A stretch of 64,000 nucleotides of DNA. Source: Polyangiaceae bacterium. GTDB lineage: Bacteria > Myxococcota_A > Polyangia > Polyangiales > Polyangiaceae. The translations under genes and the position numbers were made by a program. The stretch covers positions 1-64,000 of the forward strand of contig CANJMI010000010.1 in NCBI GenBank assembly GCA_947475525.1, written 5' to 3'. The notes below the pieces were generated by a model. The model was not told the origin of the DNA and searched no databases. It worked only from the letters and a program-made list of their open reading frames with translations. The first letter of the stretch is position 1, and every line of letters starts with the position of its first letter. Shown here piece by piece: positions 1 through 64,000 of this stretch.

Positions 1-1
1 G

Positions 2-166
2 CAGGTGGCGGAGGCCCTTGACCTGACCGAGACCTCACTTCGCGAATGGATACGGCGTGCCGATGCGGATGCGGGCGTCGGGAGCCCGGACGTGTTGACA
101 ACCGAGGAGCGGCAGGAGCTCGCGCGTCTCCGACGCGAAAACAAAACGCTGCGAATGGAGCGTCTG
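2..166 (+). pseudogene. IS3-family transposase OrfA remnant (5' cut by window edge)
   Basis: The reading frame from the window edge gives about 54 residues (ending near LRMER) that match the helix-turn-helix plus leucine-zipper end of IS3-family OrfA proteins (pattern DLTETSLREWIRRAD and ELARLRRENKTLRMER). After the MER triplet the usual EILKKA..FFAKE tail is gone and the frame runs into arginine-rich sequence, so this is a decayed end, not a working transposase. No OrfB integrase core is visible. It lies in the chromosomal flank left of the proposed 13-kb element. Confidence 0.6.
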
Positions 167-261
167 CGGCGAAGGCGTGCGCCGCGGAGGGCGAAGTCGC
201 GGAGGGCCCTTACGCCGCGAGCGCCTCGCCAAGCGAGCGCCGAACGCCGTTTCGACCCCAA

Positions 262-299
262 ATAGCGAAACGGCCCTCCTGGGATGCCAGGAAAGCCGT
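262..299 (-). terminator. Intrinsic terminator, probably the displaced resident terminator of tRNA-fMet
   Basis: Read on the minus strand, arms at 299-287 and 283-270 pair over about 13 bp (two G-U wobbles) around a short loop, followed by a TTTCGC tail. It sits 14 bp beyond the left 12-bp att-like core (314-325). The terminator beside the intact tRNA (13291-13326) has the same layout and a similar sequence, with a 15-bp gap from the right core. This is what insertion into a tRNA 3' end would leave behind. Confidence 0.65.
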
Positions 300-313
300 C
301 GTACTCATCAGCT

Positions 314-325
314 AGTTGCGCGGGC
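314..325. repeat. Left att-like core (direct repeat of the tRNA-fMet 3' end)
   Basis: AGTTGCGCGGGC is identical to 13342-13353, where it forms the 3' acceptor strand and discriminator of tRNA-fMet. The base composition makes a chance 12-bp match within 13 kb unlikely (rough expectation well below 0.01), and it falls at the edge of the cargo genes. Here the tRNA body is missing and element sequence follows. Confidence 0.65.
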
Positions 326-410
326 TCGATTCACCCGCTGTTTCTCGAAATCGGCGTGAGCTTCGAGCGGGCGCTCGTAGCGTGATGCCCTGCCCCCAAC
401 TCTTACGTCC

Positions 411-2057
411 CTACTCGGAAGCCGCGAGAAGCCGGTTGAAAGCGCGCTCCAGATACGCTGGACGCGTCGAAGCGGCTGGCAGTCGTGGCTCCTCCGGCGG
501 CTGTTCGAGCGCGTCCACTCCCGCCTCCATCCACGCGCGCTCGACCATTCTACCTACGCTGTCGGGGCTCTGCGTACGCAGCACCGCTTCGAGCGCACCG
601 AACGAGTACAGGCCAACGCCAGCGAGCTTCGTCCTCGACAGGAGTTGCCATCGCGACGTCACGTGGCGAAACGCAGTCCGCTCGGCTACGCCGCTCTCGT
701 CGACGAGCAAGATGAGGACCCACACATCGGGCACGGACCGCATCTTCTGCAGGAGCCATGGACCGGTTCGGGGGTCGCGAAGGAATGCGTCGGCCTGCTC
801 GACCGCCTCCCACGCGCGACTCCAAGCAACCAGCAACGAGTCCGGGGACACACACTCCGGGTCCGTTCGAGGCGTCAGGCGCGCTTTGGCCTCCACGACG
901 ACCCCAAAGCGCTCCCCGCACCACACGGCATCGGGCTTCTGCCCCTGAACCGGACAGTCGGTGTCATCAATCGAAATGGCGTAACCGTCGATGACCTCGG
1001 ACAAATGTGCATGAACGGCCTGCCCGAGCAGCGAGGATGCGTGTTCAAAACCAGGTTGCTCCGCGAGAGCCTCGACGAAGTCGTCCAACAACACCCTACG
1101 TAGCCCTCGCACAAGTCTTCGTGGTGACGGATAGAAAACGGCTCGCATGTCGGTGCGGTCATCCAGAAGAACGCCCGGACGGAGGGCCAGCGGACGCGAC
1201 CCTGGATTCATCTTCCGCTCGTGCTCCGGCATCTGCGCGAGCAACGCGCCCATCTCCCTGAACCGTGACAGCGGCGTGCACGCGAGGTGTCCGAACTGAG
1301 TAAAGTCGACCACGGGCAGCTGATGCTCGTCCCCGGCGTGAACATCAAAACGCCCCGGGCACAGCGCTTGTCCCCCAGTGATAGAGGTAACCTGGGCAAC
1401 CAAGCCAAAGCCGTGCTGAAGCAGGCGCACGACGTCATTTCGGAAGTACGCATTACGGAAACGGTCGTACGCGTCCTGCAACTTGGGCCCTGGCTGCCTT
1501 TCCAGTGCCTCATGGAGCAGGACAACGCGCAGGACGTCATCGTCGACGGACAGGCCGGGCAAACCATCCGTCGTCAGCAATCGACCGAGCATCCACAGCC
1601 CGCGAACTTGCTGCGCTACCGCTGTGGCATCGAGCCGCGCAAACGGGGTACTCGCGAGCAGCTCGCTCCACCGAGCGACGCAGCGGGCACGCTCATTGGC
1701 CGCTTCGACACTCTCCGGGTCGGCGAAAGACCCGCAAGAGAACAACTCCCAGCACAGATGGCGAAAATCAAGCTCTTCGGCGTCGAGACCCGTCGCCGGG
1801 CAGTGCATCATCGCAAGTCCAATGACGTCGGGACCAAAGACCTCCGTTACCGCGAAGCCAACCTCCTGCCAGTCCGGCTGAATCCGCTTCTGCCATGGGT
1901 ACCAGAGCACCCGCGCACCCATGTCGAGGATGCCCGCTTGAGAGAATCGAGCGAGCCGGTCGATGAAGCCTGCAAACGAGCCCGCGCTCGCTGGCGCCTC
2001 TAGATTACCCGGCGGCCCGTACGGCCACGGGACCGAGCCCGCGACGTGAATCCTCAT
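411..2057 (-). CDS. Unrecognised protein with PD-(D/E)XK nuclease signature, last gene of the type I R-M operon
   Basis: The 548-residue protein begins 27 bp after hsdS on the same strand, so it is probably co-transcribed with the restriction-modification genes. I do not recognise the first ~330 residues. The C-terminal half has a helix rich in small residues (about 335-357), then PDAVW with Asp376 and, 13 residues on, VVVEAKA with Glu389 and Lys391. This is the D..ExK layout of PD-(D/E)XK nucleases, embedded in a beta-strand-like hydrophobic stretch. No helicase, methylase or HTH motif is seen. It may be an auxiliary nuclease of the R-M system or an independent defence gene riding with it. 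The nuclease call is inference from the motif; expression with hsdS is inferred from spacing. Confidence 0.6.
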   Translation of the reverse strand: MRIHVAGSVPWPYGPPGNLEAPASAGSFAGFIDRLARFSQAGILDMGARVLWYPWQKRIQPDWQEVGFAVTEVFGPDVIGLAMMHCPATGLDAEELDFRHLCWELFSCGSFADPESVEAANERARCVARWSELLASTPFARLDATAVAQQVRGLWMLGRLLTTDGLPGLSVDDDVLRVVLLHEALERQPGPKLQDAYDRFRNAYFRNDVVRLLQHGFGLVAQVTSITGGQALCPGRFDVHAGDEHQLPVVDFTQFGHLACTPLSRFREMGALLAQMPEHERKMNPGSRPLALRPGVLLDDRTDMRAVFYPSPRRLVRGLRRVLLDDFVEALAEQPGFEHASSLLGQAVHAHLSEVIDGYAISIDDTDCPVQGQKPDAVWCGERFGVVVEAKARLTPRTDPECVSPDSLLVAWSRAWEAVEQADAFLRDPRTGPWLLQKMRSVPDVWVLILLVDESGVAERTAFRHVTSRWQLLSRTKLAGVGLYSFGALEAVLRTQSPDSVGRMVERAWMEAGVDALEQPPEEPRLPAASTRPAYLERAFNRLLAASE

Positions 2058-2084
2058 GACCCAGACACGCGAGAGGCGAGCGTG

Positions 2085-3617
2085 TCAGTCATCGACCATC
2101 TCCCGCGCCGGCCCCACCGTCTTCCTCCCTCTCTTCGGTTTCGTTTCGGTGGTCGTTGCCCCGTTCGCGCCCCGCACCCGCGCGAGCATCGCCTCGGCGG
2201 GTTCGTCGTTCGGGTCCTGCGGGACGAGCTCACCGCGAAAGGCCGCCGCGAGAATGGCGAAATCGGTTTCACGGATGCGAGCAGACAGAGCCGCGCATCG
2301 CATCTCTGTCGCGCGGATAGCCAGGAACGCCGTTTCAAGTCTCCGCACTACTTCGACCTGCTCCGCGTGAGGCGCAACCACAAACGGCCCCTTTGCGAGT
2401 CTTGTCTTGTTAAGAATTGCGGCGTTCACTGTCGCTGACGCAGCGCGCTCGACCCACACTCGCAGAAGCTTGCACCAGTAGTACAAGTAGCGGGGGTGAA
2501 TGGACCCAAGAGGGGTAAGTGCGTTTATCTGCTGATTCACGACAGAAGCCGTCTCAAGGTAGCCAACTTTTCCGACCGTTCCGATGCAGACGATGAGAAC
2601 GCTCTCCGACTGAACCGTGCCTGCGTCCTCAGCTCCACTCGGTGTAACGCGGCGCTTGCTGGTCAATACGTGTCCGTCAGGATGAATCTCAGACGGCGTA
2701 ACGAACGGTATCGGCCCGTCCCAGTAGAGTTCGTTCACGGTGCTCGGAGTTCCGCCTGTCGTGACCTCAGCACCTTCGGCGAGCGAGCCCAGAATCCAGG
2801 TGGGTGGGATAGGACCAACGAACCCCTTAGTGAGCTCGTCAAGAACGAGGTCCTCAGGCTCCTTGTACTTCGCCTTCCACTTGTCGTCGGTCGGAGCCCT
2901 GCCCTTCGCCTTCATCTTGGCGAGCTCGGCCTCTTCCCACTTCTTGCGGCGCTCGGTGCGGATGCGCTTGAGGAGCTCGCTCGCGGGCTCCACGTCCTTG
3001 TGCTTCGCGCGCCAGTCCTTCGTGAGGTCGCCCCGAAAGGCCGCCGCGAGAATCGATTGGCGGAGCTTCTCGAGCAGCGGCGGCACGGCGTCGAGCGCCT
3101 CGCGTGCGCGACGGCTTCGGGCCTGGAGGGCTTCGAGCTTGGCGACGATGCGGCGCTGTTCGTTGAGGGGCGGTAGTGGGAACTCGGTCTCACGCACATC
3201 GCGGGGACGAACGGCAGGGTAGAGAGCTCCCTGGACAAGGCCGGACATACGGGCAACGAAGCCAGGGCTCCTTACGAACGCGAAGAGCAAGCCCGTTTCG
3301 CACGCGACGGCGCGTAGAACATCAAAGCCAGTGGAGCCGATGCTGCCGTCGAGGTTTGGCGGGACAACGGCGACGGCGTTCAAGTTCGGTCGCGTAAGCG
3401 ACACCAGCACGTCTCCGCGTCGCAACGTCTGTCGGGCACGGCTTGGTGCATCCTTCGCTGCCAGTCGACTCGGCTCCACGATGGCCTTGCGTTGGTTGTC
3501 GACGCTCCCGATGTCGACGTAGAAGAACTCCTCTTGCGGCGCGCACTGGGCCACCTTCTCCAGACACACACCGCCAACGGTCGTCAGCGCCCATCCCTGC
3601 GGAACACGTTCACTCAA
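2085..3617 (-). CDS. hsdS: Type I restriction-modification specificity subunit HsdS
   Basis: The 510-residue protein has the two-half design of HsdS. The first target-recognition domain spans roughly 1-150. A conserved helical spacer follows (PLPPLNEQRRIVAKLEAL, then SILAAAFRGDLT). The second recognition domain starts near PPTWILGSL, and the closing helix repeats the pattern (AILAAAFRGELVPQ). It reads the DNA target for the HsdM/HsdR complex. The start codon is TTG, overlapping the hsdM stop as TTGA, so translation is coupled to hsdM. The target sequence cannot be predicted by eye. Confidence 0.93.
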   Translation of the reverse strand: MSERVPQGWALTTVGGVCLEKVAQCAPQEEFFYVDIGSVDNQRKAIVEPSRLAAKDAPSRARQTLRRGDVLVSLTRPNLNAVAVVPPNLDGSIGSTGFDVLRAVACETGLLFAFVRSPGFVARMSGLVQGALYPAVRPRDVRETEFPLPPLNEQRRIVAKLEALQARSRRAREALDAVPPLLEKLRQSILAAAFRGDLTKDWRAKHKDVEPASELLKRIRTERRKKWEEAELAKMKAKGRAPTDDKWKAKYKEPEDLVLDELTKGFVGPIPPTWILGSLAEGAEVTTGGTPSTVNELYWDGPIPFVTPSEIHPDGHVLTSKRRVTPSGAEDAGTVQSESVLIVCIGTVGKVGYLETASVVNQQINALTPLGSIHPRYLYYWCKLLRVWVERAASATVNAAILNKTRLAKGPFVVAPHAEQVEVVRRLETAFLAIRATEMRCAALSARIRETDFAILAAAFRGELVPQDPNDEPAEAMLARVRGANGATTTETKPKRGRKTVGPAREMVDD

Positions 3618-5038
3618 CTCGCCCCCCCGAGTTCCTCTTGCAGGGTCTGCATCTCTTCGAGGGCCGTCTGAAGCTGCGCGACAATCTCGGCGGCGATGAC
3701 GTCAGGCTCGGGAAGGTCGGCGTGGTCGGTCACGCTGTCGTCTTTGAGCCACGAGATGTCGAGGTTGTCTCCGCGCTTCGCAATCTCCTCGCGCGTGAAC
3801 TTACGGAAGCGCCCGCCCTCGCCACTGTCCTTCCGCTTGCTCTTGCCGTTCGGGTCGTCGCCGTACGCCTTCTCGAACTCGGCGAAGTGCCCGCGCGTGA
3901 ACGGCGTGCGCTTGCCGAAGTTCGGCATGTTCGTCCGCATGTCGAAGAGCCAGACGGCTTTCGTGTTCCCCTTGTCCTTCTCGCCGCGCGTGAAGAAGAG
4001 GACGTTCGTCTTCACCCCCTGCGCGTAGAAGATGCCCGTCGGCAGGCGCAGAATCGTGTGGAGGTCGCACTTGTCCATGAGGTCGGCGCGAACCTTCTGG
4101 CCGACGCCTTCCTCGAAGAGCACGTTGTCGGGGAGAACGACCGCCGCGCGTCCGCCCGGCTTGAGCCCCCGATAGATGTGCTGAAGGAAGACGAGCTGCT
4201 TGTTGCTCGTCGGGTACGTGATGTCGTCGCGCGTCGGCCCGCCGCCACCCTTCTTGGTGCCGAAGGGCGGGTTCGTGAGGATGACGTCGGCCTTCGGGAG
4301 CTGGGAGCCGGTAGGGCCGAGCGTGTCGCCGAGGACGATGTCCCCCTCGATGTCGTGGAGCATCGCGTTCATGAGTGCGAGGCGCTGCACGTCGGGAACG
4401 AGCTCGACGCCGTAGAAGGCTTCGCGCCGCTGGAAGTTCTGCTTCGCCACGGAGAGGTCGTGGTGCTCGTCCGTGAGCGACTTCACGTAGCGGTCGGCGT
4501 TGATGAGAAAGCCGCCGGTGCCGATGGCGGGGTCCTGAACTCGCTCCCCCGCCTGCGGCTTGATGAGCGCAACCATGCACTCGATGAGCGGGCGCGGCGT
4601 GAAGTATTGGCCCGCGCCGCTTTTGGTCTCCTCGGCGTTCTTCTCGAGGAGCCCTTCGTAGAGATCGCCGAGCCCCTCAGACTTGGCGCTGTACCAGTCG
4701 AGCGCGTCGATGGCCTCGACGACGGTGCGAAGGTGCCGAGGCTGACGGAACGAGGTCGAGGCGTTCGCGAAGATGGCCTGCACGCGCCCCGAGCCCTTGC
4801 CACCGAGGTCGATGAGGAGTTTCTTGTAGAAGTCGAGCAGCTCGACGCCGTCCTTCTTAGCGACATCGTCCCAGCGGTAGCCCTTCGGAATCTGCTCCTC
4901 GGCCCCCGTCTCCTTCATCATCTTGAGGAAGAGCAGGTACGTCAGCTCGGTCACGTACTCGTGGTACGTGATGCCGTCGTCGCGAAGGATGTTGCAGAGG
5001 TTCCAGAGCTTCTGGACGATGTCTTGCGTGTTCGGCAT
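3614..5038 (-). CDS. hsdM: Type I restriction-modification DNA methyltransferase subunit HsdM
   Basis: The 474-residue protein is an N6-adenine methyltransferase of the HsdM family: an N-terminal helical domain (DIVQKLWNLCNILRDDGITYHEY), the SAM-binding motif DPAIGTGGFLINA, and the catalytic NPPFGTKKG motif (NPPF). It methylates the host copy of the recognition site with HsdS and is needed for restriction with HsdR. The ATG overlaps the TAA of the reconstructed GIY-YIG gene upstream (TAATG), and its own stop overlaps the hsdS start. Motifs are intact and length is normal for the family. Confidence 0.95.
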   Translation of the reverse strand: MPNTQDIVQKLWNLCNILRDDGITYHEYVTELTYLLFLKMMKETGAEEQIPKGYRWDDVAKKDGVELLDFYKKLLIDLGGKGSGRVQAIFANASTSFRQPRHLRTVVEAIDALDWYSAKSEGLGDLYEGLLEKNAEETKSGAGQYFTPRPLIECMVALIKPQAGERVQDPAIGTGGFLINADRYVKSLTDEHHDLSVAKQNFQRREAFYGVELVPDVQRLALMNAMLHDIEGDIVLGDTLGPTGSQLPKADVILTNPPFGTKKGGGGPTRDDITYPTSNKQLVFLQHIYRGLKPGGRAAVVLPDNVLFEEGVGQKVRADLMDKCDLHTILRLPTGIFYAQGVKTNVLFFTRGEKDKGNTKAVWLFDMRTNMPNFGKRTPFTRGHFAEFEKAYGDDPNGKSKRKDSGEGGRFRKFTREEIAKRGDNLDISWLKDDSVTDHADLPEPDVIAAEIVAQLQTALEEMQTLQEELGGAS

Positions 5039-5107
5039 TAGGGCTTCTTCGTCTTCTTCCCGGCGACTTCCGCCATCTCTTCCTCGATGGCCTTGATGGA
5101 CCGGCCG

Positions 5108-5938
5108 CTAGTGTCTTTCCACGCCTCCCGACCGTTGTACGCGCCCCCCAGCGAGCACGGCCGCCGCGGCCGAGGGGCTGCTAAAGAGCACATCTCGCGT
5201 GAAGCGGAAGGTTTTGGCGTCCACCTTCTCGATGGACTTGTCCGCGAGGAGCGCGTCCTTGAGCTGGAGGTAGCCGCCCTTCAAATGGTGGCGGGTCTCC
5301 AGGTCGCCGATGGAGCCCGCAAAAACGACGAACTCGTCGTTGACCCACGCGCCTTGCGCGTCGACGACGCGCTTCGTCGGCTTGAAGAACAGGCGAGCAG
5401 CGCCGCCGTTCGCCGCAGCACCAGGGGAGGCCGCAGGAATCGGCTGCAAGAACACGAAGCCGAGGGCACCAAGAAGCGTGGCAATGGGGCCAAGAAACTC
5501 CTCCATCGCGTCGCGGTCGGCGCGCGGCAGGGCCGAGCGTTGCGGAGAATTGCCGTTCTCGACACGAGAGCGCGCGGCCGCCGTCGCGAGCTCGATGAGC
5601 CGGGACTCCAGGTACTTCACGTGCGCCTTCGTGAGGTTCTCGTCCTTGCTCGTGAAGAAGACGACGCGCGTCCAGAACTCCTTGTTCTTCAAGTGGCTCT
5701 GGAGTCGGGTCAGAACGTTCTCGGCTTCGCCGACGTAGATGACGCCGCCCGCCTCGTCCTCTCCGACAAGCACGTACACGCCCGGCCGCTGGGACTCCGG
5801 CCACGAGGACAGCTCCTCGAATCGACTCCGAGGACAGACCATCGCCTGCCCGCTCCAGTTCATGAGCTCGGCGTGCCGGATGCCTCCTGGCGTGCCGTCG
5901 GCGAGGTAGATGCGGATGGTCTTCCCAATCGTCGTCAT
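5108..5938 (-). CDS. GIY-YIG nuclease-domain protein (DUF4357 family), frameshifted near its 3' end
   Basis: The ATG at 5938 overlaps the hsdR stop (ATGA), and the protein begins IGKTIRIYLADGTPGGIRHA. A GIY-YIG domain follows: PGVYVLV, VIYVGEAENVLTRL, and a likely catalytic Glu in KYLESRLIEL. The C-terminal part is the DUF4357 region found in proteins that sit inside type I R-M operons. In the frame as written the protein ends in unrelated residues (GRVQRSGGVERH). Removing one base from the six-G run (complement of 5144-5149) restores AYNGREAWKDTSGRS and a lysine-rich tail ending at a TAA (5038-5040) that overlaps the hsdM ATG. So the intact gene was 5038-5938. Whether this is a real mutation, phase variation or an assembly error cannot be told here. 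Confidence 0.85.
   Translation of the reverse strand: MTTIGKTIRIYLADGTPGGIRHAELMNWSGQAMVCPRSRFEELSSWPESQRPGVYVLVGEDEAGGVIYVGEAENVLTRLQSHLKNKEFWTRVVFFTSKDENLTKAHVKYLESRLIELATAAARSRVENGNSPQRSALPRADRDAMEEFLGPIATLLGALGFVFLQPIPAASPGAAANGGAARLFFKPTKRVVDAQGAWVNDEFVVFAGSIGDLETRHHLKGGYLQLKDALLADKSIEKVDAKTFRFTRDVLFSSPSAAAAVLAGGRVQRSGGVERH
5144..5149 (-). other. Frameshift in a six-G run inside the GIY-YIG/DUF4357 gene
   Basis: On the coding strand the sequence is GCTGGGGGGCGCGTAC. Read as written it leads to a TAG after 12 codons. With five G the family-typical DUF4357 ending follows without a stop for about 35 codons and ends exactly on the hsdM start. The match of both the protein tail and the gene junction points to a single inserted base. 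Confidence 0.8.
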
Positions 5939-8900
5939 CCCGCGTCCTTCCACACTTCCTCGGCCAGCTCACCGAGCACCGATTCGAGCTTCCCGTCGAA
6001 GACCTTATTCAGGCGCGCGAAGCCGCCATCGGTCTTGAACTGCCCGGCGTCGAGCGAGGCGCGGTCGACCACGGTTTCGAGCTTCACCTGCTTGGCGATG
6101 CGGTCGAGCCACTTGGTCTGCGGGTCGGTGAACTTGTGCGCCTTTCGTAGCCGCTGGAGGGCGCGGTCGACCCGCTCGGAGTACGGCATCAGAGGCGAAC
6201 CGAGCGAGAGCTGGCGGATGTAGCCGACGATGGTCGCTGCGATGTCCTCGTTTTTCTGGTCGCGCCAGGCGGTCTGAATCGACTTCTCACTGAACCCCTC
6301 TTGGTCGAGGGCGAGCTTGAGCTGCCGAAGGTCCTCACGGGTGAGGTCGCGCGGCCTTTGTGTGACGACGAGCAGCGCCGGGAGCTTGTTGATGTTGTTC
6401 TCAACGAAGGAGCGGAAGGCTTCGAGGTAGTCGCCGGGTGGCCGACTCCCGTGCTTTCCGTAGCCACGAGTCACCTCACGCAGTTCGTCGACCCTCTCGG
6501 AGACGACCATCTTGTACGCAACGGTACCGACAGCCCGGTCGAGGAATACCGCGAGCGCAGGGTGGCTCTTCAGGTAGTCCGCCGCTTCGCCGACGCCGCT
6601 CTTCTTGAGGAACTGACCCAGCTCCTTCACATCCATTCCCGCCGCCGTCTGAAAGCGTTCGAGCGCCTCGCCGGTGAGGACGCGCTTCTTTCGTTGGAGC
6701 TTGGCAAGAAATTCTTCGAGCGAGGTGCGCCGAAACTCCTCCTCTTTTCCCTCCACGACCTCCTTCGCCAGCTGCTCGAAGGTGACGAAGGGGTTCACGA
6801 CGACCGGCTTCATGTCGGTCACGTCCTTCAGCGCAGCGTAGAGGTCGACGGCGTCGAAGATGCGGAACCGCTCCTTGCCAATCTCCGGGCAAAGACGGGT
6901 CGCCCGACCAATCATCTGCTCGTAGAGGATTCGGCTGCGGACCCGGCGAAGGAACACGAGGTTCGCGATACGCGGGACGTCAATGCCCGTCGTGAGGAGG
7001 TCGACGGTCACCGCGATGTTCGGGTGGCGCTCGTTCCTGTAGCGCCGAATGGCTTCGAGAGGACGGTCGGTCGCCCCGGTTATCTTGGCGACCGCGTCGT
7101 CGTCCACCGACCCGTACTTCGCCTTCAGCGCCTCCTTGAGCAGGAGCACGACCATGTCGGCGTGCTCGTCGGTGGCGCAGAAGATGAGCGTCTTTTCGTC
7201 CTGCTCCGGGTCGATGTGGTTCACGAGCTCGCCGAGCACGGCCCGGTTGTAGTTCTCGGTGATGACCCGCCGGTTGAACGCGTCGACGTCGAACCGAATC
7301 TCGTCGGCGAGCTCCTCCTTCTTCAGAGTCTGGGTCGAGCGGTCGAGAACGAGGACCTCCTCTTGCGCGTCGTAATGGATGCCGTCGTGCGCCAGCTTGG
7401 TGACGATGCGGATGGGCGGCTCATGGTCGACGAGAAACCCGTCCACGACGGCTTCGCGGTACGAGTACGAGAAAACCGGAGCGCCGAAGATTTCCTTCGT
7501 ATGGAGGGCGGGCGTCGCGGTGAGCCCAATCTTGGCGGCGTCGAAGTGGTCGAGGACCCTCCGGTACTTCGAGATGTAGTCGTCCTCATCGCGGAAGAGG
7601 AACTCGCGGTCCGAAAGCTCGCGGTCGAGGAGGTAGCCGCGATGGCACTCGTCGACGACGATGCAGTCGTACTGGTCCACCGGCGGGATGTCGGCTTCGG
7701 TCCCCTCACCGAAGGGGCCGAGGACGCGCTTCACCATCGCCTGGATGGTCGCAATCTGAAGCTTGGTCTCGCGGTCCGGCTTGAGGTCCGCCAGCTCTTT
7801 GACGTCGAAGATGTCCGTGAACGTCTGGAGGTTCTCCAGCCGCAGGTCCTTGAGGGCATCCGCCGTCTGCTTGCCAAGCGCGTTTCGGTCGACGAGGAAG
7901 AGCACCCGGCGGAAGCGCTTGGTCTTCAGGAGCCGGTAGCAAAGACCGATGCAGGTGCGCGTCTTCCCCGTGCCGGTCGCCATCGCGACGAGGAGTTCCC
8001 GCTTCCCGGCTTCCAGCCCCTTCTCAACCGCGAGGATGGCGCTCCTCTGATACTCGCGGTCGATGTACGGCATCGGCTCGACCTTGAGCTTTGCGTGCGC
8101 CTCGTCGACGTTCTGTTTCAAGAGGTCGAGGAGCCCCTCGGGCGTGTACCAACCTTCGAGGGGAACGGGATGGTTCTCGGAGCGGCGGGAATCGAGAAAC
8201 CAGATGCCACTCTTCGTGCGGAGCTGACGGAGGAACGGGCGACCGTTCGTCGCAAAAAGGAACGGCACCTTGTGCGCGCCCCACGGGCTCCCCTCGGGGA
8301 GGAACTCGTCCCCGTGGACCACATAGCCGAGCGAGTAGCGCTTCGCCTGGGGGATGACCCCCATCACGTCCTTGTGCTTTCGCTTCGCCTCGACGACGGC
8401 GACGACCTGCAGGCCTGCGAAGAGCACGTAGTCGGCCCAGCCTTCTTTGCCGTCGGCGAGCGTCGGCCACTCGGCGATGGCGAGGTTCTTCCCCTTCGTG
8501 GGGCGAACGCCGCGCTCGAAGGTGAGCCGCTGCGAATCGACCTCCCAGCCGGCGTCCCGTAGCTGGCGGTCAATGAGCTTCCGCGTGGCCGCCTCGTCGA
8601 GTTCGATGGCCTCGCTCGCATCCGCCGCTTGCTCGATGGCGAGCGCGAGCTGCTTGGGCGGCATCGCCTGCGCGGCGGCCTGCAGCGCCGCAAGCTCGGC
8701 GAGGAGCTTCTTGTTTTGCTCCGCCAGCGCCGCGCTTTGCGCGACTGCGGCCTTCGCCGTCTCCTGGTGGGCCCCAATCTGTTGGTTCGCGAGCGCCTCC
8801 CAGATGGCGGCGTCTTCCTTCGCTTTGGCAGCGAGTTCCTTCGCCGTCAGCTTCTCGGCGGCCTCGACCTCGGCCACCTTCTTCGCTTCGTCGATAGCGC

Positions 8901-9417
8901 GCTGCGCGGCCTCTAGCTCCTTGCGGCGAGCCTCGACGTCGTCACGCAGACGCTGAAGCTCATCGTGAAGCGAGGTGTCGGCCTTCTTCGGCTCGGCGGG
9001 CGGCACAAAGGGTCCCGGCTCGAACTTCTTATTGTTCCCGAACGACCGCTGAAACCAGACCGCCAGCTCCCGCGCCATGCGGAGCTGATGAAGCGCCTCG
9101 CGATGGTCGCCCTTCCCCTCGTGAACGGCGGCGTTTCCGACCCGACGCAGGTCGTGAAAGAGCGACCGCTGGGTCGCTCCGATGACGTTCCGCTCCCACA
9201 ACCGGTCGATGAGCTGCTGCTGCCCCTCCTCGGGGCTTGCGTAGAGACCGACCTTCGCCGCCGCGCGCTGCGCAAGCACCTCGCCAAACTGACGGAGCTT
9301 GAACAGGGTGACCGTGGGGTCGCTCCCGAAATGCTCCTCGGCCTGCGTCGCGAGCGCAACGAGACGCGCGTCGTGGTGCGCGAGGCAGGCGAAGTTCGAG
9401 GAGGGCTTGGTGTTCAC
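5935..9417 (-). CDS. hsdR: Type I restriction endonuclease/translocase subunit HsdR
   Basis: Taken from the GTG at 9417 (sequence NTKPSSNFACL), the protein has 1160 residues; a longer frame to 9576 exists but its extra residues are arginine-rich and cover the palindromic repeat. The order is a DUF4145-like N-terminus (LRQFGEVLAQ, VGNAAVHEG), an Ala/Lys/Glu coiled coil (about 150-255), a restriction nuclease domain with D..VVAVVEAKRK, and a helicase motor with MATGTGKT, the DECH box and GLTATPA. Its C-terminal helical region docks on the methylase in this family. It cuts unmodified DNA after ATP-driven translocation. It is the first gene of the R-M operon and faces a plus-strand HTH gene across a region with a triple palindrome. 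Confidence 0.93.
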   Translation of the reverse strand: MNTKPSSNFACLAHHDARLVALATQAEEHFGSDPTVTLFKLRQFGEVLAQRAAAKVGLYASPEEGQQQLIDRLWERNVIGATQRSLFHDLRRVGNAAVHEGKGDHREALHQLRMARELAVWFQRSFGNNKKFEPGPFVPPAEPKKADTSLHDELQRLRDDVEARRKELEAAQRAIDEAKKVAEVEAAEKLTAKELAAKAKEDAAIWEALANQQIGAHQETAKAAVAQSAALAEQNKKLLAELAALQAAAQAMPPKQLALAIEQAADASEAIELDEAATRKLIDRQLRDAGWEVDSQRLTFERGVRPTKGKNLAIAEWPTLADGKEGWADYVLFAGLQVVAVVEAKRKHKDVMGVIPQAKRYSLGYVVHGDEFLPEGSPWGAHKVPFLFATNGRPFLRQLRTKSGIWFLDSRRSENHPVPLEGWYTPEGLLDLLKQNVDEAHAKLKVEPMPYIDREYQRSAILAVEKGLEAGKRELLVAMATGTGKTRTCIGLCYRLLKTKRFRRVLFLVDRNALGKQTADALKDLRLENLQTFTDIFDVKELADLKPDRETKLQIATIQAMVKRVLGPFGEGTEADIPPVDQYDCIVVDECHRGYLLDRELSDREFLFRDEDDYISKYRRVLDHFDAAKIGLTATPALHTKEIFGAPVFSYSYREAVVDGFLVDHEPPIRIVTKLAHDGIHYDAQEEVLVLDRSTQTLKKEELADEIRFDVDAFNRRVITENYNRAVLGELVNHIDPEQDEKTLIFCATDEHADMVVLLLKEALKAKYGSVDDDAVAKITGATDRPLEAIRRYRNERHPNIAVTVDLLTTGIDVPRIANLVFLRRVRSRILYEQMIGRATRLCPEIGKERFRIFDAVDLYAALKDVTDMKPVVVNPFVTFEQLAKEVVEGKEEEFRRTSLEEFLAKLQRKKRVLTGEALERFQTAAGMDVKELGQFLKKSGVGEAADYLKSHPALAVFLDRAVGTVAYKMVVSERVDELREVTRGYGKHGSRPPGDYLEAFRSFVENNINKLPALLVVTQRPRDLTREDLRQLKLALDQEGFSEKSIQTAWRDQKNEDIAATIVGYIRQLSLGSPLMPYSERVDRALQRLRKAHKFTDPQTKWLDRIAKQVKLETVVDRASLDAGQFKTDGGFARLNKVFDGKLESVLGELAEEVWKDAG

Positions 9418-9560
9418 GGGGGTCCGATTCAATCGCCCCGACCTACTCGGTGGGCGTCCAGAGTCTTGCCGCCGTGTCGTGTCGGGTTCGGGAGCCCGAA
9501 ACTCGGTCCCCCTTCCGTGTCGGATTCTATGCGCAGAAGACCCGAAGCCGAAGGGACATT

Positions 9561-9617
9561 TTGCACGAACGTGCACCCCACGGTTTCGCGTGAAACCGTG
9601 GATGCACGAACGTGCAA
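9561..9617. repeat. Triple palindrome, copy 1, with parS-like centre
   Basis: Two TGCACGAACGTGCA palindromes flank a central CACGGTTTCGCGTGAAACCGTG, so the whole 57 bp is nearly its own reverse complement. The centre GTTTCGCGTGAAAC differs at one central base from the ParB site core GTTTCACGTGAAAC. It lies 22 bp before the ATG of the HTH gene (9639) and 144 bp upstream of the hsdR GTG on the other strand. A near-identical copy is at 10970-11025. A role as operator or promoter element is inference. Confidence 0.75.
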
Positions 9618-9638
9618 ATGGGCTACAGGAAGCTGGCT

Positions 9639-10043
9639 ATGTCGAAAGCCAAGGACGCCTTCAGTCGCCTGCTGGCAACGCCCCCCGCCGATGGCGAGCG
9701 CCCCACGCGCGCCATCGCCCGCCTTCCGAGGGTTGCGATTCACCCGCTTCGCATCTTCCTAATGGCGCGCGAGTTGAGCCAGGACGAGGGCGCGAGACTC
9801 CTCGGGATGTCCGTGCGCAAGTTGAAGGGCATCATCAACGAATGGAAGCCCGCGAGCCGCGACGACTTCTGGGGGCTCGGGCTACGGGACGATGCCGAAC
9901 TCGCACCGCCGGAGAAGCCCGAGCACGTTCAGACACCGTGCCCTCTCTGCGGTTCCGCCGAGGGCTACCGCTTCGCGCCGGAGGAGCAGGAGGCGGACTT
10001 GCCCGTCCGTCGAGGACGGCGACGACGTCGGCCAACACCGTGA
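9639..10043 (+). CDS. Small HTH-like protein with a half zinc ribbon, element-encoded
   Basis: The ATG at 9639 has AGGAAG six bases upstream; it codes 134 residues. A helix-turn-helix-like segment (IFLMARELSQDEGARLLGMSVRKLKGIINEW, split in two helices around LLGMS) is followed by a CPLCG knuckle and a basic tail. The second CxxC of a zinc ribbon is absent, so the end may be frameshifted or truncated. It is divergent from hsdR and directly downstream of palindrome copy 1, a position typical of a regulator controlling its own and the opposing promoter. I do not recognise the family; DNA binding is inferred. Confidence 0.55.
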   Translation: MSKAKDAFSRLLATPPADGERPTRAIARLPRVAIHPLRIFLMARELSQDEGARLLGMSVRKLKGIINEWKPASRDDFWGLGLRDDAELAPPEKPEHVQTPCPLCGSAEGYRFAPEEQEADLPVRRGRRRRRPTP

Positions 10044-10311
10044 CCGAGGGAGGCGCGCCGTCGAACGCGGCATCTCTCCATCCATGCGACCAAAGACAGG
10101 CGGCCCGGACGCTTTCCCGTCGGACCCATTTCCAAGCGGTGCGGAACTGGAACTGCTTCCGTACCTTGCCCACCGAACGCCACGCTTTCTCCAGGAGCTT
10201 GTTGGAGTCGGGCGGTTCAAGTCGGAAACCGGGCGACGTCGCCACCTGCGCGCCGCCGGGTGCCTAGATAGTCTTCTCTTCTCTCAACTCCACTCCCGCA
10301 TCCTCGACTAG
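10044..10311. other. Stretch without a convincing gene
   Basis: No frame here gives a recognisable protein with a plausible start. A minus-strand frame (about 10245-9835) reads through but overlaps the HTH gene antisense and has no motif I know. It may be decayed coding DNA between the HTH gene and the next plus-strand gene. Confidence 0.4.
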
Positions 10312-10389
10312 GTAACGGAGCCAGAGCACCGCACCGGCACGTTCGCTCGACTGTCGCTGACCGCCCCGGACGACTCGCTGCTCCTCGAC

Positions 10390-10947
10390 GTGGGTCGAAG
10401 GCTGCCGTCGTGGCTCAACCCGACGGAAGGCGTCTTCCTCGCCGCCGACGCTCGGGAGCGGACGAGGCGTGGACTGCACTGGTACGGCGTTGGTCTGTTC
10501 GAAGACGCCGCTAGGCTCGACGGCGTCCGAGCCCTATGGACCCGCGAGGCCGAGGCCAACGACAAGTTCTTCCTCGCCGAGTGCGTTGGCGGGTGGGGGC
10601 GGAGGCGGGCCGACCTCGCCAAACACCTCGCCCGCGTGTTGACGTACACCCTTCGCCCTTGGCCTGAGCGCCACGGATGGCGCGACCTCGACGAGCACAT
10701 CGTCGCGTCAGGCGCTCCCGCGGCCATCTGGGCAGGCATTCGTCCCCTCCTTGGGGTCCAAGGTCAACCCGACCGGGAACGCGGGGCGTATCCGTCCAAG
10801 GGCCTCATGAAAGCGTCCGTCTGCGCACGGTGCTCGGAACAGATGCCGACGGCACTAAAGGCTCACGCGAAGTGGTGCGGGGCCAACTGTCGAAAGCGCG
10901 CACACGAGGAGCGACGTCGCGCGCCGGTTTCTTCGCCGACGACGTGA
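10390..10947 (+). CDS. Hypothetical protein with C-terminal zinc-knuckle (C..C...C...CRKRAHEER)
   Basis: The frame is open from 10312, and the residues before the GTG at 10390 (LTAPDDSLLLD) look coding, so the true start is uncertain or the 5' end is lost. As given it has 185 residues. The first ~135 are unrecognised (LPSWLNPTEGVFL, LHWYGVGLFEDAARLDG). The end has CARC, then WCGANCRKRAHEERRR, the four-cysteine arrangement seen in small phage- and plasmid-borne zinc proteins (known pattern RYCSNACRQRAYRRR). It ends 22 bp before palindrome copy 2. Function unknown. Confidence 0.6.
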   Translation: MGRRLPSWLNPTEGVFLAADARERTRRGLHWYGVGLFEDAARLDGVRALWTREAEANDKFFLAECVGGWGRRRADLAKHLARVLTYTLRPWPERHGWRDLDEHIVASGAPAAIWAGIRPLLGVQGQPDRERGAYPSKGLMKASVCARCSEQMPTALKAHAKWCGANCRKRAHEERRRAPVSSPTT

Positions 10948-10969
10948 CGGGCCCTCCCCGTGAAGTACA

Positions 10970-11025
10970 TTGCACGAACGTGCACTCACGGTTTCGCGTG
11001 AAACCGTGGATGCACATTCGTGCAA
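10970..11025. repeat. Triple palindrome, copy 2
   Basis: This 56-bp copy has the same central GGTTTCGCGTGAAACC and an identical left arm, with one base fewer in the left linker and a changed right arm (TGCACATTCGTGCA). It lies 43 bp before the ATG at 11069, so in both copies the palindrome precedes a plus-strand small gene of the element. Confidence 0.75.
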
Positions 11026-11068
11026 AGCAGCAGCCCCCACGTCCAACGCGCTCCAGTTGTGCTCCCGC

Positions 11069-11434
11069 ATGCCCGTCCGCACCCGCCCACTCGTCACCGA
11101 AGTCCCCAGCGCGGACGCCCGCCAACGCTGCCTGCCGGGAACCGTGCACCGACGAGACTGGATGACAGACGGCACCCTCGTGGAAGCTTGGCTTCACCGA
11201 CAGCGAGGATGGCAGTGGGCGTGTCCGGTCTGCGCATGTCGAACTCGCACGCTCTACCGCGTCGAGCGCCAGTGGGCTTGTCGGCGATGCAACTGCCTCC
11301 GGTACCCGCGGGAGCGCGCGAGCCGAAAGCAACGAGCCCTGGCGACGCGCTACCAGCGACGCTTCGGGCGGAGGACCCTCGCCGACTCCATCGAGGCGCT
11401 CCTCCGCGCGAAGTGCGATTTATTTCTGGGCTAG
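11069..11434 (+). CDS. Small zinc-ribbon protein, element-encoded
   Basis: From the ATG at 11069 the protein has 121 residues. The middle is a four-cysteine ribbon: CPVCACRTRTLYRVERQWACRRCNCLRYPRE. This matches the pattern of small zinc-ribbon proteins common near integrases, where GCRRRVRTLY is followed by FACRHCHGLRY. A basic tail (SRKQRALATRYQRRFGRR) follows. It sits between palindrome copy 2 and the recombinase module. The role is unknown; nucleic-acid binding is plausible from the ribbon and charge. Confidence 0.65.
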   Translation: MPVRTRPLVTEVPSADARQRCLPGTVHRRDWMTDGTLVEAWLHRQRGWQWACPVCACRTRTLYRVERQWACRRCNCLRYPRERASRKQRALATRYQRRFGRRTLADSIEALLRAKCDLFLG

Positions 11435-11518
11435 GAATCCGCGCGAACACCGAGCAGTTCGCGGCAACGCGCGCCCGAATCGGCGGGGGCAGATTTCTTC
11501 GCGGCATCTCTCTAGTAA

Positions 11519-11706
11519 GTGAGACGCCGACCTCGACAGCCTTCCGCACCTCCGCCCGGGTCGAGACCCGAGAGCGGAGAGGTGCGCCCGCCGAGCGATG
11601 TCCACCACCTCGCTGCCGTGGAGTCGGTTCCAGGTGCGCGGTCAGGAGAACTGAGCGAAGGTGAAAGGGCGCTCATCGACTTCCTTGTCGACGAGGCGAT
11701 TGACCA

Positions 11707-11725
<19 letters not shown>
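11519..11725 (+). CDS. Small protein translated into the serine recombinase start
   Basis: A GTG-started frame of 68 residues ends LSEGERALIDFLVDEAIDQWLKTT, a soluble helical ending that looks genuinely coding; the proline/arginine-rich first 20 residues may not be translated. Its last codons overlap the first 19 bp of the recombinase gene, so the two are probably coupled. Small helical proteins ending this way are often encoded just before large serine recombinases. The start is uncertain and the function unknown. Confidence 0.5.
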
Positions 11726-13417
<1,692 letters not shown>

Positions 13418-13468
13418 GCTGCAACCTAGTCCCGTGAGCATGGATGTCAAGCCGAGACTGCGCATTCG

Positions 13469-15229
13469 TCAGGAGCGGTTGTAGTTGGTATTTTCCAGCA
13501 AGATCACGTTCGTCTTGCTGCGCGTTTCACCGACATTCGTGACGTACACGGCGGGCTCGTCCTGCACGGGGCAGACCTTCTCGCAGGCGCCGCAGCCAAT
13601 GCACAAATTCGGATCGACGTGCGGCTGTTGAACCTTCACCGTCGTCATCGCGGGGGCCTTTCCATCGGGCCCCGGCTTGTCCTCGCGCTTCGCCACTTCG
13701 ACCTCTTCGACCCAGATCGATTTCGGTGACGTTGGGCAGAATTCTTCGCACACGATGCACGGCGTCGCCATCGACCACGGCAGGCAGCGCCCTTGATCGT
13801 AGAACGCGGTCCCGATGCGAATAGGCGGCTCGTCGATGCCCATCTTCTGCTCTTCGGTGATCTTTTGGATAGCGCCGGTCGGGCAGACGTCACCGCAGAG
13901 AACGCATGAATGCTCGCAGTAGCCGATCCGCGGGATCAGGATCGGCGTCCACAGGCCCTCGATGCCCGCCTCGAAGAACGCCGGATGCAGCGCGTTGTTC
14001 GGGCATACCTTCATGCACTCGGCGCAGCGGATGCACCGTTCGAGGAAGTCGTGCTCCTCCACGGCCCCCGGCGGACGAATCAGCTTCTCGTTGTAGTTCG
14101 CCTCGAGAGCATCGGCCGCGCGCGCAAGCGGGATGGCAATTGCCCCCGCGGCCGCCGTCGCGATGGCCGTTCGACGTCCCGTGTCCGGCGCGCCGCTGCG
14201 ACTCCGCAAGCCTGGGAGGAACCGGAATTTGATCACGTCCTCGGGGCATGCGGCCTCGCAGTTGAAGCACATGTGACACTCGTCCTGGCGCCACTTCACG
14301 CCGCCTTCGGGAGAGTCCGCTCCTTGGCAGTGAACGACGCAGAGGTCGCAGTCGGTGCACTTCTCGTGGTCTTTCTCCATCCCGAAAAGTGCGAACCGCG
14401 AGAACACGCCGAGCAGCGCGCCAAGCGGACAGAGCACGCGGCACCAGAATCGCGGGATGAAGCGGTTCATGAACAGCACCGCCACGAGCAAGATGCCGAT
14501 GAGCCACCCTTCATGGAAGTAGTGCTGCTTCGCTTGCCACACGTTCGTGGAGAGAAAGTCTGCCGCCGCATCGCTCGCGCCCTGCAGCGGACGCACGTTG
14601 CTGCGAGTAGCGGCCGCACCGAAGAGCCCCGCCGCGTATTGAGACGCCGGCAAGACCGCGAGGCCGAGCGCACGCACCGAGATGCAGATCGGATCGAACA
14701 TCCCACCGATGGCGCTGCCAAACGCGGCGGCTCCGAGACAGGCGTAGAGCAGGTAGTACTTCACGCGCTGGCGGACCGCGTGCGTGCGGTTTTGCTCAAT
14801 GCGGCGCGCGCCTTTGCCGTAACGCGACGGCAAGATCCATCCGAAGAAATGGTGCAGCGTTCCGAAGGGGCATATCCACCCGCAGAACACGCGACCGAAC
14901 ACGAGCGTGAGCGCGACGACCCCCACCGACCAGAGCAGGCCGCGGTAGATCGTGTGGGTCGAGAGCAGGGTCATCAACGCGACGAACGGATCGGCGAGCA
15001 AGAAGCCCTCGACCGGGCGATCGACTCGCACGCGTTCACCGACCGCGCTGAAATTGCCGCGAAATCCCGTGTGAACGAGCCACCAACAGAAGAGGCCGAG
15101 AAAGCCTACCTGAGCTGCGCGCCTCGCCCAGACGAGCTTCCGAATGATCGGTCGCGCCTCGAGGCCCGAGCCCGGTCGCCTTTTCTTCTCGAAGAGGCGT
15201 TTGAACCGATGTGCCAGCGCGAAACCCAT
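13469..15229 (-). CDS. Membrane polyferredoxin, NapH/MauN-like with extra 4Fe-4S domains
   Basis: From the ATG at 15229 (overlapping the upstream stop as ATGA) the protein has 586 residues. The first ~280 carry several membrane segments and a FCGWICPFGTLH motif typical of NapH/RnfE-type polyferredoxins. Cysteine clusters follow: CTDCDLCVVHC, CHMCFNCEAACP, CIRCAECMKVCP, CVLCGDVCPTGA, CIVCEEFCP and CIGCGACEKVCP. The C-terminal half resembles a NapG/MauM ferredoxin, so this looks like a NapH-NapG-type fusion. It probably passes electrons between quinol and a periplasmic partner. Its partner is likely the Tat-exported DUF362 protein encoded just upstream. Confidence 0.82.
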   Translation of the reverse strand: MGFALAHRFKRLFEKKRRPGSGLEARPIIRKLVWARRAAQVGFLGLFCWWLVHTGFRGNFSAVGERVRVDRPVEGFLLADPFVALMTLLSTHTIYRGLLWSVGVVALTLVFGRVFCGWICPFGTLHHFFGWILPSRYGKGARRIEQNRTHAVRQRVKYYLLYACLGAAAFGSAIGGMFDPICISVRALGLAVLPASQYAAGLFGAAATRSNVRPLQGASDAAADFLSTNVWQAKQHYFHEGWLIGILLVAVLFMNRFIPRFWCRVLCPLGALLGVFSRFALFGMEKDHEKCTDCDLCVVHCQGADSPEGGVKWRQDECHMCFNCEAACPEDVIKFRFLPGLRSRSGAPDTGRRTAIATAAAGAIAIPLARAADALEANYNEKLIRPPGAVEEHDFLERCIRCAECMKVCPNNALHPAFFEAGIEGLWTPILIPRIGYCEHSCVLCGDVCPTGAIQKITEEQKMGIDEPPIRIGTAFYDQGRCLPWSMATPCIVCEEFCPTSPKSIWVEEVEVAKREDKPGPDGKAPAMTTVKVQQPHVDPNLCIGCGACEKVCPVQDEPAVYVTNVGETRSKTNVILLENTNYNRS

Positions 15230-16191
15230 CACACCTCCGCACGCCGCAGGTTTTCCCAGAACATCGTGCCGAGACCGCGCTCGTGGCCGAGCTTCAAGTA
15301 GGGGATGTCTTCGCGTTTGACTCCGATGAGCTGGCACGCGTAGGCGTCCGCCGCCACTTGATCGACCGACGCGATGACGGTGTGCATGTCTTTCGCGTCG
15401 GCGATGTTCCCACCTTGCGGTCCGTTGCGGAGCAAGACCCGTGTCGCATCGATCACGGTCAAGGTCGGTTGGAGAAACGTCGCGAGGTCGGCAATCGAAA
15501 GATCGATCGCTTGATGGAGCCGGTTGCGTCGGCCGCCGAGGATGCCGTACCAATTTTTCATGCCGGCGGTGAATTTTGCCAGGTTGTGGTGCTTGGCCAC
15601 GGGCACGTTGATCACTTTGTCGGCGTCGACGAGCGGGCGGTAGACGGGCCACTCATCGAGCAATTCACCGCGCAGGCGCATCGTGCGAAAGCGGTGTTCC
15701 GCGGGGAGAATGACGTTCGCGCCGACGTCGTAGGCGGCCTTCCAAATCCCCGAGCGTTGAAAGCAACGGTTGGGTTCGTTGCACGAGGCGTCCGTCACCG
15801 TGACGGTCTTCGCGCCGGCATCGAAGGCGAGACGCACGACCTCGGCGACGACCTTCGGGTTCGTGTTCGCCGCGTGAAGGGGCGTGCGGTCCCAGCCGAT
15901 GTTCGGCTTCACGGTGACGACGTCGCCACGCGAGATGAAGCGGCGCATTCCGCCGAGGCCGTCGATCGCTTTGCGCACGAGCTCGGCGGGGTCGGTCGAG
16001 GTCGTGGCGATGGCGAGGTCGGGGAGGTTTTTTTCGGGACCGTTTCGAAAGTCGCGAGTCTGCGGGCTCAACGGAGATTGGTAGACGTCGAACCCGCCGC
16101 GATCCCAGGCCGCGCGACCGAGCACAATCGAACCACCGAGCGCCGCGCTTGCCGCACCGATTCGCTGAAGTGCCTCTCGCCGGGTAACCAT
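15229..16191 (-). CDS. DUF362-domain protein with Tat signal
   Basis: The ATG at 16191 begins MVTRREALQRIGAASAALGG, a twin-arginine-type leader followed by a small-residue segment. The remaining ~290 residues match DUF362 (VTVKPNIGWDRTP, NTNPKVVAEVVRLAFDAGAKTV, INVPVAKHHNLAKFTAGMKN, DATRVLLRNGPQGG). DUF362 proteins often pair with ferredoxins; here the polyferredoxin gene follows with a 4-base overlap. The biochemical role of DUF362 is not established. Export is inferred from the leader. Confidence 0.82.
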   Translation of the reverse strand: MVTRREALQRIGAASAALGGSIVLGRAAWDRGGFDVYQSPLSPQTRDFRNGPEKNLPDLAIATTSTDPAELVRKAIDGLGGMRRFISRGDVVTVKPNIGWDRTPLHAANTNPKVVAEVVRLAFDAGAKTVTVTDASCNEPNRCFQRSGIWKAAYDVGANVILPAEHRFRTMRLRGELLDEWPVYRPLVDADKVINVPVAKHHNLAKFTAGMKNWYGILGGRRNRLHQAIDLSIADLATFLQPTLTVIDATRVLLRNGPQGGNIADAKDMHTVIASVDQVAADAYACQLIGVKREDIPYLKLGHERGLGTMFWENLRRAEV

Positions 16192-16262
16192 AAAAATACC
16201 GTTACGGAACTTTTCCCAAGCTACCCTATGGGCTTCGCGGGCGCTATGGGGTGCCGCGGGCG

Positions 16263-17396
16263 TCAGCGCTGGAGCTCGAGCAGACGGCCGACGAGCGCGT
16301 GAACCTTGTTGCGAAAGTGGACGAGGTCGAATCGCTCGACCCCGCGAATAGGCTCGGTGTGACTCCGACCTTCGCGCAGGGTGGCCGCGAGCGCCTCGGT
16401 CAGCTCGGCGGAATCGAACGGCGAGACGAGCTTGCCGAGCTCCCCGTCCGCGAGGGCATCGACGCTGCCGTCGCAATTTCCGGCCACCACGGGGCAGCCG
16501 CACGCCATCGCTTCGAGGTAGACGATGCCGAAACCCTCGCCCGTCGACGGCATCACGAAAACGTCGGCTAGGCAGTAAAATGCGGGCAATTCTTCATCTT
16601 TGACGTGTCCGGCGAACACCACTTGGTCCAAGGCTCCCGCCTCGCGCGCGAGCCGTTCGAGACGCCCGCGGTCCGCGCCGCTGCCGGCGACAACGTAGCG
16701 AACCTTGCCGACCCGCCGCTCGAGCTCGGGCAAAAGAGGGATCACGCGGTCGTGGCCTTTGTAGTCATCTTGAGGACTCAGGCGCCCCACGGTGAGCAGC
16801 ACCTTGGCACCTTCGAGGCCGAGCCGGGCCTCGAGTTCGGGGGAGCGCGGTCGTGGCTGGTAGCGTTCGCGGTCGATCGTGTTGGGCAGCACTTCGACGT
16901 TTTCTGGAGCGATCGGGCACCACGCGAGCAACCTCGAGCGCGTGTAGCGACTGACCGTCGTGATGAGAGCCGAGCGGCCGAGGAGTGCGTCATCGAGGGT
17001 TCGCCCTTCACAAAAAAGCTCCCCGCGTGCGAGCACCGGACCGCGGCGCCACACCTCGATGCCGTGCGTCGTCGTCCAGACAGGCGCGCGTGCGAGAGCG
17101 GCGATCGGGTGGGCAAGTGACCCGAGGTGCGCGTGCCCCGCGAGGACGATACCTGGTCGTTTCACGAGGCTCGCGCGGACGACGGCGGCGCCGTAGCGGA
17201 GCTTGCTTCCGGGGGCGGGAATCGACCAATCGAGGCCCCGTGGCGCGGGCGCGTGGCGGTCGCCAGCAAGACCGAGCGCGCGTGCATCGAGTCGTTCGTC
17301 GTCGGCGAGTGCGTCGAGCAAGTGGCGATTGAATTGCGCGATGCCGCCGGTGGCGCCGTAGGCGTCGGTCACCAGAGCTGTGAGCGCGGAGGTCAT
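16263..17396 (-). CDS. Family 4 glycosyltransferase (GT-B)
   Basis: The 377-residue protein has a short N-terminal GT-B domain (DAYGATGGIAQFNRHLL) and a C-terminal domain with LLTVGRLSPQDDYKGHD and the nucleotide-sugar motif STGEGFGIVYLEAMACG with the E-x7-E spacing of GT4 enzymes. It likely adds a sugar to a cell-surface polysaccharide or lipid. No polysaccharide cluster surrounds it, so acceptor and donor cannot be named. Confidence 0.85.
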   Translation of the reverse strand: MTSALTALVTDAYGATGGIAQFNRHLLDALADDERLDARALGLAGDRHAPAPRGLDWSIPAPGSKLRYGAAVVRASLVKRPGIVLAGHAHLGSLAHPIAALARAPVWTTTHGIEVWRRGPVLARGELFCEGRTLDDALLGRSALITTVSRYTRSRLLAWCPIAPENVEVLPNTIDRERYQPRPRSPELEARLGLEGAKVLLTVGRLSPQDDYKGHDRVIPLLPELERRVGKVRYVVAGSGADRGRLERLAREAGALDQVVFAGHVKDEELPAFYCLADVFVMPSTGEGFGIVYLEAMACGCPVVAGNCDGSVDALADGELGKLVSPFDSAELTEALAATLREGRSHTEPIRGVERFDLVHFRNKVHALVGRLLELQR

Positions 17397-17449
17397 CGCG
17401 TCGTGGAGCTTGGCAGAGGCGGCCGGGGCTCGCTACTGCGCCGTTCGCG

Positions 17450-17935
17450 TTAGGCGACCTTCGCGATCGTGCGCTCTCGCTTCTTTCCCTCGACGACGAC
17501 TTCGATGTCGTCGCCGGCGCGTTTGCCAAGGAGCGCGAGGCCGAGCGGCGAGCGGGGCGTCACGACCCCAACGCGTCCGCCGGCGAGCTTCACCCCGCCG
17601 CCGTGTGGGGCGATGAACAACGTGACCTCGCCTTCGTCGTCTTCGACGGTCACGACGGCGCTGAGCGCGAGCGGAGTCTGCTCGTCGAAATCACGCAGCC
17701 CGAAGGCCGCGACTTCGGCGAGGCCCCGGCGAAGCTCCTCTATCCGCATGGCCTGCCCGCGTGCCAAATACGAGGCTTCGAGGGCGCGCGTATCCTTGTC
17801 GTTTTCGGGCTTAGCCTCCTCGTGCGTCGCACCTTCGATGGCTCCGCGCTGAGCCCGCTCGAGGGCTTCGAGGTCGGCATTCAGCCGGCGTTCGAGCTCG
17901 CTTCGGAGCTCGAGTTTGCTTGGCAATTGAGTCAT
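17450..17935 (-). CDS. GreA/GreB-family transcription elongation factor
   Basis: The 161-residue protein begins with a coiled coil (ELRSELERRLNADLEAL, acidic EEAKPENDKD) and ends with the FKBP-like Gre domain (VVTPRSPLGLALLGKRAGDDIEV). Gre factors insert the coiled coil into the RNA polymerase channel and stimulate cleavage of backtracked RNA. The spacing between coil and domain is longer than in E. coli GreA, so it may be a lineage-specific paralogue. It sits between a kinase and a glycosyltransferase, all minus strand. Confidence 0.8.
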   Translation of the reverse strand: MTQLPSKLELRSELERRLNADLEALERAQRGAIEGATHEEAKPENDKDTRALEASYLARGQAMRIEELRRGLAEVAAFGLRDFDEQTPLALSAVVTVEDDEGEVTLFIAPHGGGVKLAGGRVGVVTPRSPLGLALLGKRAGDDIEVVVEGKKRERTIAKVA

Positions 17936-17957
17936 CGTGCTCACGTCGCCCCGATGC

Positions 17958-19826
17958 TCAAGGGGCGGACGCGTTCGTCGGAGGCGGCGAGGCTCCAACG
18001 ACGCTCGGGGCCTCGGCCGGCGCAGGGTCGGCACCTTCGGCCGGGTGGCTCTCCGCTTTTGGGGCCGCTCGGTGGCAAGAACGCCGCTCTTCGGTGCACG
18101 AGGTAAGATCGCTGCGGCATGACTCGCGCGACTCGCTTGCGGCCGTGAGGGACGCTTCGCAGTTGGTCTTCGATTTCTTCAGCTCGTCGCGGTCGTGCTT
18201 CAGCTCGTCGCGGTCGCGTTTGATGTCGTCACGGTCCCGTTTGACATCGTCACGATCGCGCTTCAGCTCGTCACGATCGCGTTTGACATCGTCACGATCG
18301 CGCTTCAGCTCGTCACGATCGCGCTTGGTGTCGTCGCGGTCGCGTCTGATGTCGTCGCGTTCACCCACGAGCGTCGAGCGCTCGGTGCTCCACGCTTCGC
18401 TGCGCCCGGTCCACAGCGTCGCAAGCTCTCCCTTTTCCCGCGCGCCGTCCGAAGCGGTCTTCTCGGCGTCCTCGTGGCAGGTGTGCAACCTGAAGCGGAG
18501 AAGCTCGCTCTTGCGTTCGACGGCTTGCAGGGCGGACTCGCGCCCTTGGGAGATGTTGGTCATCGCACGCGAGTGCTCTTCTTCCGTCTCGCGGTGGTCA
18601 TCTTCGCAGCGTTCGGACTTTCGGCGCTCGAGCTCGTGAGACGCAATGCAGGTGTCGAGCTTATCGAACGACGCGGCGCCTTCGGTCCGTGCGCGCTGCA
18701 ATTCGCTCGCAAGACGCAAGGTCTCGCGCTTGGAAAACGTGTAGAAGCCGGCCGCCGCCGCGAGCACCGCCATCGCCCCAAGTGCAATGCGCACACGTTG
18801 GAAGGCGACTTGTTGCTTCGCGATGGCATTCTCGATTGCGAGTGCGGCTTCGCGTTCTTGTTCGAGGAGGACGTCGAGTTCCTCGGCCATCTCCTTAGCG
18901 GTCGCGCGTTCCGCGGGGTCGCGTTGCAGCCAGTGGCGGAGCGCGTCGATGAGCATCGCGCGTGGCGCTCCGGTGAGGTCTTCGAGCGCGTCGAGGGCCA
19001 AAGGCTGACGCTCGCGTCGCTCGAACCAGTTCGCGATCGCAAGCGGCGAGCTCGGCGGAGTGGTCGCTTCGGGCTCCTCGCCAACGAGTGCGCGCAGCAG
19101 GGTCGTCGCGAGGCAATAGGTGTCCATCCGCTCGGTCAGTCCCTGCACGCCGCCAAGGCCGGCGAGCGCCATCACCTGCTCGGGCGAGCCGTAGAGCACG
19201 GTGCCCGCGACGAACTCCGAGGTCTTTTCTACCGCGACGCCGAGGTCGAGGAGAACCGGGTAGGTCGTGTCGGAAAAGCGCGCGAGGAAGATGTTCTCGG
19301 GCTTGACGTCCTGATGGCGGAGGCCGCGTTCGTGGAGCGCTTGAACACCGCGCACGATGGGGACGAAAATGTCGTACGCCTCGCGTAAACACAGTGGTCC
19401 ACGCTCGAGCCGCTGCGCCAACGTCTCGCCTTCGTAGAGCGGCATCGTCAGCCACACGAAGTCCCCCGTCACGCCGTGATCCTTCAGCTGGACGATGTGC
19501 GGGTGGCTCGCCGCGGCGAGCATCGTAAGCTCCCTCTCGACGTTGCGGTTCTCGTAGACCGCATGCGTCATCACCTTGAGCGCGACGCGGTGCTCGCGAA
19601 CGTCGGTGCGCTCGGCCACGAACACGCGACCGAACATGCCTTCGCCGAGGCGCCGCACGAGGCGGTAGTGGCCCCCGATGATCGCACCTTCGTTGGGCAG
19701 CGCGTCACGCCGACGTGCTTCGCTTCCGTCCGAGCGCGTAGCCGTTCGGGCCTGCGTTCGCCGCACGTCACCCACGAGTGGGCGCTCGTCGGTCAGGCTG
19801 GTCTCGGGGGACTTCGGGCGGGCCAT
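17958..19826 (-). CDS. Ser/Thr protein kinase with membrane anchor and long heptad-repeat tail
   Basis: From the ATG at 19826 it has 622 residues. The kinase domain shows GEGMFGRVFVAE, VALKVM (ATP lysine), HQDVKPENI (Arg of HRD replaced by Gln, catalytic Asp kept) and LLDLGVA in place of DFG. An SPEQ activation segment follows. One membrane segment (IALGAMAVLAAAAGFYTF) leads to a coiled-coil region with tandem RDRDDVK/RDRDELK repeats and scattered cysteines. The C-terminus is Pro/Ala-rich. This is a Hanks-type kinase with a probable periplasmic sensor tail. HQD and DLG suggest altered activation but not loss of catalysis. Confidence 0.87.
   Translation of the reverse strand: MARPKSPETSLTDERPLVGDVRRTQARTATRSDGSEARRRDALPNEGAIIGGHYRLVRRLGEGMFGRVFVAERTDVREHRVALKVMTHAVYENRNVERELTMLAAASHPHIVQLKDHGVTGDFVWLTMPLYEGETLAQRLERGPLCLREAYDIFVPIVRGVQALHERGLRHQDVKPENIFLARFSDTTYPVLLDLGVAVEKTSEFVAGTVLYGSPEQVMALAGLGGVQGLTERMDTYCLATTLLRALVGEEPEATTPPSSPLAIANWFERRERQPLALDALEDLTGAPRAMLIDALRHWLQRDPAERATAKEMAEELDVLLEQEREAALAIENAIAKQQVAFQRVRIALGAMAVLAAAAGFYTFSKRETLRLASELQRARTEGAASFDKLDTCIASHELERRKSERCEDDHRETEEEHSRAMTNISQGRESALQAVERKSELLRFRLHTCHEDAEKTASDGAREKGELATLWTGRSEAWSTERSTLVGERDDIRRDRDDTKRDRDELKRDRDDVKRDRDELKRDRDDVKRDRDDIKRDRDELKHDRDELKKSKTNCEASLTAASESRESCRSDLTSCTEERRSCHRAAPKAESHPAEGADPAPAEAPSVVGASPPPTNASAP
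18174..18360 (-). repeat. Tandem 21-bp repeats coding KRDRDEL/KRDRDDV
   Basis: About nine direct repeats of roughly 21 bp in the kinase gene encode seven-residue units alternating RDRDDVK and RDRDELK. This would form a highly charged coiled coil and is prone to copy-number change. Confidence 0.8.
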
Positions 19827-19960
19827 AATGGGTCCAGTGGCGAGTGTAGGCCAATGTAGGTAGTTGGTAAAACTTTGCGGGGACCGTGGTGGCGCTTGGG
19901 GGGCCTCGGCAGGTTCGGAGACGCCCCCGGGGCGCCAGGCGTGGTACAGATGCCAGGTCG

Positions 19961-20491
19961 ATGCGCGCCCCCGCCGTCCTCGCTGTCTTTGTCGCTTGCG
20001 CAGTCTATTTGGCTGCACCTTCGCTCTCAGCGCACGGACCGCGGTTATCCCCTCTTCGCCTGACGCCCCACAGCGCGCCGAGTCCGATCGAGGGCACGTT
20101 GTCGGGGTTGCCGGCGGGGCCCATCAAGCGGCGGCTGCTCGATCTTCGCGAGTTGGCTCGCATCAAAGCCGTCGAACCGGAGGCTTATGAGCCGGCGCTT
20201 CGCGAAGCGGTTCGGGCGATGGAGCGGGCCCGTGGCGCGCGCGCCGCAGGGGATGCAAACCATGCGGGCATGCTCGAGCGGGTCGCGGGTGAATGGGCAC
20301 GCGTGGCCGAGCAATCGACCCTCGCGCGAATCGCCGAGAGGGCGTCGCTCGTGGCCGAGAAGGCCGCCAAAGACCTGGCCGAACGCGCCGAACGCGCCCG
20401 AACTTTGCTCGAAGAGAACCAAGCCCGTCGAGGTCGACTCGAAGCTCAGCGCATGCAAGCGGAAGCCCGGAAACCAAGGAACTCCCCTTGA
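19961..20491 (+). CDS. Exported coiled-coil protein, first gene of an envelope operon
   Basis: The ATG at 19961 starts a signal peptide (APAVLAVFVACAVYLAAPSLSA). The mature part is about 150 residues, mostly charged helix (LLDLRELARI, REAVRAMERARGAR, and repeated AERASLVAEKAAKDLAERAERA). It overlaps the next gene as TTGA. Family not recognised; a periplasmic coiled-coil scaffold or partner of the next lipoprotein is plausible. Confidence 0.65.
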   Translation: MRAPAVLAVFVACAVYLAAPSLSAHGPRLSPLRLTPHSAPSPIEGTLSGLPAGPIKRRLLDLRELARIKAVEPEAYEPALREAVRAMERARGARAAGDANHAGMLERVAGEWARVAEQSTLARIAERASLVAEKAAKDLAERAERARTLLEENQARRGRLEAQRMQAEARKPRNSP

Positions 20492-21594
20492 AAAGCGCCA
20501 TTTTTACCGCGCTGCTGGGCCTCGCGATGCCACTCGGTGCATGCGCATCAATCCCTCCGCCCGATGTGTTGCGGGCCATCGATAAGCTCGCCACGTCGCC
20601 TGCCACACGCGACGCGGCGCTCGTTGCGCCAATCGCCAGGGCCCACGCGGATGCCCTTGTCCGCGAGGCCCACGGCGCGCTCACAGCGGGGGACTTCGCG
20701 GGTGCACAGCTCCTCGGTGAGCATGCCAAGGCCGCCTTCGAGGTGCTCGTCGCAGAGGCTCGCGCAGTGCGTGCCGAGGAGCGCCGTCAACGTAGCGACG
20801 CGGAGGCCCAGGCCGAAGGGGCACGGCTTGCCACACTCGATGCGGAGAATCAGCGCGTGGCCGCCGACATCGCTGCACTTGAGCTGCGCATCGACGCCCT
20901 CGACCAACCGGTAGGCGGCGCACTCCAAGGTGCCGCCGGTCCCACCGCGGAGGCCCGCCGGATGCGCGCTTTCGACACGGCACGCTTCGAGGCCCGCGTG
21001 CTGTGCACCGCCGCGGAGCTCTTGTTCAAGTCGCCTCCTGCGCCTGAGGCCTCGACCGCGGCTGCCCCGTCCGCGAAGGCGGCCGCGCGACTCGTAGCTT
21101 TGGACCGCCTCCGTGGTTTGCCTATCGACCACGATGCGCTCCGCGAAGCACAGGCCACCGTTGCCGCGTGCAGCGACGCGCTCGAAGCGACCCGGCAACT
21201 CTTGGCACCTGCGACTGTGCCTCGCCCGGGCGCCTCGGGTCTGGCTGCGCCGGCGGAGGACGCTGCGCTCGCGGCCGAGCTTGCGGCATTGGGGTTCGAC
21301 GTCCTCCAAGATGAGCGCGGCGTCGTCGTTCGTGTGTTCGGACATGCCGCGAAAGCTGCTCCCACCGAGGCCTTCCGTACCGAGGTGCTCGCGGCTGCTG
21401 CGCAAAAGTACGCGCGGCCGGTGCTCGTAGTCCATCGCACGCGCGATGCCGCCGGTGCGGCGTCGTTGGGCTCGGCGGTCACGGGCCCCGCGCTCGCTCT
21501 TTTGCTGAAGCCACTCGTGTCCAAGCGCCTCGCGCCGAATGAAAGTCTCGAGATCATGTTCGTTATGAAGCCATCGTTTCGAGGTGCCCGATGA
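20488..21594 (+). CDS. Lipoprotein with coiled coil and C-terminal globular domain
   Basis: The TTG at 20488 overlaps the previous stop and has AGGA nearby. The start gives a lipobox (LGLAMPLGAC). A helical DUF4398-like region follows (VREAHGALTAGDFAGAQLLGEHA), then a long coiled coil rich in Ala/Arg/Glu, then a small alpha/beta domain (ELAALGFDVLQDERGVVVRVF, ARPVLVVHRTRD, NESLEIMFVMKP) that resembles an OmpA-like fold without its usual NxxL..R signature. The 368-residue protein is probably outer-membrane anchored. It overlaps the next gene as ATGA. Confidence 0.65.
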   Translation: MKSAIFTALLGLAMPLGACASIPPPDVLRAIDKLATSPATRDAALVAPIARAHADALVREAHGALTAGDFAGAQLLGEHAKAAFEVLVAEARAVRAEERRQRSDAEAQAEGARLATLDAENQRVAADIAALELRIDALDQPVGGALQGAAGPTAEARRMRAFDTARFEARVLCTAAELLFKSPPAPEASTAAAPSAKAAARLVALDRLRGLPIDHDALREAQATVAACSDALEATRQLLAPATVPRPGASGLAAPAEDAALAAELAALGFDVLQDERGVVVRVFGHAAKAAPTEAFRTEVLAAAAQKYARPVLVVHRTRDAAGAASLGSAVTGPALALLLKPLVSKRLAPNESLEIMFVMKPSFRGAR

Positions 21595-22427
21595 CCAAGT
21601 GGATGCTCCTTTTTTCGCTGCTTTTTACTAGCGCGTGCGACAGCCGACCGAAGGAATCGGCGGCGAAAGCCCCACTCGCCTTCGCGTACCTCCTGCCGCT
21701 CCTCGAACGCGACGTGAAGCAAGTTCGCGAAGGCCTTCCGAAGGGTGCCGAGGTGCTAGGCAAACTTATCGACGATGACCCGGGACACGATCCCGAAGGC
21801 CTGCGGCACAACCTCGAAAAAGCGCGCGCGGCCGTGACAGAGCTCGCGATAGCCAAGAGCACGTTCTTCATCTTCGTCGCTCCGAACGGCACGGTGCTTC
21901 GCAGCGAGGCGGACCCCGATCTCGCAGTCGGCGGCTCGATCTTCAAAGAGATCCCCGAGGCTCGGCGCATCTTCGACAAGCCCGGCGTGAGCGAGCTCTT
22001 CGGCTCGATGCACGGACTGCGCGGCGTCCAAACCGGCGCCGACCTGCAGTGGGTCTTAGGCCAACCGGTGTCGCTGCCGAGCGGAAAAACCGTCGGGGCA
22101 TTCGTGACCGGTTGGTCCTACCGGAAGTACGCCGATTTTCTCGAGAGCGCCCTGCGTCGCAACCTCGTCGATACCGCAGAAAACAAGAAGCGTGCGAGTC
22201 CACTCACGTACGTCTTCTTCGCCCGCGGCGCGAAAGCCTACGGCGGTGCGGTCACGCCCGACGTGGACGCCGACGCCATCGCGAAGCTCGACTTGCCGAA
22301 CACGATCGGCGACGAACTCTTCCACGCAACGATCACGGTTGACGAACAAACGTACGCCCTCGTCGCGAAGAGGGTTCCTTCGCTCGACAAGGACACGGTG
22401 TTGGTCCTGCTGCTCGCCGTCGTGTGA
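21591..22427 (+). CDS. Lipoprotein with sensor-like (Cache/PAS-type) domain
   Basis: The leader MTKWMLLFSLLFTSAC ends in a lipobox Cys. The 260-residue mature part has a region like extracytoplasmic Cache domains (TFFIFVAPNGTVLRSEADPDLAVGGSIF, AFVTGWSYRKYADFLE). It is the third gene of a coupled set, so the three products may act together in the envelope. Ligand unknown; Cache similarity is a tentative reading. Confidence 0.6.
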   Translation: MTKWMLLFSLLFTSACDSRPKESAAKAPLAFAYLLPLLERDVKQVREGLPKGAEVLGKLIDDDPGHDPEGLRHNLEKARAAVTELAIAKSTFFIFVAPNGTVLRSEADPDLAVGGSIFKEIPEARRIFDKPGVSELFGSMHGLRGVQTGADLQWVLGQPVSLPSGKTVGAFVTGWSYRKYADFLESALRRNLVDTAENKKRASPLTYVFFARGAKAYGGAVTPDVDADAIAKLDLPNTIGDELFHATITVDEQTYALVAKRVPSLDKDTVLVLLLAVV

Positions 22428-22470
22428 GCGGCTGACGCGTCACGGCACCTCTGCTACCGACGACGCTGAC

Positions 22471-23298
22471 ATGAAGACTCGACTTGTCGCCTTGTCGTGC
22501 GCGTCGCTTCTCGCGGCGTGTGCCGGAAAGCCCGCCGCTGAGACTCCCGCCGCTCCCGGAGCGGCTGCACCCGCGGCTCTCCATCGCGTCGATGAACTCG
22601 TGATTGTGCCGGAAAAAGCTGCCCCCGAAGGACTTTCGGCCGCGGAGAAGGGCGAGCTTTCGGGGCCGTGCATGCCCCTCTTCACCGCGATGATCGAAGG
22701 CGAAGCGCTCGGCATGCGTGCCCTCGATGACGCGATGCGCGACGGCGTGGCCGATGCGGATGGGGCTGGCGTGGTTGCAGCGTCCGCGCGCGTAAAGAAG
22801 ACGACCGAGGGGCTCGCGCCGGCCGACCACCAGCGCTGCGTTGGGCTCTTCGAGCGACAGCAACTTCGCAAACAATTCGACCACGATCCGGCCGAGGCCG
22901 AGGCGCGCGCGGTAGTCGATACGTGCGTCAAACGTGTCGAAGCCGTTTACGGCAAACAGTCGATGGCCTTCGGAGATAGCGCCGAGTCCATCCAAGGCCC
23001 ATTTTGTCCCGATGACTTCCCCGTTCCGGTGACGCTCGCGGAGCTCCCTTACCAATCGACGAAGACCGATTGGGACACGCCGGCGTGGCGTTGCCTTCAA
23101 TTCGGTTTACGCTCGAAGCAGCGCGTCCAGGTTGAATTCAGCGCGCCGATTGGCAGCGGTGAGTTCACCTGCACGGGGCGCTATCGGCCGCGCCAGGGCG
23201 GTGCGCCGATCGAGTTCGTGCGCGGCGGCAAGCAAGGCCCCGAAGGGCAGCTGCTCCTTTCGCCGAAGATGAGCAAGCGCCGAATGTCCGCGAAGTAG
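22471..23298 (+). CDS. Lipoprotein of unknown function
   Basis: The ATG at 22471 begins MKTRLVALSCASLLAAC, a clear lipobox. After an Ala/Pro linker comes a helical region and a C-terminal part with four cysteines (CPDDFP, WRCLQFG, GEFTCTGRYR). It lies 43 bp after the previous lipoprotein and may be co-transcribed. No known domain recognised; 275 residues. Confidence 0.7.
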   Translation: MKTRLVALSCASLLAACAGKPAAETPAAPGAAAPAALHRVDELVIVPEKAAPEGLSAAEKGELSGPCMPLFTAMIEGEALGMRALDDAMRDGVADADGAGVVAASARVKKTTEGLAPADHQRCVGLFERQQLRKQFDHDPAEAEARAVVDTCVKRVEAVYGKQSMAFGDSAESIQGPFCPDDFPVPVTLAELPYQSTKTDWDTPAWRCLQFGLRSKQRVQVEFSAPIGSGEFTCTGRYRPRQGGAPIEFVRGGKQGPEGQLLLSPKMSKRRMSAK

Positions 23299-23345
23299 GC
23301 GCGCGGCAACGCATTCCTTTGCGCGCTGCCGGCACGCCGTCGGAG

Positions 23346-24050
23346 CTACTTCATGAGCTCGGCGGACTTGATGTAGTCGAGGTTCGGGTACTGCTTCTTC
23401 AGCCACGGGTTGCCGAACCGCGTGATCTCACCCTGATGTGAGCTCGGCCCGTCGGCGTACTCTTTGTTGATGGCGTCGACGACGTCCATACCGCCAACAA
23501 TCTCCGCGAACGCCGGGAACCCCATGGCATCGAGCTGCGTGTTTTCCTTGAAGTTGATGAAGAACTGCGTCGAGCGCGAGTTCGGTCCACCCTTCGCGAA
23601 CACGAGCCTGCCGCGCTTGTTGCCCTCTTTCACGGGCTCGTCCTGAATGTTGGCGTTCTGCCACGCCTTGGCCACCTGCGGGTGCCCGTGGATCCCGAAC
23701 TGAGCGACGAAACCGGGGATCACGCGGAAGAACCTGACCTCGTTAAAAAAGCCGATCTTCACGAGGTTGTAGAATCGGTCCGCGCCGTTCGGGGACCAAT
23801 CGCGGTGGGCTTCGACGGTGAACTCGCCTTTGCTGGTCGTAAACTTCACCTTGAACGTGTCGGGCGCCGTCTCGGTCGCCTTCTCCGGTGCGAGCAGCCG
23901 CGGATCGGGCTCGGCGAGTGGCGCATCGGCGGCGGGCTTCTCACCGTCCGCGACGTTCAACGAGTCCTTGGTCGGCGAGGGCTCGGACGGACTGCGGTCG
24001 CAGGCCGCGGCCGAGAGCGCCAAGGCGACAAGCATCAAAGGAGTCTTCAT
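23346..24050 (-). CDS. Lipoprotein peptidyl-prolyl isomerase, cyclophilin type
   Basis: The ATG at 24050 begins MKTPLMLVALALSAAAC, a lipoprotein signal. The remaining residues form a cyclophilin: ADRFYNLVKIGFFNEVRFFRVIPGFVAQFG, RGRLVFAKGGPNSRSTQFFINF and GFPAFAEIVGGMDVVDAI. It would catalyse proline isomerisation in extracytoplasmic proteins. It follows the nrtR-like gene by 49 bp on the same strand and may share its transcript. Size (234 residues) suits the family. Confidence 0.9.
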   Translation of the reverse strand: MKTPLMLVALALSAAACDRSPSEPSPTKDSLNVADGEKPAADAPLAEPDPRLLAPEKATETAPDTFKVKFTTSKGEFTVEAHRDWSPNGADRFYNLVKIGFFNEVRFFRVIPGFVAQFGIHGHPQVAKAWQNANIQDEPVKEGNKRGRLVFAKGGPNSRSTQFFINFKENTQLDAMGFPAFAEIVGGMDVVDAINKEYADGPSSHQGEITRFGNPWLKKQYPNLDYIKSAELMK

Positions 24051-24099
24051 TCGCCTGGAAATAGAGTCACGCGCGGCGCGGAGCAAGGCCGAATTCCGC

Positions 24100-24834
24100 T
24101 CAACGCACGAAGCGGTACACCTTCGCGGGCTTCGTGCCTGTTCGGCGTTTGCCTGGGGCCGACGCGATGAGGCCGTCATCCTGCATGCGTTCAACGCGGC
24201 GGCGAAAGTTCGCGGCGTCGAGCGACTCACCGCGGATGGCTTCGAACACCTCGCGGAGCTCACCTATCGTGAACGTCGGCGGCACAAGCTCGAACGCCAC
24301 CGTGCTCGTGTCGAGGCGCGAGCGCAGCCGGAGGAGGGCGGCATCCAGAATCTCTCGGTGATCGAACGCGAGCTCGAGGCGTGTCACTTCCTCGGCGACG
24401 GAGAACCATCGGGCATCGGCCGCATCGGTCCCGGCGCGCAACACGGCTTTGCCTTTCACGGCGAGTGTTCCGCGGAGTTCGGGATCGAGCAGGGCACAAT
24501 AGGCGATGCTGATCACACGGCCGCGCGGGTCACGAAGGGGCGCGCCGAATGCACCGAGCTGCTCGAGATAGATCGAGTCACTGGCGAGGCCCGTCTCCTC
24601 CGCGAGTTCGCGTCGTGCTGCGGCATCCAGCGTTTCTCCGCGCTGCGTGCCCGATTCGTCTACGCGAACGAAGCCGCCTGGCAACGCCCACGACCCTGCG
24701 AAAGGCGCCTCCCCGCGCCGGATGAGGAGCACCTTGAGGTCCGTATCCACAACCGTCACGAGCGCGACATCCACCGTCACCGCGGGTCGCGGATAGGCGT
24801 AGGAATGCTTCGCTGCAGGCTTCGCCTTGGTCAC
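24100..24834 (-). CDS. nrtR: NrtR-type Nudix-wHTH transcriptional repressor of NAD metabolism
   Basis: The GTG at 24834 overlaps the upstream stop (GTGA). The Nudix domain (VDVALVTVVDTDLKVLLIRRG, then GGFVRVDESG...RRELAEETGL) has a few extra residues in its Nudix box. A C-terminal winged helix follows (FTIGELREVFEAIRG, NFRRRVERMQDDG, KVYRF). Known NrtR proteins bind ADP-ribose or related NAD metabolites with the Nudix fold and repress NAD genes. It is the fourth gene of an operon starting with a nicotinamidase-like gene, and two operator-like repeats overlap that operon's promoter. Confidence 0.88.
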   Translation of the reverse strand: MTKAKPAAKHSYAYPRPAVTVDVALVTVVDTDLKVLLIRRGEAPFAGSWALPGGFVRVDESGTQRGETLDAAARRELAEETGLASDSIYLEQLGAFGAPLRDPRGRVISIAYCALLDPELRGTLAVKGKAVLRAGTDAADARWFSVAEEVTRLELAFDHREILDAALLRLRSRLDTSTVAFELVPPTFTIGELREVFEAIRGESLDAANFRRRVERMQDDGLIASAPGKRRTGTKPAKVYRFVR

Positions 24835-26561
24835 GCGCGGGAGCTCAACCGGTACACGACGTCGCCGTGGAAGGCCAGCACGGAGCCCGCGGTTTGGGCG
24901 AGCTGCAGCACCCCTAGTCGAGGGTCAGCGATGTGGCGCAGGGTGAGCGAGCCTGGGGCCGCCGCGAACACGTCGATCGGCGCGGCTCCCGTGCGGCACA
25001 ACGCCACACCCGAATCGAGCACGACGAGCTCGAGCTCCCCCGGATCGATGTCGCGTGTCCAGCGCACGTCGTGTGAACCATCCACCTCCGAGACGCGGAC
25101 GACCACGCGGTGACGCAATCCGCCTTCCGCCACGATCAACACGACCACGTTGGCCTCCGAGCGCGCGTCGAGCACGCGGTGGCCATCGAGCTCCGCTACG
25201 TGCACCTGACGGCACCCAGCTTTTCCGCCGAAGAGCGCGAGGTACGTCGCACCGAGCAGGCTCTGCACGGCCACTCCATCGAAGACGCGCGTCGCACGAG
25301 GCAGCACCTGAGCGAGCACCGTGGGAGTCACTATCACCGTTGGTCCGACCTCGCGCAGGCCGAGCTCGACGAGCGTGTCACCTATCTGCGCGACGAGCCT
25401 CCCCCCGCCGAGTCCGAGCGCTTCGATACGACCCGGAGGCTCGATGTCGAAGCCACCTCCGACATCGCGTAGGGTGAACCGACCCGCGTCCTCTGTCGCG
25501 AGCACGGGTCGCGCGAGTCGGGGCGTGAAGGCCACCCATCGCCTCGCTTTTCCGGCTTCGCCGATGCGCCGACCCGTCAGCGTGAAGAGTCCACTCGTGG
25601 TGTCGGCGACGGCGTCGCCCGCGTGGGTCCCGAAGACCCGTACGATTGGCGAAGGTAGGGTGACCAGCGTCTCCAAGGTGACCCCGTGCGCGGTGCCCGA
25701 GATGACGTGGAGCGGGGGCGAGATGCAAGCGCGACTCGACGCTCGCTCCACATGGGTGAAGGCCGGTGGCGGCCCGCGCTCGCCATCTTGCAGCACAGCT
25801 CGCAGGTAATCGTGAAGGGCCACGGGGAGCTCACTTAGGGGCAGCGCGACGGGCGGCAACGTGACGTTCGGATCGAATGCGCTCAGGTGGCTCGCCATGC
25901 GCGAGGACAGCGAGCGGATGGTCGGGTGCGTTCCACGATAGGGGTGAACCCCCACAAAAAGCTGGAAAGCGAGGACGGCGAACGCGAACCAGTCGGAGCC
26001 GCGGCTAAACGTCGGCGCGTCATCGGGACCGTGCACGCGCGTCGTTGGGCAGCGGATGGCGGGGGTTATCGCCGAAGCGGGATAGGAGCGTGTCTGGTAG
26101 CTGTCGGTGTCGATGGCATAGACGTGGCGGAACTGCCTACAGACGAGAAAGTTCATGTCGTTCGCGTCTACGATCAACGCGTCGGCCGCGTGCACCGCGA
26201 GAAAGAGTTCCCGCAGGCGGTCGATGAGGCCGAGCATGGCCCCCTCATCGAGGCCGTGCCTTTGCCTACATACCGGAGCGGTGAGCTCGCCGAGTGCTCG
26301 CACGCCTGCCAGGTACCGCATCGTGTAGCCGATCGCTCGGCCGCTCTTTTCGTCCTGCAAGAGCGCATCCGGCAACATCACGTCCGGATGCGCGATTCTT
26401 TGTAGCTCCTGCAATTTACCAACCGGAATCATCGCGCTCGGGTCCGTGAAGACCTTGTAGGCGACGTCCCCTTTCGCATAGACCCGCGCCTGTCCGCCCT
26501 CGGCGACGAAGTCACTTGGCTGGAGAGTGACCGGACCCTGACCGCGAACGATGACTTTCAC
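24831..26561 (-). CDS. Protein-kinase-like protein of the TerY-P type with C-terminal beta-rich domain
   Basis: The 576-residue protein has a kinase fold: EGGQARVYAKGDVAYKVF, then VDANDMNFLV as catalytic loop (Asp and Asn) and AIDTDSYQ in place of DFG. This loop form is known from kinases paired with VWA proteins in Ter-type stress systems (DxNxxNxLV..DTDS). From about residue 290 the sequence becomes beta-rich, with no repeat I can name. It follows the VWA gene by 36 bp and overlaps nrtR. No PP2C phosphatase is present, unlike the usual triad. Function and substrate unknown. Confidence 0.75.
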   Translation of the reverse strand: MKVIVRGQGPVTLQPSDFVAEGGQARVYAKGDVAYKVFTDPSAMIPVGKLQELQRIAHPDVMLPDALLQDEKSGRAIGYTMRYLAGVRALGELTAPVCRQRHGLDEGAMLGLIDRLRELFLAVHAADALIVDANDMNFLVCRQFRHVYAIDTDSYQTRSYPASAITPAIRCPTTRVHGPDDAPTFSRGSDWFAFAVLAFQLFVGVHPYRGTHPTIRSLSSRMASHLSAFDPNVTLPPVALPLSELPVALHDYLRAVLQDGERGPPPAFTHVERASSRACISPPLHVISGTAHGVTLETLVTLPSPIVRVFGTHAGDAVADTTSGLFTLTGRRIGEAGKARRWVAFTPRLARPVLATEDAGRFTLRDVGGGFDIEPPGRIEALGLGGGRLVAQIGDTLVELGLREVGPTVIVTPTVLAQVLPRATRVFDGVAVQSLLGATYLALFGGKAGCRQVHVAELDGHRVLDARSEANVVVLIVAEGGLRHRVVVRVSEVDGSHDVRWTRDIDPGELELVVLDSGVALCRTGAAPIDVFAAAPGSLTLRHIADPRLGVLQLAQTAGSVLAFHGDVVYRLSSRA

Positions 26562-26597
26562 GATGACCCTCCTTCTGCGCCCGAGAACGTGCGCCCT

Positions 26598-27323
26598 TCA
26601 GAACGTCAGCTGCACAGAAGCCTTCCCGGAGCCAAGCGCGAGTGACTGCGCGTAGACCGAGCGGGAGACAAAGTCGGCGAGCTTCGCCAACGTGTCGGTG
26701 TCCGCACACCCAAGCTCGACGTACCGCGTGAACCCCGCGTCTTTGTGAAACGCCGCGAGGTAATCCGCCATCCGCGGCTCTTGCACGTTCACCCCGACGA
26801 GCACCGACGTGAGCGACTCGAGGGTCTCCGTCTCGACTGCCGCTTTGAGCGCGTCACGGACGTCCGGCCCCAAGGCGCGCGACCCGTTGTCTTCGCCGTC
26901 GGTGATGACGAACAGGATGCCGTTGACGTTGAAGTTCGCCTTCGACAGGTGCTTGCCGTAGCCGGCGAGTGCGGTCGCCCCATTGTGCGCCCCGTCGAAG
27001 AGCGCGGTTCCGCCGCCATGGGTGAGACACCCGTCGTACGCCGCAAGCGGGCACTCGGCGAGGGGCTTGAAGCCGTGGAGCTCGTGGACGGCCGAGTCGA
27101 ACGTGGTGACGCGCAGCATCAGGTTGTCGGCGCGAGGCGAGCTCCTCGAGGCCCGCACGACAGCCCCGATGCAGCGCTCGATCTCCGCGCGGAAAGGCTC
27201 GACGCTCGGGCTCGAATCGGCCGCGATGGTGACGAGCGTGTACTCCGCGGCGCCGAGGTCCGCGATGCGTTGCGCCGAGAATCCGTAGTGAGAACCGTTG
27301 ATGCCGAAGCTTTCGAGAGACAT
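26598..27323 (-). CDS. VWA-domain protein (TerY-like)
   Basis: From the ATG at 27323 the 241-residue protein is a single von Willebrand A domain with an intact MIDAS set: DSSPS (DxSxS), the Thr in GGGTALFDG and Asp in FVITDGEDNGS. TerY-type cytoplasmic VWA proteins have this size and no signal peptide. It is 36 bp before the kinase gene and 71 bp after the nicotinamidase-like gene. It probably binds a metal-dependent partner, perhaps the kinase. Confidence 0.83.
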   Translation of the reverse strand: MSLESFGINGSHYGFSAQRIADLGAAEYTLVTIAADSSPSVEPFRAEIERCIGAVVRASRSSPRADNLMLRVTTFDSAVHELHGFKPLAECPLAAYDGCLTHGGGTALFDGAHNGATALAGYGKHLSKANFNVNGILFVITDGEDNGSRALGPDVRDALKAAVETETLESLTSVLVGVNVQEPRMADYLAAFHKDAGFTRYVELGCADTDTLAKLADFVSRSVYAQSLALGSGKASVQLTF

Positions 27324-27394
27324 GACTGGGGCTCCTGGTTCAGGTGATGAAGGTCCGGTTTTTGTGGGGAACGTTTTTGTTGTCGCGGGTCCAA

Positions 27395-28213
27395 TCAAAC
27401 GGTGAGGACGAAGTCTTTCGTGGTGCTCGTGCGCATGCCACGCAGCACAAGCTCCCGAAGGAACGCGTCACCGTAGTGGTCGAAGCCGCCGACGTTGCTC
27501 GATGCGTCCGTGAGGAGCACGAGCTTGGAGACGTACTTCGGATCGACGAACCGGTCGGCGATGTCGCGCACCGTGTTCGCAAGGCAGTGCGAGAGCGCCT
27601 CGCCCGCGAGGAGGATCACGTCGGCGTCTTCGAGCGTGTTGATGAGGGCCGTGTTGACTTGGGTCGTTGGGTCCTCGGGATCGGGCACCTCCGCTTGGAC
27701 GGCGGAGAAGTGCTCGGTCCACGGGTTCGAGCCTTTGGTAACGAATTGCGCCATCGCGAAGCGGTCTTCCCAGACGTGCACCGCGTCCGCGAGCTTCTTC
27801 CAGACGTTGTGCCCGCTGTCACCTATCAGGCAGTGGTAGGGCCAGATGACGTGTGGATAGCGACCGTTGACCGAGAGCGCGCGGAGGTACGCGAGCGTGC
27901 GCTTGTAGGCACTCGGGCGGGTCGTCGTCCACGTGCCCTTCTCGAGGTCCTCGGCCGTGATCACGGTGAACGCACCGGGGTGCGCGCCACGCGAGTCCTG
28001 AAACCAAATCGGATGGGAGATGTCGACCTTGCGATGACTGTCGAGGGTGATGTGGATGCCCGTGAGCCGCTCGCGCAGCCGGTCGACGAGCATGGCCACT
28101 CGGTCCATGTCGCCTTCCGCGCCTTTCACGTAGAGCGACCCGTTCGGGTCACAAAAGTCATTCTGCGGATCGATGACGAGCAGGTGAATCTTTGGAGTTT
28201 CGGTGAACGTCAT
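27395..28213 (-). CDS. Isochorismatase-fold cysteine hydrolase, nicotinamidase-like
   Basis: The 272-residue protein has LLVIDPQNDFCDPNGSL (catalytic Asp), TLDSHRKVDISHP (metal-type DSH) and GEALSHCLANTVRD with the catalytic Cys. This matches the nicotinamidase/isochorismatase family and suggests nicotinamide to nicotinate, the first step of NAD salvage. Its length exceeds PncA (about 210), with an insertion around 130-190. It heads the operon with NrtR, which supports an NAD role. Substrate specificity is inferred. Confidence 0.8.
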   Translation of the reverse strand: MTFTETPKIHLLVIDPQNDFCDPNGSLYVKGAEGDMDRVAMLVDRLRERLTGIHITLDSHRKVDISHPIWFQDSRGAHPGAFTVITAEDLEKGTWTTTRPSAYKRTLAYLRALSVNGRYPHVIWPYHCLIGDSGHNVWKKLADAVHVWEDRFAMAQFVTKGSNPWTEHFSAVQAEVPDPEDPTTQVNTALINTLEDADVILLAGEALSHCLANTVRDIADRFVDPKYVSKLVLLTDASSNVGGFDHYGDAFLRELVLRGMRTSTTKDFVLTV

Positions 28214-28244
28214 GGTGTCTCCTTGGGGTCTGAGATTGCCCTAA

Positions 28245-28289
28245 AAGGTGCTTATGACCTTATTATGGTTCTTGAGACCTTTCTGTCAA
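28245..28289 (-). promoter_or_regulatory. Sigma70 promoter of the nicotinamidase-nrtR operon with two operator-like repeats
   Basis: On the minus strand TTGACA (28289-28284) and CATAAT (28267-28262) are 16 bp apart, a near-consensus promoter 50-75 bp before the first ATG at 28213. Two 17-bp direct repeats, AAGGTGCTTATGACCTT (28245-28261) and ATGGTTCTTGAGACCTT (28265-28281) in plus orientation, match at 13 of 17 bases. Each has AGGT/GGT...ACC half-sites and they start 20 bp apart. They cover the -10 box, the spacer and the likely start site. Autorepression by the NrtR-like product is inferred. Confidence 0.6.
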
Positions 28290-28412
28290 GGCCTCGGCGC
28301 GCTTTTGCAGAGCGATCCTGACACGACAAGCTCAACAAATAACCAGGCGCGGCCTCGTGACCTTGCGTGCGATCCCGTCGCTGGGTACGGTCCTCGCGAG
28401 GTCGGCCGGAAC

Positions 28413-29360
28413 ATGAACGAAGCGGAGCGGATCGCGCGGCTCGCAGGGATCCTCGGGTCCGGTGGCGCGGGTGTGGAACTTGGCATCGGCGACGACGGGG
28501 CGGTGGTCGCCGCGAGCATGACGCCGCTCGTGTGGTCGATCGACGCGGCCGTTGAGCATGTCCACTTCGAACGCGCGTGGCTCGACGCGGAGTGCCTCGG
28601 ATACCGCGCGACGATGGCGGCGCTCTCGGACCTCGCGGCGATGGGGGCGACGCCCCTCGGCGTGCTTGCGGCGCTGGTGCTCCCACCCACGCTCGACGAG
28701 GCGTGGCTCGATGGAATCGCGCGAGGGCAGCGCCGCGCATGTGACGAAGTCGAGACCGCTGTTATCGGCGGCAACCTCAGTCGCGGAGCCGAACTCTCCA
28801 TCACCACGAGTGTTCTCGGCACGGCCGCGCGAGCGATGCGTCGCGACCGCGTGCGTCCAGGCGATGCACTCTGGCTTGCGGGTCCGGTGGGCCTCGCGCG
28901 CGCGGGGTTTCACGCGCTCTTGAAAGGCGAACTTCCAGGCGAGAGCGAGCTGCACGCGTGGCGCTACCCGCGAGCCCGCATCGGGGAGGGCCTCGCTGCG
29001 TGCGCGGTGGCCGAGGCTGCGATCGATGTGTCCGATGGTCTTGCGGTGGACGCGGCTCGCCTCGCCGAGGCAAGCTCTGTGGCGTTGGAGCTCGATGCGG
29101 CGGCCTTGCTCGACGACACCCTCCGTGCGGCCGCCGCGCGAGTAGGCATGGCCCCACTCGAGCTCGCACTCTACGGCGGCGAGGACTACGCGCTGCTCGT
29201 TGCGGCGCCCGAAGGGGCGGCGTTTGGTCCTGAATTTCGTCGGATTGGAAGCGCGCGTCCCGTGACGGAAGCCGAGCGTGTGGCACGCTCGTGGGTGTGG
29301 CTAAACGAGGGCACGCTGCGACGCCCGGTGCTCGCTCGTGGATTCGATCACTTCGAATGA
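28413..29360 (+). CDS. thiL: Thiamine-monophosphate kinase ThiL
   Basis: The 315-residue protein from the ATG at 28413 has ThiL features: GIGDDGAVVA, ALSDLAAMGATPL, IGGNLSR, DVSDGLAVDAARLAEAS and GGEDYALLV. It phosphorylates thiamine monophosphate to the diphosphate cofactor. GGNLSR replaces the more usual GGDT. The stop overlaps the next gene as ATGA. The thiamine gene thiO is elsewhere in the window (52208). Confidence 0.92.
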   Translation: MNEAERIARLAGILGSGGAGVELGIGDDGAVVAASMTPLVWSIDAAVEHVHFERAWLDAECLGYRATMAALSDLAAMGATPLGVLAALVLPPTLDEAWLDGIARGQRRACDEVETAVIGGNLSRGAELSITTSVLGTAARAMRRDRVRPGDALWLAGPVGLARAGFHALLKGELPGESELHAWRYPRARIGEGLAACAVAEAAIDVSDGLAVDAARLAEASSVALELDAAALLDDTLRAAAARVGMAPLELALYGGEDYALLVAAPEGAAFGPEFRRIGSARPVTEAERVARSWVWLNEGTLRRPVLARGFDHFE

Positions 29361-30559
29361 CGCCAAGAACGCGCTATCCTCTCATGATGCGGCTCGGGCA
29401 TGTCCTCGCGGCGGCGCTCCTCATCGCGGCCTTAAGCGAAGGCTGCAAAAGCTCCGAAGGACGCGGCGGTCCGGCGAATGCGAACGGCAAGCCTATTGGC
29501 TATGGCGCGTCTGTCTCAGCGGGTGCTGGCGGTCAAAGCCTCACCACGACCTCCGGAGGACAGGGCGATTGCAGCGACGAAGGAACGTGCGGCACCGAGA
29601 CCCACGCCATCTCCTTCGATGCGCCCAACCTCTACTTCGTGCTCGATGCGTCGGGCAGCATGCTCGCCGAAGTTCCGGATAAAGGTGGCGACACGCGCTA
29701 TCAAGTCGTGCGCAAAGCCGCGAGAACCCTGGTCGGAAAGCTCGGGTCGCTTATCAACGTAGGCGTCGCGATTTTTCCTGGGCCACAGAAGGGTTGTTCC
29801 GGCGGAGACGAGGTCATGCCCGTCACGCCGGGAGATCCGTACTCGGCGAATGACGTTGGGCCGACCCTGCAGGCGTTCATCGACACAACTGCGCTCACAC
29901 CGGCCGGTGGCACACCCACCGCCGCGACACTCGAAGCGCTCTTGCCCAAACTCGCCGAGCTCAAGGGACGCACGGTGGTGCTCTTGCTGACCGATGGCGG
30001 GCCGAACTGCAACACGAAGGCTTCGTGCGGACCCGACGAGTGCATGCCCGTAATCGAAGGAGAGTGCACGCCGAGTCAGGGTTGCTGCGACCCGAGCTTC
30101 GCTGGCGGCGGTCCGCGCCTTTGCGTTGACCGCGAGCCTACGGTCAAAGCGGTCGAGGCCATTCATGCCCTCGGCATCGACGTCTACGTCATCGGCGTCG
30201 CGGACCTCGCGCTCTACGAAGGCGTGCTCGACGAGATGGCTGTCGCCGGCGGCAAGCCCAACGCGACCGGCACGAAGTACGCCGAGGCGAAAGATCTCGG
30301 CAAGCTCGGTGCGATCTTTTCGGCGATCGCGTCGAACGCCATCGAGTGCGAGTTCGTGGTGCAAGATCCCCCCGAAGACAAGGGCTTCACCAACGTTCAC
30401 TTTGACTGCACGCCTCTGCCGCTCGACCCGAAGAACGGCTGGGCATGGTCCTCCGATACGACCATCACGTTGTACGGTGACGCCTGCGCGGCGTTGAAGA
30501 GCGGCAAAGTCGGCCAGGTGAAGATCGTCACCGGGTGTCCGACCGAGCAGCCCAAGTGA
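29357..30559 (+). CDS. VWA-domain lipoprotein
   Basis: The ATG overlaps the thiL stop; a second ATG pair at 29384-29389 could also serve. Residues 10-30 form a lipoprotein signal (LAAALLIAALSEGC). A VWA domain follows, with DASGSM MIDAS, TPAGGTPTAATLEALL and LLLTDGGPNCN. Paired cysteines lie around CGPDEC and CTPSQGCC, and the C-terminus is beta-rich. The domain organisation resembles secreted VWA lipoproteins of Myxococcota. Function unknown; probably surface-attached. Confidence 0.82.
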   Translation: MTPRTRYPLMMRLGHVLAAALLIAALSEGCKSSEGRGGPANANGKPIGYGASVSAGAGGQSLTTTSGGQGDCSDEGTCGTETHAISFDAPNLYFVLDASGSMLAEVPDKGGDTRYQVVRKAARTLVGKLGSLINVGVAIFPGPQKGCSGGDEVMPVTPGDPYSANDVGPTLQAFIDTTALTPAGGTPTAATLEALLPKLAELKGRTVVLLLTDGGPNCNTKASCGPDECMPVIEGECTPSQGCCDPSFAGGGPRLCVDREPTVKAVEAIHALGIDVYVIGVADLALYEGVLDEMAVAGGKPNATGTKYAEAKDLGKLGAIFSAIASNAIECEFVVQDPPEDKGFTNVHFDCTPLPLDPKNGWAWSSDTTITLYGDACAALKSGKVGQVKIVTGCPTEQPK

Positions 30560-30568
30560 CGCCTCCGT

Positions 30569-31519
30569 TCAGCGGTGCGGGCCGGCCGGTTTTCGCTCCG
30601 ACCGGTTGGGCCACTCGGCACCGAATCGCGTGACACCTGCGAGTTCGCGCGCGGCCGTGTTCCGTACGAAGGCGAAGCTACTCTGGACGTCGGGCTCCAC
30701 CGGTGAGCGCAGAGCTTCAGCTCTGACATACTCGAGCACGGTCATGAGGCTGCCTTCGTTTGCGAGCAATTTGTGCAAAAACGCTTGAGCTGGACAATGG
30801 ATCCGCAGATCGCTTGCCGACTCGGCGCCTGAATCTTCGCGCGCAGTCCAAGTGAACGCGCCTGACTTGTCGAGCAGCGTGACGGCCTCGACGATCAGAC
30901 TCTGGTCAACCTCGAACGTCTCGAGTCCGCTGCGCCGCGTTCCACAAACGTAGAGGGCGAGGTTCATGAATTTCAGGACGTTCTTCGGTAACCACTGGAC
31001 CACGAAGGGCCCAAGCGTCGCCTCCGCGCTCGGGGAATACCGCCCCGCGAGCGTCCCGAGTGCAGCGGCGAACGTATGAATGAGATCGACCAAGTGGGCG
31101 AGGGCAACGGCAACGTCGGGCTCACGTTGGTTCCAACGCAAGCACGCGAGCACTTCGGCCTGCGTGAACTTTTTCACCGGATGCGCACGGCGTGTGCTGG
31201 CGTCGGCGCCGGCAAGTCCTTCGTCGATCGTGAAGCCGGGCACAAGCTCGCCTTCGTCGATTCGCGGCAGGATGCGCGTGCTGCACGCATGCTCGATGAA
31301 CCCGTGGAGTACCCCCGGTGGCATCAACCGTTCCGTGGCGGTGATGAAGGCGTGGGAGGCGACGTCGATCTCCCGTTGCGACACCGTAGCGCCCTGGCGG
31401 AGCGCGAAAAAAAGGCTCCGATTGCACATCGCCCCGAGCTCGGCATCGAGCGTGCTTGCATCGAGCCTAGCCGCGATGGCATCCATGCAGCGTAGAAACT
31501 CGGGCGCGTCCGGCGTCAC
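30569..31519 (-). CDS. Uncharacterised protein translated after TssM
   Basis: The GTG start overlaps the tssM stop (GTGA), so the two are coupled. The 316 residues are mainly helical with no signal peptide or membrane segment and no motif I recognise (patterns such as FLRCMDAIAARLDA, VLACLRWNQREPDVAVALAHLVDLIH, LKFMNLALYVCGTRRSG). Coupling suggests a partner of the TssM-like protein. It could be a divergent T6SS accessory factor, but no sequence evidence shows it. Confidence 0.6.
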   Translation of the reverse strand: MTPDAPEFLRCMDAIAARLDASTLDAELGAMCNRSLFFALRQGATVSQREIDVASHAFITATERLMPPGVLHGFIEHACSTRILPRIDEGELVPGFTIDEGLAGADASTRRAHPVKKFTQAEVLACLRWNQREPDVAVALAHLVDLIHTFAAALGTLAGRYSPSAEATLGPFVVQWLPKNVLKFMNLALYVCGTRRSGLETFEVDQSLIVEAVTLLDKSGAFTWTAREDSGAESASDLRIHCPAQAFLHKLLANEGSLMTVLEYVRAEALRSPVEPDVQSSFAFVRNTAARELAGVTRFGAEWPNRSERKPAGPHR

Positions 31520-34413
31520 TGGATGACCGTGGGCAGCTTGATCTTTCCGCCCACGTTGAGCGGCGCCATCAGCAACGGCAAGAGCGCCGACTGTGCGAGT
31601 TGGTCCTGTGGTTTCAGGAGCGCTTCGGCCTGCGTTACGGTCTTGTTGAGGTCGAGAATGACGGCGTTCACGCTGACGTCGCGCTGCGTCTGTTGTGCTG
31701 CGAGCATCTTTTGCTTCAGCGTGTTCAAGAGCTCCATGTAGGCCGAGAGGGGCGTCTCATTCAGCGGATTTCGGCTCGCCTCGGGAGGCACTCCGAACGA
31801 CACCGCGCTCTTGAAGGTCGCGGGTACCTTGCTCAGTTTCCCTGCGATTTTGTTGACGTCCAAGTTGAACCGAAGGCCCGTCTTGGAAGCGAGCGTTTGG
31901 TTTAACTTCTGGTTCGCAATCTTGCTCGTGCGTTTGTCGTCGAGCGCAGACAGCGGTTTTTTCCATTGGGTATGATCTTCGAGAGCCCGCAAGATTCGCA
32001 GATATGGCCACTCGGGGCGCCGCAGACCACCTTGCTCGTCGCCGTACAATTTGACCGCCTCATCGACGGTGTTGGGCGACTTGATGCGGATGTCCTGAAG
32101 GAACCCCTTCCACGCGGCGATGTAATTCAGCTCGTAATCGTCGGCGAGGAGCGCGACGTTTCGGGCAACCTGATCGCCTTGCTCTTCGGCAGTCAGCGGG
32201 ACGACCCACTGTTCGCGCTCGAGCAGATCTTTCGCGGACTCGATGTTCGAGAGCACGGCCGCGTGCCCCTTGTCCGTGTAAGGGCCGCTTACGGAATAAT
32301 AACCTTTGCCGCTCTCGTTCTGCGCGCTCCGGAGCCAGCCGGTGACCTCTTTGCGGTCGCTGAACATGGCGTCGAGCGACACTGGCGGAAAACGAAGGTT
32401 GCCGCGGATGGCGTCCTCGGAGTCGTCGTAGAGCTCGACCTCAATCGTGTCGATGAACATGGCGAGGTAGCGTTTGCGCACGGGCACCGCTTGGAGCGCC
32501 TCGCGTGCGTGCTGGACGATTTTGTCGTTCGCCGGGACTGGACGGGCGCGCGCTTTGTTGTCGCGATCGGGATCGGGCTTGATGAGCTGGAAGTAATAGA
32601 GAAGATGCGGCTGCATCCGCTTCTTCAGGTCGATCATCGAGATGTCGTTCGTGGACTTGTTGATGTCCGACCACAGCGCGGTGTAACGCCCCGCGGCGAA
32701 GGCGACGTCGAGGTGCTCGATGTCGCTCAGCATCAAGTACGTCTTCAATTTCAAGCGCTCGTGGGCGTACTTTTCCCCGGCGACCGCGCTGAGCTCGCTC
32801 TCGAGCTTGAACTTCGCCGGCGAGACGAACCCCTTCTGCATGTTGAAGATGTAGGCCGCGACGAGCTTCGGGTAGATCTCCTCGCCGGAGTACATCAAGA
32901 AGCGCTTTCCGAAAGGCACTCCGTCCTTCTGGTAGGACTCGAGCTCTTCGAGGGTCTTGCGCAAAGGCTCGAGCGCTTCGAGCTTGGCGCGCACCGGTTC
33001 GGAGCGATTGTCCCAATCGATCTTCATCGCCACTTCGGCGCGCTCTTTCGCCACGTTCAAGAGCTCCCGGTTGTTGAAGAAGGAGAGGACGCTCGGGATA
33101 GCGAACGTGAGCGCGAGCGCCATGGCCGTCACGCCGACGCCGATGCGCACGAGGCGTTGGCGGCGGATCTCGGAGATGCTCCGCGAGGCAACTTCAGCAT
33201 CCGGAAAGACGATGCGCGTGAAGACGTCGTAGAGGAAATAGCTCTTCGATTCGAGACGCGCCTCTTGCACGTACTGCTGCGGCGCGATCCCCATCGCTTG
33301 GCCCATGCGCGAGAGGACGCGGGCAAGTGGCGCGCCTTCCTGAGTGCCGCTCGTGAAGTAGAACCCGCGGAACGTGGGCGTGCCCTGGAACGCGTTGACC
33401 GTGAAAATCTGCGAGAGGAGGTCGGCAAGGTTCCGGCGAATCCCGGCGAACTCGAGCGGAAATCCGTAGATGACCTCACGTGCGCGGCGGTCGCGCTCGG
33501 TCGCGAGGCGCTTCAACCCGCGGCCGTGGACCTGCTGGACCATGAGATCGAATTCGCGCGAGAAGATCGCGCCCGGGTCGCGGCGGTCAGCGTTGAGCGG
33601 GATGGTCGCGCCGAGAGCCTGGGAGCGGTCGCTCTTGCGAAGGTCGCCGAAGAACTCGTTGAAGCCCGCGATGAGATCGCACTTCGTGATGATGACGTAG
33701 ACCGGCAGCACCATGCCGAGCTTCGTCATGACCTCGTCGATGCGGGCTCGGAGTTTCTTGCCCATCGACTCGAGCTGCGTGTCGTTCGCGTCGATGATGT
33801 CCGGCACGCTGATCGCGACGATGAGCCCGTTGAGCGGCTTTTCGCTGCGGTATTTGCGCAGCATATCGAGGAAGGCGAGCCACTCGCTCTGGTCCTCGTG
33901 TTCGGTCGTGTAGCGACCCGCTGTGTCGAGCAGGATCGCGTCGTTGGTGAACCACCAGTCGCAGTTGCGCGTCCCACCGACGCCACGGACGCTCGAATCC
34001 GCGTAGGGAAACTGCAGGCCGGAGGCCTTGAGTGCGGTCGTCTTGCCTGCGCCCGGGGGACCTATGATCGCGTACCAGGGGAGCGAGTAGAGCGCCGAGC
34101 CTCCGCGCTTTTTTCCGCCGAGCTTGCTCGATTTAAGAGCGTTGATGCCGTCGGTGATCTGCTTCTGAAGCGCCTGTATTTCGGCGCGCTTTTGCGGACT
34201 CGCGTTCGCCTCTTGTTGGCGCGCTTGCTCGGCGAGCGCCCGTTCGAGCCCTCCAGCCGAGCGATTCGCGCGGATGCGTTGGTAGAGGAACGTGCCGAGC
34301 GCGATGAGCAGGATCAGACCGGTGGCGGTCAGCGTGATCCAAAGGCTCCACTGCAGGATGAAGCCAAGTGCCCAAACGAAACCGGTGACCAGCGCAAACA
34401 GGACGTAAATCAC
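31516..34413 (-). CDS. tssM: TssM/IcmF-type membrane protein, orphan
   Basis: The 965-residue protein starts at GTG 34413 with two membrane segments, then a Walker A (IIGPPGAGKTT), a DTAGR motif and a large cytoplasmic ATPase-like domain. A third membrane segment (about 425-450) precedes a long extracytoplasmic part ending in a C-terminal beta domain. This is the IcmF/TssM layout; family members often reach 1100-1200 residues. TssM forms the membrane complex of type VI secretion. No other tss gene is in this window, so it may serve a distant cluster or another role. The gene follows sucCD and a 233-codon gene. Confidence 0.85.
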   Translation of the reverse strand: MIYVLFALVTGFVWALGFILQWSLWITLTATGLILLIALGTFLYQRIRANRSAGGLERALAEQARQQEANASPQKRAEIQALQKQITDGINALKSSKLGGKKRGGSALYSLPWYAIIGPPGAGKTTALKASGLQFPYADSSVRGVGGTRNCDWWFTNDAILLDTAGRYTTEHEDQSEWLAFLDMLRKYRSEKPLNGLIVAISVPDIIDANDTQLESMGKKLRARIDEVMTKLGMVLPVYVIITKCDLIAGFNEFFGDLRKSDRSQALGATIPLNADRRDPGAIFSREFDLMVQQVHGRGLKRLATERDRRAREVIYGFPLEFAGIRRNLADLLSQIFTVNAFQGTPTFRGFYFTSGTQEGAPLARVLSRMGQAMGIAPQQYVQEARLESKSYFLYDVFTRIVFPDAEVASRSISEIRRQRLVRIGVGVTAMALALTFAIPSVLSFFNNRELLNVAKERAEVAMKIDWDNRSEPVRAKLEALEPLRKTLEELESYQKDGVPFGKRFLMYSGEEIYPKLVAAYIFNMQKGFVSPAKFKLESELSAVAGEKYAHERLKLKTYLMLSDIEHLDVAFAAGRYTALWSDINKSTNDISMIDLKKRMQPHLLYYFQLIKPDPDRDNKARARPVPANDKIVQHAREALQAVPVRKRYLAMFIDTIEVELYDDSEDAIRGNLRFPPVSLDAMFSDRKEVTGWLRSAQNESGKGYYSVSGPYTDKGHAAVLSNIESAKDLLEREQWVVPLTAEEQGDQVARNVALLADDYELNYIAAWKGFLQDIRIKSPNTVDEAVKLYGDEQGGLRRPEWPYLRILRALEDHTQWKKPLSALDDKRTSKIANQKLNQTLASKTGLRFNLDVNKIAGKLSKVPATFKSAVSFGVPPEASRNPLNETPLSAYMELLNTLKQKMLAAQQTQRDVSVNAVILDLNKTVTQAEALLKPQDQLAQSALLPLLMAPLNVGGKIKLPTVIQ

Positions 34414-34458
34414 AGCGGAGAGACCCTAGCGTCGCTGCACGCGGGCGGGAATGGACTC

Positions 34459-35160
34459 TTATTCGTAATCTTCAGCAAGGAGCGCGCGCTTCGCGTACGG
34501 GTCGTCGACTTTCTTCGCGATCAATGTTTCGATTGCGATGTCGAGCACCTCGAGGCGGAGCGAAGGCAGGAGGAACTCATCTTCCGAGACGGGAGGGAGC
34601 TCCTGGAGTCGCGAGAAGACTTGGTCACGGTCCTCTTCGCGCAGGTCGAAGCCGCTGAACTGGTCCTCGGATTTCTCGTCGGGGGCGAGGAGGCCGTGCG
34701 CGACCTGCATCGGATAGAAGGAGAGCATCACCGCCTCGAAGTCGAGCCGCCAGCCGGAGGGATCGCCGTCGTCGGTGTACCACCAGCAGCGGTGCTGTCG
34801 ACGGATCACTTCTCCGAGGTAAGCGCCGACAATGTTGGCGCTGAGCGGCAAGGCTTCAGGGCGGTCGGCGAGCGTACGGCGTGACTCGGTGACGTAGTAA
34901 TCGATCAGCGACAGCGTCTCGGGCGTGAAATCCGGCGAGAGGTCCGGATCCACCTTCCCCGCGAGTTTTCCTAGCATCGCGGTGACGAAACGAACGCACG
35001 CCTCGGCGAGATCCAAGACGGAGGTAGGCGGGCCGCTGAGCACGACGGGTACCGCCAGCGCGTCGAGCGCGGGCTGCACCACGTCGTGCGTCGTGAGCCC
35101 CGGAAACGCATGATGTCCAGGCTCTTTGCAGTCTTCGCCGCACTCGTGTTCGTGGTTCAC
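34459..35160 (-). CDS. Uncharacterised protein with Cys/His-rich N-terminus
   Basis: A GTG overlaps the sucD stop (GTGA), so it is translated with sucD. The first 17 residues hold [15 protein letters not shown], a likely metal-binding cluster. The rest (233 residues in total) is mostly helical and acidic, with [21 protein letters not shown] and [20 protein letters not shown]. No known family recognised. It precedes tssM by 45 bp. Confidence 0.6.
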
Positions 35161-36053
35161 GCGCTCCTAAGAAGGCCCGCGAGCGTCTTGCCCATGTCTG
35201 AGGGCGTCGGAGCGAGGGCGATGCCGGCCTCGCGCATGGCGGCTTGTTTGGCGGCCGCCGTGCCTTTGCCTCCCGCGATGATCGCACCAGCGTGGCCCAT
35301 GCGCTTGCCCGGCGGTGCGGTCGTGCCCGCGATGAAGCCCGCGACGGGTTTCTTCATGTTGGCCCGGATCCACGCGGCCGCGTCTTCTTCGGCGGTGCCT
35401 CCAATTTCGCCGATCATGATCACGCCGTCGGTGTCAGGGTCGTCGTTGAAGAGCGAGAGCACCTCGATAAAATCGAGGCCTTTGACGGGATCGCCGCCGA
35501 TGCCGACGCAGGTCGACTGTCCGATGCCGAGAGCCGTGAGCTGGCCGACGGCTTCGTACGTCAGCGTGCCGGAGCGCGAGACGACACCGATGCGGCCGGG
35601 CTTGTGAATCGCACCCGGCATGATGCCGATCTTCGTCTCGCCCGGGGTGATCACGCCGGGGCAGTTCGGTCCGATAAGGAGCGTCTTTTTGCCCGCGAGG
35701 TACGCGCGCGCCCGCACCATGTCGAGCACCGGAATGCCCTCGGTGATGCAGATGCAAAGCTCGATGCCCGCGTCCACGGCCTCGCAGATCGCGTCGGCGG
35801 CGAAGGGCGGCGGCACGAAGATGCACGTGACGTTCGCGCCCGTTCCGTGGATGGCGTCCGCCACGGTGTCGAACATCGGGACGGTCGACTTGCCCGGGAG
35901 TTCGGGATCGAACGTCTCGCCTCCGCGACCTGGCACGATGCCGCCGACGACCTGGGTCCCGTAAGCGATGCAGCCCTTCGCATGGCGCGAGCCGAACGAG
36001 CCGGTGATGCCCTGAAAAATAACCTTGGAGTGCTTGTTGACGAGGATGCTCAT
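35157..36053 (-). CDS. sucD: Succinyl-CoA ligase alpha subunit
   Basis: The 298-residue protein has [13 protein letters not shown] (CoA-binding domain), [38 protein letters not shown] and the active-site region [22 protein letters not shown] with the phosphorylated His. It forms the succinyl-CoA synthetase with SucC in the citric acid cycle. sucC ends 4 bp upstream on the same strand. Confidence 0.97.
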
Positions 36054-36057
36054 GATC

Positions 36058-37236
36058 TCACTTGCCCACCGCTGCGACGATCTTCTGCGCGCCGTCGGCC
36101 ATGTTGTCGGCCGTCTGGATCGCAAGCCCGCTCTCCGCGAGGATGAGCTTGCCCTTCTCGACGTTGTTGCCTTCGAGGCGAACCACGAGCGGCACCTTGA
36201 GGCCGAGCTCCTTGGTGGCGGCGATGACACCTTCGGCGATGACATCGCACTGCATGATGCCGCCGAAAATGTTGATGAAGATGCCCTTCACGTGAGGGCT
36301 CGACAGGATCATCTGGAAGGCGTGTTTTACTTGCTCTTTGTTCGCGCTGCCGCCGACATCGAGGAAGTTCGCGGGGCTGCCGCCGAAGTGTTTGATGATG
36401 TCCATGGTGGCCATCGCGAGCCCGGCGCCGTTGACGAGGCAACCGATGTTGCCGTCGAGGGACACGTACGAAAGGCCTGTTTCTTTCGCCTCGAGCTCGA
36501 CGGGATCTTCTTCGTCCGTGTCGCGAAGGTCGGCCCACTCTTTGTGGCGGAACTCGGCGTTGTCGTCGGTCGTCATCTTGCCGTCGAGCGCGACCACGCC
36601 GCCGCTCTTGGTAACGATCAGCGGGTTTACCTCGATCATCGAGGCGTCCTCCGCGATGAACGCCGCGTAGAGGTTGGTCATCAGCTTCGTGAACGCGGCG
36701 AGGTTCGTTTTCTCGCGGATCCCGAGCTTGTACGCGATCTGGCGGACCTGGAACGGCGCGAGGCCGATCAGCGGGTCCACGAACGTCGTATTGATTTTCT
36801 CGGGGCTGTGCTCGGCCACCTCTTCGATGTCCATGCCGCCTTCGGTCGACGAGATGATCGCGACCTTGCGCGTCTCGCGGTCGACCAAGAGAGCTACGTA
36901 GAGCTCGCGGGCGATGTCGAGGCCCTGCTCGAGGTAGAGTCGGCGGACCTTCTGTCCCTCGGGGCCGGTTTGCTTGGTTACCAGCTGCATGCCGAAGATG
37001 GCGTTGCCGTGCGTCACCGCAGCGGCGAGGCCCTTCGCGACCTTGACGCCGCCGCCCTTACCGCGGCCGCCCGCGTGGATTTGGGCTTTGACGACGACGA
37101 TTTCGCTTCCGGTCTCGTCGATCAACGCCTTGGCAGTCGCCTCGATGTCCTTCGACTCGAAGACGACCTTGCCCTGCGGGATCGGTACGCCGTAGCGCGC
37201 GAAGATCTGTTTGGCTTGGTACTCGTGCAGCTTCAT
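36058..37236 (-). CDS. sucC: Succinyl-CoA ligase (ADP-forming) beta subunit
   Basis: The 392-residue protein starts [18 protein letters not shown] with AGGAGG-like Shine-Dalgarno (AGGAGG, 9 bp upstream). ATP-grasp features include [24 protein letters not shown] and [11 protein letters not shown]; the C-terminal domain has [18 protein letters not shown] and [10 protein letters not shown]. Together with SucD it makes succinate and ATP or GTP. The gene heads a run sucC, sucD, 233-codon gene, tssM and 316-codon gene. Confidence 0.97.
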
Positions 37237-37277
37237 GAGGGCTTGCCTCCTAGCACACCAGCCTTTACGCCGCGAGC

Positions 37278-38312
37278 ATGCCTCGCAGTCTCGGGTTCGT
37301 GTTGCTCGGTGCGTGCGCTTCCGCGGCGCCCGACCATCCGCCACGATCGAACCCTCCAAACGCTCGCACCGCGTCGAGCGTTTCGAGTGCGGCGTCGATT
37401 CTTTCGAGCGTTCCTGGGGTGGCTTCGGCTCCGGTCACCGCGAGCGTTTCGATCGAGCCGGCGCCTCAGCCCGAGGCGGTCGCGCCGTGTCCGCCCGAGA
37501 TGGAGTACGTCGATACCCTGCACTGCCCTCAGGCGCAGCAGACGTGCCTCGACTCGAGCTTGAATGGCTCCAATCACCTCGTGATCTGCCACAAATTCGC
37601 GCAGGCTCGCCGATGCAAGATGCCTGAACGTCGCCAGCGTTTTTGCATCGATCGCTACGAGTACCCGAGTGTTGCCGGGGCGCATCCTCCGGTGATGGTG
37701 AGCGCGTACGACGCCGCTGGATTGTGCGCCGAGCGCGGTAAAAGGTTGTGCTGGGAGAGCGAGTGGACGGCCGCCTGCGAAGGACCCAAAAAGTACCCTT
37801 TTCCTTACGGTTACACGCGCGACGCGACGCGCTGCAACATCGACAATCGGTTCGTGCACCCCGACCTCGACAAGGTTCACGCCGCGGAGGATGAGGTGCG
37901 CGGACCCGAGCTCTTGCGGCTCGACCAGAGCGTTCCAAGTGGCGCGCAGTCCGGGTGCGAGAGTGGCTTCGGTGTGCGTGACATGACCGGCAACTTCGAC
38001 GAATGGGTGCGCACGGAGACGGTGCGCGGCGAGGGGCAATGGGCCGGATTGAAAGGTGGAGCGTGGGGATTCGTACGCAACGCCTGCCGTCCGATCACGA
38101 CGAAGCACGTCCCCCATTGGTCGTACTATTTCATCTCGTTTCGATGCTGCAGCGATCCGCCTGCGCTCTCGCTCGACGAGCCCTCGGCGGGCGTACCCCT
38201 CTGGTCGCCGCCGCTGATCCCGCTGCCCAGGCACCCTGCCGGCAAACCGCTTCTGCGCGGGTGGACGCCGCCTCCTGGCTCCGTGCGCCCGAACGCGCCT
38301 TCGCTTCGCTAG
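37278..38312 (+). CDS. FGE-sulfatase (SUMF1-like) lipoprotein
   Basis: The ATG at 37278 gives a short lipoprotein leader (LGFVLLGAC). After a Ser/Ala linker, the C-terminal domain is of the formylglycine-generating/SUMF1 type: [57 protein letters not shown] and a closing FRCC. Several cysteines may form disulfides. Many such proteins in Myxococcota are not sulfatase activators but structural or lectin-like. It converges with murA (4-bp overlap). Confidence 0.82.
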
Positions 38313-39568
38313 CCTTCGACGTGCTGCACGCGAGCGACGTCCGCGCCGAGGGCTCCGAGCTTCGCTTCCATGCGCTCGTACCCGCGGTCGAGGTGGTAGA
38401 CGCGCCGCACGAGGGTTTCGCCTTCGGCGACGAGGCCGGCGATGACCAGCGATGCGCTCGCGCGTAAATCGGTCGCCATCACCTCCGTGCCGTCGAGTCT
38501 TTTCGCGTGGCGCACGAACGCAGTGTGCCCTTGCACCTCGATGTCGGCGCCCATGCGGTTGAGCTCCGGTACGTGCATGAAGCGATTCTCGAACACGGTC
38601 TCGCTGATGCGCGAGGTGCCTTCGGCGAGGCACATCAACACCATGAACTGCGCCTGCATGTCGGTCGGAAATCCTGGGTGCGGCGAGGTCGTCACGTCAA
38701 CCGAACGCAGCGGCTTGGTGCGGACCACGCGCACGCCCTGACCGTCGGGCTCGAGGATTACCCCTGCGCCACGCATCTTCGAGATCAGCGCCTCGAGGTC
38801 TTCGACCGGGACGTTTTCCACGAGCACGTCGCCGCCCGCGGCGGCTGCTGCCACGAGGTAGGTGCCCGCCTCGATGCGGTCGGGGATGATCGCGTGGTCG
38901 AACGGTGCGAGCTCGTCCTGGCCTTCGATTTCGATCACCGACGTCCCAGCACCTTGGACTTTCGCGCCCATTTTATTGAGAACGCGAGCAAGCTCGATCA
39001 CCTCTGGCTCCCGCGCGCTGTTGACCAGGGTCGTGCGACCTTTCGCGAGAGCGGCCGCCATCATCAGGTTCTCGGTGCCCGTCACGGTCGGCATGTCGAA
39101 GACGATTTCGGCACCACGCAACCGCGGCGCCTCGGCGAGCACGTAGCCATGATCCGTGCGAATGGTCGCACCGAGGGCCTCGAGACCCTTCAGATGTTGG
39201 TCGACCGGGCGCGAGCCAATTTGGCAGCCGCCCGGCAGCGAGACCTTCGCTTTGCCGAACCGAGCCACCAGTGGGCCGAGCACGAGCACGCTCGCTCTCA
39301 TCTGCTTGACGAGGTCGTAGGGCGCCTCAGGGGTGACGTGGCGTGCCGTCACGCGCACGACCGGCGGCGCGCAATCGACGATACAACCCATCGTCGCGAG
39401 CAGCTGGCCGGTGGTCCCGATGTCGCGCAGATCGGGCACATTCCTTAGCAGGCTCTCGCCTTCGGAGAGCAAGGTCGCGCACAGGATCGGCAGCGCCGCG
39501 TTCTTCGAGCCACTGATGCGGACGCGACCCGAGAGAGGTTTGCCCCCGCGAATGCGGATTCCGTCCAT
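38309..39568 (-). CDS. murA: UDP-N-acetylglucosamine 1-carboxyvinyltransferase MurA
   Basis: The 419-residue protein starts [27 protein letters not shown]. Signature parts include [15 protein letters not shown] with the active-site Cys, and the repeated inverse alpha/beta domains. It catalyses the first committed step of peptidoglycan synthesis, adding enolpyruvate to UDP-GlcNAc, and is the fosfomycin target. The longer frame to 39628 lacks the family pattern; the ATG at 39568 is the natural start. Confidence 0.96.
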
Positions 39569-39630
39569 GCGAACGCCCTTACCATCTCTTGCTTGGCGAG
39601 TGGAGACGCTTCGCATAACGTGCCGCACCT

Positions 39631-41529
<1,899 letters not shown>

Positions 41530-41530
41530 C

Positions 41531-42043
41531 TTAGAACGAACCTAGGCGCCGGATGGCGGCGCACGCCATCGGTGCGTCCGAATAGGGTGCGGCGAGGCGT
41601 GGGTCTCGCGCATCCGGCACGAGCTCGAGCAGCGGTTGCAGCGCGAACGCACGTTCCACGAGGCGGGGATGGGGCACGAGGACGTGTTGCTCATCGCTCG
41701 TCTCGGTCGAGCACCACAAGAGATCGATGTCGATGCTCCTTGGCCCCCAGCGCACGGCGTCTGGTCGCACGCGCCCAAGGCTCCGTTCGATCACAAGCGC
41801 CGCGTCCATCAAGACGGCGAGCGGCAGGTCGGTCGCGACCCCCACGGCGGCGTTGAGGTAGTCACCTTGTGTTGGCCCACCTGCGGGCGGCGTCTCGTAC
41901 ACACTCGAGCGTCCAAGGGGCACCACGCCATCCAGCAATTCAATGGCTTTTGCGGCCATTTGCAGGTTCGCCTCACGGCGTCCGAGGTTGGAGCCGAGGC
42001 CGAAGACGACGACCCGGCCGGTTATTCGACGAGTGGAGTGCAT
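41531..42043 (-). CDS. folK: 2-amino-4-hydroxy-6-hydroxymethyldihydropteridine pyrophosphokinase FolK
   Basis: The 170-residue protein has VVFGLGSNLGRREANLQ, SSVYETPPAGGPTQGDYLNAAV, RWGPRSIDIDLLWCST and VPHPRLVERAFALQPL, the FolK hallmarks including the two acidic metal ligands. It transfers pyrophosphate from ATP to the pterin in folate synthesis. It converges with the outer-membrane gene at 41529 and diverges from the peptidase gene at 42077. Confidence 0.95.
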   Translation of the reverse strand: MHSTRRITGRVVVFGLGSNLGRREANLQMAAKAIELLDGVVPLGRSSVYETPPAGGPTQGDYLNAAVGVATDLPLAVLMDAALVIERSLGRVRPDAVRWGPRSIDIDLLWCSTETSDEQHVLVPHPRLVERAFALQPLLELVPDARDPRLAAPYSDAPMACAAIRRLGSF

Positions 42044-42076
42044 GCGTGCTAAGCACGTCCGGCTCAAGGAACCCGC

Positions 42077-43021
42077 GTGCGTCTGAAGAAGACAATAGCC
42101 ACCCTGGCGGTGGCGTCTATTGCCGCGTTGGTGGCGACGCAGTGGTTGAGCTGCGCTCCGCGCCGGCCGATAGACGAGCTTGCGCGCCTCGTTAAGCAAC
42201 TGCCCTCGGTCGGTTCGGCCGTGGCGCCGTCGCTGCCGAGCCCGTCGTCGGCGCCCTCGTCGGCTGAGCCTCCTGCGATGGCCGTCGCGCCCATCGTCGA
42301 GGTTCCCCCTGCGCTCGCCGTGGTGTCATCGCTTGCCCCGGCCGAGTCGCCGGCGCCGCTCGGGCCGACCGTGGCTGCGGTGCTCGACACGACCTCATGT
42401 TCAACCGACGTCGTGAAGAAACTCTCGGAGCAAATCATCGCCGAAGAAGCGTGCTTGCGGCCGAACGCCTTCCAAAAGCTCCCCGATACTCTGATGTCCG
42501 CGGCGATCGATGATGTCGTCTTCCCGTTCCTCGCGCCGCCCGCCTATGAAGCCCTCCTCGCCGCGCTCGGAGACTCCCGCCGTGAGCGCCTCACCATCAA
42601 CTCGATGCTGCGAACGATCGCGCAGCAATACCTGCTTTTTCATTGGTACAAACGCGGTCGCTGCCACATCAAGCTCGCCGCCGCGCCTGGGCGCAGCAAC
42701 CACCAGAGCGGCCTCGCACTCGACATCGCGCAACCGAACCGCTGGAAAGTAAAACTCGTGCGCCACGGGTTTCGCTGGATGGGCGCAAAAGACAAGTGGC
42801 ACTTCGACTTCGTCGGGCGCGACGCGAAAGAAAAAGCCCAGGCCAAGCGCATCTCGGATGCCCACGCGGGCCTCGATGTGCGGGCATTCCAGCGGCTATG
42901 GAACAAGAACCACCCCGACGAGTCGCTCGGGGAGTCCGGGGTCTTCGACGAGCGAACGGAACAAGCGTTGCGGCGGGCCCCCTCGGCGGGGTTCGCGTCG
43001 CAGACGACCTGCGGGAAGTGA
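42077..43021 (+). CDS. VanY/M15-like D,D-carboxypeptidase with N-terminal anchor
   Basis: Start is a GTG at 42077 with AAGGA upstream. The leader (ATLAVASIAALVATQWLSC) is a signal or lipoprotein anchor, followed by a Pro/Ser/Ala linker. The C-terminal half is an M15B-type metallopeptidase: GRCHIKLAAAPGRSNHQSGLALDI (His and Asp ligands) and WHFDF (last His). A peptidoglycan-binding-1-like segment ends the protein (VRAFQRLWNKNHPDESLGESGVFDERTEQAL). It probably trims peptidoglycan in the periplasm. Confidence 0.85.
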   Translation: MRLKKTIATLAVASIAALVATQWLSCAPRRPIDELARLVKQLPSVGSAVAPSLPSPSSAPSSAEPPAMAVAPIVEVPPALAVVSSLAPAESPAPLGPTVAAVLDTTSCSTDVVKKLSEQIIAEEACLRPNAFQKLPDTLMSAAIDDVVFPFLAPPAYEALLAALGDSRRERLTINSMLRTIAQQYLLFHWYKRGRCHIKLAAAPGRSNHQSGLALDIAQPNRWKVKLVRHGFRWMGAKDKWHFDFVGRDAKEKAQAKRISDAHAGLDVRAFQRLWNKNHPDESLGESGVFDERTEQALRRAPSAGFASQTTCGK

Positions 43022-43068
43022 TTCGCCGCCTTTTGCCCGGGCCGATGATCGGCTAGGAGCAATGCGCG

Positions 43069-44472
43069 ATGAAGACCTACGACGTGATCGTGATCGGTGG
43101 CGGCCCCGGCGGCTACCCGTGTGCCATTCGACTTGGACAGCTCGGCCTCAAGGTCGTGGTCGTCGAGAAGGACAAGCCAGGCGGCGTGTGCTTGAACTGG
43201 GGCTGCATTCCGTCGAAGGCTCTGATCCAAGCGGCCAACACCTTCGAGCGCACGAAGGACGCGGGGGCGATGGGCGTGAAGGTGTCGGGCGTCGCGCTCG
43301 ATCCGCACGCGATGCAGGATTGGAAAGATGGCATCGTCACGCGGCTCAACACCGGCGTACTTGGCCTGTTGAAAGGCAACGGCGCCGATTACCTCGCGGG
43401 CACGGCGATCCTGACCACCAAGGACACCGTCGTCGTGACGACGAAGACCGGCGAGACCGAAACGTTGAAGGCGACCAAAGGCATCGTCATCGCGACCGGC
43501 GCGTCGACGATCGAGATCCCGACCTTCAAGTTCGATGGCAAGCAGATCATCGGTGCGAAGGAAGGCGTCAGCCTGCGTGAGATCCCGAAGCGCCTGCTCG
43601 TGATCGGCGGGGGCGTCATCGGCCTCGAGCTCGGCACGGTCTACCAGAAGCTTGGCGCGGAGCTCTTCGTGGCCGAGGCGCAGCCAAATTTGCTCGGTAC
43701 CCACGATCCCGATTGCGTGAAGCTGGTTGAGCGAAAGCTCGTCAAGCACGGCGCGAAGATCTTCAAAAATACGGTCGCGAAGGGCTACGAGAAAAACGCG
43801 GACGGCTCGCTCAAGGTGACACTCGAGCAAGCGGGCAAGCCCGTGACCATCGAGGTCGATGTGGTCCTCGTCGCGGTCGGCATGCGTCCGAACAGCGCGA
43901 ACCTCGGCCTCGAAGCGCTCGGCGTGACGATCGAGCGCGGCAGCATCCCGACCGACCTGCAGGGACGCACCAATATCCCGGGGATTTACGCCATCGGTGA
44001 CGTCAGCGGCATGCCATTTCTCGCGCACAAAGCGAGCAAGGAGGGCGAGGTCGTCGCCGAGGTGCTCGCGGGGCATCCTGCCGCGAAGGACTGGGTTGGG
44101 ATGCCGGCCTCGACGTTCACCGACCCCGAGATCTCGAGCGTCGGCATCAGTGAAGATGAAGCCAAAGCGAAGGGCCAGAAGGTCATCGTCGGCAAGTTCC
44201 CTTTTGCGGCGCTCGCCAAGGCGATGGTGATGCACGAAACCGACGGCTTCGTGAAAGTGATCGCCGACGCGGAGACAAGGCAGCTCCTCGGCGTGCACAT
44301 CGTCGGGCCCGAAGCGAGTGCGCTCATCAGCGAAGGTGCGCTCGCGCTCGAAATGGCCGCGTTCGTCGAGGACATCATGCTGACAGTGCATCCGCATCCG
44401 ACGCTCGGAGAGGCGTTCATGGAAGCTGCGGCGAGCTCGATAGGTCAGGCTATTCACATTCAGAATCGCTGA
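43069..44472 (+). CDS. lpdA: Dihydrolipoyl dehydrogenase
   Basis: The 467-residue flavoprotein starts KTYDVIVIGGGPGGYPCAIRL (FAD site), followed by the redox disulfide GGVCLNWGCIPSKAL. A second dinucleotide fold (LLVIGGGVIGLELGTVYQKLGAEL) and the catalytic HPHPTLGEAF motif complete it. It re-oxidises lipoyl groups of pyruvate, 2-oxoglutarate or glycine-cleavage complexes, making NADH. The gene overlaps the next minus-strand gene by 13 bp at its end. Confidence 0.97.
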   Translation: MKTYDVIVIGGGPGGYPCAIRLGQLGLKVVVVEKDKPGGVCLNWGCIPSKALIQAANTFERTKDAGAMGVKVSGVALDPHAMQDWKDGIVTRLNTGVLGLLKGNGADYLAGTAILTTKDTVVVTTKTGETETLKATKGIVIATGASTIEIPTFKFDGKQIIGAKEGVSLREIPKRLLVIGGGVIGLELGTVYQKLGAELFVAEAQPNLLGTHDPDCVKLVERKLVKHGAKIFKNTVAKGYEKNADGSLKVTLEQAGKPVTIEVDVVLVAVGMRPNSANLGLEALGVTIERGSIPTDLQGRTNIPGIYAIGDVSGMPFLAHKASKEGEVVAEVLAGHPAAKDWVGMPASTFTDPEISSVGISEDEAKAKGQKVIVGKFPFAALAKAMVMHETDGFVKVIADAETRQLLGVHIVGPEASALISEGALALEMAAFVEDIMLTVHPHPTLGEAFMEAAASSIGQAIHIQNR

Positions 44473-45431
44473 TTTGTCGCCCGCTTCGCGCGCTCGAAGC
44501 AATCACTCGGGATCCCCTCTTCCTGGCGGCGCGCTTCCGTTAGGGCCACGAAGCGGCGCGTCACCGGATCGTGGTAGCCGCTGACGACTGGCAAGGAGGC
44601 ATCGTGCCTGCGGTAATGCTGCACGATGCGGCTCATCGTCAGCTCGCGTACGTATTTGCCGACGAGGGAGGCGAGGCCGACGAGCACGTGGCTCGCATCC
44701 GCGTCGACCACGAACGAAAGCTCGCCGAGCCCAGGAAAATGGTACGCGCTGCGCTGCCGCGATTCTTCCAGCGTCGTGTGGAGTCGCCCGGCGAGCGGGC
44801 CGAACGCCTTGCCGTATTGCCGGTAGCCGCCGACTTTTCCGCAAACCGCGTTGACGTCGCTGCCGCCGAGGTCGCGGAGCGCTAGGACGAGGCGCTCCAT
44901 CGCGTGAAGATCGACCTGAAAGCGGCTTTTTCCGTCGCGGGCCGCTTCCGCGAGACGCTGATTGCAGACGACGATCGATCGGACGGCCACGATGTCGATC
45001 CCTCGCTCGGCCAGCTCATCGAGGTCGCGCGTGACGATAGGGAGGAGCGTGTCCGCGCGCGACGAGAAGCCTTCGCCCTCGGTGTTCCAGCATTGCCCAA
45101 TCACATGCGAGGGGCACGGGCGCTGGAGCTCCTCACGCGGGTCGAGGCACACGGAATCCAGCAATTCATCTGGTGTTTTGCCTCGCTCATGACGCCCGGC
45201 TCCCCGTGCTACGAGCGCGCGCGCCCACGCTTCCGCGAGCGAGTGATCGCCGAACGCGACGAGTCCTTTGGAGTCCCCGAGTCGGCCGCCACGCTCGCTC
45301 TTGCGGTCGTGACTCGCGAGCGACGCGCTGTTCGAGGCAAGCTTGGCGAGGACGGCGGTGACGACCATTGGCCCAAGGCGCGGTCCGAGGCCGTTCTCGT
45401 CCGCGCCGATGTGAAACGTTGTGTTCGACAC
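44460..45431 (-). CDS. RNase HII/H2-like protein with altered GRG motif
   Basis: From the GTG at 45431 the protein has 323 residues. FHIGADENGLGPRLGPMVVTAV matches the start of archaeal and eukaryotic RNase H2 (DExGRGPxxGPMV), with Arg of the GRG motif replaced by Leu. A later DADASHVLVGLASLVGKYVRELTM fits the second catalytic Asp and the ASIxAKxxRD helix. Between them is a large insertion. RNase HII removes ribonucleotides from DNA; loss of the Arg, which recognises the RNA-DNA junction, suggests different specificity. It converges with lpdA. Confidence 0.68.
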   Translation of the reverse strand: MSNTTFHIGADENGLGPRLGPMVVTAVLAKLASNSASLASHDRKSERGGRLGDSKGLVAFGDHSLAEAWARALVARGAGRHERGKTPDELLDSVCLDPREELQRPCPSHVIGQCWNTEGEGFSSRADTLLPIVTRDLDELAERGIDIVAVRSIVVCNQRLAEAARDGKSRFQVDLHAMERLVLALRDLGGSDVNAVCGKVGGYRQYGKAFGPLAGRLHTTLEESRQRSAYHFPGLGELSFVVDADASHVLVGLASLVGKYVRELTMSRIVQHYRRHDASLPVVSGYHDPVTRRFVALTEARRQEEGIPSDCFERAKRATNQRF

Positions 45432-45506
45432 GAGGTCAAGGCTTGCACATTCTTCGCGGCGGGCGGATAGTCTCGCCCCTCGCGGCGGAACCTTCGTCAC
45501 GAGCTT

Positions 45507-45580
45507 CGGGGAATAGCACAGCCTGGTAGTGCGCCAGCTTTGGGAGCTGGATGTCGTCGGTTCGAATCCGGCTTCCCCGA
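45507..45580 (+). tRNA. tRNA-Pro (UGG)
   Basis: A complete cloverleaf: acceptor CGGGGAA/TTCCCCG, anticodon stem CCAGC/GCTGG with loop TTTGGGA (anticodon TGG), T arm GTCGG-TTCGAAT-CCGGC and discriminator A. CCA is not encoded. Confidence 0.95.
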
Positions 45581-45952
45581 CAAAAAGAGCGAGTGCGACC
45601 GCCTGTCGCGCCGCGACATCCCAAGGCGACTCGCCTGCATCGCGCGGAGGTGAGCGCGGCGCCGCTCTGCCCTCGAAGAGCTTCCGCAAACAGACTGCGG
45701 AAGGCGCGCTCGCGCAGGTGCGCTGTCAGTCTAGTGGCGAAAAGGCTCGTGAGGAAAACCGTGTTCGTCGAGGCTACTGCCTACGTTAATTATTGACGGA
45801 TGCCGCATAACCAAGCGAGGCTTGCGGCCGTTCATTCGGGGCTCATTCTCGATTCAGTCTGCGCCAAAGTCGATGAATCCAGCGTGCGTGACGCGGGACG
45901 CCCTCCCTCCTGTTTGGCTTTTTTTCTGCTCATTTTAAAAGAGGTAAGTGTC
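45581..45952. other. Intergenic region after tRNA-Pro
   Basis: No supported gene. An 8-bp perfect hairpin (CTTCCGCA at 45681-45688 and TGCGGAAG at 45696-45703) lacks a T-run. The last ~45 bp before the next ATG are AT-rich compared with the rest of the window (runs of T and AAAA near 45920-45940), consistent with a promoter for the lipoprotein gene. Confidence 0.5.
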
Positions 45953-46849
45953 ATGAATAAAGTGTGTATTTTCGCTGCATGTGTTGGGATTCTCGGCGTG
46001 ATGGGGTGTTCCAAGTCAGAGAGCGCCTCCACCCAAACCGGGAGCGCTGCCCGGGCGACCGTAGCCCCAGTGGTCACTGCGGCGCGGGTGCCGGCGACTG
46101 CCGCGGCAAAGAATGCCAATGACAGCGCGGATGCTCCCAGCGGGGCCCAGCCTGGCTCGGGGGCGACCCCGAACGATGGCCTCCCGGAGGACTTGCCCTC
46201 GGGTACGTCGAAGGTCCCCTCAGTCAACGAGTGGGAGAACGTGGCGAAGGAAGTCACGGTTAAAAACTCTACGGAGCGCGGTTGCCAGACGAGGATGCTT
46301 CGCGAGTGGCTGCGCGTCTCTTGCCGCCCCAAGGGCGCACTTCAGGCGACGAGCGTCGCCACGGTGGAGAGCGACGGGCAACAGGCCTTCGCGGGGATGT
46401 TTGGTGACCGCGCGAGCATCGTTGTGCAGGTCGTGCGCAACAAGCGGTACACCGCTCGCTTGACGTGGAACGATAACCGAACGGGCACGCTGGTCGTCGA
46501 TTGGCCGAATGGCGCTCCCCGGCCGACGCCGTTCAGCATCGACTTCGCATCGACGGATGCGCCCACGGGCGACAGCGGCAGCGCACGCGCCAGCGGCAGC
46601 GGCTCTGCCTGCAGTGACTACATTCAATGCGTGTGCGACCTGAGTCGCGCGATGGAGAGCGCCACGGACAAGTCGGCTATCAAGGCCGCCGACTGCGACC
46701 AAGCAAAGCAGGCCTATAGCGCGCTCGGAGCGATGCCCGGCGGAAACGATAGCTGCCGCACCGTGCTCGACTCCTACAAGACGAGCATGCGACAATCCGC
46801 GCCGCTCTACGCGATGCAGGGGATCATCGTACCGAGTAGTTGCAAATAA
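45953..46849 (+). CDS. Lipoprotein of unknown function, AT-rich start region
   Basis: The ATG at 45953 follows GAGG by seven bases and begins MNKVCIFAACVGILGVMGC, a lipobox. The mature part has an Ala/Ser-rich linker, a central domain with two Cys (CQTRMLREWLRVSCRPKG) and a C-terminal helical part with four more Cys. The leader and upstream DNA use AT-rich codons unlike the body. The family is not recognised. Confidence 0.72.
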   Translation: MNKVCIFAACVGILGVMGCSKSESASTQTGSAARATVAPVVTAARVPATAAAKNANDSADAPSGAQPGSGATPNDGLPEDLPSGTSKVPSVNEWENVAKEVTVKNSTERGCQTRMLREWLRVSCRPKGALQATSVATVESDGQQAFAGMFGDRASIVVQVVRNKRYTARLTWNDNRTGTLVVDWPNGAPRPTPFSIDFASTDAPTGDSGSARASGSGSACSDYIQCVCDLSRAMESATDKSAIKAADCDQAKQAYSALGAMPGGNDSCRTVLDSYKTSMRQSAPLYAMQGIIVPSSCK

Positions 46850-46957
46850 CGTTGGCAGTTGCGGGGGCGCTTCGGCGCCATCCTCGCGTGCGCGAGCGGC
46901 GCACTTGCCCAAGAGACGCCGATAAGACCCCCTGAAACCAACCCCCAGAAACTATCG

Positions 46958-47032
46958 GCGCCCCCGGCACGGATCGAACGTGCGACCTTCGGTTTAGGAA
47001 ACCGCTGCTCTATCCACTGAGCTACGAGGGCG
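46958..47032 (-). tRNA. tRNA-Arg (CCU)
   Basis: The minus-strand gene folds with acceptor CGCCCTC/GGGGGCG, D arm AGCTCAGTGGATAGAGC, anticodon loop TTCCTAA (anticodon CCT) and T arm GCACG-TTCGATC-CGTGC. The first anticodon-stem pair is G-A, a mismatch. Discriminator C; CCA not encoded. Confidence 0.93.
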
Positions 47033-47116
47033 GACCCCTGCGCGAGTAGCCGCCGATCGCGCGGGAGTCTACCCTGGAATCAATCCCATCGGGTTTTGGT
47101 GTAGTGTCCGCGGGTC

Positions 47117-48409
47117 GTGCCGCGACGACCTCCACCCACGCCCGCGCCCGCGCCAACGCCGCGCCCCCGCCGCAAGCGTGCCCGTCGCCCCGAGCGCGGA
47201 CCGAAGCCGCAACGACAAGGAACGTCACGGCGCCCTCAGGACCAGCCTGGCCATGCGCCTTCCGCGTCGAATCGACGGCGAACACCCTCACGGCGCTGGA
47301 CTCCCGGGCGGTGGAATCGGGGCACTCGCATGGTCGCCGCGGTGGTCGTCGTGTGCCTGATCGCCGTCGCTGGGCTCGCCTTCGAGTACGGCCGGTTCTT
47401 GTCGCGACGCGGGCCGAATACGCAACCCGTCGCGGTCAGCTTGTCGAGTGAGCTCACCCCGCGCCAACTCGCCGAGCTCCTCGTCTCTCTCGGCGTGAGT
47501 GAGCACCCCAATTGGCTGTGCCTTCACCTCGCGCTCTCACGCGCCGACCGCTGCATCGTCGCCGGACCGCACCTCCTCGCGCCGGCAACCCCACGCGAGC
47601 TCGCCGCCATGGTGTGCCGCACGAGCGCGCGGCCGACCGAAAAGGTGACGTTCCCGGAAGGCGCTCACCGCTTCGCAATGGCGACCACACTCGCAGCAGC
47701 GGGGATCGTGAGCCGCGACGCCTTCTTGGGCGCCACGAGCGATCGCGCCCTCCTGCGCTCGCTCGGCATTGCCGCCCCCACGATTGACGAGCCCGAGCTC
47801 AGAGAGGCCATCGACACGGCGGAAGGCTTCCTTTTCCCCGCGACGTACACGCTCCACAAAGACAGCGAGCCCGCCGATCTCATCCGCACCTTCGCGCGCG
47901 AAGCAGAACGCCGCTGGAAACAAGCGACAGCCACCAACGCACGAGGACTGGCCGCACTGGAAGCGATGGGCATGACGCGCCGCACGATCCTCACGCTCGC
48001 CTCGATGGTCGAGAAAGAGGCCGCCGTCGCCGATGAGCGACCGACGATCGCCAGCGTCTTTCTCAATCGCTTACGTGACCCGCTGTTCAAGCGCCTGCAG
48101 TCCGACCCGACAGCCATGTACGGCTGCGTCGCGATCCCCGAACGCATCGCCGCGTGCCGCTCGTGGAACGGCAAAGCGTCGCCGGAACTCAACCGGGACC
48201 CTGCGAATGCGTACAGTACCTACGTCGTCGATGGCCTACCGCCCGGTCCCGTCGCGAACCCCGGCGCGGCCGCAATTGCCGCGGTCCTCGCGCCTGAGGC
48301 GACAACGTACCGTTACTTCGTGGCGAAAGGCGGTGGACGCCATGCGTTCAGTGTCACGTACCCAGAGCACCTCGAGGCCGTTAAAGCGCTGCGCGAACGT
48401 CGACAATGA
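47117..48409 (+). CDS. mltG: Endolytic transglycosylase MltG
   Basis: GTG start at 47117; the first ~70 residues are basic and proline-rich, followed by one membrane segment (VAAVVVVCLIAVAGLAF). The periplasmic part is the YceG/MltG fold with the catalytic Glu in LASMVEKEA and conserved RLQSDPTAMYG, NAYSTYVVDGLPPGPVANPGAAAI and YRYFVAKGGGRHAFS. It cleaves nascent glycan strands and sets their length. The cytoplasmic tail is longer and more basic than usual (about 70 residues). Confidence 0.94.
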   Translation: MPRRPPPTPAPAPTPRPRRKRARRPERGPKPQRQGTSRRPQDQPGHAPSASNRRRTPSRRWTPGRWNRGTRMVAAVVVVCLIAVAGLAFEYGRFLSRRGPNTQPVAVSLSSELTPRQLAELLVSLGVSEHPNWLCLHLALSRADRCIVAGPHLLAPATPRELAAMVCRTSARPTEKVTFPEGAHRFAMATTLAAAGIVSRDAFLGATSDRALLRSLGIAAPTIDEPELREAIDTAEGFLFPATYTLHKDSEPADLIRTFAREAERRWKQATATNARGLAALEAMGMTRRTILTLASMVEKEAAVADERPTIASVFLNRLRDPLFKRLQSDPTAMYGCVAIPERIAACRSWNGKASPELNRDPANAYSTYVVDGLPPGPVANPGAAAIAAVLAPEATTYRYFVAKGGGRHAFSVTYPEHLEAVKALRERRQ

Positions 48410-48460
48410 TCGTGTACGAAAAGTTGAACGACACGCGCCGCGCAGTAGGCTTGGGCGATC

Positions 48461-48847
48461 ATGCTCAAGCAAGCTGCCTTCCTCGCCGACGCGAACGCGG
48501 AGTCGCTGCTGCTGCCGCGCGTCCTCGTCCCCCATCCGCACGTCCGCTCGGACATTCGAACGCTGAACGGTAGCCCTTACGTCGCGGGCTCGAAGGTACC
48601 GGTGCGGCGCCTTTGGTCATGGCACCGCGCGGGCGTGTCGATCGACAAGCTGATGAAGCGCTACCCGCAGCTGGGGCCGGCCAAGGTGCTCGACGCGCTC
48701 GCGTTCGCTTATGATAACCGGGTCGTCATCGAGGCCGATCTCGACCGTGAACTCGCAGCCCTCGAAGTCGCGAAACTCAAGCCCTCCATCATGCCTCCGA
48801 TGAAGCAGCAGGCCTTCTACTTCATGGAAGTTCCCAAAAAAGCTTAG
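48461..48847 (+). CDS. DUF433-domain protein (antitoxin-like), no toxin partner seen
   Basis: The 128-residue protein has the DUF433 pattern (SPYVAGSKVPVRRLWSWHRAGVSIDKLMKRYPQLGPAKVLDALAFAYDN), a winged-helix-like domain of VapB45-type antitoxins. The usual PIN toxin gene is not adjacent: the next gene is a minus-strand PilZ gene. Preceding residues (LPRVLVPHPHVRSD) are an N-terminal extension. It may be a stand-alone DNA-binding protein. Confidence 0.75.
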   Translation: MLKQAAFLADANAESLLLPRVLVPHPHVRSDIRTLNGSPYVAGSKVPVRRLWSWHRAGVSIDKLMKRYPQLGPAKVLDALAFAYDNRVVIEADLDRELAALEVAKLKPSIMPPMKQQAFYFMEVPKKA

Positions 48848-48890
48848 CTCCACACCGTCGCCGGGCAGAGCCGAGCTCGTACTCGAGTAC

Positions 48891-48922
48891 AAAAACGCGA
48901 AAGGCGCCTTGTGGGGCGCCCT
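48891..48922 (-). terminator. Intrinsic terminator of the PilZ gene
   Basis: On the minus strand the arms AAGGGCGCC and GGCGCCTTT (48922-48914, 48908-48900) pair over 8-9 bp around a short loop, followed by CGCGTTTTT. It lies just after the PilZ stop. Confidence 0.6.
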
Positions 48923-48932
48923 TCACGAACAT

Positions 48933-50264
48933 TCAACCGTAGGGGTCGCCGGGGGGCGGCGGCGCAGGCCTCGGCGCAGGCCTCGGTGTGACGGGCGCCG
49001 GAGTCGGCGGGACCGCTGGCGTGACCGTCGGCCTCGGCAGCGAACCTGGCGCGGGCACCACCGGAGTCGGCGGCACCGCTGGCGTGACCGGCGCAACTCC
49101 CGTCGGAGGTAGATTGAGCATCGGTGCCGCAGTCGCACTCGAAGCCGCAGTCGCACTCGGAGCCGCACTCGATGCGGCAGCGGCCGATACGCTCGCTGAC
49201 GGAGCGACCTCCGCGGTTGCAGTCGCAGCGGCGGTCGCCGTCGCAGTGGCCGTGGCAGTCACGGCCGGAATCGTCTGGGTCGGCGGCGCTATCGACGGCT
49301 TCGGCGCGTCGTCATCCTTTTTCATGAACACGACCGCGGCGACACCAATGACGGCCGCTACCGCAAGGAATTTGAGCGTGCTGCCTTGAGACTCTTCAGC
49401 CTCCGGCGCCGGAGTCGCCGCGGCCACCTTGGGAGCGGGTTTCTTCGCTGCTGCAGCAACAACAGGTTTCGGCTCCGATTTCTTTGGCTCGGCCTTCTTC
49501 GCGGCCTTCGGCTCCTCGGCCTTTGGCTCGGGCTTCTTTGCGGCCTTCGGCTCCTCGGCCTTCGGCTCGGGCTTCTTCGCGGCCTTCGGCTCCTCGGCCT
49601 TCGGCTCGGCCTTCTCCTCGACCTTCGGCTCCTCGGCGTTCGGCTCGGGCTTCTCCTCGACCTTTGGCTCCTCGGCCTTCGGCTCGGACTTCTCCTCGAC
49701 CTTCGGCTCCTCGGCGTTCGGCTCGGACTTCTCCTCGACCTTCGGCTCCTCGGCCTTCGGCTCGGACTTCTCCTCGACCTTCGGCTCCTCGGCCTTCGAC
49801 TCCTCGACCTTCGGCTCGGGCTTCTCCTCGACCTTCGGCTCGTCCGCGCCTTCACCAGGAGCCGCGTCACCGTCAGCCGCGTCACCGTCTTCGAGGCCGC
49901 GATCGTAGGTGGAGTTCCCCTCCTCCTGACCCGTGATCAGGCGATCGATGAGTTCGCGGGACTTCTCGTCGAGCTTGATGAACTTGATGCCCATGCCCGC
50001 AGGATCTTCCTCGGACTTGGGAACGTCACGCTTCCACACGACGCGGCCGACACCGGCGAGCAGCGAGGCATCGTCGGCGATGCGAATCTCGAATTTCAGC
50101 AGCGTGCCGGCAGCGAACGGTGAGGACGTCTTGATGAAGAGGCCGCCGCGGCTCACGTTGTCGCTGTTGTGCTCGACGAAATCATCGACGGTGGCGCTCT
50201 TGTACCGCACCGTCATGCTGAGCACTTTGGCCCTGGGGTGTATGCGCTTATCTGCGTCGGACAT
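48933..50264 (-). CDS. PilZ-domain protein with acidic/lysine repeats, membrane segment and Pro-rich tail
   Basis: The N-terminal ~110 residues form a PilZ-type domain (SDADKRIHPRAKVLSMTVRYKS, NVSRGGLFIKTSSPFAAGTLLKFEIR, GMGIKFIKLDEKSRELID). The c-di-GMP motif RxxxR is only partly kept, as in the myxobacterial PilZ-like (TIGR02266) group. About 170 residues of repeats EEPKVEEKSEPKA follow, then a membrane segment (LKFLAVAAVIGVAAVVFM) and an Ala/Pro/Thr tail. The cytosolic head and extended linker suggest a spacer across the envelope. 443 residues. Confidence 0.78.
   Translation of the reverse strand: MSDADKRIHPRAKVLSMTVRYKSATVDDFVEHNSDNVSRGGLFIKTSSPFAAGTLLKFEIRIADDASLLAGVGRVVWKRDVPKSEEDPAGMGIKFIKLDEKSRELIDRLITGQEEGNSTYDRGLEDGDAADGDAAPGEGADEPKVEEKPEPKVEESKAEEPKVEEKSEPKAEEPKVEEKSEPNAEEPKVEEKSEPKAEEPKVEEKPEPNAEEPKVEEKAEPKAEEPKAAKKPEPKAEEPKAAKKPEPKAEEPKAAKKAEPKKSEPKPVVAAAAKKPAPKVAAATPAPEAEESQGSTLKFLAVAAVIGVAAVVFMKKDDDAPKPSIAPPTQTIPAVTATATATATAAATATAEVAPSASVSAAAASSAAPSATAASSATAAPMLNLPPTGVAPVTPAVPPTPVVPAPGSLPRPTVTPAVPPTPAPVTPRPAPRPAPPPPGDPYG
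49490..49850 (-). repeat. Repeats coding EEPKVEEKSEPKA in the PilZ gene
   Basis: Imperfect tandem repeats of about 36-48 bp encode Glu/Pro/Lys units differing by single residues (S/A, K/N, V/A). They form the linker between the PilZ domain and the membrane segment. Confidence 0.8.
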
Positions 50265-50401
50265 TTAGGTTCGCGGATGTTAGCGACATTCCTACAGAAC
50301 GAACAACCTTTCGCGTGCGACGACCAGGTCGTGTCGCGTTGGCTCTCCGCTGTCGACTCTGCTACTCACGGCGCAGTCGAGACGCGTTGGCGACCGACGG
50401 A

Positions 50402-52204
50402 ATGCCGAACATGGGTTCAGGTGGAACGAGAGCGTCGGCCTCAGGTTGGGCCTTACAAACCGTCGCCGTGCGATGGGTTGCGCCGTTCGTGTTGACGGGC
50501 GTAGCCCTGTCGCCTTTCGCCATTTTCCTAGCAAAATACCGACAAACTGGGCCGGCCACGAGCGCACCCTCAGGCACGGGCACGACAAGCGAACCCGAGC
50601 CCCCACCTTCGGCTTCCCTCTCCGCATCGGCGAGCGCCCCTAACGGCCCGAACGGCGAGCAAGCGAAACTAGGCATCCTCAGCTTCGCGACACTGGTGCA
50701 CGAAAAGCCGAACGAGGCCTCGCGACGCATCGGTTACCTTCGAGCAGGCGCTGTCGTCGCGCGTTCCACCGAGGCCGTCGGCCATGCCGGTTGCAAGGGG
50801 GGTTGGTACGCCATCGAGCCGCGCGGGCACGTCTGCGCAGACAAGGATGCGACGACCGACCTCGAACACCCGGTCCTGCGTGCCGCGTTCAAACGCCCAC
50901 GTCTCGACAAGCCCCTGCCCTACCGCTACGGCTTTGTGCGGGCGACCCTCCCCCTTTACTTGAATGTGCCCACCGCGCCGCAGCAGTACGAAGCGGAGAC
51001 GGAGCTCGCAAAACACCTCGAGTGGTACAAGGCGAACAAGAACGACGACGCCGTGACCCTCGGCGCGCAAGACCTCGCTGTCGACGAGCGCGGTCGCGTC
51101 CTTGCCGGTAAACGCTTAGGAGAGCTTGGCCTCGAAAAAAACGGAACGGAGCTCAGCCTCGGAGAGCTGTTTGGCGGCAACTCCGATGACGACCCCCTCC
51201 CCTTTTGGCTCGCCGGCGACACCCGCAGCGTCGCCAACATCAGCGGCTTCGATGTGCCCGCATCGTCGACCTTCGCCGACCGCGCACGACGCCATTTTGG
51301 GCTCGCGTTCGTGGGCTCCTTTCAGGCCGACGAGCATCACCTGCGGCGCCGTTTCGGCATCACCACGGACCTTCGTCTCGCGCCGACGAGCAAGATCAAA
51401 CCCGACTCCGGCTCACCGTGGCATGGAGTTGAGCTCGGCGCGGAGCTCGACTTGCCGATCGCCTTCGTCCGTGTACGCGGCGTGCACGCCTACCGCGTGA
51501 AGAACGGGGTAGCCGAGCCCGACGGCAGCCTCGAGCGCCGCAGCGTGCACAAGCTCAACGGCTCCGCCGAGAAAGTTTCCGGCGAGACGTATTACGGGCT
51601 GAGCAACGGACAATTCGCGCTCGCCAAAGACGTCGGTATCGCGGTCGCACCCAGCAAATGGCCCAAAGTGGCCGAGAGCGGCGAGAAGTGGATCGAGGTC
51701 GATCTCAGCGAACAGGTCATGGTGCTTTGGAACGGCAAGAAGGCCGAGTTCGCGACGCTCGTGTCGAGCGGACGGCCCGCGGTCGGCGACCCCAACGACA
51801 CCTATTCGACGATCCGCGGCTCGTATCGCATCTACGCCAAACACATCAGCGCGACGATGGACTCGGATGAAGGCATGAGCAAGAAGGCCAACGCCGACAA
51901 GGGCCTGAAACCGGGTGATGAAGGCTACGTCCCCGAGCGCGGCGACGGCACCTACGGCGTTTCGGTGCGTCGCGGGCATGGGCTTTTCACGCTGCGCGAT
52001 GTTCCGCACATCCAGTATTTTCACAAGAACTTCGCGATCCACGGTGCCTACTGGCACGACGTATTCGGCATCGCTCGCAGCCACGGCTGCATCAACCTTG
52101 CACCCGCCGACTCGCTCCGGGTGTTCCACTGGACCGCGCCGCACGTACCCGAGGGCTGGCACGGCATCCGCGAGGAGGGCACGACGATCCTCGTGCACAA
52201 GTGA
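50402..52204 (+). CDS. L,D-transpeptidase, membrane-anchored
   Basis: A hydrophobic stretch (VAVRWVAPFVLTGVALSPFAIF) near the N-terminus anchors the protein. A long extracytoplasmic region follows, then a YkuD-type catalytic domain ending with HGAYWHDVFG and SHGCINL, with the active-site Cys. It likely forms 3-3 cross-links or attaches proteins to peptidoglycan. The start could also be at 50411. Its 3' end is 3 bp before thiO. Confidence 0.88.
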   Translation: MPNMGSGGTRASASGWALQTVAVRWVAPFVLTGVALSPFAIFLAKYRQTGPATSAPSGTGTTSEPEPPPSASLSASASAPNGPNGEQAKLGILSFATLVHEKPNEASRRIGYLRAGAVVARSTEAVGHAGCKGGWYAIEPRGHVCADKDATTDLEHPVLRAAFKRPRLDKPLPYRYGFVRATLPLYLNVPTAPQQYEAETELAKHLEWYKANKNDDAVTLGAQDLAVDERGRVLAGKRLGELGLEKNGTELSLGELFGGNSDDDPLPFWLAGDTRSVANISGFDVPASSTFADRARRHFGLAFVGSFQADEHHLRRRFGITTDLRLAPTSKIKPDSGSPWHGVELGAELDLPIAFVRVRGVHAYRVKNGVAEPDGSLERRSVHKLNGSAEKVSGETYYGLSNGQFALAKDVGIAVAPSKWPKVAESGEKWIEVDLSEQVMVLWNGKKAEFATLVSSGRPAVGDPNDTYSTIRGSYRIYAKHISATMDSDEGMSKKANADKGLKPGDEGYVPERGDGTYGVSVRRGHGLFTLRDVPHIQYFHKNFAIHGAYWHDVFGIARSHGCINLAPADSLRVFHWTAPHVPEGWHGIREEGTTILVHK

Positions 52205-52207
52205 CCC

Positions 52208-53311
52208 ATGGCGGACGCACTGATCATTGGAGGGGGAGCTATCGGCCTTGCGAGCGCGTGGACCCTTGCGAAACACGGCCTCGCCGTCACGGTGCTCGAA
52301 CGCGATGTCGGTAGCGTGCACGCCGCCTCGCGAGCCGCAGCGGGCATGCTCTCCGCTCAGCTCGAGTCACATCCATCCGAAGCGATGGCCGCACTCTGCC
52401 TTCGTGGCCGCGAGCGCCACGCGACGTTCTTACCGGAGCTCGCGGAGGCGACCGGCGCCGACCTCGAGTACCGAACCGTAGGCGCGCTGCGTGTCGCCTT
52501 CAGCGACGAAGACGCCGCGAACCTCATCGATCTCGTCGAGGCACAGCGAGCACGGGGCTGGGAAGCCCGCATCGTCTCGTCTGCGGAGGCGCGAGACCTC
52601 GAACCGTCCCTAAGCGCATGCCATAGCGGCGCGTTCTTCCCGGGCGAAGCGGTCGTCGAGCCGAACCGCGTCGTCGATGCACTCGTCCGCGCCTGCATCG
52701 AACGGGGCGTCACGCTGCGCACGGGGGTCCTCGCCGCGCAGGTCCTGCATGCGGGCGGACGCGCCACCGGTGTCCTCCTTCACAACGGCGACCGCCTCGC
52801 GGCAGGCCACGTGATCGTCGCAGGCGGCGCTTGGTCCGCGAGCCTAGAGGGCACCGGCATCGAAGGCAAATTGCGTCCGATCCGCGGTCAAATGCTGGAG
52901 TTGCGACACGCGCGCACACCCTCTCGGCTCGTCGAGGGCCCGGGCGCCTACCTGTCGCCACGGACCGACGGACGCATGCTCGTCGGCTCGACGCTCGAGG
53001 ATGTCGGCTTCGAACGCGCCGTCACCGTCGGTGCAGCCACCCAGCTTCTCAACGCCGCGGTCCGCCTCCTGCCTCATCTCGCGGAGGCCACGCTCGCGGC
53101 TCATTGGTGCGGCTTTCGACCGGCCACGCGCGACGGCCTTCCGCTCCTCGGCGCGACCTCCACAGGTGCGCTCGCCGCGACGGGTCATCATCGCAACGGC
53201 ATCGTGCTCTCCGCCATCACAGCCGACATCGTCACGGCTCTCGTCACGGGCAAGTCCTCTCCCGTCGAGCTCACGCCGTTCGCTCCGGGTCGCGTGCTCC
53301 CGCTCGGCTGA
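52208..53311 (+). CDS. thiO: Glycine oxidase ThiO (FAD-dependent)
   Basis: The 367-residue protein begins ADALIIGGGAIGLASAWTLAKHG (FAD site). It has RAAAGMLSAQ and ends with GHHRNGIVLSAITADIVTALVTGK and the Gly-rich FAD end. It makes iminoglycine for thiazole synthesis, or acts as another amino-acid oxidase (DAO family). No thiG/thiS is nearby, so the substrate is not certain; thiL lies at 28413. Confidence 0.87.
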   Translation: MADALIIGGGAIGLASAWTLAKHGLAVTVLERDVGSVHAASRAAAGMLSAQLESHPSEAMAALCLRGRERHATFLPELAEATGADLEYRTVGALRVAFSDEDAANLIDLVEAQRARGWEARIVSSAEARDLEPSLSACHSGAFFPGEAVVEPNRVVDALVRACIERGVTLRTGVLAAQVLHAGGRATGVLLHNGDRLAAGHVIVAGGAWSASLEGTGIEGKLRPIRGQMLELRHARTPSRLVEGPGAYLSPRTDGRMLVGSTLEDVGFERAVTVGAATQLLNAAVRLLPHLAEATLAAHWCGFRPATRDGLPLLGATSTGALAATGHHRNGIVLSAITADIVTALVTGKSSPVELTPFAPGRVLPLG

Positions 53312-53351
53312 CGCTTGACGTTGTGACGCCGTGGGCCGACTGTCCTCGCCG

Positions 53352-54023
53352 ATGAACGCAACCTCGCAGACCTGCGCCATCGTCGGCGCGAATGGGCTCG
53401 TCGGACGAGCGCTCGTTGCACGGGCCATCGAAAGCGCCCGCTACGCCACGGTGCGCGTGCTCGTTCGCCGCCCGCTGGAGAACGCGCCGCTTGGCATCGA
53501 GACGCACCTCGTCGACTTCAACGCCCTCGAAGCTTCGGCGAAACTACTCGCGGTCACTCACGTGTTTTGCTGCCTGGGAACGACGATCAAGGCAGCGGGC
53601 TCGGAAGCCGCGTTTCGCCGGGTCGATTTCGACTACGCGCTCGCGACGGCCAAGCTCGCTCTCGAGGAGGGCGCGCGCCAGTTCGTTATCGTCACGGCTG
53701 TCGGCGCAGATTCGAAGAGCGGCCTCCTCTACAATCGCGTGAAGGGCGAATTGGAAGAGGCCCTCCGCAACCTGCACTTTTCCGAGGGCGTCACCGTGCT
53801 GCATCCGTCGCTGCTGCTAGGCAACCGGGCGGAGTCGCGACCGGGAGAGGCCATCGCGGCGGTGTTCATGCGCGCGACCCGGCCCCTCTTCTGCGGCCCT
53901 CTCGAGCGGTACCGCGCGATCGACGTCGATGAGGTCGCTCGCGCCATGCTGACAGCCACCGAGACGCCCGGCGGTGGATTCCGCGTGCTCGAAGGCGCCG
54001 CACTCTTCGCCCTCGCACGCTGA
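53352..54023 (+). CDS. NAD(P)-binding oxidoreductase, HTATIP2/TIP30-like
   Basis: From the ATG at 53352 the 223-residue protein has a Rossmann site CAIVGANGLVGRALVARAI, VFCCLGTTIKAAGSEAAFRRVDFD and a YNRVKGELEEAL active-site-like lysine motif. This matches atypical short-chain reductases of the NAD(P)H-binding/TIP30 group. Substrate unknown. The GTG at 53331 is an alternative start. It lies between thiO and purM on the same strand. Confidence 0.82.
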   Translation: MNATSQTCAIVGANGLVGRALVARAIESARYATVRVLVRRPLENAPLGIETHLVDFNALEASAKLLAVTHVFCCLGTTIKAAGSEAAFRRVDFDYALATAKLALEEGARQFVIVTAVGADSKSGLLYNRVKGELEEALRNLHFSEGVTVLHPSLLLGNRAESRPGEAIAAVFMRATRPLFCGPLERYRAIDVDEVARAMLTATETPGGGFRVLEGAALFALAR

Positions 54024-54068
54024 GCGATTTCCATGGCCGCGCTCGGGGCCGCGTGGCACTCGGAGTCC

Positions 54069-55103
54069 ATGGCGATCACCTACCGCGACGCAGGCGTGGA
54101 CATCGACGCGGGCGAAGAACTCGTGCGGCGGATCGGCCCCCTCGCCAAAGCGACACGCATCGCGGGCGTGCTCGGGGACCTCGGCGGATTCGCCGGCCTC
54201 TTTGCCGTGCCGGGCGGAATCGACGAGCCGGTGCTGGTCAGCGGCACCGACGGCGTCGGCACCAAACTCGAAGTCGCGTTCGCCACCGGCGTGCACGACA
54301 CGGTGGGCATCGATCTGGTGGCGATGTGCGTGAACGACATCGTCACCACCGGAGCGCGAACCCTGTTTTTTCTCGACTATTTCGCATCGGGCAAGCTCGA
54401 GGTCGACGTGGCCGAGGCTGTCATTCGCGGCATCGCCGAAGGCTGCAAACAAGCCGGCTGCGCCCTGCTCGGTGGCGAGACGGCCGAGCTTCCCGGCATG
54501 TACAAAGCGGGCACATACGATCTCGCGGGCTTCGCGGTCGGAATCGTCGGCAGGCGCGCGCTCCTCGATGGCTCGCGCGTCCAAGCCGGCGACGTGCTCC
54601 TCGGTGTCGCGTCGAGCGGACTGCACTCGAACGGCTACTCGCTCGCCAGGCGCGTCTTGACTGGCGCGATGGGGCTCGACTACGGCGCGCTCGTTGCCGA
54701 CCTCGGCTGCACGGTGGGCGAGGCCCTCTTGAAGCCGACACGCATCTACGCGAAGGCCGTCGCCGCCGTCATCGCTCGCACCGGCGAGGGGCTGCACGCG
54801 CTCGCGCACATCACGGGAGGCGGCATGCTGGACAACATCCCGCGGGTGATCCCGAAGGGCCTTGCGCCGCGCGTTGAGCTCGCGAGCTACCAACGTCCCG
54901 CGCTCTTCGAGGTCCTCGCGAAAGGCGGGCCCGTCGAGGAGAGTGAGCTGCGCCGGACCTTCAATCTCGGCGTCGGACTCGTCGTCGTCGTATCGAAAAC
55001 CGCCGTAAGTGACGCGCTGGACGCGCTCACCCAAGCCGGTGAGACCGCGTGGGTCCTCGGCGAGGTTGTCCGAAGCGACTCCGAAGAGACGCTTTTTCTT
55101 TGA
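54069..55103 (+). CDS. purM: Phosphoribosylformylglycinamidine cyclo-ligase PurM
   Basis: The ATG at 54069 (GGAG upstream) gives AITYRDAGVDIDAGEELVRRIGP and 344 residues, as in E. coli PurM. Conserved parts include SGTDGVGTKLEVAF, GIDLVAMCVNDIVTTGA, GCALLGGETAELPGMY, SSGLHSNGYSLAR and HITGGGMLDNIPRV. It closes the imidazole ring to give AIR in purine synthesis. purN follows 34 bp downstream, as in many bacteria. Confidence 0.96.
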   Translation: MAITYRDAGVDIDAGEELVRRIGPLAKATRIAGVLGDLGGFAGLFAVPGGIDEPVLVSGTDGVGTKLEVAFATGVHDTVGIDLVAMCVNDIVTTGARTLFFLDYFASGKLEVDVAEAVIRGIAEGCKQAGCALLGGETAELPGMYKAGTYDLAGFAVGIVGRRALLDGSRVQAGDVLLGVASSGLHSNGYSLARRVLTGAMGLDYGALVADLGCTVGEALLKPTRIYAKAVAAVIARTGEGLHALAHITGGGMLDNIPRVIPKGLAPRVELASYQRPALFEVLAKGGPVEESELRRTFNLGVGLVVVVSKTAVSDALDALTQAGETAWVLGEVVRSDSEETLFL

Positions 55104-55137
55104 TGGATCCGATCCCGCGAGGACGGCAGTAACCTTC

Positions 55138-55782
55138 ATGACCCTCCAACTCGGCGTCCTCATCTCGGGCCGTGGCTCCAACCTGCAAGCCATCCTCGAC
55201 GCCATTGCCGCCGGTACCCTCGATGCGCGCGTGCGGCTCGTCGTCGCGAACCGCCCCGACGCAGCGGGCCTCACGCGGGCGAAGGCGGCCGGCATCACCA
55301 CGGCCGTCGTCGAGCACAAAGCGTTTGGCGATCGCACGACCTTCGAGCATGCCCTCGTCGCCTTGCTCACCCGGGCGAGCTGCGATTGGATCGTCCTCGC
55401 CGGCTTCATGCGCATCCTCACCCGCGAATTTTTGAGCGCTTTTCCCGAGCGGGTCGTCAACATTCACCCCTCGCTCCTGCCCGCATTTCCAGGCCTCGAC
55501 GCTCAAGCCCAGGCGCTCGCGTACGGGGTCCACGTGACGGGCTGCACCGTGCACCTCGTCGATGAAGGCGTCGATCACGGGCCGATCCTCGCGCAGACGA
55601 CCCTCGAGGTGGAGCCAGCCGACACGCGCGACATTCTCGCCGGGCGGCTACTCGAAAAGGAGCATGCCCTCCTGATCGCGACCCTTGCCGCCATCGCGAG
55701 TGACCGCCTGTCCATCGAGCCCGCAGCCACCGGGGACGCGCGTCCTACTGCCCGATGGCGTGGAGCGCCGCCGCGCGTCTAG
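55138..55782 (+). CDS. purN: Phosphoribosylglycinamide formyltransferase PurN
   Basis: The 214-residue protein has GVLISGRGSNLQAILDA, NRPDAAGLTRAKAAGI, VNIHPSLLPAFPGLDAQAQAL (Asn and His active site) and VHLVDEGVDHGPI (Asp). It transfers a formyl group from 10-formyl-tetrahydrofolate to GAR. It pairs with purM and follows it in the same orientation. The short C-terminal tail (TARWRGAPPRV) is not conserved. Confidence 0.96.
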   Translation: MTLQLGVLISGRGSNLQAILDAIAAGTLDARVRLVVANRPDAAGLTRAKAAGITTAVVEHKAFGDRTTFEHALVALLTRASCDWIVLAGFMRILTREFLSAFPERVVNIHPSLLPAFPGLDAQAQALAYGVHVTGCTVHLVDEGVDHGPILAQTTLEVEPADTRDILAGRLLEKEHALLIATLAAIASDRLSIEPAATGDARPTARWRGAPPRV

Positions 55783-55838
55783 GCGAGCGTCGGAGCGGCC
55801 AAGTCCAACATAGACCGAGTTCACGACTCACGGTGGGC

Positions 55839-56714
55839 TCACTCGACCACAATTTCCTTCCGGAAGTAGACCACCGAATCCGTGAGGAACCCCTGGGACC
55901 AGATCCACATCGCCTTCGAATCATCAGGGAAGTTCTTGGCAGCGAAGGTCTTGGGATCACGGTTCCACCATATGGTGTTGAAAATCCCCGCGTGGGTCAC
56001 GGGAGGGACTGGATTCAACAAGGATCCTCCGAGGGTCTCCCACCCGGCCACAAATTCGGTGCTGGAATCCCAATCGAACCCGGTGGTGATCCTCTCAGAG
56101 CCGACCGCGAGATCCAGAATAATGGCACCCGGATGGGTACCATTGGCTCCATTCTTGCCCATGACGGCCAACACATGTGCCCCGGCGGTCAACTCAAAGG
56201 TCACCTTCGTGGCCACGAACCAGTTCGAATTGGTCGCCAAAACCTTCCCATCCAGGTAGGCCGTGCAAGCATCATCTCCCGACACGTAAAGCACAGCCGA
56301 AACGGTACACTTCTCGGCAGAACAAAACTGACCCTCCTTACAAGGGCGATTGCAAAATCCACAGTTGAAGGCATCCACTTTCGTGTCAGAACAGGTGTCT
56401 CCACACAGTGTCAGACCAGGGCCGCAGGTCACCGGGGAAGGATTACCACCCGTCCCCTGAGGATCATTGGCCGCACCCCCACCGACTCCACCGGTACCCT
56501 GAGGATCATTGGCCTCACCCCCTCCGGCTCCACCGGTCCCACCGGTCCCACCGACCCCGGGGGGATGGGCCATAGGCTTACCCACAACCAAGAATCCAGG
56601 AACGAGAGGAGAAGGCACCTCAAGGTCCCCAGAACCACTCGAGTCGAACCTCGTACCAACGGCGCAACCTCCGAGCAGGAAAGCCGTCAACGAGATGAGT
56701 GATGTGCTTTTCAT
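55839..56714 (-). CDS. Glycine-rich lipoprotein with a Cys-rich segment, unknown function
   Basis: The leader KSTSLISLTAFLLGGC is a lipobox. After a region rich in Gly/Asn/Pro (GGTGGTGGAGGG), a Cys cluster follows (CGPGLTLCGDTCSD, NCGFCNRPCKEGQFCSAEKC) of the type common in myxobacterial surface lipoproteins. The C-terminal ~150 residues are beta-rich (sugar-binding or PA14-like look: VSGDDACTAYLDGKVL). Codon usage is visibly less GC-biased than neighbours. The function is unknown. Confidence 0.75.
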   Translation of the reverse strand: MKSTSLISLTAFLLGGCAVGTRFDSSGSGDLEVPSPLVPGFLVVGKPMAHPPGVGGTGGTGGAGGGEANDPQGTGGVGGGAANDPQGTGGNPSPVTCGPGLTLCGDTCSDTKVDAFNCGFCNRPCKEGQFCSAEKCTVSAVLYVSGDDACTAYLDGKVLATNSNWFVATKVTFELTAGAHVLAVMGKNGANGTHPGAIILDLAVGSERITTGFDWDSSTEFVAGWETLGGSLLNPVPPVTHAGIFNTIWWNRDPKTFAAKNFPDDSKAMWIWSQGFLTDSVVYFRKEIVVE

Positions 56715-56863
56715 GGTTTTATACTGCTTTCAGGCAGAAGTTCGCACCCGTTGCGCGGTCCGAATCTATCGGTCTGCCTGCGATAGGTGCGGGGAAAGCC
56801 GCGAGCATTCAGGCTCCGCTGGTTTAGCAGTGCGGATCCATCAAGCGGCCCGTGACGCTTGAC

Positions 56864-56892
56864 AAAAAACAAGCAACACCGCTCTTCGCTTG
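56864..56892 (-). terminator. Possible terminator after fumarase
   Basis: On the minus strand a 5-bp stem (CAAGC/GCTTG) with 13-nt loop is followed by TTTTTT, 65 bp after the fumarase stop. The stem is short, so this is tentative. Confidence 0.35.
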
Positions 56893-56957
56893 CCTCCGGT
56901 CGGAATGTTACCGAGCGCGGGATCGACGGCAATGACGGCCGTCATGCAACGATCGCG

Positions 56958-58598
56958 TCAGGAAACGACCTTGAGCTTTCCGCCGCCGGACATGCCCGCA
57001 AAAAAATCGTTGCCCTTGTCGTCGACCACGATGAACGCGGGAAAATCGACGACCTCGATCTTCCAAACCGCCTCCATGCCGAGCTCGGGGTATTCGAGCA
57101 CCTCGACCTTGGTGATGCAGTCCTTCGCGAGCCGGGCCGCCGGGCCGCCGATCGAGCCGAGGTAGAAGCCACCGTGTTTCTGGCAGGCCTCGGTGACGAC
57201 CCCCGAGCGGTTGCCCTTCGCGAGCATCACCATGCTGCCGCCCTTCGACTGAAACGCATCCACGTAGCTGTCCATGCGCCCGGCCGTCGTCGGCCCAAAC
57301 GAACCCGAGGCGTAGCCGACTGGGGTCTTCGCGGGTCCCGCGTAGTAGACCATGTACTCCTTCAGGTACTCGGGCATCGCCCCACCGGCATCGAGCAGCT
57401 CCTTTATCTTCGCGTGCGCGAGGTCCCGCGCGACGATCATGGGCCCCGAGAGCGAGAGCCGCGTTTTGACTGGGTATTGGCTCAAGGTCGCGCGGATCTC
57501 GCTCATCGGCCGACGCAGATCGATGGAGACGACCTCGCCGCCGAGTCCTTCGTCGGAGATGTCGGGCAGGTAGCGCGCAGGATCGGTCTCGAGCTGCTCG
57601 AGAAACACGCCCTCGCGGGTGATCTTGCCGAGCGCCTGCCTATCCGCGGAACACGAAACGGCGAGCGCGACCGGACACGACGCCCCGTGGCGCGGCAGGC
57701 GAATGACGCGAACGTCGTGGCAAAAGTATTTGCCGCCGAATTGCGCACCGATGCCGGTCTTGCGCGAAAGCTCGAGAATTTGCTGCTCGAGCGCAACATC
57801 TCGAAAGCCGCGACCGAGCGCATTGCCGTCGGTCGGCAGCGTATCGAGGTAGCGCGCCGACGCGAGCTTCGCGGTCTTCAGGGTGTACTCCGCCGACGTA
57901 CCTCCGACGACGAGTGCCAGATGATACGGCGGACACGCGGCGGTGCCGAGCGCACGCAGCTTCGCTTCGACGAAGGCGAGTAGGCTCTCCGGGTTCAAGA
58001 GCGCCTTCGTCTCTTGGAAGAGGTAGCTCTTGTTCGCAGAGCCGCCGCCTTTCGCCATGAAGAGAAATTTGTAAGCGTCACCGTCGGTCGCAAAGAGCTC
58101 GATCTGCGCGGGCAGGTTGTTGCCGGTGTTCTTCTCGCGGTACATGTCGAGGGGCGCCATCTGCGAGTAGCGCAAGTTCGTCGTCAGGTAGGTGTCGTAG
58201 ACGCCGCGCGCGATCGCCACTTCGTCACCGCCGCCGGTAAAAACGTACTGGCCCTTCTTGCCGATGACGATCGCGGTGCCCGTGTCCTGGCACGAAGGCA
58301 GCACGTAGCCCGAAGCGATGTTCGCGTTGCGGAGGAGCTCTAAGGCGACGAACTTGTCATTCGACGAAGCCTCGGGGTCATCGAAAATGGCGCGCAATTG
58401 CGACAAGTGGCTTGGCCGGAGCAGGTGCGCAATGTCCCGCATGGCCTCCGCCGTGAGCAGCGTCAAAGCCTCGGGCTCGACCTTCAAGAACGTGCGGCCG
58501 CCGGCTTCGAAGGTCGAGACGTGCTCGCTCGTCACGAGGCGATAGGGAGTCTCATCTTTGCCAAGGGGCAGCATCTCCTGGAACGCGAAATCGCTCAT
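56958..58598 (-). CDS. Fumarate hydratase, class I (4Fe-4S)
   Basis: The 546-residue protein has the class I fumarase layout: [39 protein letters not shown] and [12 protein letters not shown] (cluster cysteines), then [17 protein letters not shown], and [23 protein letters not shown] in the C-terminal domain. It converts fumarate to malate and is oxygen-labile. The ATG at 58598 follows a longer frame without family similarity. A separate fumC is not seen in the window. Confidence 0.95.
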
Positions 58599-58686
58599 AG
58601 CGGCGGCACTAGACCACGTCTCGCGCGACATCACGAGAGGCGCGCGTGGGCACCCGTGGTACGGAAAGGTCCGCCAAGATACCGAG

Positions 58687-60252
58687 ATGCCTTCCAAGTA
58701 CTACGACGTCGTCGTCATCGGGCGTTCGCTCGGCGCGCTCACCGCCGCCGCGCTCCTTGCTCGGAGAGACTTCACCGTGCTGGTCGTAGGACAAGGCCGC
58801 GCGGGCTCGAACTACACCGTGGCCGGTCGGACGTTGCGACGGCGCGCGTTCACGATGCTCGCCGCGAGCTCACCCGTGTGGTCGCGCATCATGCGAGAAC
58901 TCGCCCACACACAGACGTGGCGGAGGCAAGCCACACCGATCGATCCGATGCTGCAGATCATCGGCCCGGCCTCACCCGCTTCCGGACGGCAAGGCGCGCG
59001 CTCGATTCGGCTCGACGTGCCGCCGGACGGAGTGCGTTTCGCGCGTGAAGTCGAACGCGAGCTCCCCGAAGTGCGTCGCCTCGTCGCCGCGCTCTATGAC
59101 GATCTCGCCCGCGTCGCGGCAGCAGCGGACGAGTGCTTCGAACGCGAAGCGATCTGGCCACCCGGCAGGTTCTTCGAGCGCCGCGAGACACAAAGGCTCG
59201 CCGCGAAGCTCCCTTACGCACGCGCGGAACCGCACGCGGACTTGCTCGGCGAATTTCCGCGCAACCACATTTATCGGCAAATCGTTGCCGAATCCGTACG
59301 GTTCGCGACCGACATCGCCTCGACGCCGTGCGCGTTCGCGACGGCTCGCCTTCATGGCTCGTGGACCCGCGGCGTGTTCGCGCTCGACGGCGGAGAGCAA
59401 GCCCTCGAAGACCTCTTGCTCGAGCGCATTCGCGCAAACGGTGGACACGTCGCCTTGGGCGACCGCGCCGTCGGCCTTACCGTGCGGCGGGGGGCGCTCG
59501 CAGGAGTGACTCTCGACGGTCACGTGGACGAGGTCGGTGCGGGCTGCGTGGTCACCGATTTACCGGGAGAATCGGTCGCGAACTTGAGCGGGGGCGAAGG
59601 CATCACCAAGCGCGCCCAGCGCGAATGGCCCCGCATCACGCCGGCGTCCGGGCGCTTCGTCGTCTCGATGGTGGCGAAGCGAGAGGGCGTGCCCACACCC
59701 CTCGGACACGAGTCCTTGCTGTTCGGCCACCCGAGCGCCCACGGCGTCGCGAGCCGCGCGGTCCATTTGCAGCGCGCGGGAACCGCCGGGCCAGGTGAGG
59801 AATTGCTGGTCGCCGAAGTGCTGCTCGCCGAACGTGACCTGAACAGCCTCGAGCAAGCCCGGGCCCAAATCGTCGACCGGGTTTGCCGCGAGCTACCGTT
59901 TTTCGCAGCGCACCTCGTGGTCGTCGATTCGGTCCACGACGGTCTGCCGGTTTGGCATTACGAACAGGGCGTCCGACGCAACGTCGAGAGGGTAGACGCT
60001 CAAGTGGGCCCGCGCGTCGAACCGATGGAACGCCAGATTGAAGTCGACCCGGTGGGATTTCTCGGGCTCGCAGGCGAACCGGTGCGCGGTCCGCTCGAGG
60101 GCACCCTCCTGTGCGGAGCGAGCGTCCTCCCAGCGCTCGGTCAAGAAGGTCGCTTGCTTGCGGCCTCGAGCGCTGCCCGCCTCGTCACGAAGACCGATGG
60201 GCGAAAGACTCGGATGCGTCGCGAGATGTGGACGAAACTGGAAATCGAGTAG
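58687..60252 (+). CDS. FAD-dependent amine oxidase/phytoene-desaturase-like protein
   Basis: From the ATG at 58687 the 521-residue protein starts [24 protein letters not shown], a Rossmann FAD site with the third Gly replaced, and ends with [31 protein letters not shown]. The middle fits carotenoid-type desaturases ([32 protein letters not shown]). The substrate is unknown; no carotenoid genes are nearby. It is divergent from fumarase. Confidence 0.75.
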
Positions 60253-60319
60253 CGAGCCCCCGCCTCGCCTTCGACTCGCGCGTTGCCTCCTCGGTGAATC
60301 CGCGATTAACTCACCGCCT

Positions 60320-61474
60320 ATGTTTTCGCGCGACCGGCTCGTCTTCGCCACAGCAGCGCTCGCGGGTGTGCTCATCGCCCCCACCGGGCTTGCCGCTCCA
60401 CCCGGTCCAGACGTCGTGCCCGTCGCCGTGCTCGCCGTCAAAAGCGACGAAGCCCTCGACCAAGCCGAAGCGTTCACGGCCGCACTGCGCACCGTCGTGA
60501 CGGGCTCAAGAGGCTGGTCACTCGGTGAAGCGAACCAGTCGCTCGAGTTCCTCGCGCTGAAGATGAAGTGCATCGAGCCTATCGACGCCGCGTGCGAGAC
60601 GCGCATCGCCGACGTGATCAAGGCGGACCGGTTCGTATGGTCTTCGATCGAGTTCGACGCGTCGAAAACGGGCGTGGTCGGCACGCTGAATTTCTTCGTG
60701 CGTGGCAAAGGCACGAGCACGACCGAAGTGCGCTTTTCGTCGAGCAGCACGGATGCGTCACGCCTTCAAGACACGGCAGTCGCGTTGTTCGAAAAGGTGA
60801 GCGGAGGCGCGCCACAAGGCGGCATCAAGGTCTCGACCGGGGGCATCGCGGGACAGCTCTACGTCGACGATAAACCGCTCGGTGCGATAGCCGCCGCGGG
60901 TGCCGTCTACCAATTGCCGGTAGGCGTCCACACCGTGACCATCAAAGCGCCAGGCTACGCGGACGCGACCTCGCAGATCCACGTTGAGCCGCTCGGAACA
61001 GTCGACGCCGTGTTCGTGATGACGGCCGAGGAGAAGCGGTCCCCCATCGACGGCCGAATGCTCGGTGGCTTCGCTGCGCTGGGTGCGGGCCTTGCTCTGA
61101 GCGGCTTGGGGGTCTGGGCTGCGGTGGACGTCAACGGGGTCCGCGGCGATCAGGGCTACCAAGCCTACCGCGATCAGTTCACTGCGCTCGATAACGTCTG
61201 CGAGGCCGCGCACTCGAATCAGGCGCCTCACCTCGTCAATCCCGCGGCGAGTGACGCCGCGACGGTTGCCGGACTGTGCGACCAAGCGTCCCGTGGGGAG
61301 ATGATTCAGGCGATAGCCTTCCCCGTCGCCGCAATCGCCGCAGGCATCGGCGGGTACCTTCTTGGAACGAGCAGCCTCGCGAAGGGAAGCGACGCGACGG
61401 TGCCGAGCGCATGGACGGTCGTGCCGCAAGTTGGCGTGGCCGTGCAGTCGCTCAGCATCCGCTACGCTTTTTGA
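60320..61474 (+). CDS. Exported PEGA-domain protein
   Basis: The 384-residue protein has a signal peptide (RLVFATAALAGVLIAPTGLA) and an N-terminal region of about 160 residues. A PEGA domain follows (GQLYVDDKPLGAIAAAGAVYQLPVGVHTVTIKAPGYADATSQIHV). Two hydrophobic segments close it (LGGFAALGAGLALSGLGVWAAV and IAFPVAAIAAGIGGYLLG). Such proteins are frequent in Myxococcota and may bind the envelope. It precedes rsmD by 3 bp. Confidence 0.82.
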   Translation: MFSRDRLVFATAALAGVLIAPTGLAAPPGPDVVPVAVLAVKSDEALDQAEAFTAALRTVVTGSRGWSLGEANQSLEFLALKMKCIEPIDAACETRIADVIKADRFVWSSIEFDASKTGVVGTLNFFVRGKGTSTTEVRFSSSSTDASRLQDTAVALFEKVSGGAPQGGIKVSTGGIAGQLYVDDKPLGAIAAAGAVYQLPVGVHTVTIKAPGYADATSQIHVEPLGTVDAVFVMTAEEKRSPIDGRMLGGFAALGAGLALSGLGVWAAVDVNGVRGDQGYQAYRDQFTALDNVCEAAHSNQAPHLVNPAASDAATVAGLCDQASRGEMIQAIAFPVAAIAAGIGGYLLGTSSLAKGSDATVPSAWTVVPQVGVAVQSLSIRYAF

Positions 61475-61477
61475 ACC

Positions 61478-62029
61478 GTGCGCGTCATCTCAGGTGAATT
61501 CCGCGGCCGGAAGCTCGCAACCCCGCGTGGCGACGAGACGCGTCCGACGGCCGACCGCGTGAAGGAGGCGATGTTCTCGATGCTCGGACCGCTCGAAGGT
61601 ACGCGCGTCTTGGACCTCTTCGCCGGCTCCGGCGCACTCGGCATCGAGGCCCTCTCGCGCGGAGCGTCGCATGCCGTGTTCGTCGAGCAGAGTCGCCCGG
61701 CGCTTGGGGCCCTCGGCGAGAACCTAAAACTGCTCGGACTCGAGAGCCGCACCTCCATCCTTGGGGTCGCGGTCGCGCGCAGCACCGCCCGCGTTCTCGC
61801 GCTCGGCCCATTCGATGTCGCGCTCGTCGATCCCCCCTACGCCGAAGTCGCGGACGGTTCGGTACCGGCGCTTCTCGGCACGCTTATCGAGCGCGGAGCA
61901 CTACCCCCCGGGGCCATCTTGCTCCTCGAGCACGCCACGCGCGACCCCGTCCCCGTCATCCCCGGAACCGAGCCCGATCGCAGCCGGAAATACGGCACGA
62001 CCACAGTCTCGATCTACATCGTGGCGTAG
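61478..62029 (+). CDS. rsmD: 16S rRNA (guanine966-N2)-methyltransferase RsmD
   Basis: GTG start. The 183-residue protein has RVISGEFRGRKLATP, TRPTADRVKEAMFSML, VLDLFAGSGALGIEALSRGA and DVALVDPPYAE, the RsmD signature including the NPPY-class motif DPPY. It methylates G966 in the small subunit rRNA. It is directly downstream of a PEGA gene. Confidence 0.95.
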   Translation: MRVISGEFRGRKLATPRGDETRPTADRVKEAMFSMLGPLEGTRVLDLFAGSGALGIEALSRGASHAVFVEQSRPALGALGENLKLLGLESRTSILGVAVARSTARVLALGPFDVALVDPPYAEVADGSVPALLGTLIERGALPPGAILLLEHATRDPVPVIPGTEPDRSRKYGTTTVSIYIVA

Positions 62030-62090
62030 CTCTCGATTCGCGGAAACCGCGACCAAAGCCGCCCCTTTCCGGTGTAGAACCGCGCTCGTC

Positions 62091-62816
62091 ATGGAAACGA
62101 GTGCCGAGCCGCGACCCGAGCCACTGTCGATCTTCGCAGCCTTCACGAGCAACACGACCACCGACCTCGCGCTCACGATGCCGATCTTTCTCGCGTACCA
62201 CCTCGGCGTGGTCACCCTGAACGTCCGCAACGCGGCAGATTTTTTCACGCAGAAGCTCGTCGCGATCGCCGAGCGCAACGTCATCGTCTACTGGGCTATT
62301 ACCCTCGCAATCGGCGTGGCCATCACACTTTTCGTGTCGCTCTTCGGAGAGCGCGAAGCCTTCGACAAGAAGCGTTTCATCCTCGTCGCGCTCGAGGGCG
62401 TGCTCTACGCGTTCTTGATGCGCAGCGCAGCGGCGTACGCGGTCGGCGCGTTGCCAATGTCAAACGCGGACGCGCTCGGGGGCGCATTTCCGAGCATCGT
62501 GATGTCACTCGGCGCGGGCTTTTACGAGGAGATCGCGTTCCGAGTCATCCTCTTTGGCGGGGGCTTGCTCGCCATGAGCCTCGTCTTCGGTGGCGTGAGC
62601 AAACTCGCCCTCGCGCTCGTTTGGGCGGCCATCTGCGCCGCTGTGTTCGCGGGCTGGCACTACGTAGGTCCCCTCGGAGATCCGTGGGACTTGCACTCGT
62701 TCGTGTTTCGCAGCGTCTGCGGCTTCGCTTTCACGGCGATCTTCGTCCTGCGCGGTTTCGCACCGGCCGTCTGGACCCACGCGCTCTACGACGTCTGGGT
62801 GCTCGTGTTGCACTGA
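62091..62816 (+). CDS. CPBP-family intramembrane metalloprotease
   Basis: The 241-residue membrane protein has about seven hydrophobic segments. The conserved motifs of the Abi/CPBP family are present: YEEIAFRVILF (EExxxR), GWHYVGPLG (His) and THALYDVW (His/Asp). The family cleaves or processes membrane or CAAX-like proteins; in bacteria some confer immunity to bacteriocins. The substrate is unknown. Confidence 0.88.
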   Translation: METSAEPRPEPLSIFAAFTSNTTTDLALTMPIFLAYHLGVVTLNVRNAADFFTQKLVAIAERNVIVYWAITLAIGVAITLFVSLFGEREAFDKKRFILVALEGVLYAFLMRSAAAYAVGALPMSNADALGGAFPSIVMSLGAGFYEEIAFRVILFGGGLLAMSLVFGGVSKLALALVWAAICAAVFAGWHYVGPLGDPWDLHSFVFRSVCGFAFTAIFVLRGFAPAVWTHALYDVWVLVLH

Positions 62817-62856
62817 CGATGCGTGTGCCTCGGTCCCCGTAAGCGCGAGCCCGCGA

Positions 62857-63810
62857 TCACGTCGGGCGGATGCGATACACGATGACGACAACCTCGATGA
62901 TCCACATCGCGAGGTTCAGCATGAAAGGCGTGTCGCGCAGCATCTCTTGGGTGGGAGACTCGGCCGTGGTGCGCGTCCGCGTGAGCTGAACGAAACGCAG
63001 CACGCCGATCAGCGGGTGGAGGCTCGTCAGCCAGAGCCAATTCTCGAGGCCGTCCGCGGAACGGAAGAACGCGCGGGTGTGCTCGTCATGCGCATACGCA
63101 ATGTACGTCACGACGCTCGCGAGCCCGGTCACCGCCATGGCCGCGAGCAACACCCCCGGCGAGTAGCGCTGGAGGGCCGCGCGCTGCTTGGTAGCATTGG
63201 CGCTACCGATTTCGTGCATGCGCTTGCCGAAGCCCAGGAACAACGCGAGCGCGGCGGTGCACGCGATCATGTAACCGCTAACGGGGGTCGAGGTGGCGTA
63301 CCCACCCGCGAGCACGCGGAAGACGAAGCCCGTCGCGATGCAGCCGACGTCGACGTACGCCACGTTCTTCAGCCGAAATGAATACGCGACGTTCAATAAA
63401 AAGTAGCTGAGGGCCACTGCCGCGAACGCCGGCGGTGCGAGTGCAGCCCCTGCCAATGCGAGCGCCAAGAGCCCAGCAACCATCGCCTTCGCGAGCGGGA
63501 CAGAGACGACACCCGACGCGATTGGGCGGCGACGCTTCACCGGATGCACACGGTCCGCATCGACGTCGACCAGGTCGTTTAGCGTGTAGACCGCCGACGC
63601 GAGCAAGCAAAACACCACAAGCGCGGAGATCCCGCCCTTGATCACCTGAGGATGGGTGAGTTGCTTTGCGAAAACGACCGGCGCGACGACGAAGAGGTTT
63701 TTCACCCACTGGTGCGGGCGCATCGTTCGCAGCATCCCAAGGAGACGCCGCGGCAGAGAAACGTGCGGCGGGCTCGGGGCCGTTGCGGCCATAGGATGGG
63801 GGTCGGTCAT
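62857..63810 (-). CDS. UbiA-family prenyltransferase, decaprenyl-phosphate phosphoribosyltransferase-like
   Basis: From the ATG at 63810 the 317-residue protein begins with a short hydrophilic tail, then LRTMRPHQWVKNLFVVAPVVFA. NDLVDVDADRVHPVKRRRPI holds the NDxxDxxxD motif. At least eight membrane segments follow. This set is typical of the DPPR-synthase (decaprenyl-phosphate phosphoribosyltransferase) branch of UbiA, used to make arabinose- or galactose-linked polyprenyl carriers. The actual substrate is inferred. Confidence 0.85.
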   Translation of the reverse strand: MTDPHPMAATAPSPPHVSLPRRLLGMLRTMRPHQWVKNLFVVAPVVFAKQLTHPQVIKGGISALVVFCLLASAVYTLNDLVDVDADRVHPVKRRRPIASGVVSVPLAKAMVAGLLALALAGAALAPPAFAAVALSYFLLNVAYSFRLKNVAYVDVGCIATGFVFRVLAGGYATSTPVSGYMIACTAALALFLGFGKRMHEIGSANATKQRAALQRYSPGVLLAAMAVTGLASVVTYIAYAHDEHTRAFFRSADGLENWLWLTSLHPLIGVLRFVQLTRTRTTAESPTQEMLRDTPFMLNLAMWIIEVVVIVYRIRPT

Positions 63811-63903
63811 CGTAGGCGGTCCCTCCGCGGGGTCTCGCACAAGCACGCGGATCCTCAAAGATAAATGTGAGTGAAAAGGAGCGACCTGCTAGCATTCCGA
63901 GCG

Positions 63904-64000
63904 ATGACGTCGGCCGCGACGATTGCGAGCGAAAGCGAAACCACCTTCGAGCAGTTGCGTTCGGCGCTCGAGGCGGTCCTGGAAGGCAAGCCGGGGGCGG
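63904..64000 (+). CDS. Probable MoxR-type AAA ATPase, first 32 codons only
   Basis: The ATG at 63904 begins SAATIASESETTFEQLRSALEAVLEGKPGA, which fits the N-terminal helix of MoxR proteins (F..L...L..VL.G). The Walker A motif lies beyond the window edge. The call is tentative. Confidence 0.5.
   Translation, partial: MTSAATIASESETTFEQLRSALEAVLEGKPGA

Follow-up and report, generated by a model that had tools for sequence, protein, structure and literature searches.

The TerY-P triad consists of a TerY-like von Willebrand A (VWA) protein, a PP2C phosphatase and a Ser/Thr kinase, and Anantharaman 2012 is said to be its founding paper. The gene set described here, hereafter the cassette, draws on the same three families and keeps the gene order VWA-PP2C-kinase that is seen in plasmid triads. 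It departs from the triad by the addition of a nicotinamidase-like gene, joined at many loci by NAD genes, and also in the tail of the kinase, which is predicted to be beta-rich in the cassette, whereas a zinc ribbon or an OB-fold is described for triads in the part of PMC11090510 considered here. The operon from which this analysis started departs further, in that it holds a VWA gene and a kinase gene without PP2C.

Other described systems concern NAD itself. NARP1 and NARP2 are phage pathways that rebuild NAD. Phage salvage by NadV, NadM and NadR (KVP40 type) has been proposed to counter NAD-depleting defence (sections of PMC9503650 and PMC7824862). The cassette shares phage-encoded NAD rebuilding with all of these, yet it combines a deamidating route (PncA-like, PncB, NadE) with VWA/PP2C/kinase and NrtR, whereas section 3.6 of PMC9503650 names NadV, NadM and NadR. 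ARG-vWA-Nudix TF systems, predicted in that source to counter viral ADP-ribosylation, have the neighbourhood of vWA and NrtR-like Nudix repressor in common with the cassette; they are, however, built on an ADP-ribosylglycohydrolase, and the passages of PMC9503650 devoted to them mention neither a nicotinamidase nor a protein kinase. Since the term nicotinate phosphoribosyltransferase occurs in several jumbo-phage papers, this enzyme alone is not new in phages. The words "NAD", "nicotin" and "kinase" are absent from the main text of Al-Shayeb 2020 (PMC7162821). By title and abstract opening, no publication joining a nicotinamidase with the TerY-P triad was found; some of the NAD genes may already have been reported by Li et al. 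2024 (Microbiome), a paper about the NAD systems of jumbo phages from the gastrointestinal tract.

Organization of the operon

The window, i.e., the whole stretch of DNA analysed, comprises 64,000 nucleotides of contig CANJMI010000010.1 from a Polyangiaceae bacterium. The open reading frame list bore out the four co-directional genes that an initial annotation had placed on the minus strand at positions 24100-28213, with the following features:

24100..24834, minus strand: NRT, a Nudix plus winged-helix repressor of NrtR/AraR type, 244 aa (Pfam, NCBIfam)
24831-26561, minus strand: KIN, whole kinase gene, 576 aa (open reading frame list)
25737..26561, minus strand: KIN kinase domain, about residues 1-275 (alignment, fold, profile)
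24834..25682, minus strand: beta-rich tail at the C-terminus of KIN, residues 294-576, with 28 strands predicted
26598..27323, minus strand: VWA, a TerY-like protein of von Willebrand A type that has the MIDAS residues and probably starts at ATG 27323
27395..28213, minus strand: HYD, nicotinamidase-like cysteine hydrolase of isochorismatase fold, 272 aa (Pfam, alignment, model)
28262..28289, minus strand: sigma-70-type promoter of the operon, TTGACA-16-CATAAT, 11/12 consensus
28267..28279, no strand: candidate operator palindrome 1, GGT-N7-ACC, overlapping the promoter spacer
28247..28259, no strand: candidate operator palindrome 2, GGT-N7-ACC, 20 bp from palindrome 1

KIN starts 36 bp past the end of VWA, a gap too short for a phosphatase gene between the two; elsewhere in the genome there are nine PP2C matches. 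The promoter pattern was found once, against a mean of 0.1 in 50 shuffles. In a genome of the same genus, both the operon order and the flanking genes (cyclophilin, thiL, VWA lipoprotein, TssM) are the same, and identity between the two genus members amounts to 84% for HYD, 77% for NrtR, 67% for VWA and 51% for KIN, the most diverged gene of the operon, with flanking genes at 56-78%. Because this order is kept within the genus, and other bacteria as well as phages carry the gene set, the grouping goes beyond chance. The TssM gene lies nearby (31516-34413). A kinase module linked to type VI secretion was considered and dropped: at other loci it is the triad and the NAD genes that are conserved as partners, and the TssM linkage, seen in the genus, is therefore read as local synteny.

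HYD and the NAD genes around it

HYD scores 29.3 bits against Pfam PF00857 (cut-off 27) and 31.8 bits against the NCBIfam nicotinamidase model PRK11609, far under the equivalog cut-off of 174. Residues D15, K160, C210, D58, H60 and H127 are invariant in 30/30 aligned rows; by reference to PncA, we take the first three to be the catalytic triad and the last three the metal site. The AF2 model (pLDDT 95.9) has nicotinamidases or pyrazinamidases as its best 13 matches in the PDB, with Z from 24 to 19. Together with the PF00857 match, these structural neighbours uphold the earlier naming of a nicotinamidase-like hydrolase, and from sequence and model we infer that HYD hydrolyses nicotinamide, i.e., that it is a nicotinamidase.

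We then analyzed the genes surrounding HYD in its viral relatives. NAD synthetase is present on 29/39 large viral records, and in 17 of them it lies within 10 kb of HYD, against 2.4 expected; the NAPRTase family is present on 25/39 (18 strong, 7 weak matches), with 11 records having it within 10 kb against 2.1 expected, where both expectations assume uniform placement and the comparison is among HYD-bearing records alone. Eight of the 39 have neither family. Representatives of these neighbour families (L211, L190, L103) pass the NCBIfam cut-offs for PncB and NAD synthase, and a Variovorax megaplasmid carries PP2C-KIN-pncB in a row. No NadD was identified; a 208-aa neighbour (cluster 2), first taken as NadD, matched a phosphoesterase family instead. 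Some loci have genes for ADP-ribosylglycohydrolase, Nuc_deoxyri_tr2, macro domain and Nudix proteins as neighbours. It is on the NadE and PncB neighbours and on NrtR that the link of the cassette to NAD is based.

Alternatively, HYD could have the isochorismatase fold and work as an amidase on some other molecule, for example a nucleotide signal or one linked to ADP-ribose, and so serve as an eraser for signalling by the triad. The low score against the nicotinamidase model and the long insertions in some rows of the HYD alignment speak for this, as do the ADP-ribosylglycohydrolase, Nuc_deoxyri_tr2, macro domain and Nudix genes that adjoin some loci. Against it, the 13 best structural matches are all nicotinamidases or pyrazinamidases, the genes clustered with HYD include those of PncB and NadE, which act on nicotinate and on its product, and both the WPxH stretch and the D/K/C residues are retained in the alignment, so that we consider another substrate decidedly unlikely and keep to nicotinamide.

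VWA, kinase and repressor

The longer VWA reading frame (26598-27398) opens at TTG 27398; since proteins of its relatives begin near ATG 27323, the latter is probably the start. D61, S65, T131 and D167 are invariant in 22/22 aligned rows, in agreement with the MIDAS proposed initially, and the C-terminal tail is Ser-rich and conserved in these rows. Neither VWA nor KIN has a Pfam match at E 0.01. In KIN, K36, D132, N137 and D151 are invariant in 28 aligned rows, and the fold is that of a kinase (Foldseek against the PDB, Z about 20), the matches all being filled by kinases so that the tail was barely probed. The initial description of a kinase with a beta-rich tail agrees with the 28 strands predicted in the tail, which is probably a beta-propeller.

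To relate these proteins to known triads, we compared profiles with three annotated plasmid VWA-PP2C-kinase operons (Sphingobium, Sinorhizobium, Rhizobium), all three of which were matched by the VWA, PP2C and kinase profiles. E values were about 1e-8 for VWA and 3e-32 to 9e-38 for KIN, the latter within the kinase domain alone: the KIN tail is unmatched in the three canonical triad kinases. The Sphingobium triad kinase carries a zinc ribbon, and none was found by Pfam in the window KIN. In a search with KIN, a myovirus kinase was matched over most of the length (E 1.9e-28), and a COG3391 protein was hit as well.

NRT exceeds the Pfam cut-offs for both Nudix (PF00293, 69.1 bits) and NrtR_WHD (PF21906, 56.4 bits), as its first assignment had it; since it scores 152.5 bits against the NCBIfam NtrR equivalog NF050029 (cut-off 400), we class it as NrtR-type rather than as that equivalog. 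The paired palindromes lie over the promoter as for a predicted autorepressing NrtR, and the doublet recurs upstream of HYD in G102, with the spacing again 20 bp. In NrtR regulons of NAD salvage, a Nudix plus winged-helix repressor likewise stands beside an NAD gene; in contrast to these, the operator appears to be confined to its own operon, the exact doublet occurring at 2 places in the 5.15 Mb genome. With one mismatch allowed, 16 places were found, against 7 for a reversed control pattern. A general NrtR box across relatives was considered and dropped, any such site being present upstream of 7/48 relatives bearing NrtR and of 13/165 without NrtR nearby; because the box is not general among NrtR-bearing relatives, we limit the operator claim to the window operon and G102.

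Distribution in bacteria and viruses

Among 40 bacterial loci with HYD of this class, VWA and KIN lie on the same strand within 4 kb in 31, and HYD, VWA, PP2C and KIN lie on one strand within 10 kb in 68 of 75 distinct viral loci. The association of NAD salvage with a TerY-P-like VWA/kinase pair that had been proposed from one locus is therefore a conserved link and not confined to one genome. Two gene orders with the same members occur in bacteria, HYD-VWA-PP2C-KIN and PP2C-KIN-HYD-VWA. HYD is not always accompanied by the triad, for VWA and KIN are found at 24/80 named-genome loci, and at 38/80, some of them on short contigs, HYD stands without any of the other four genes in a 10-kb range. 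NrtR is present in a minority of loci (13/40 bacterial, 17/75 viral, 24/80 named-genome).

The PP2C gene, counted with profile PPA after a second profile (PPB) had drifted to hydrolase/VWA frames and been dropped, is present in 25/40 bacterial and 71/75 distinct viral loci. The initial annotation had held that the phosphatase is absent and that NAD genes replace it; its absence stands for the window locus, whereas replacement is ruled out by the presence of PP2C in most relatives examined. PP2C is missing from the window sublineage and some others, including G180 and G126. Given this absence, the divergence of KIN within the genus and an operator that looks operon-specific, one might see the operon as plain bacterial NAD homeostasis, i.e., autoregulated salvage with VWA and kinase as a roleless leftover, perhaps phage-derived. 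However, the KIN active-site and VWA MIDAS residues are kept, the frame is intact and the two genes persist together in the 31 bacterial loci above, which makes this account very improbable.

The viral side of the gene set had been missed at first. One 424-kb viral contig has terminase, portal and RIIA genes. Pfam hallmark matches among the 39 viral records comprise terminase in 11, sheath in 6 and terminase-C in 5, but such searches miss divergent phages (in G192 the Pfam search was negative and TerL was found by PHROGs), and records lacking hallmarks are viral by the call of IMG/VR or the depositor. A scan for relatives of the terminase returned the query contig only, and a single-protein KIN scan of viral contigs confirmed none, the divergence of KIN being probably too great for the method. 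In the HYD tree, rows from phages and from bacteria interleave: the tree as built implies 23 changes, of which its well-supported branches force 7. In terms of gene content, a TerY-P-like unit is coupled to the nicotinate route to NAD in bacteria and jumbo phages alike.

This interleaving would also suit an anti-phage TerY-P module that alters NAD metabolism, with jumbo phages using the triad to shut out other phages or to weaken the defence of the host, and not for the repair of NAD. Sections of PMC7699616 and PMC11090510 report the TerY-P triad as active against T7-like phages, and one phage KIN gave a weak PADLOC match to PD-T4-6 (17.8 bits, E 4e-4). Conversely, that match and one of NrtR to PDC-S07, also weak, were the only two from 10 cassette proteins, no nuclease, NADase or pore was seen among the conserved members, and the recurrent neighbours make NAD rather than destroy it. 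We consider this explanation unlikely, and favour NAD repair.

Discussion

We propose that the window operon is one example of a mobile cassette for NAD repair that is common to bacteria and jumbo phages, controlled by NrtR and equipped with a TerY-P-type phospho-switch, a proposal to which, taken whole, we give about an even chance of being right. HYD would convert nicotinamide to nicotinate and so supply the four-step (Preiss-Handler) route, which in many phage relatives would be served by the phages' own PncB and NadE. NrtR would hold the operon off at the paired promoter palindromes and respond to ADP-ribose, a rise of which would release it. NADases cleave NAD to ADP-ribose and nicotinamide, and the cassette would hence be on while NAD is being destroyed, recycling the freed nicotinamide. 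VWA, PP2C and kinase may together act as a phospho-switch of TerY-P type, by which the nicotinamidase or its partners would be tuned or assembled, and phosphorylation would then act on HYD and control it; in the window sublineage, dephosphorylation would fall to another cellular PP2C, or to none. The most specific version, which we advance tentatively as possible though on the doubtful side, is an undescribed NAD-rebuilding switch traded by jumbo phages and bacteria, in which ADP-ribose from NADase immunity derepresses NrtR, the nicotinamidase recycles nicotinamide through the phage-encoded nicotinate route and the VWA/PP2C/kinase-propeller toggles salvage by phosphorylation within one infection.

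The conserved cassette ties phage NAD salvage to TerY-P phospho-signalling, both of them known, though as separate themes, and it crosses between bacteria and jumbo phages. TerY-P-type triads thereby gain a concrete metabolic partner, which makes their obscure output testable, for instance by asking whether the kinase acts on the nicotinamidase. These findings also suggest that phages have, besides NARP and the NadV route, a deamidating path to NAD and, more broadly, that an NAD-repair switch is common to bacteria and their viruses and used in the conflict between them.

The operon and its predicted control region

The initial annotation had placed four co-directional genes here, which was borne out: the four lie on the minus strand in the 5′ to 3′ order HYD, VWA, KIN, NrtR, downstream of a predicted promoter.

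27395-28213, minus strand: nicotinamidase-like hydrolase (HYD), isochorismatase-fold by domain scan
26598-27323 (likelier start), minus strand: TerY-like von Willebrand A protein (VWA), below Pfam detection
24831-26561, minus strand: kinase (KIN), below Pfam detection
24100-24834, minus strand: Nudix-type repressor (NrtR), Nudix domain and NrtR winged helix by domain scan
TTGACA-16-CATAAT: predicted operon promoter, 11/12 consensus
28247 and 28267, exactly 20 bp apart: two GGT-N7-ACC candidate operator palindromes, overlapping the predicted promoter

The contig is 203 kb long, in a genome of 5.15 Mb. Since the GC content of the operon (0.655) is near that of the window (0.650), and the same genes flank the operon in a same-genus genome (G180), we regard it as resident and not freshly inserted. 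The window also encodes the type VI secretion protein TssM (IcmF) at 31516-34413, which sits on that same flank of the operon in G180 too. A second kinase-like protein, recognized by eye, lies at 17958-20018; it has a hydrophobic stretch and a long tail of RDDVKRDRDE-type repeats.

HYD residues D15, K160, C210, D58, H60, and H127 were unchanged in 30/30 aligned rows. The best 13 PDB matches of its AF2 model (pLDDT 95.9) were nicotinamidases and pyrazinamidases (Z 24.2 to 19.1), with other isochorismatase-fold enzymes ranking lower (Z 19.1 downward). Because its score falls far below the NCBIfam nicotinamidase cut-off, we call the protein nicotinamidase-like.

When the window upstream sequence was shuffled 20,000 times at its base composition, such a GGT-N7-ACC doublet arose once. 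Genome G102 carries the doublet with the same spacing and G180 has one site; no exact-form site was found in G126. The window genome as a whole has two exact copies of the doublet, so NrtR seems, from sequence, to be dedicated to this operon; with one mismatch allowed, there were 16 places vs. 7 for the reversed control. The motif is missing upstream in most other NrtR-bearing relatives, as expected if operator boxes diverge among lineages, which also limits the operator claim.

Conservation of the cassette among bacteria

In a class-wide search of 192 genomes, HYD was found in 58 and KIN in 73 (weak kinase matches included). We compared 40 bacterial loci, i.e., the window and the wider DNA around HYD from 39 of the other 57 genomes, using iterated profiles and counting neighbors on the HYD strand within 4 kb. 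VWA was near HYD in 33 loci, KIN in 32, PP2C (the phosphatase gene of relatives' loci) in 25, and NrtR in 13; VWA and KIN were both present in 31/40. The pair was missing from the other nine, some of which are split or cut by contig ends (L119, L127, L146, and L147). Relatives of the window show the order HYD-VWA-PP2C-KIN(-NrtR), and another branch, whose HYD is 33-40% identical, shows (NrtR-)PP2C-KIN-HYD-VWA(-NrtR). That the members stay together despite the changed gene order argues for a functional link between them.

The closest HYD match in a named genome (75%) belonged to a Polyangia MAG. Outside the class the picture was mixed: among the best 80 of 553 relatives, VWA and KIN accompanied HYD in 24 loci (with PP2C too in 19), NrtR was present in 24, and HYD stood alone in 38, some of them on short contigs. 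Some contigs of the named MAGs may be binned phage DNA. At six loci (L203, L205, L206, L218, L222, and L231), HYD lies beside a divergent NrtR without the triad, resembling an ordinary salvage unit; an RtcR regulator gene lies near L203 and three more genome loci. On an 882-kb Vibrio parahaemolyticus plasmid (L071), a distant HYD (31%) adjoins RNA ligase and potassium channel genes, and profiles found neither VWA nor KIN in the 16.8-kb stretch.

The cassette in large phages

Window HYD is 72% identical to a protein from IMG/VR contig G192 (424 kb) and shares 66, 54, and 37% identity with proteins of three GenBank huge-phage records. The viral set comprised 90 loci, 75 with distinct HYD: 86 IMG/VR loci from two scans (the second taking the best 80 of 132 relatives) and four GenBank phage-collection records. 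In these 75 loci, with the best 80 of 132 included, VWA, PP2C, and KIN were each near HYD in 71, all three lay on the HYD strand within 10 kb in 68, and NrtR was near HYD in 17. At 15 viral loci, the HYD strand also encodes a 208-aa phosphoesterase-like protein (phrog_547; L111:18014-18637 and others), at a median distance of 5.5 kb downstream.

Among 39 large viral records, Pfam detected terminase (PF03237) in 11, tail sheath in 6, and the terminase C-domain in 5, an insensitive test, as G192 was negative there yet TerL-positive by PHROGs. In G192 (10 ORFs searched of 70 listed), PHROGs identified TerL, portal protein, RIIA, topoisomerase II, and DNA polymerase. Part of the viral records are thus tailed phages, among them G192, which encodes the viral protein nearest to window HYD; for the rest, the viral label is the call of IMG/VR or the depositor.

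In a FastTree phylogeny with 193 HYD rows, those from phages and those from bacteria were interleaved, the viral label changing 23 times, 7 of them forced by starred branches. Window HYD fell within a starred group, where it joins 17 bacterial and 11 viral rows (29 in all). The HYD gene has crossed repeatedly between bacteria and phages.

NAD genes around HYD

Recurrent neighbors were counted across viral and named-genome loci together (170, with duplicates). Near HYD, NAD synthetase recurred in 28 viral loci and 7 genome loci; for nicotinate phosphoribosyltransferase, the counts were 18 and 13, respectively. Representatives passed NCBIfam cut-offs for NAD synthase (L103, viral; L190, from a MAG contig) and PncB (L211, also from a MAG contig). 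PRPP synthetase and ADP-ribosylglycohydrolase were also among HYD neighbors; no NadD was identified there.

NAD_synthase occurred on 29/39 large viral records and the NAPRTase family on 25/39 (18 strong and 7 weak, 2 of the weak below cut-off), with both in 23 and neither in 8; these rates describe HYD-bearing viral records. NAD_synthase lay ≤10 kb from HYD in 17 records vs. 2.4 expected by uniform placement, and the NAPRTase family in 11 vs. 2.1; neither number was reached in any of 20,000 simulations. Besides the cassette, one very large contig called viral (L238, IMGVR, 618,736 bp) encodes NadE, ADP-ribosylglycohydrolase, and a weakly matching NAPRTase-family protein. In the window genome, the NAPRTase family is matched once, away from the operon.

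On a Variovorax megaplasmid, HYD occurs with Nudix, macro, and NAD kinase genes, and with VWA and NrtR by profile; PP2C, KIN, and pncB lie in a row ∼21 kb from HYD. On this plasmid (801 kb, from Variovorax sp. SRS16; L069 and L312), genes for AlkB, RecX, RNase HII, and peptidyl-tRNA hydrolase also surround the cassette parts, alongside the macro, Nudix, and NAD kinase genes, a content that made us think of a jumbo-phage-like replicon.

Relation to TerY-P triads

The VWA, PP2C, and KIN profiles matched all three genes of annotated VWA-PP2C-kinase operons on Sphingobium, Sinorhizobium, and Rhizobium plasmids; by profile, the three families are those of TerY-P triads. KIN residues K36, D132, N137, and D151 were kept in 28/28 rows, and its model has a protein kinase fold. 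Residues 294-574 contain 28 predicted strands, which fits a seven-bladed propeller. In BFVD, a myovirus kinase matched best (E 1.9e-28 and TM-score 0.40 over 596 alignment columns), and a COG3391 protein was matched as well; as these matches come without alignment ranges, the modeled tail is only probably a beta-propeller. The KIN profile covered only the kinase domain of the three plasmid-operon kinases, whereas it matched Variovorax KIN end to end, and the Sphingobium triad kinase instead ends in a C-terminal zinc ribbon. Within the compared material, then, a beta-rich tail is what sets the NAD-linked branch apart. The VWA C terminus (from 26598 to 26700) is a Ser-rich tail (consensus about SISxQSQALGxGGxSQSLxF) conserved in phages and near bacterial relatives, possibly a phosphorylation or binding site.

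Discussion

TerY-P triads (PMC11090510, PMC7699616) and NAD salvage by phages (PMC7824862, PMC9503650) have each been described. Among titles and abstract openings, our literature search found none joining the two; Li et al. 2024 may already describe some of the NAD genes. In its section on phages and NAD, a 2022 survey names NadV, NadM, and NadR, and a search of its text for the words "nicotinamidase," "PncA," "NadE," "PP2C," and "TerY" found none of them (PMC9503650).

NADase action yields nicotinamide and ADP-ribose. Related NrtR proteins sense ADP-ribose, according to passages of PMC9503650. A nicotinamidase under an ADP-ribose-responsive NrtR would recycle nicotinamide just as NAD is cleaved, a role that is moderately supported. 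We further infer that the triad, with VWA as a metal-dependent scaffold, might set nicotinamidase activity through reversible phosphorylation. By the same logic, phages would rebuild NAD against NAD-depleting immunity, and the bacterium would restore NAD following stress or a defense response.
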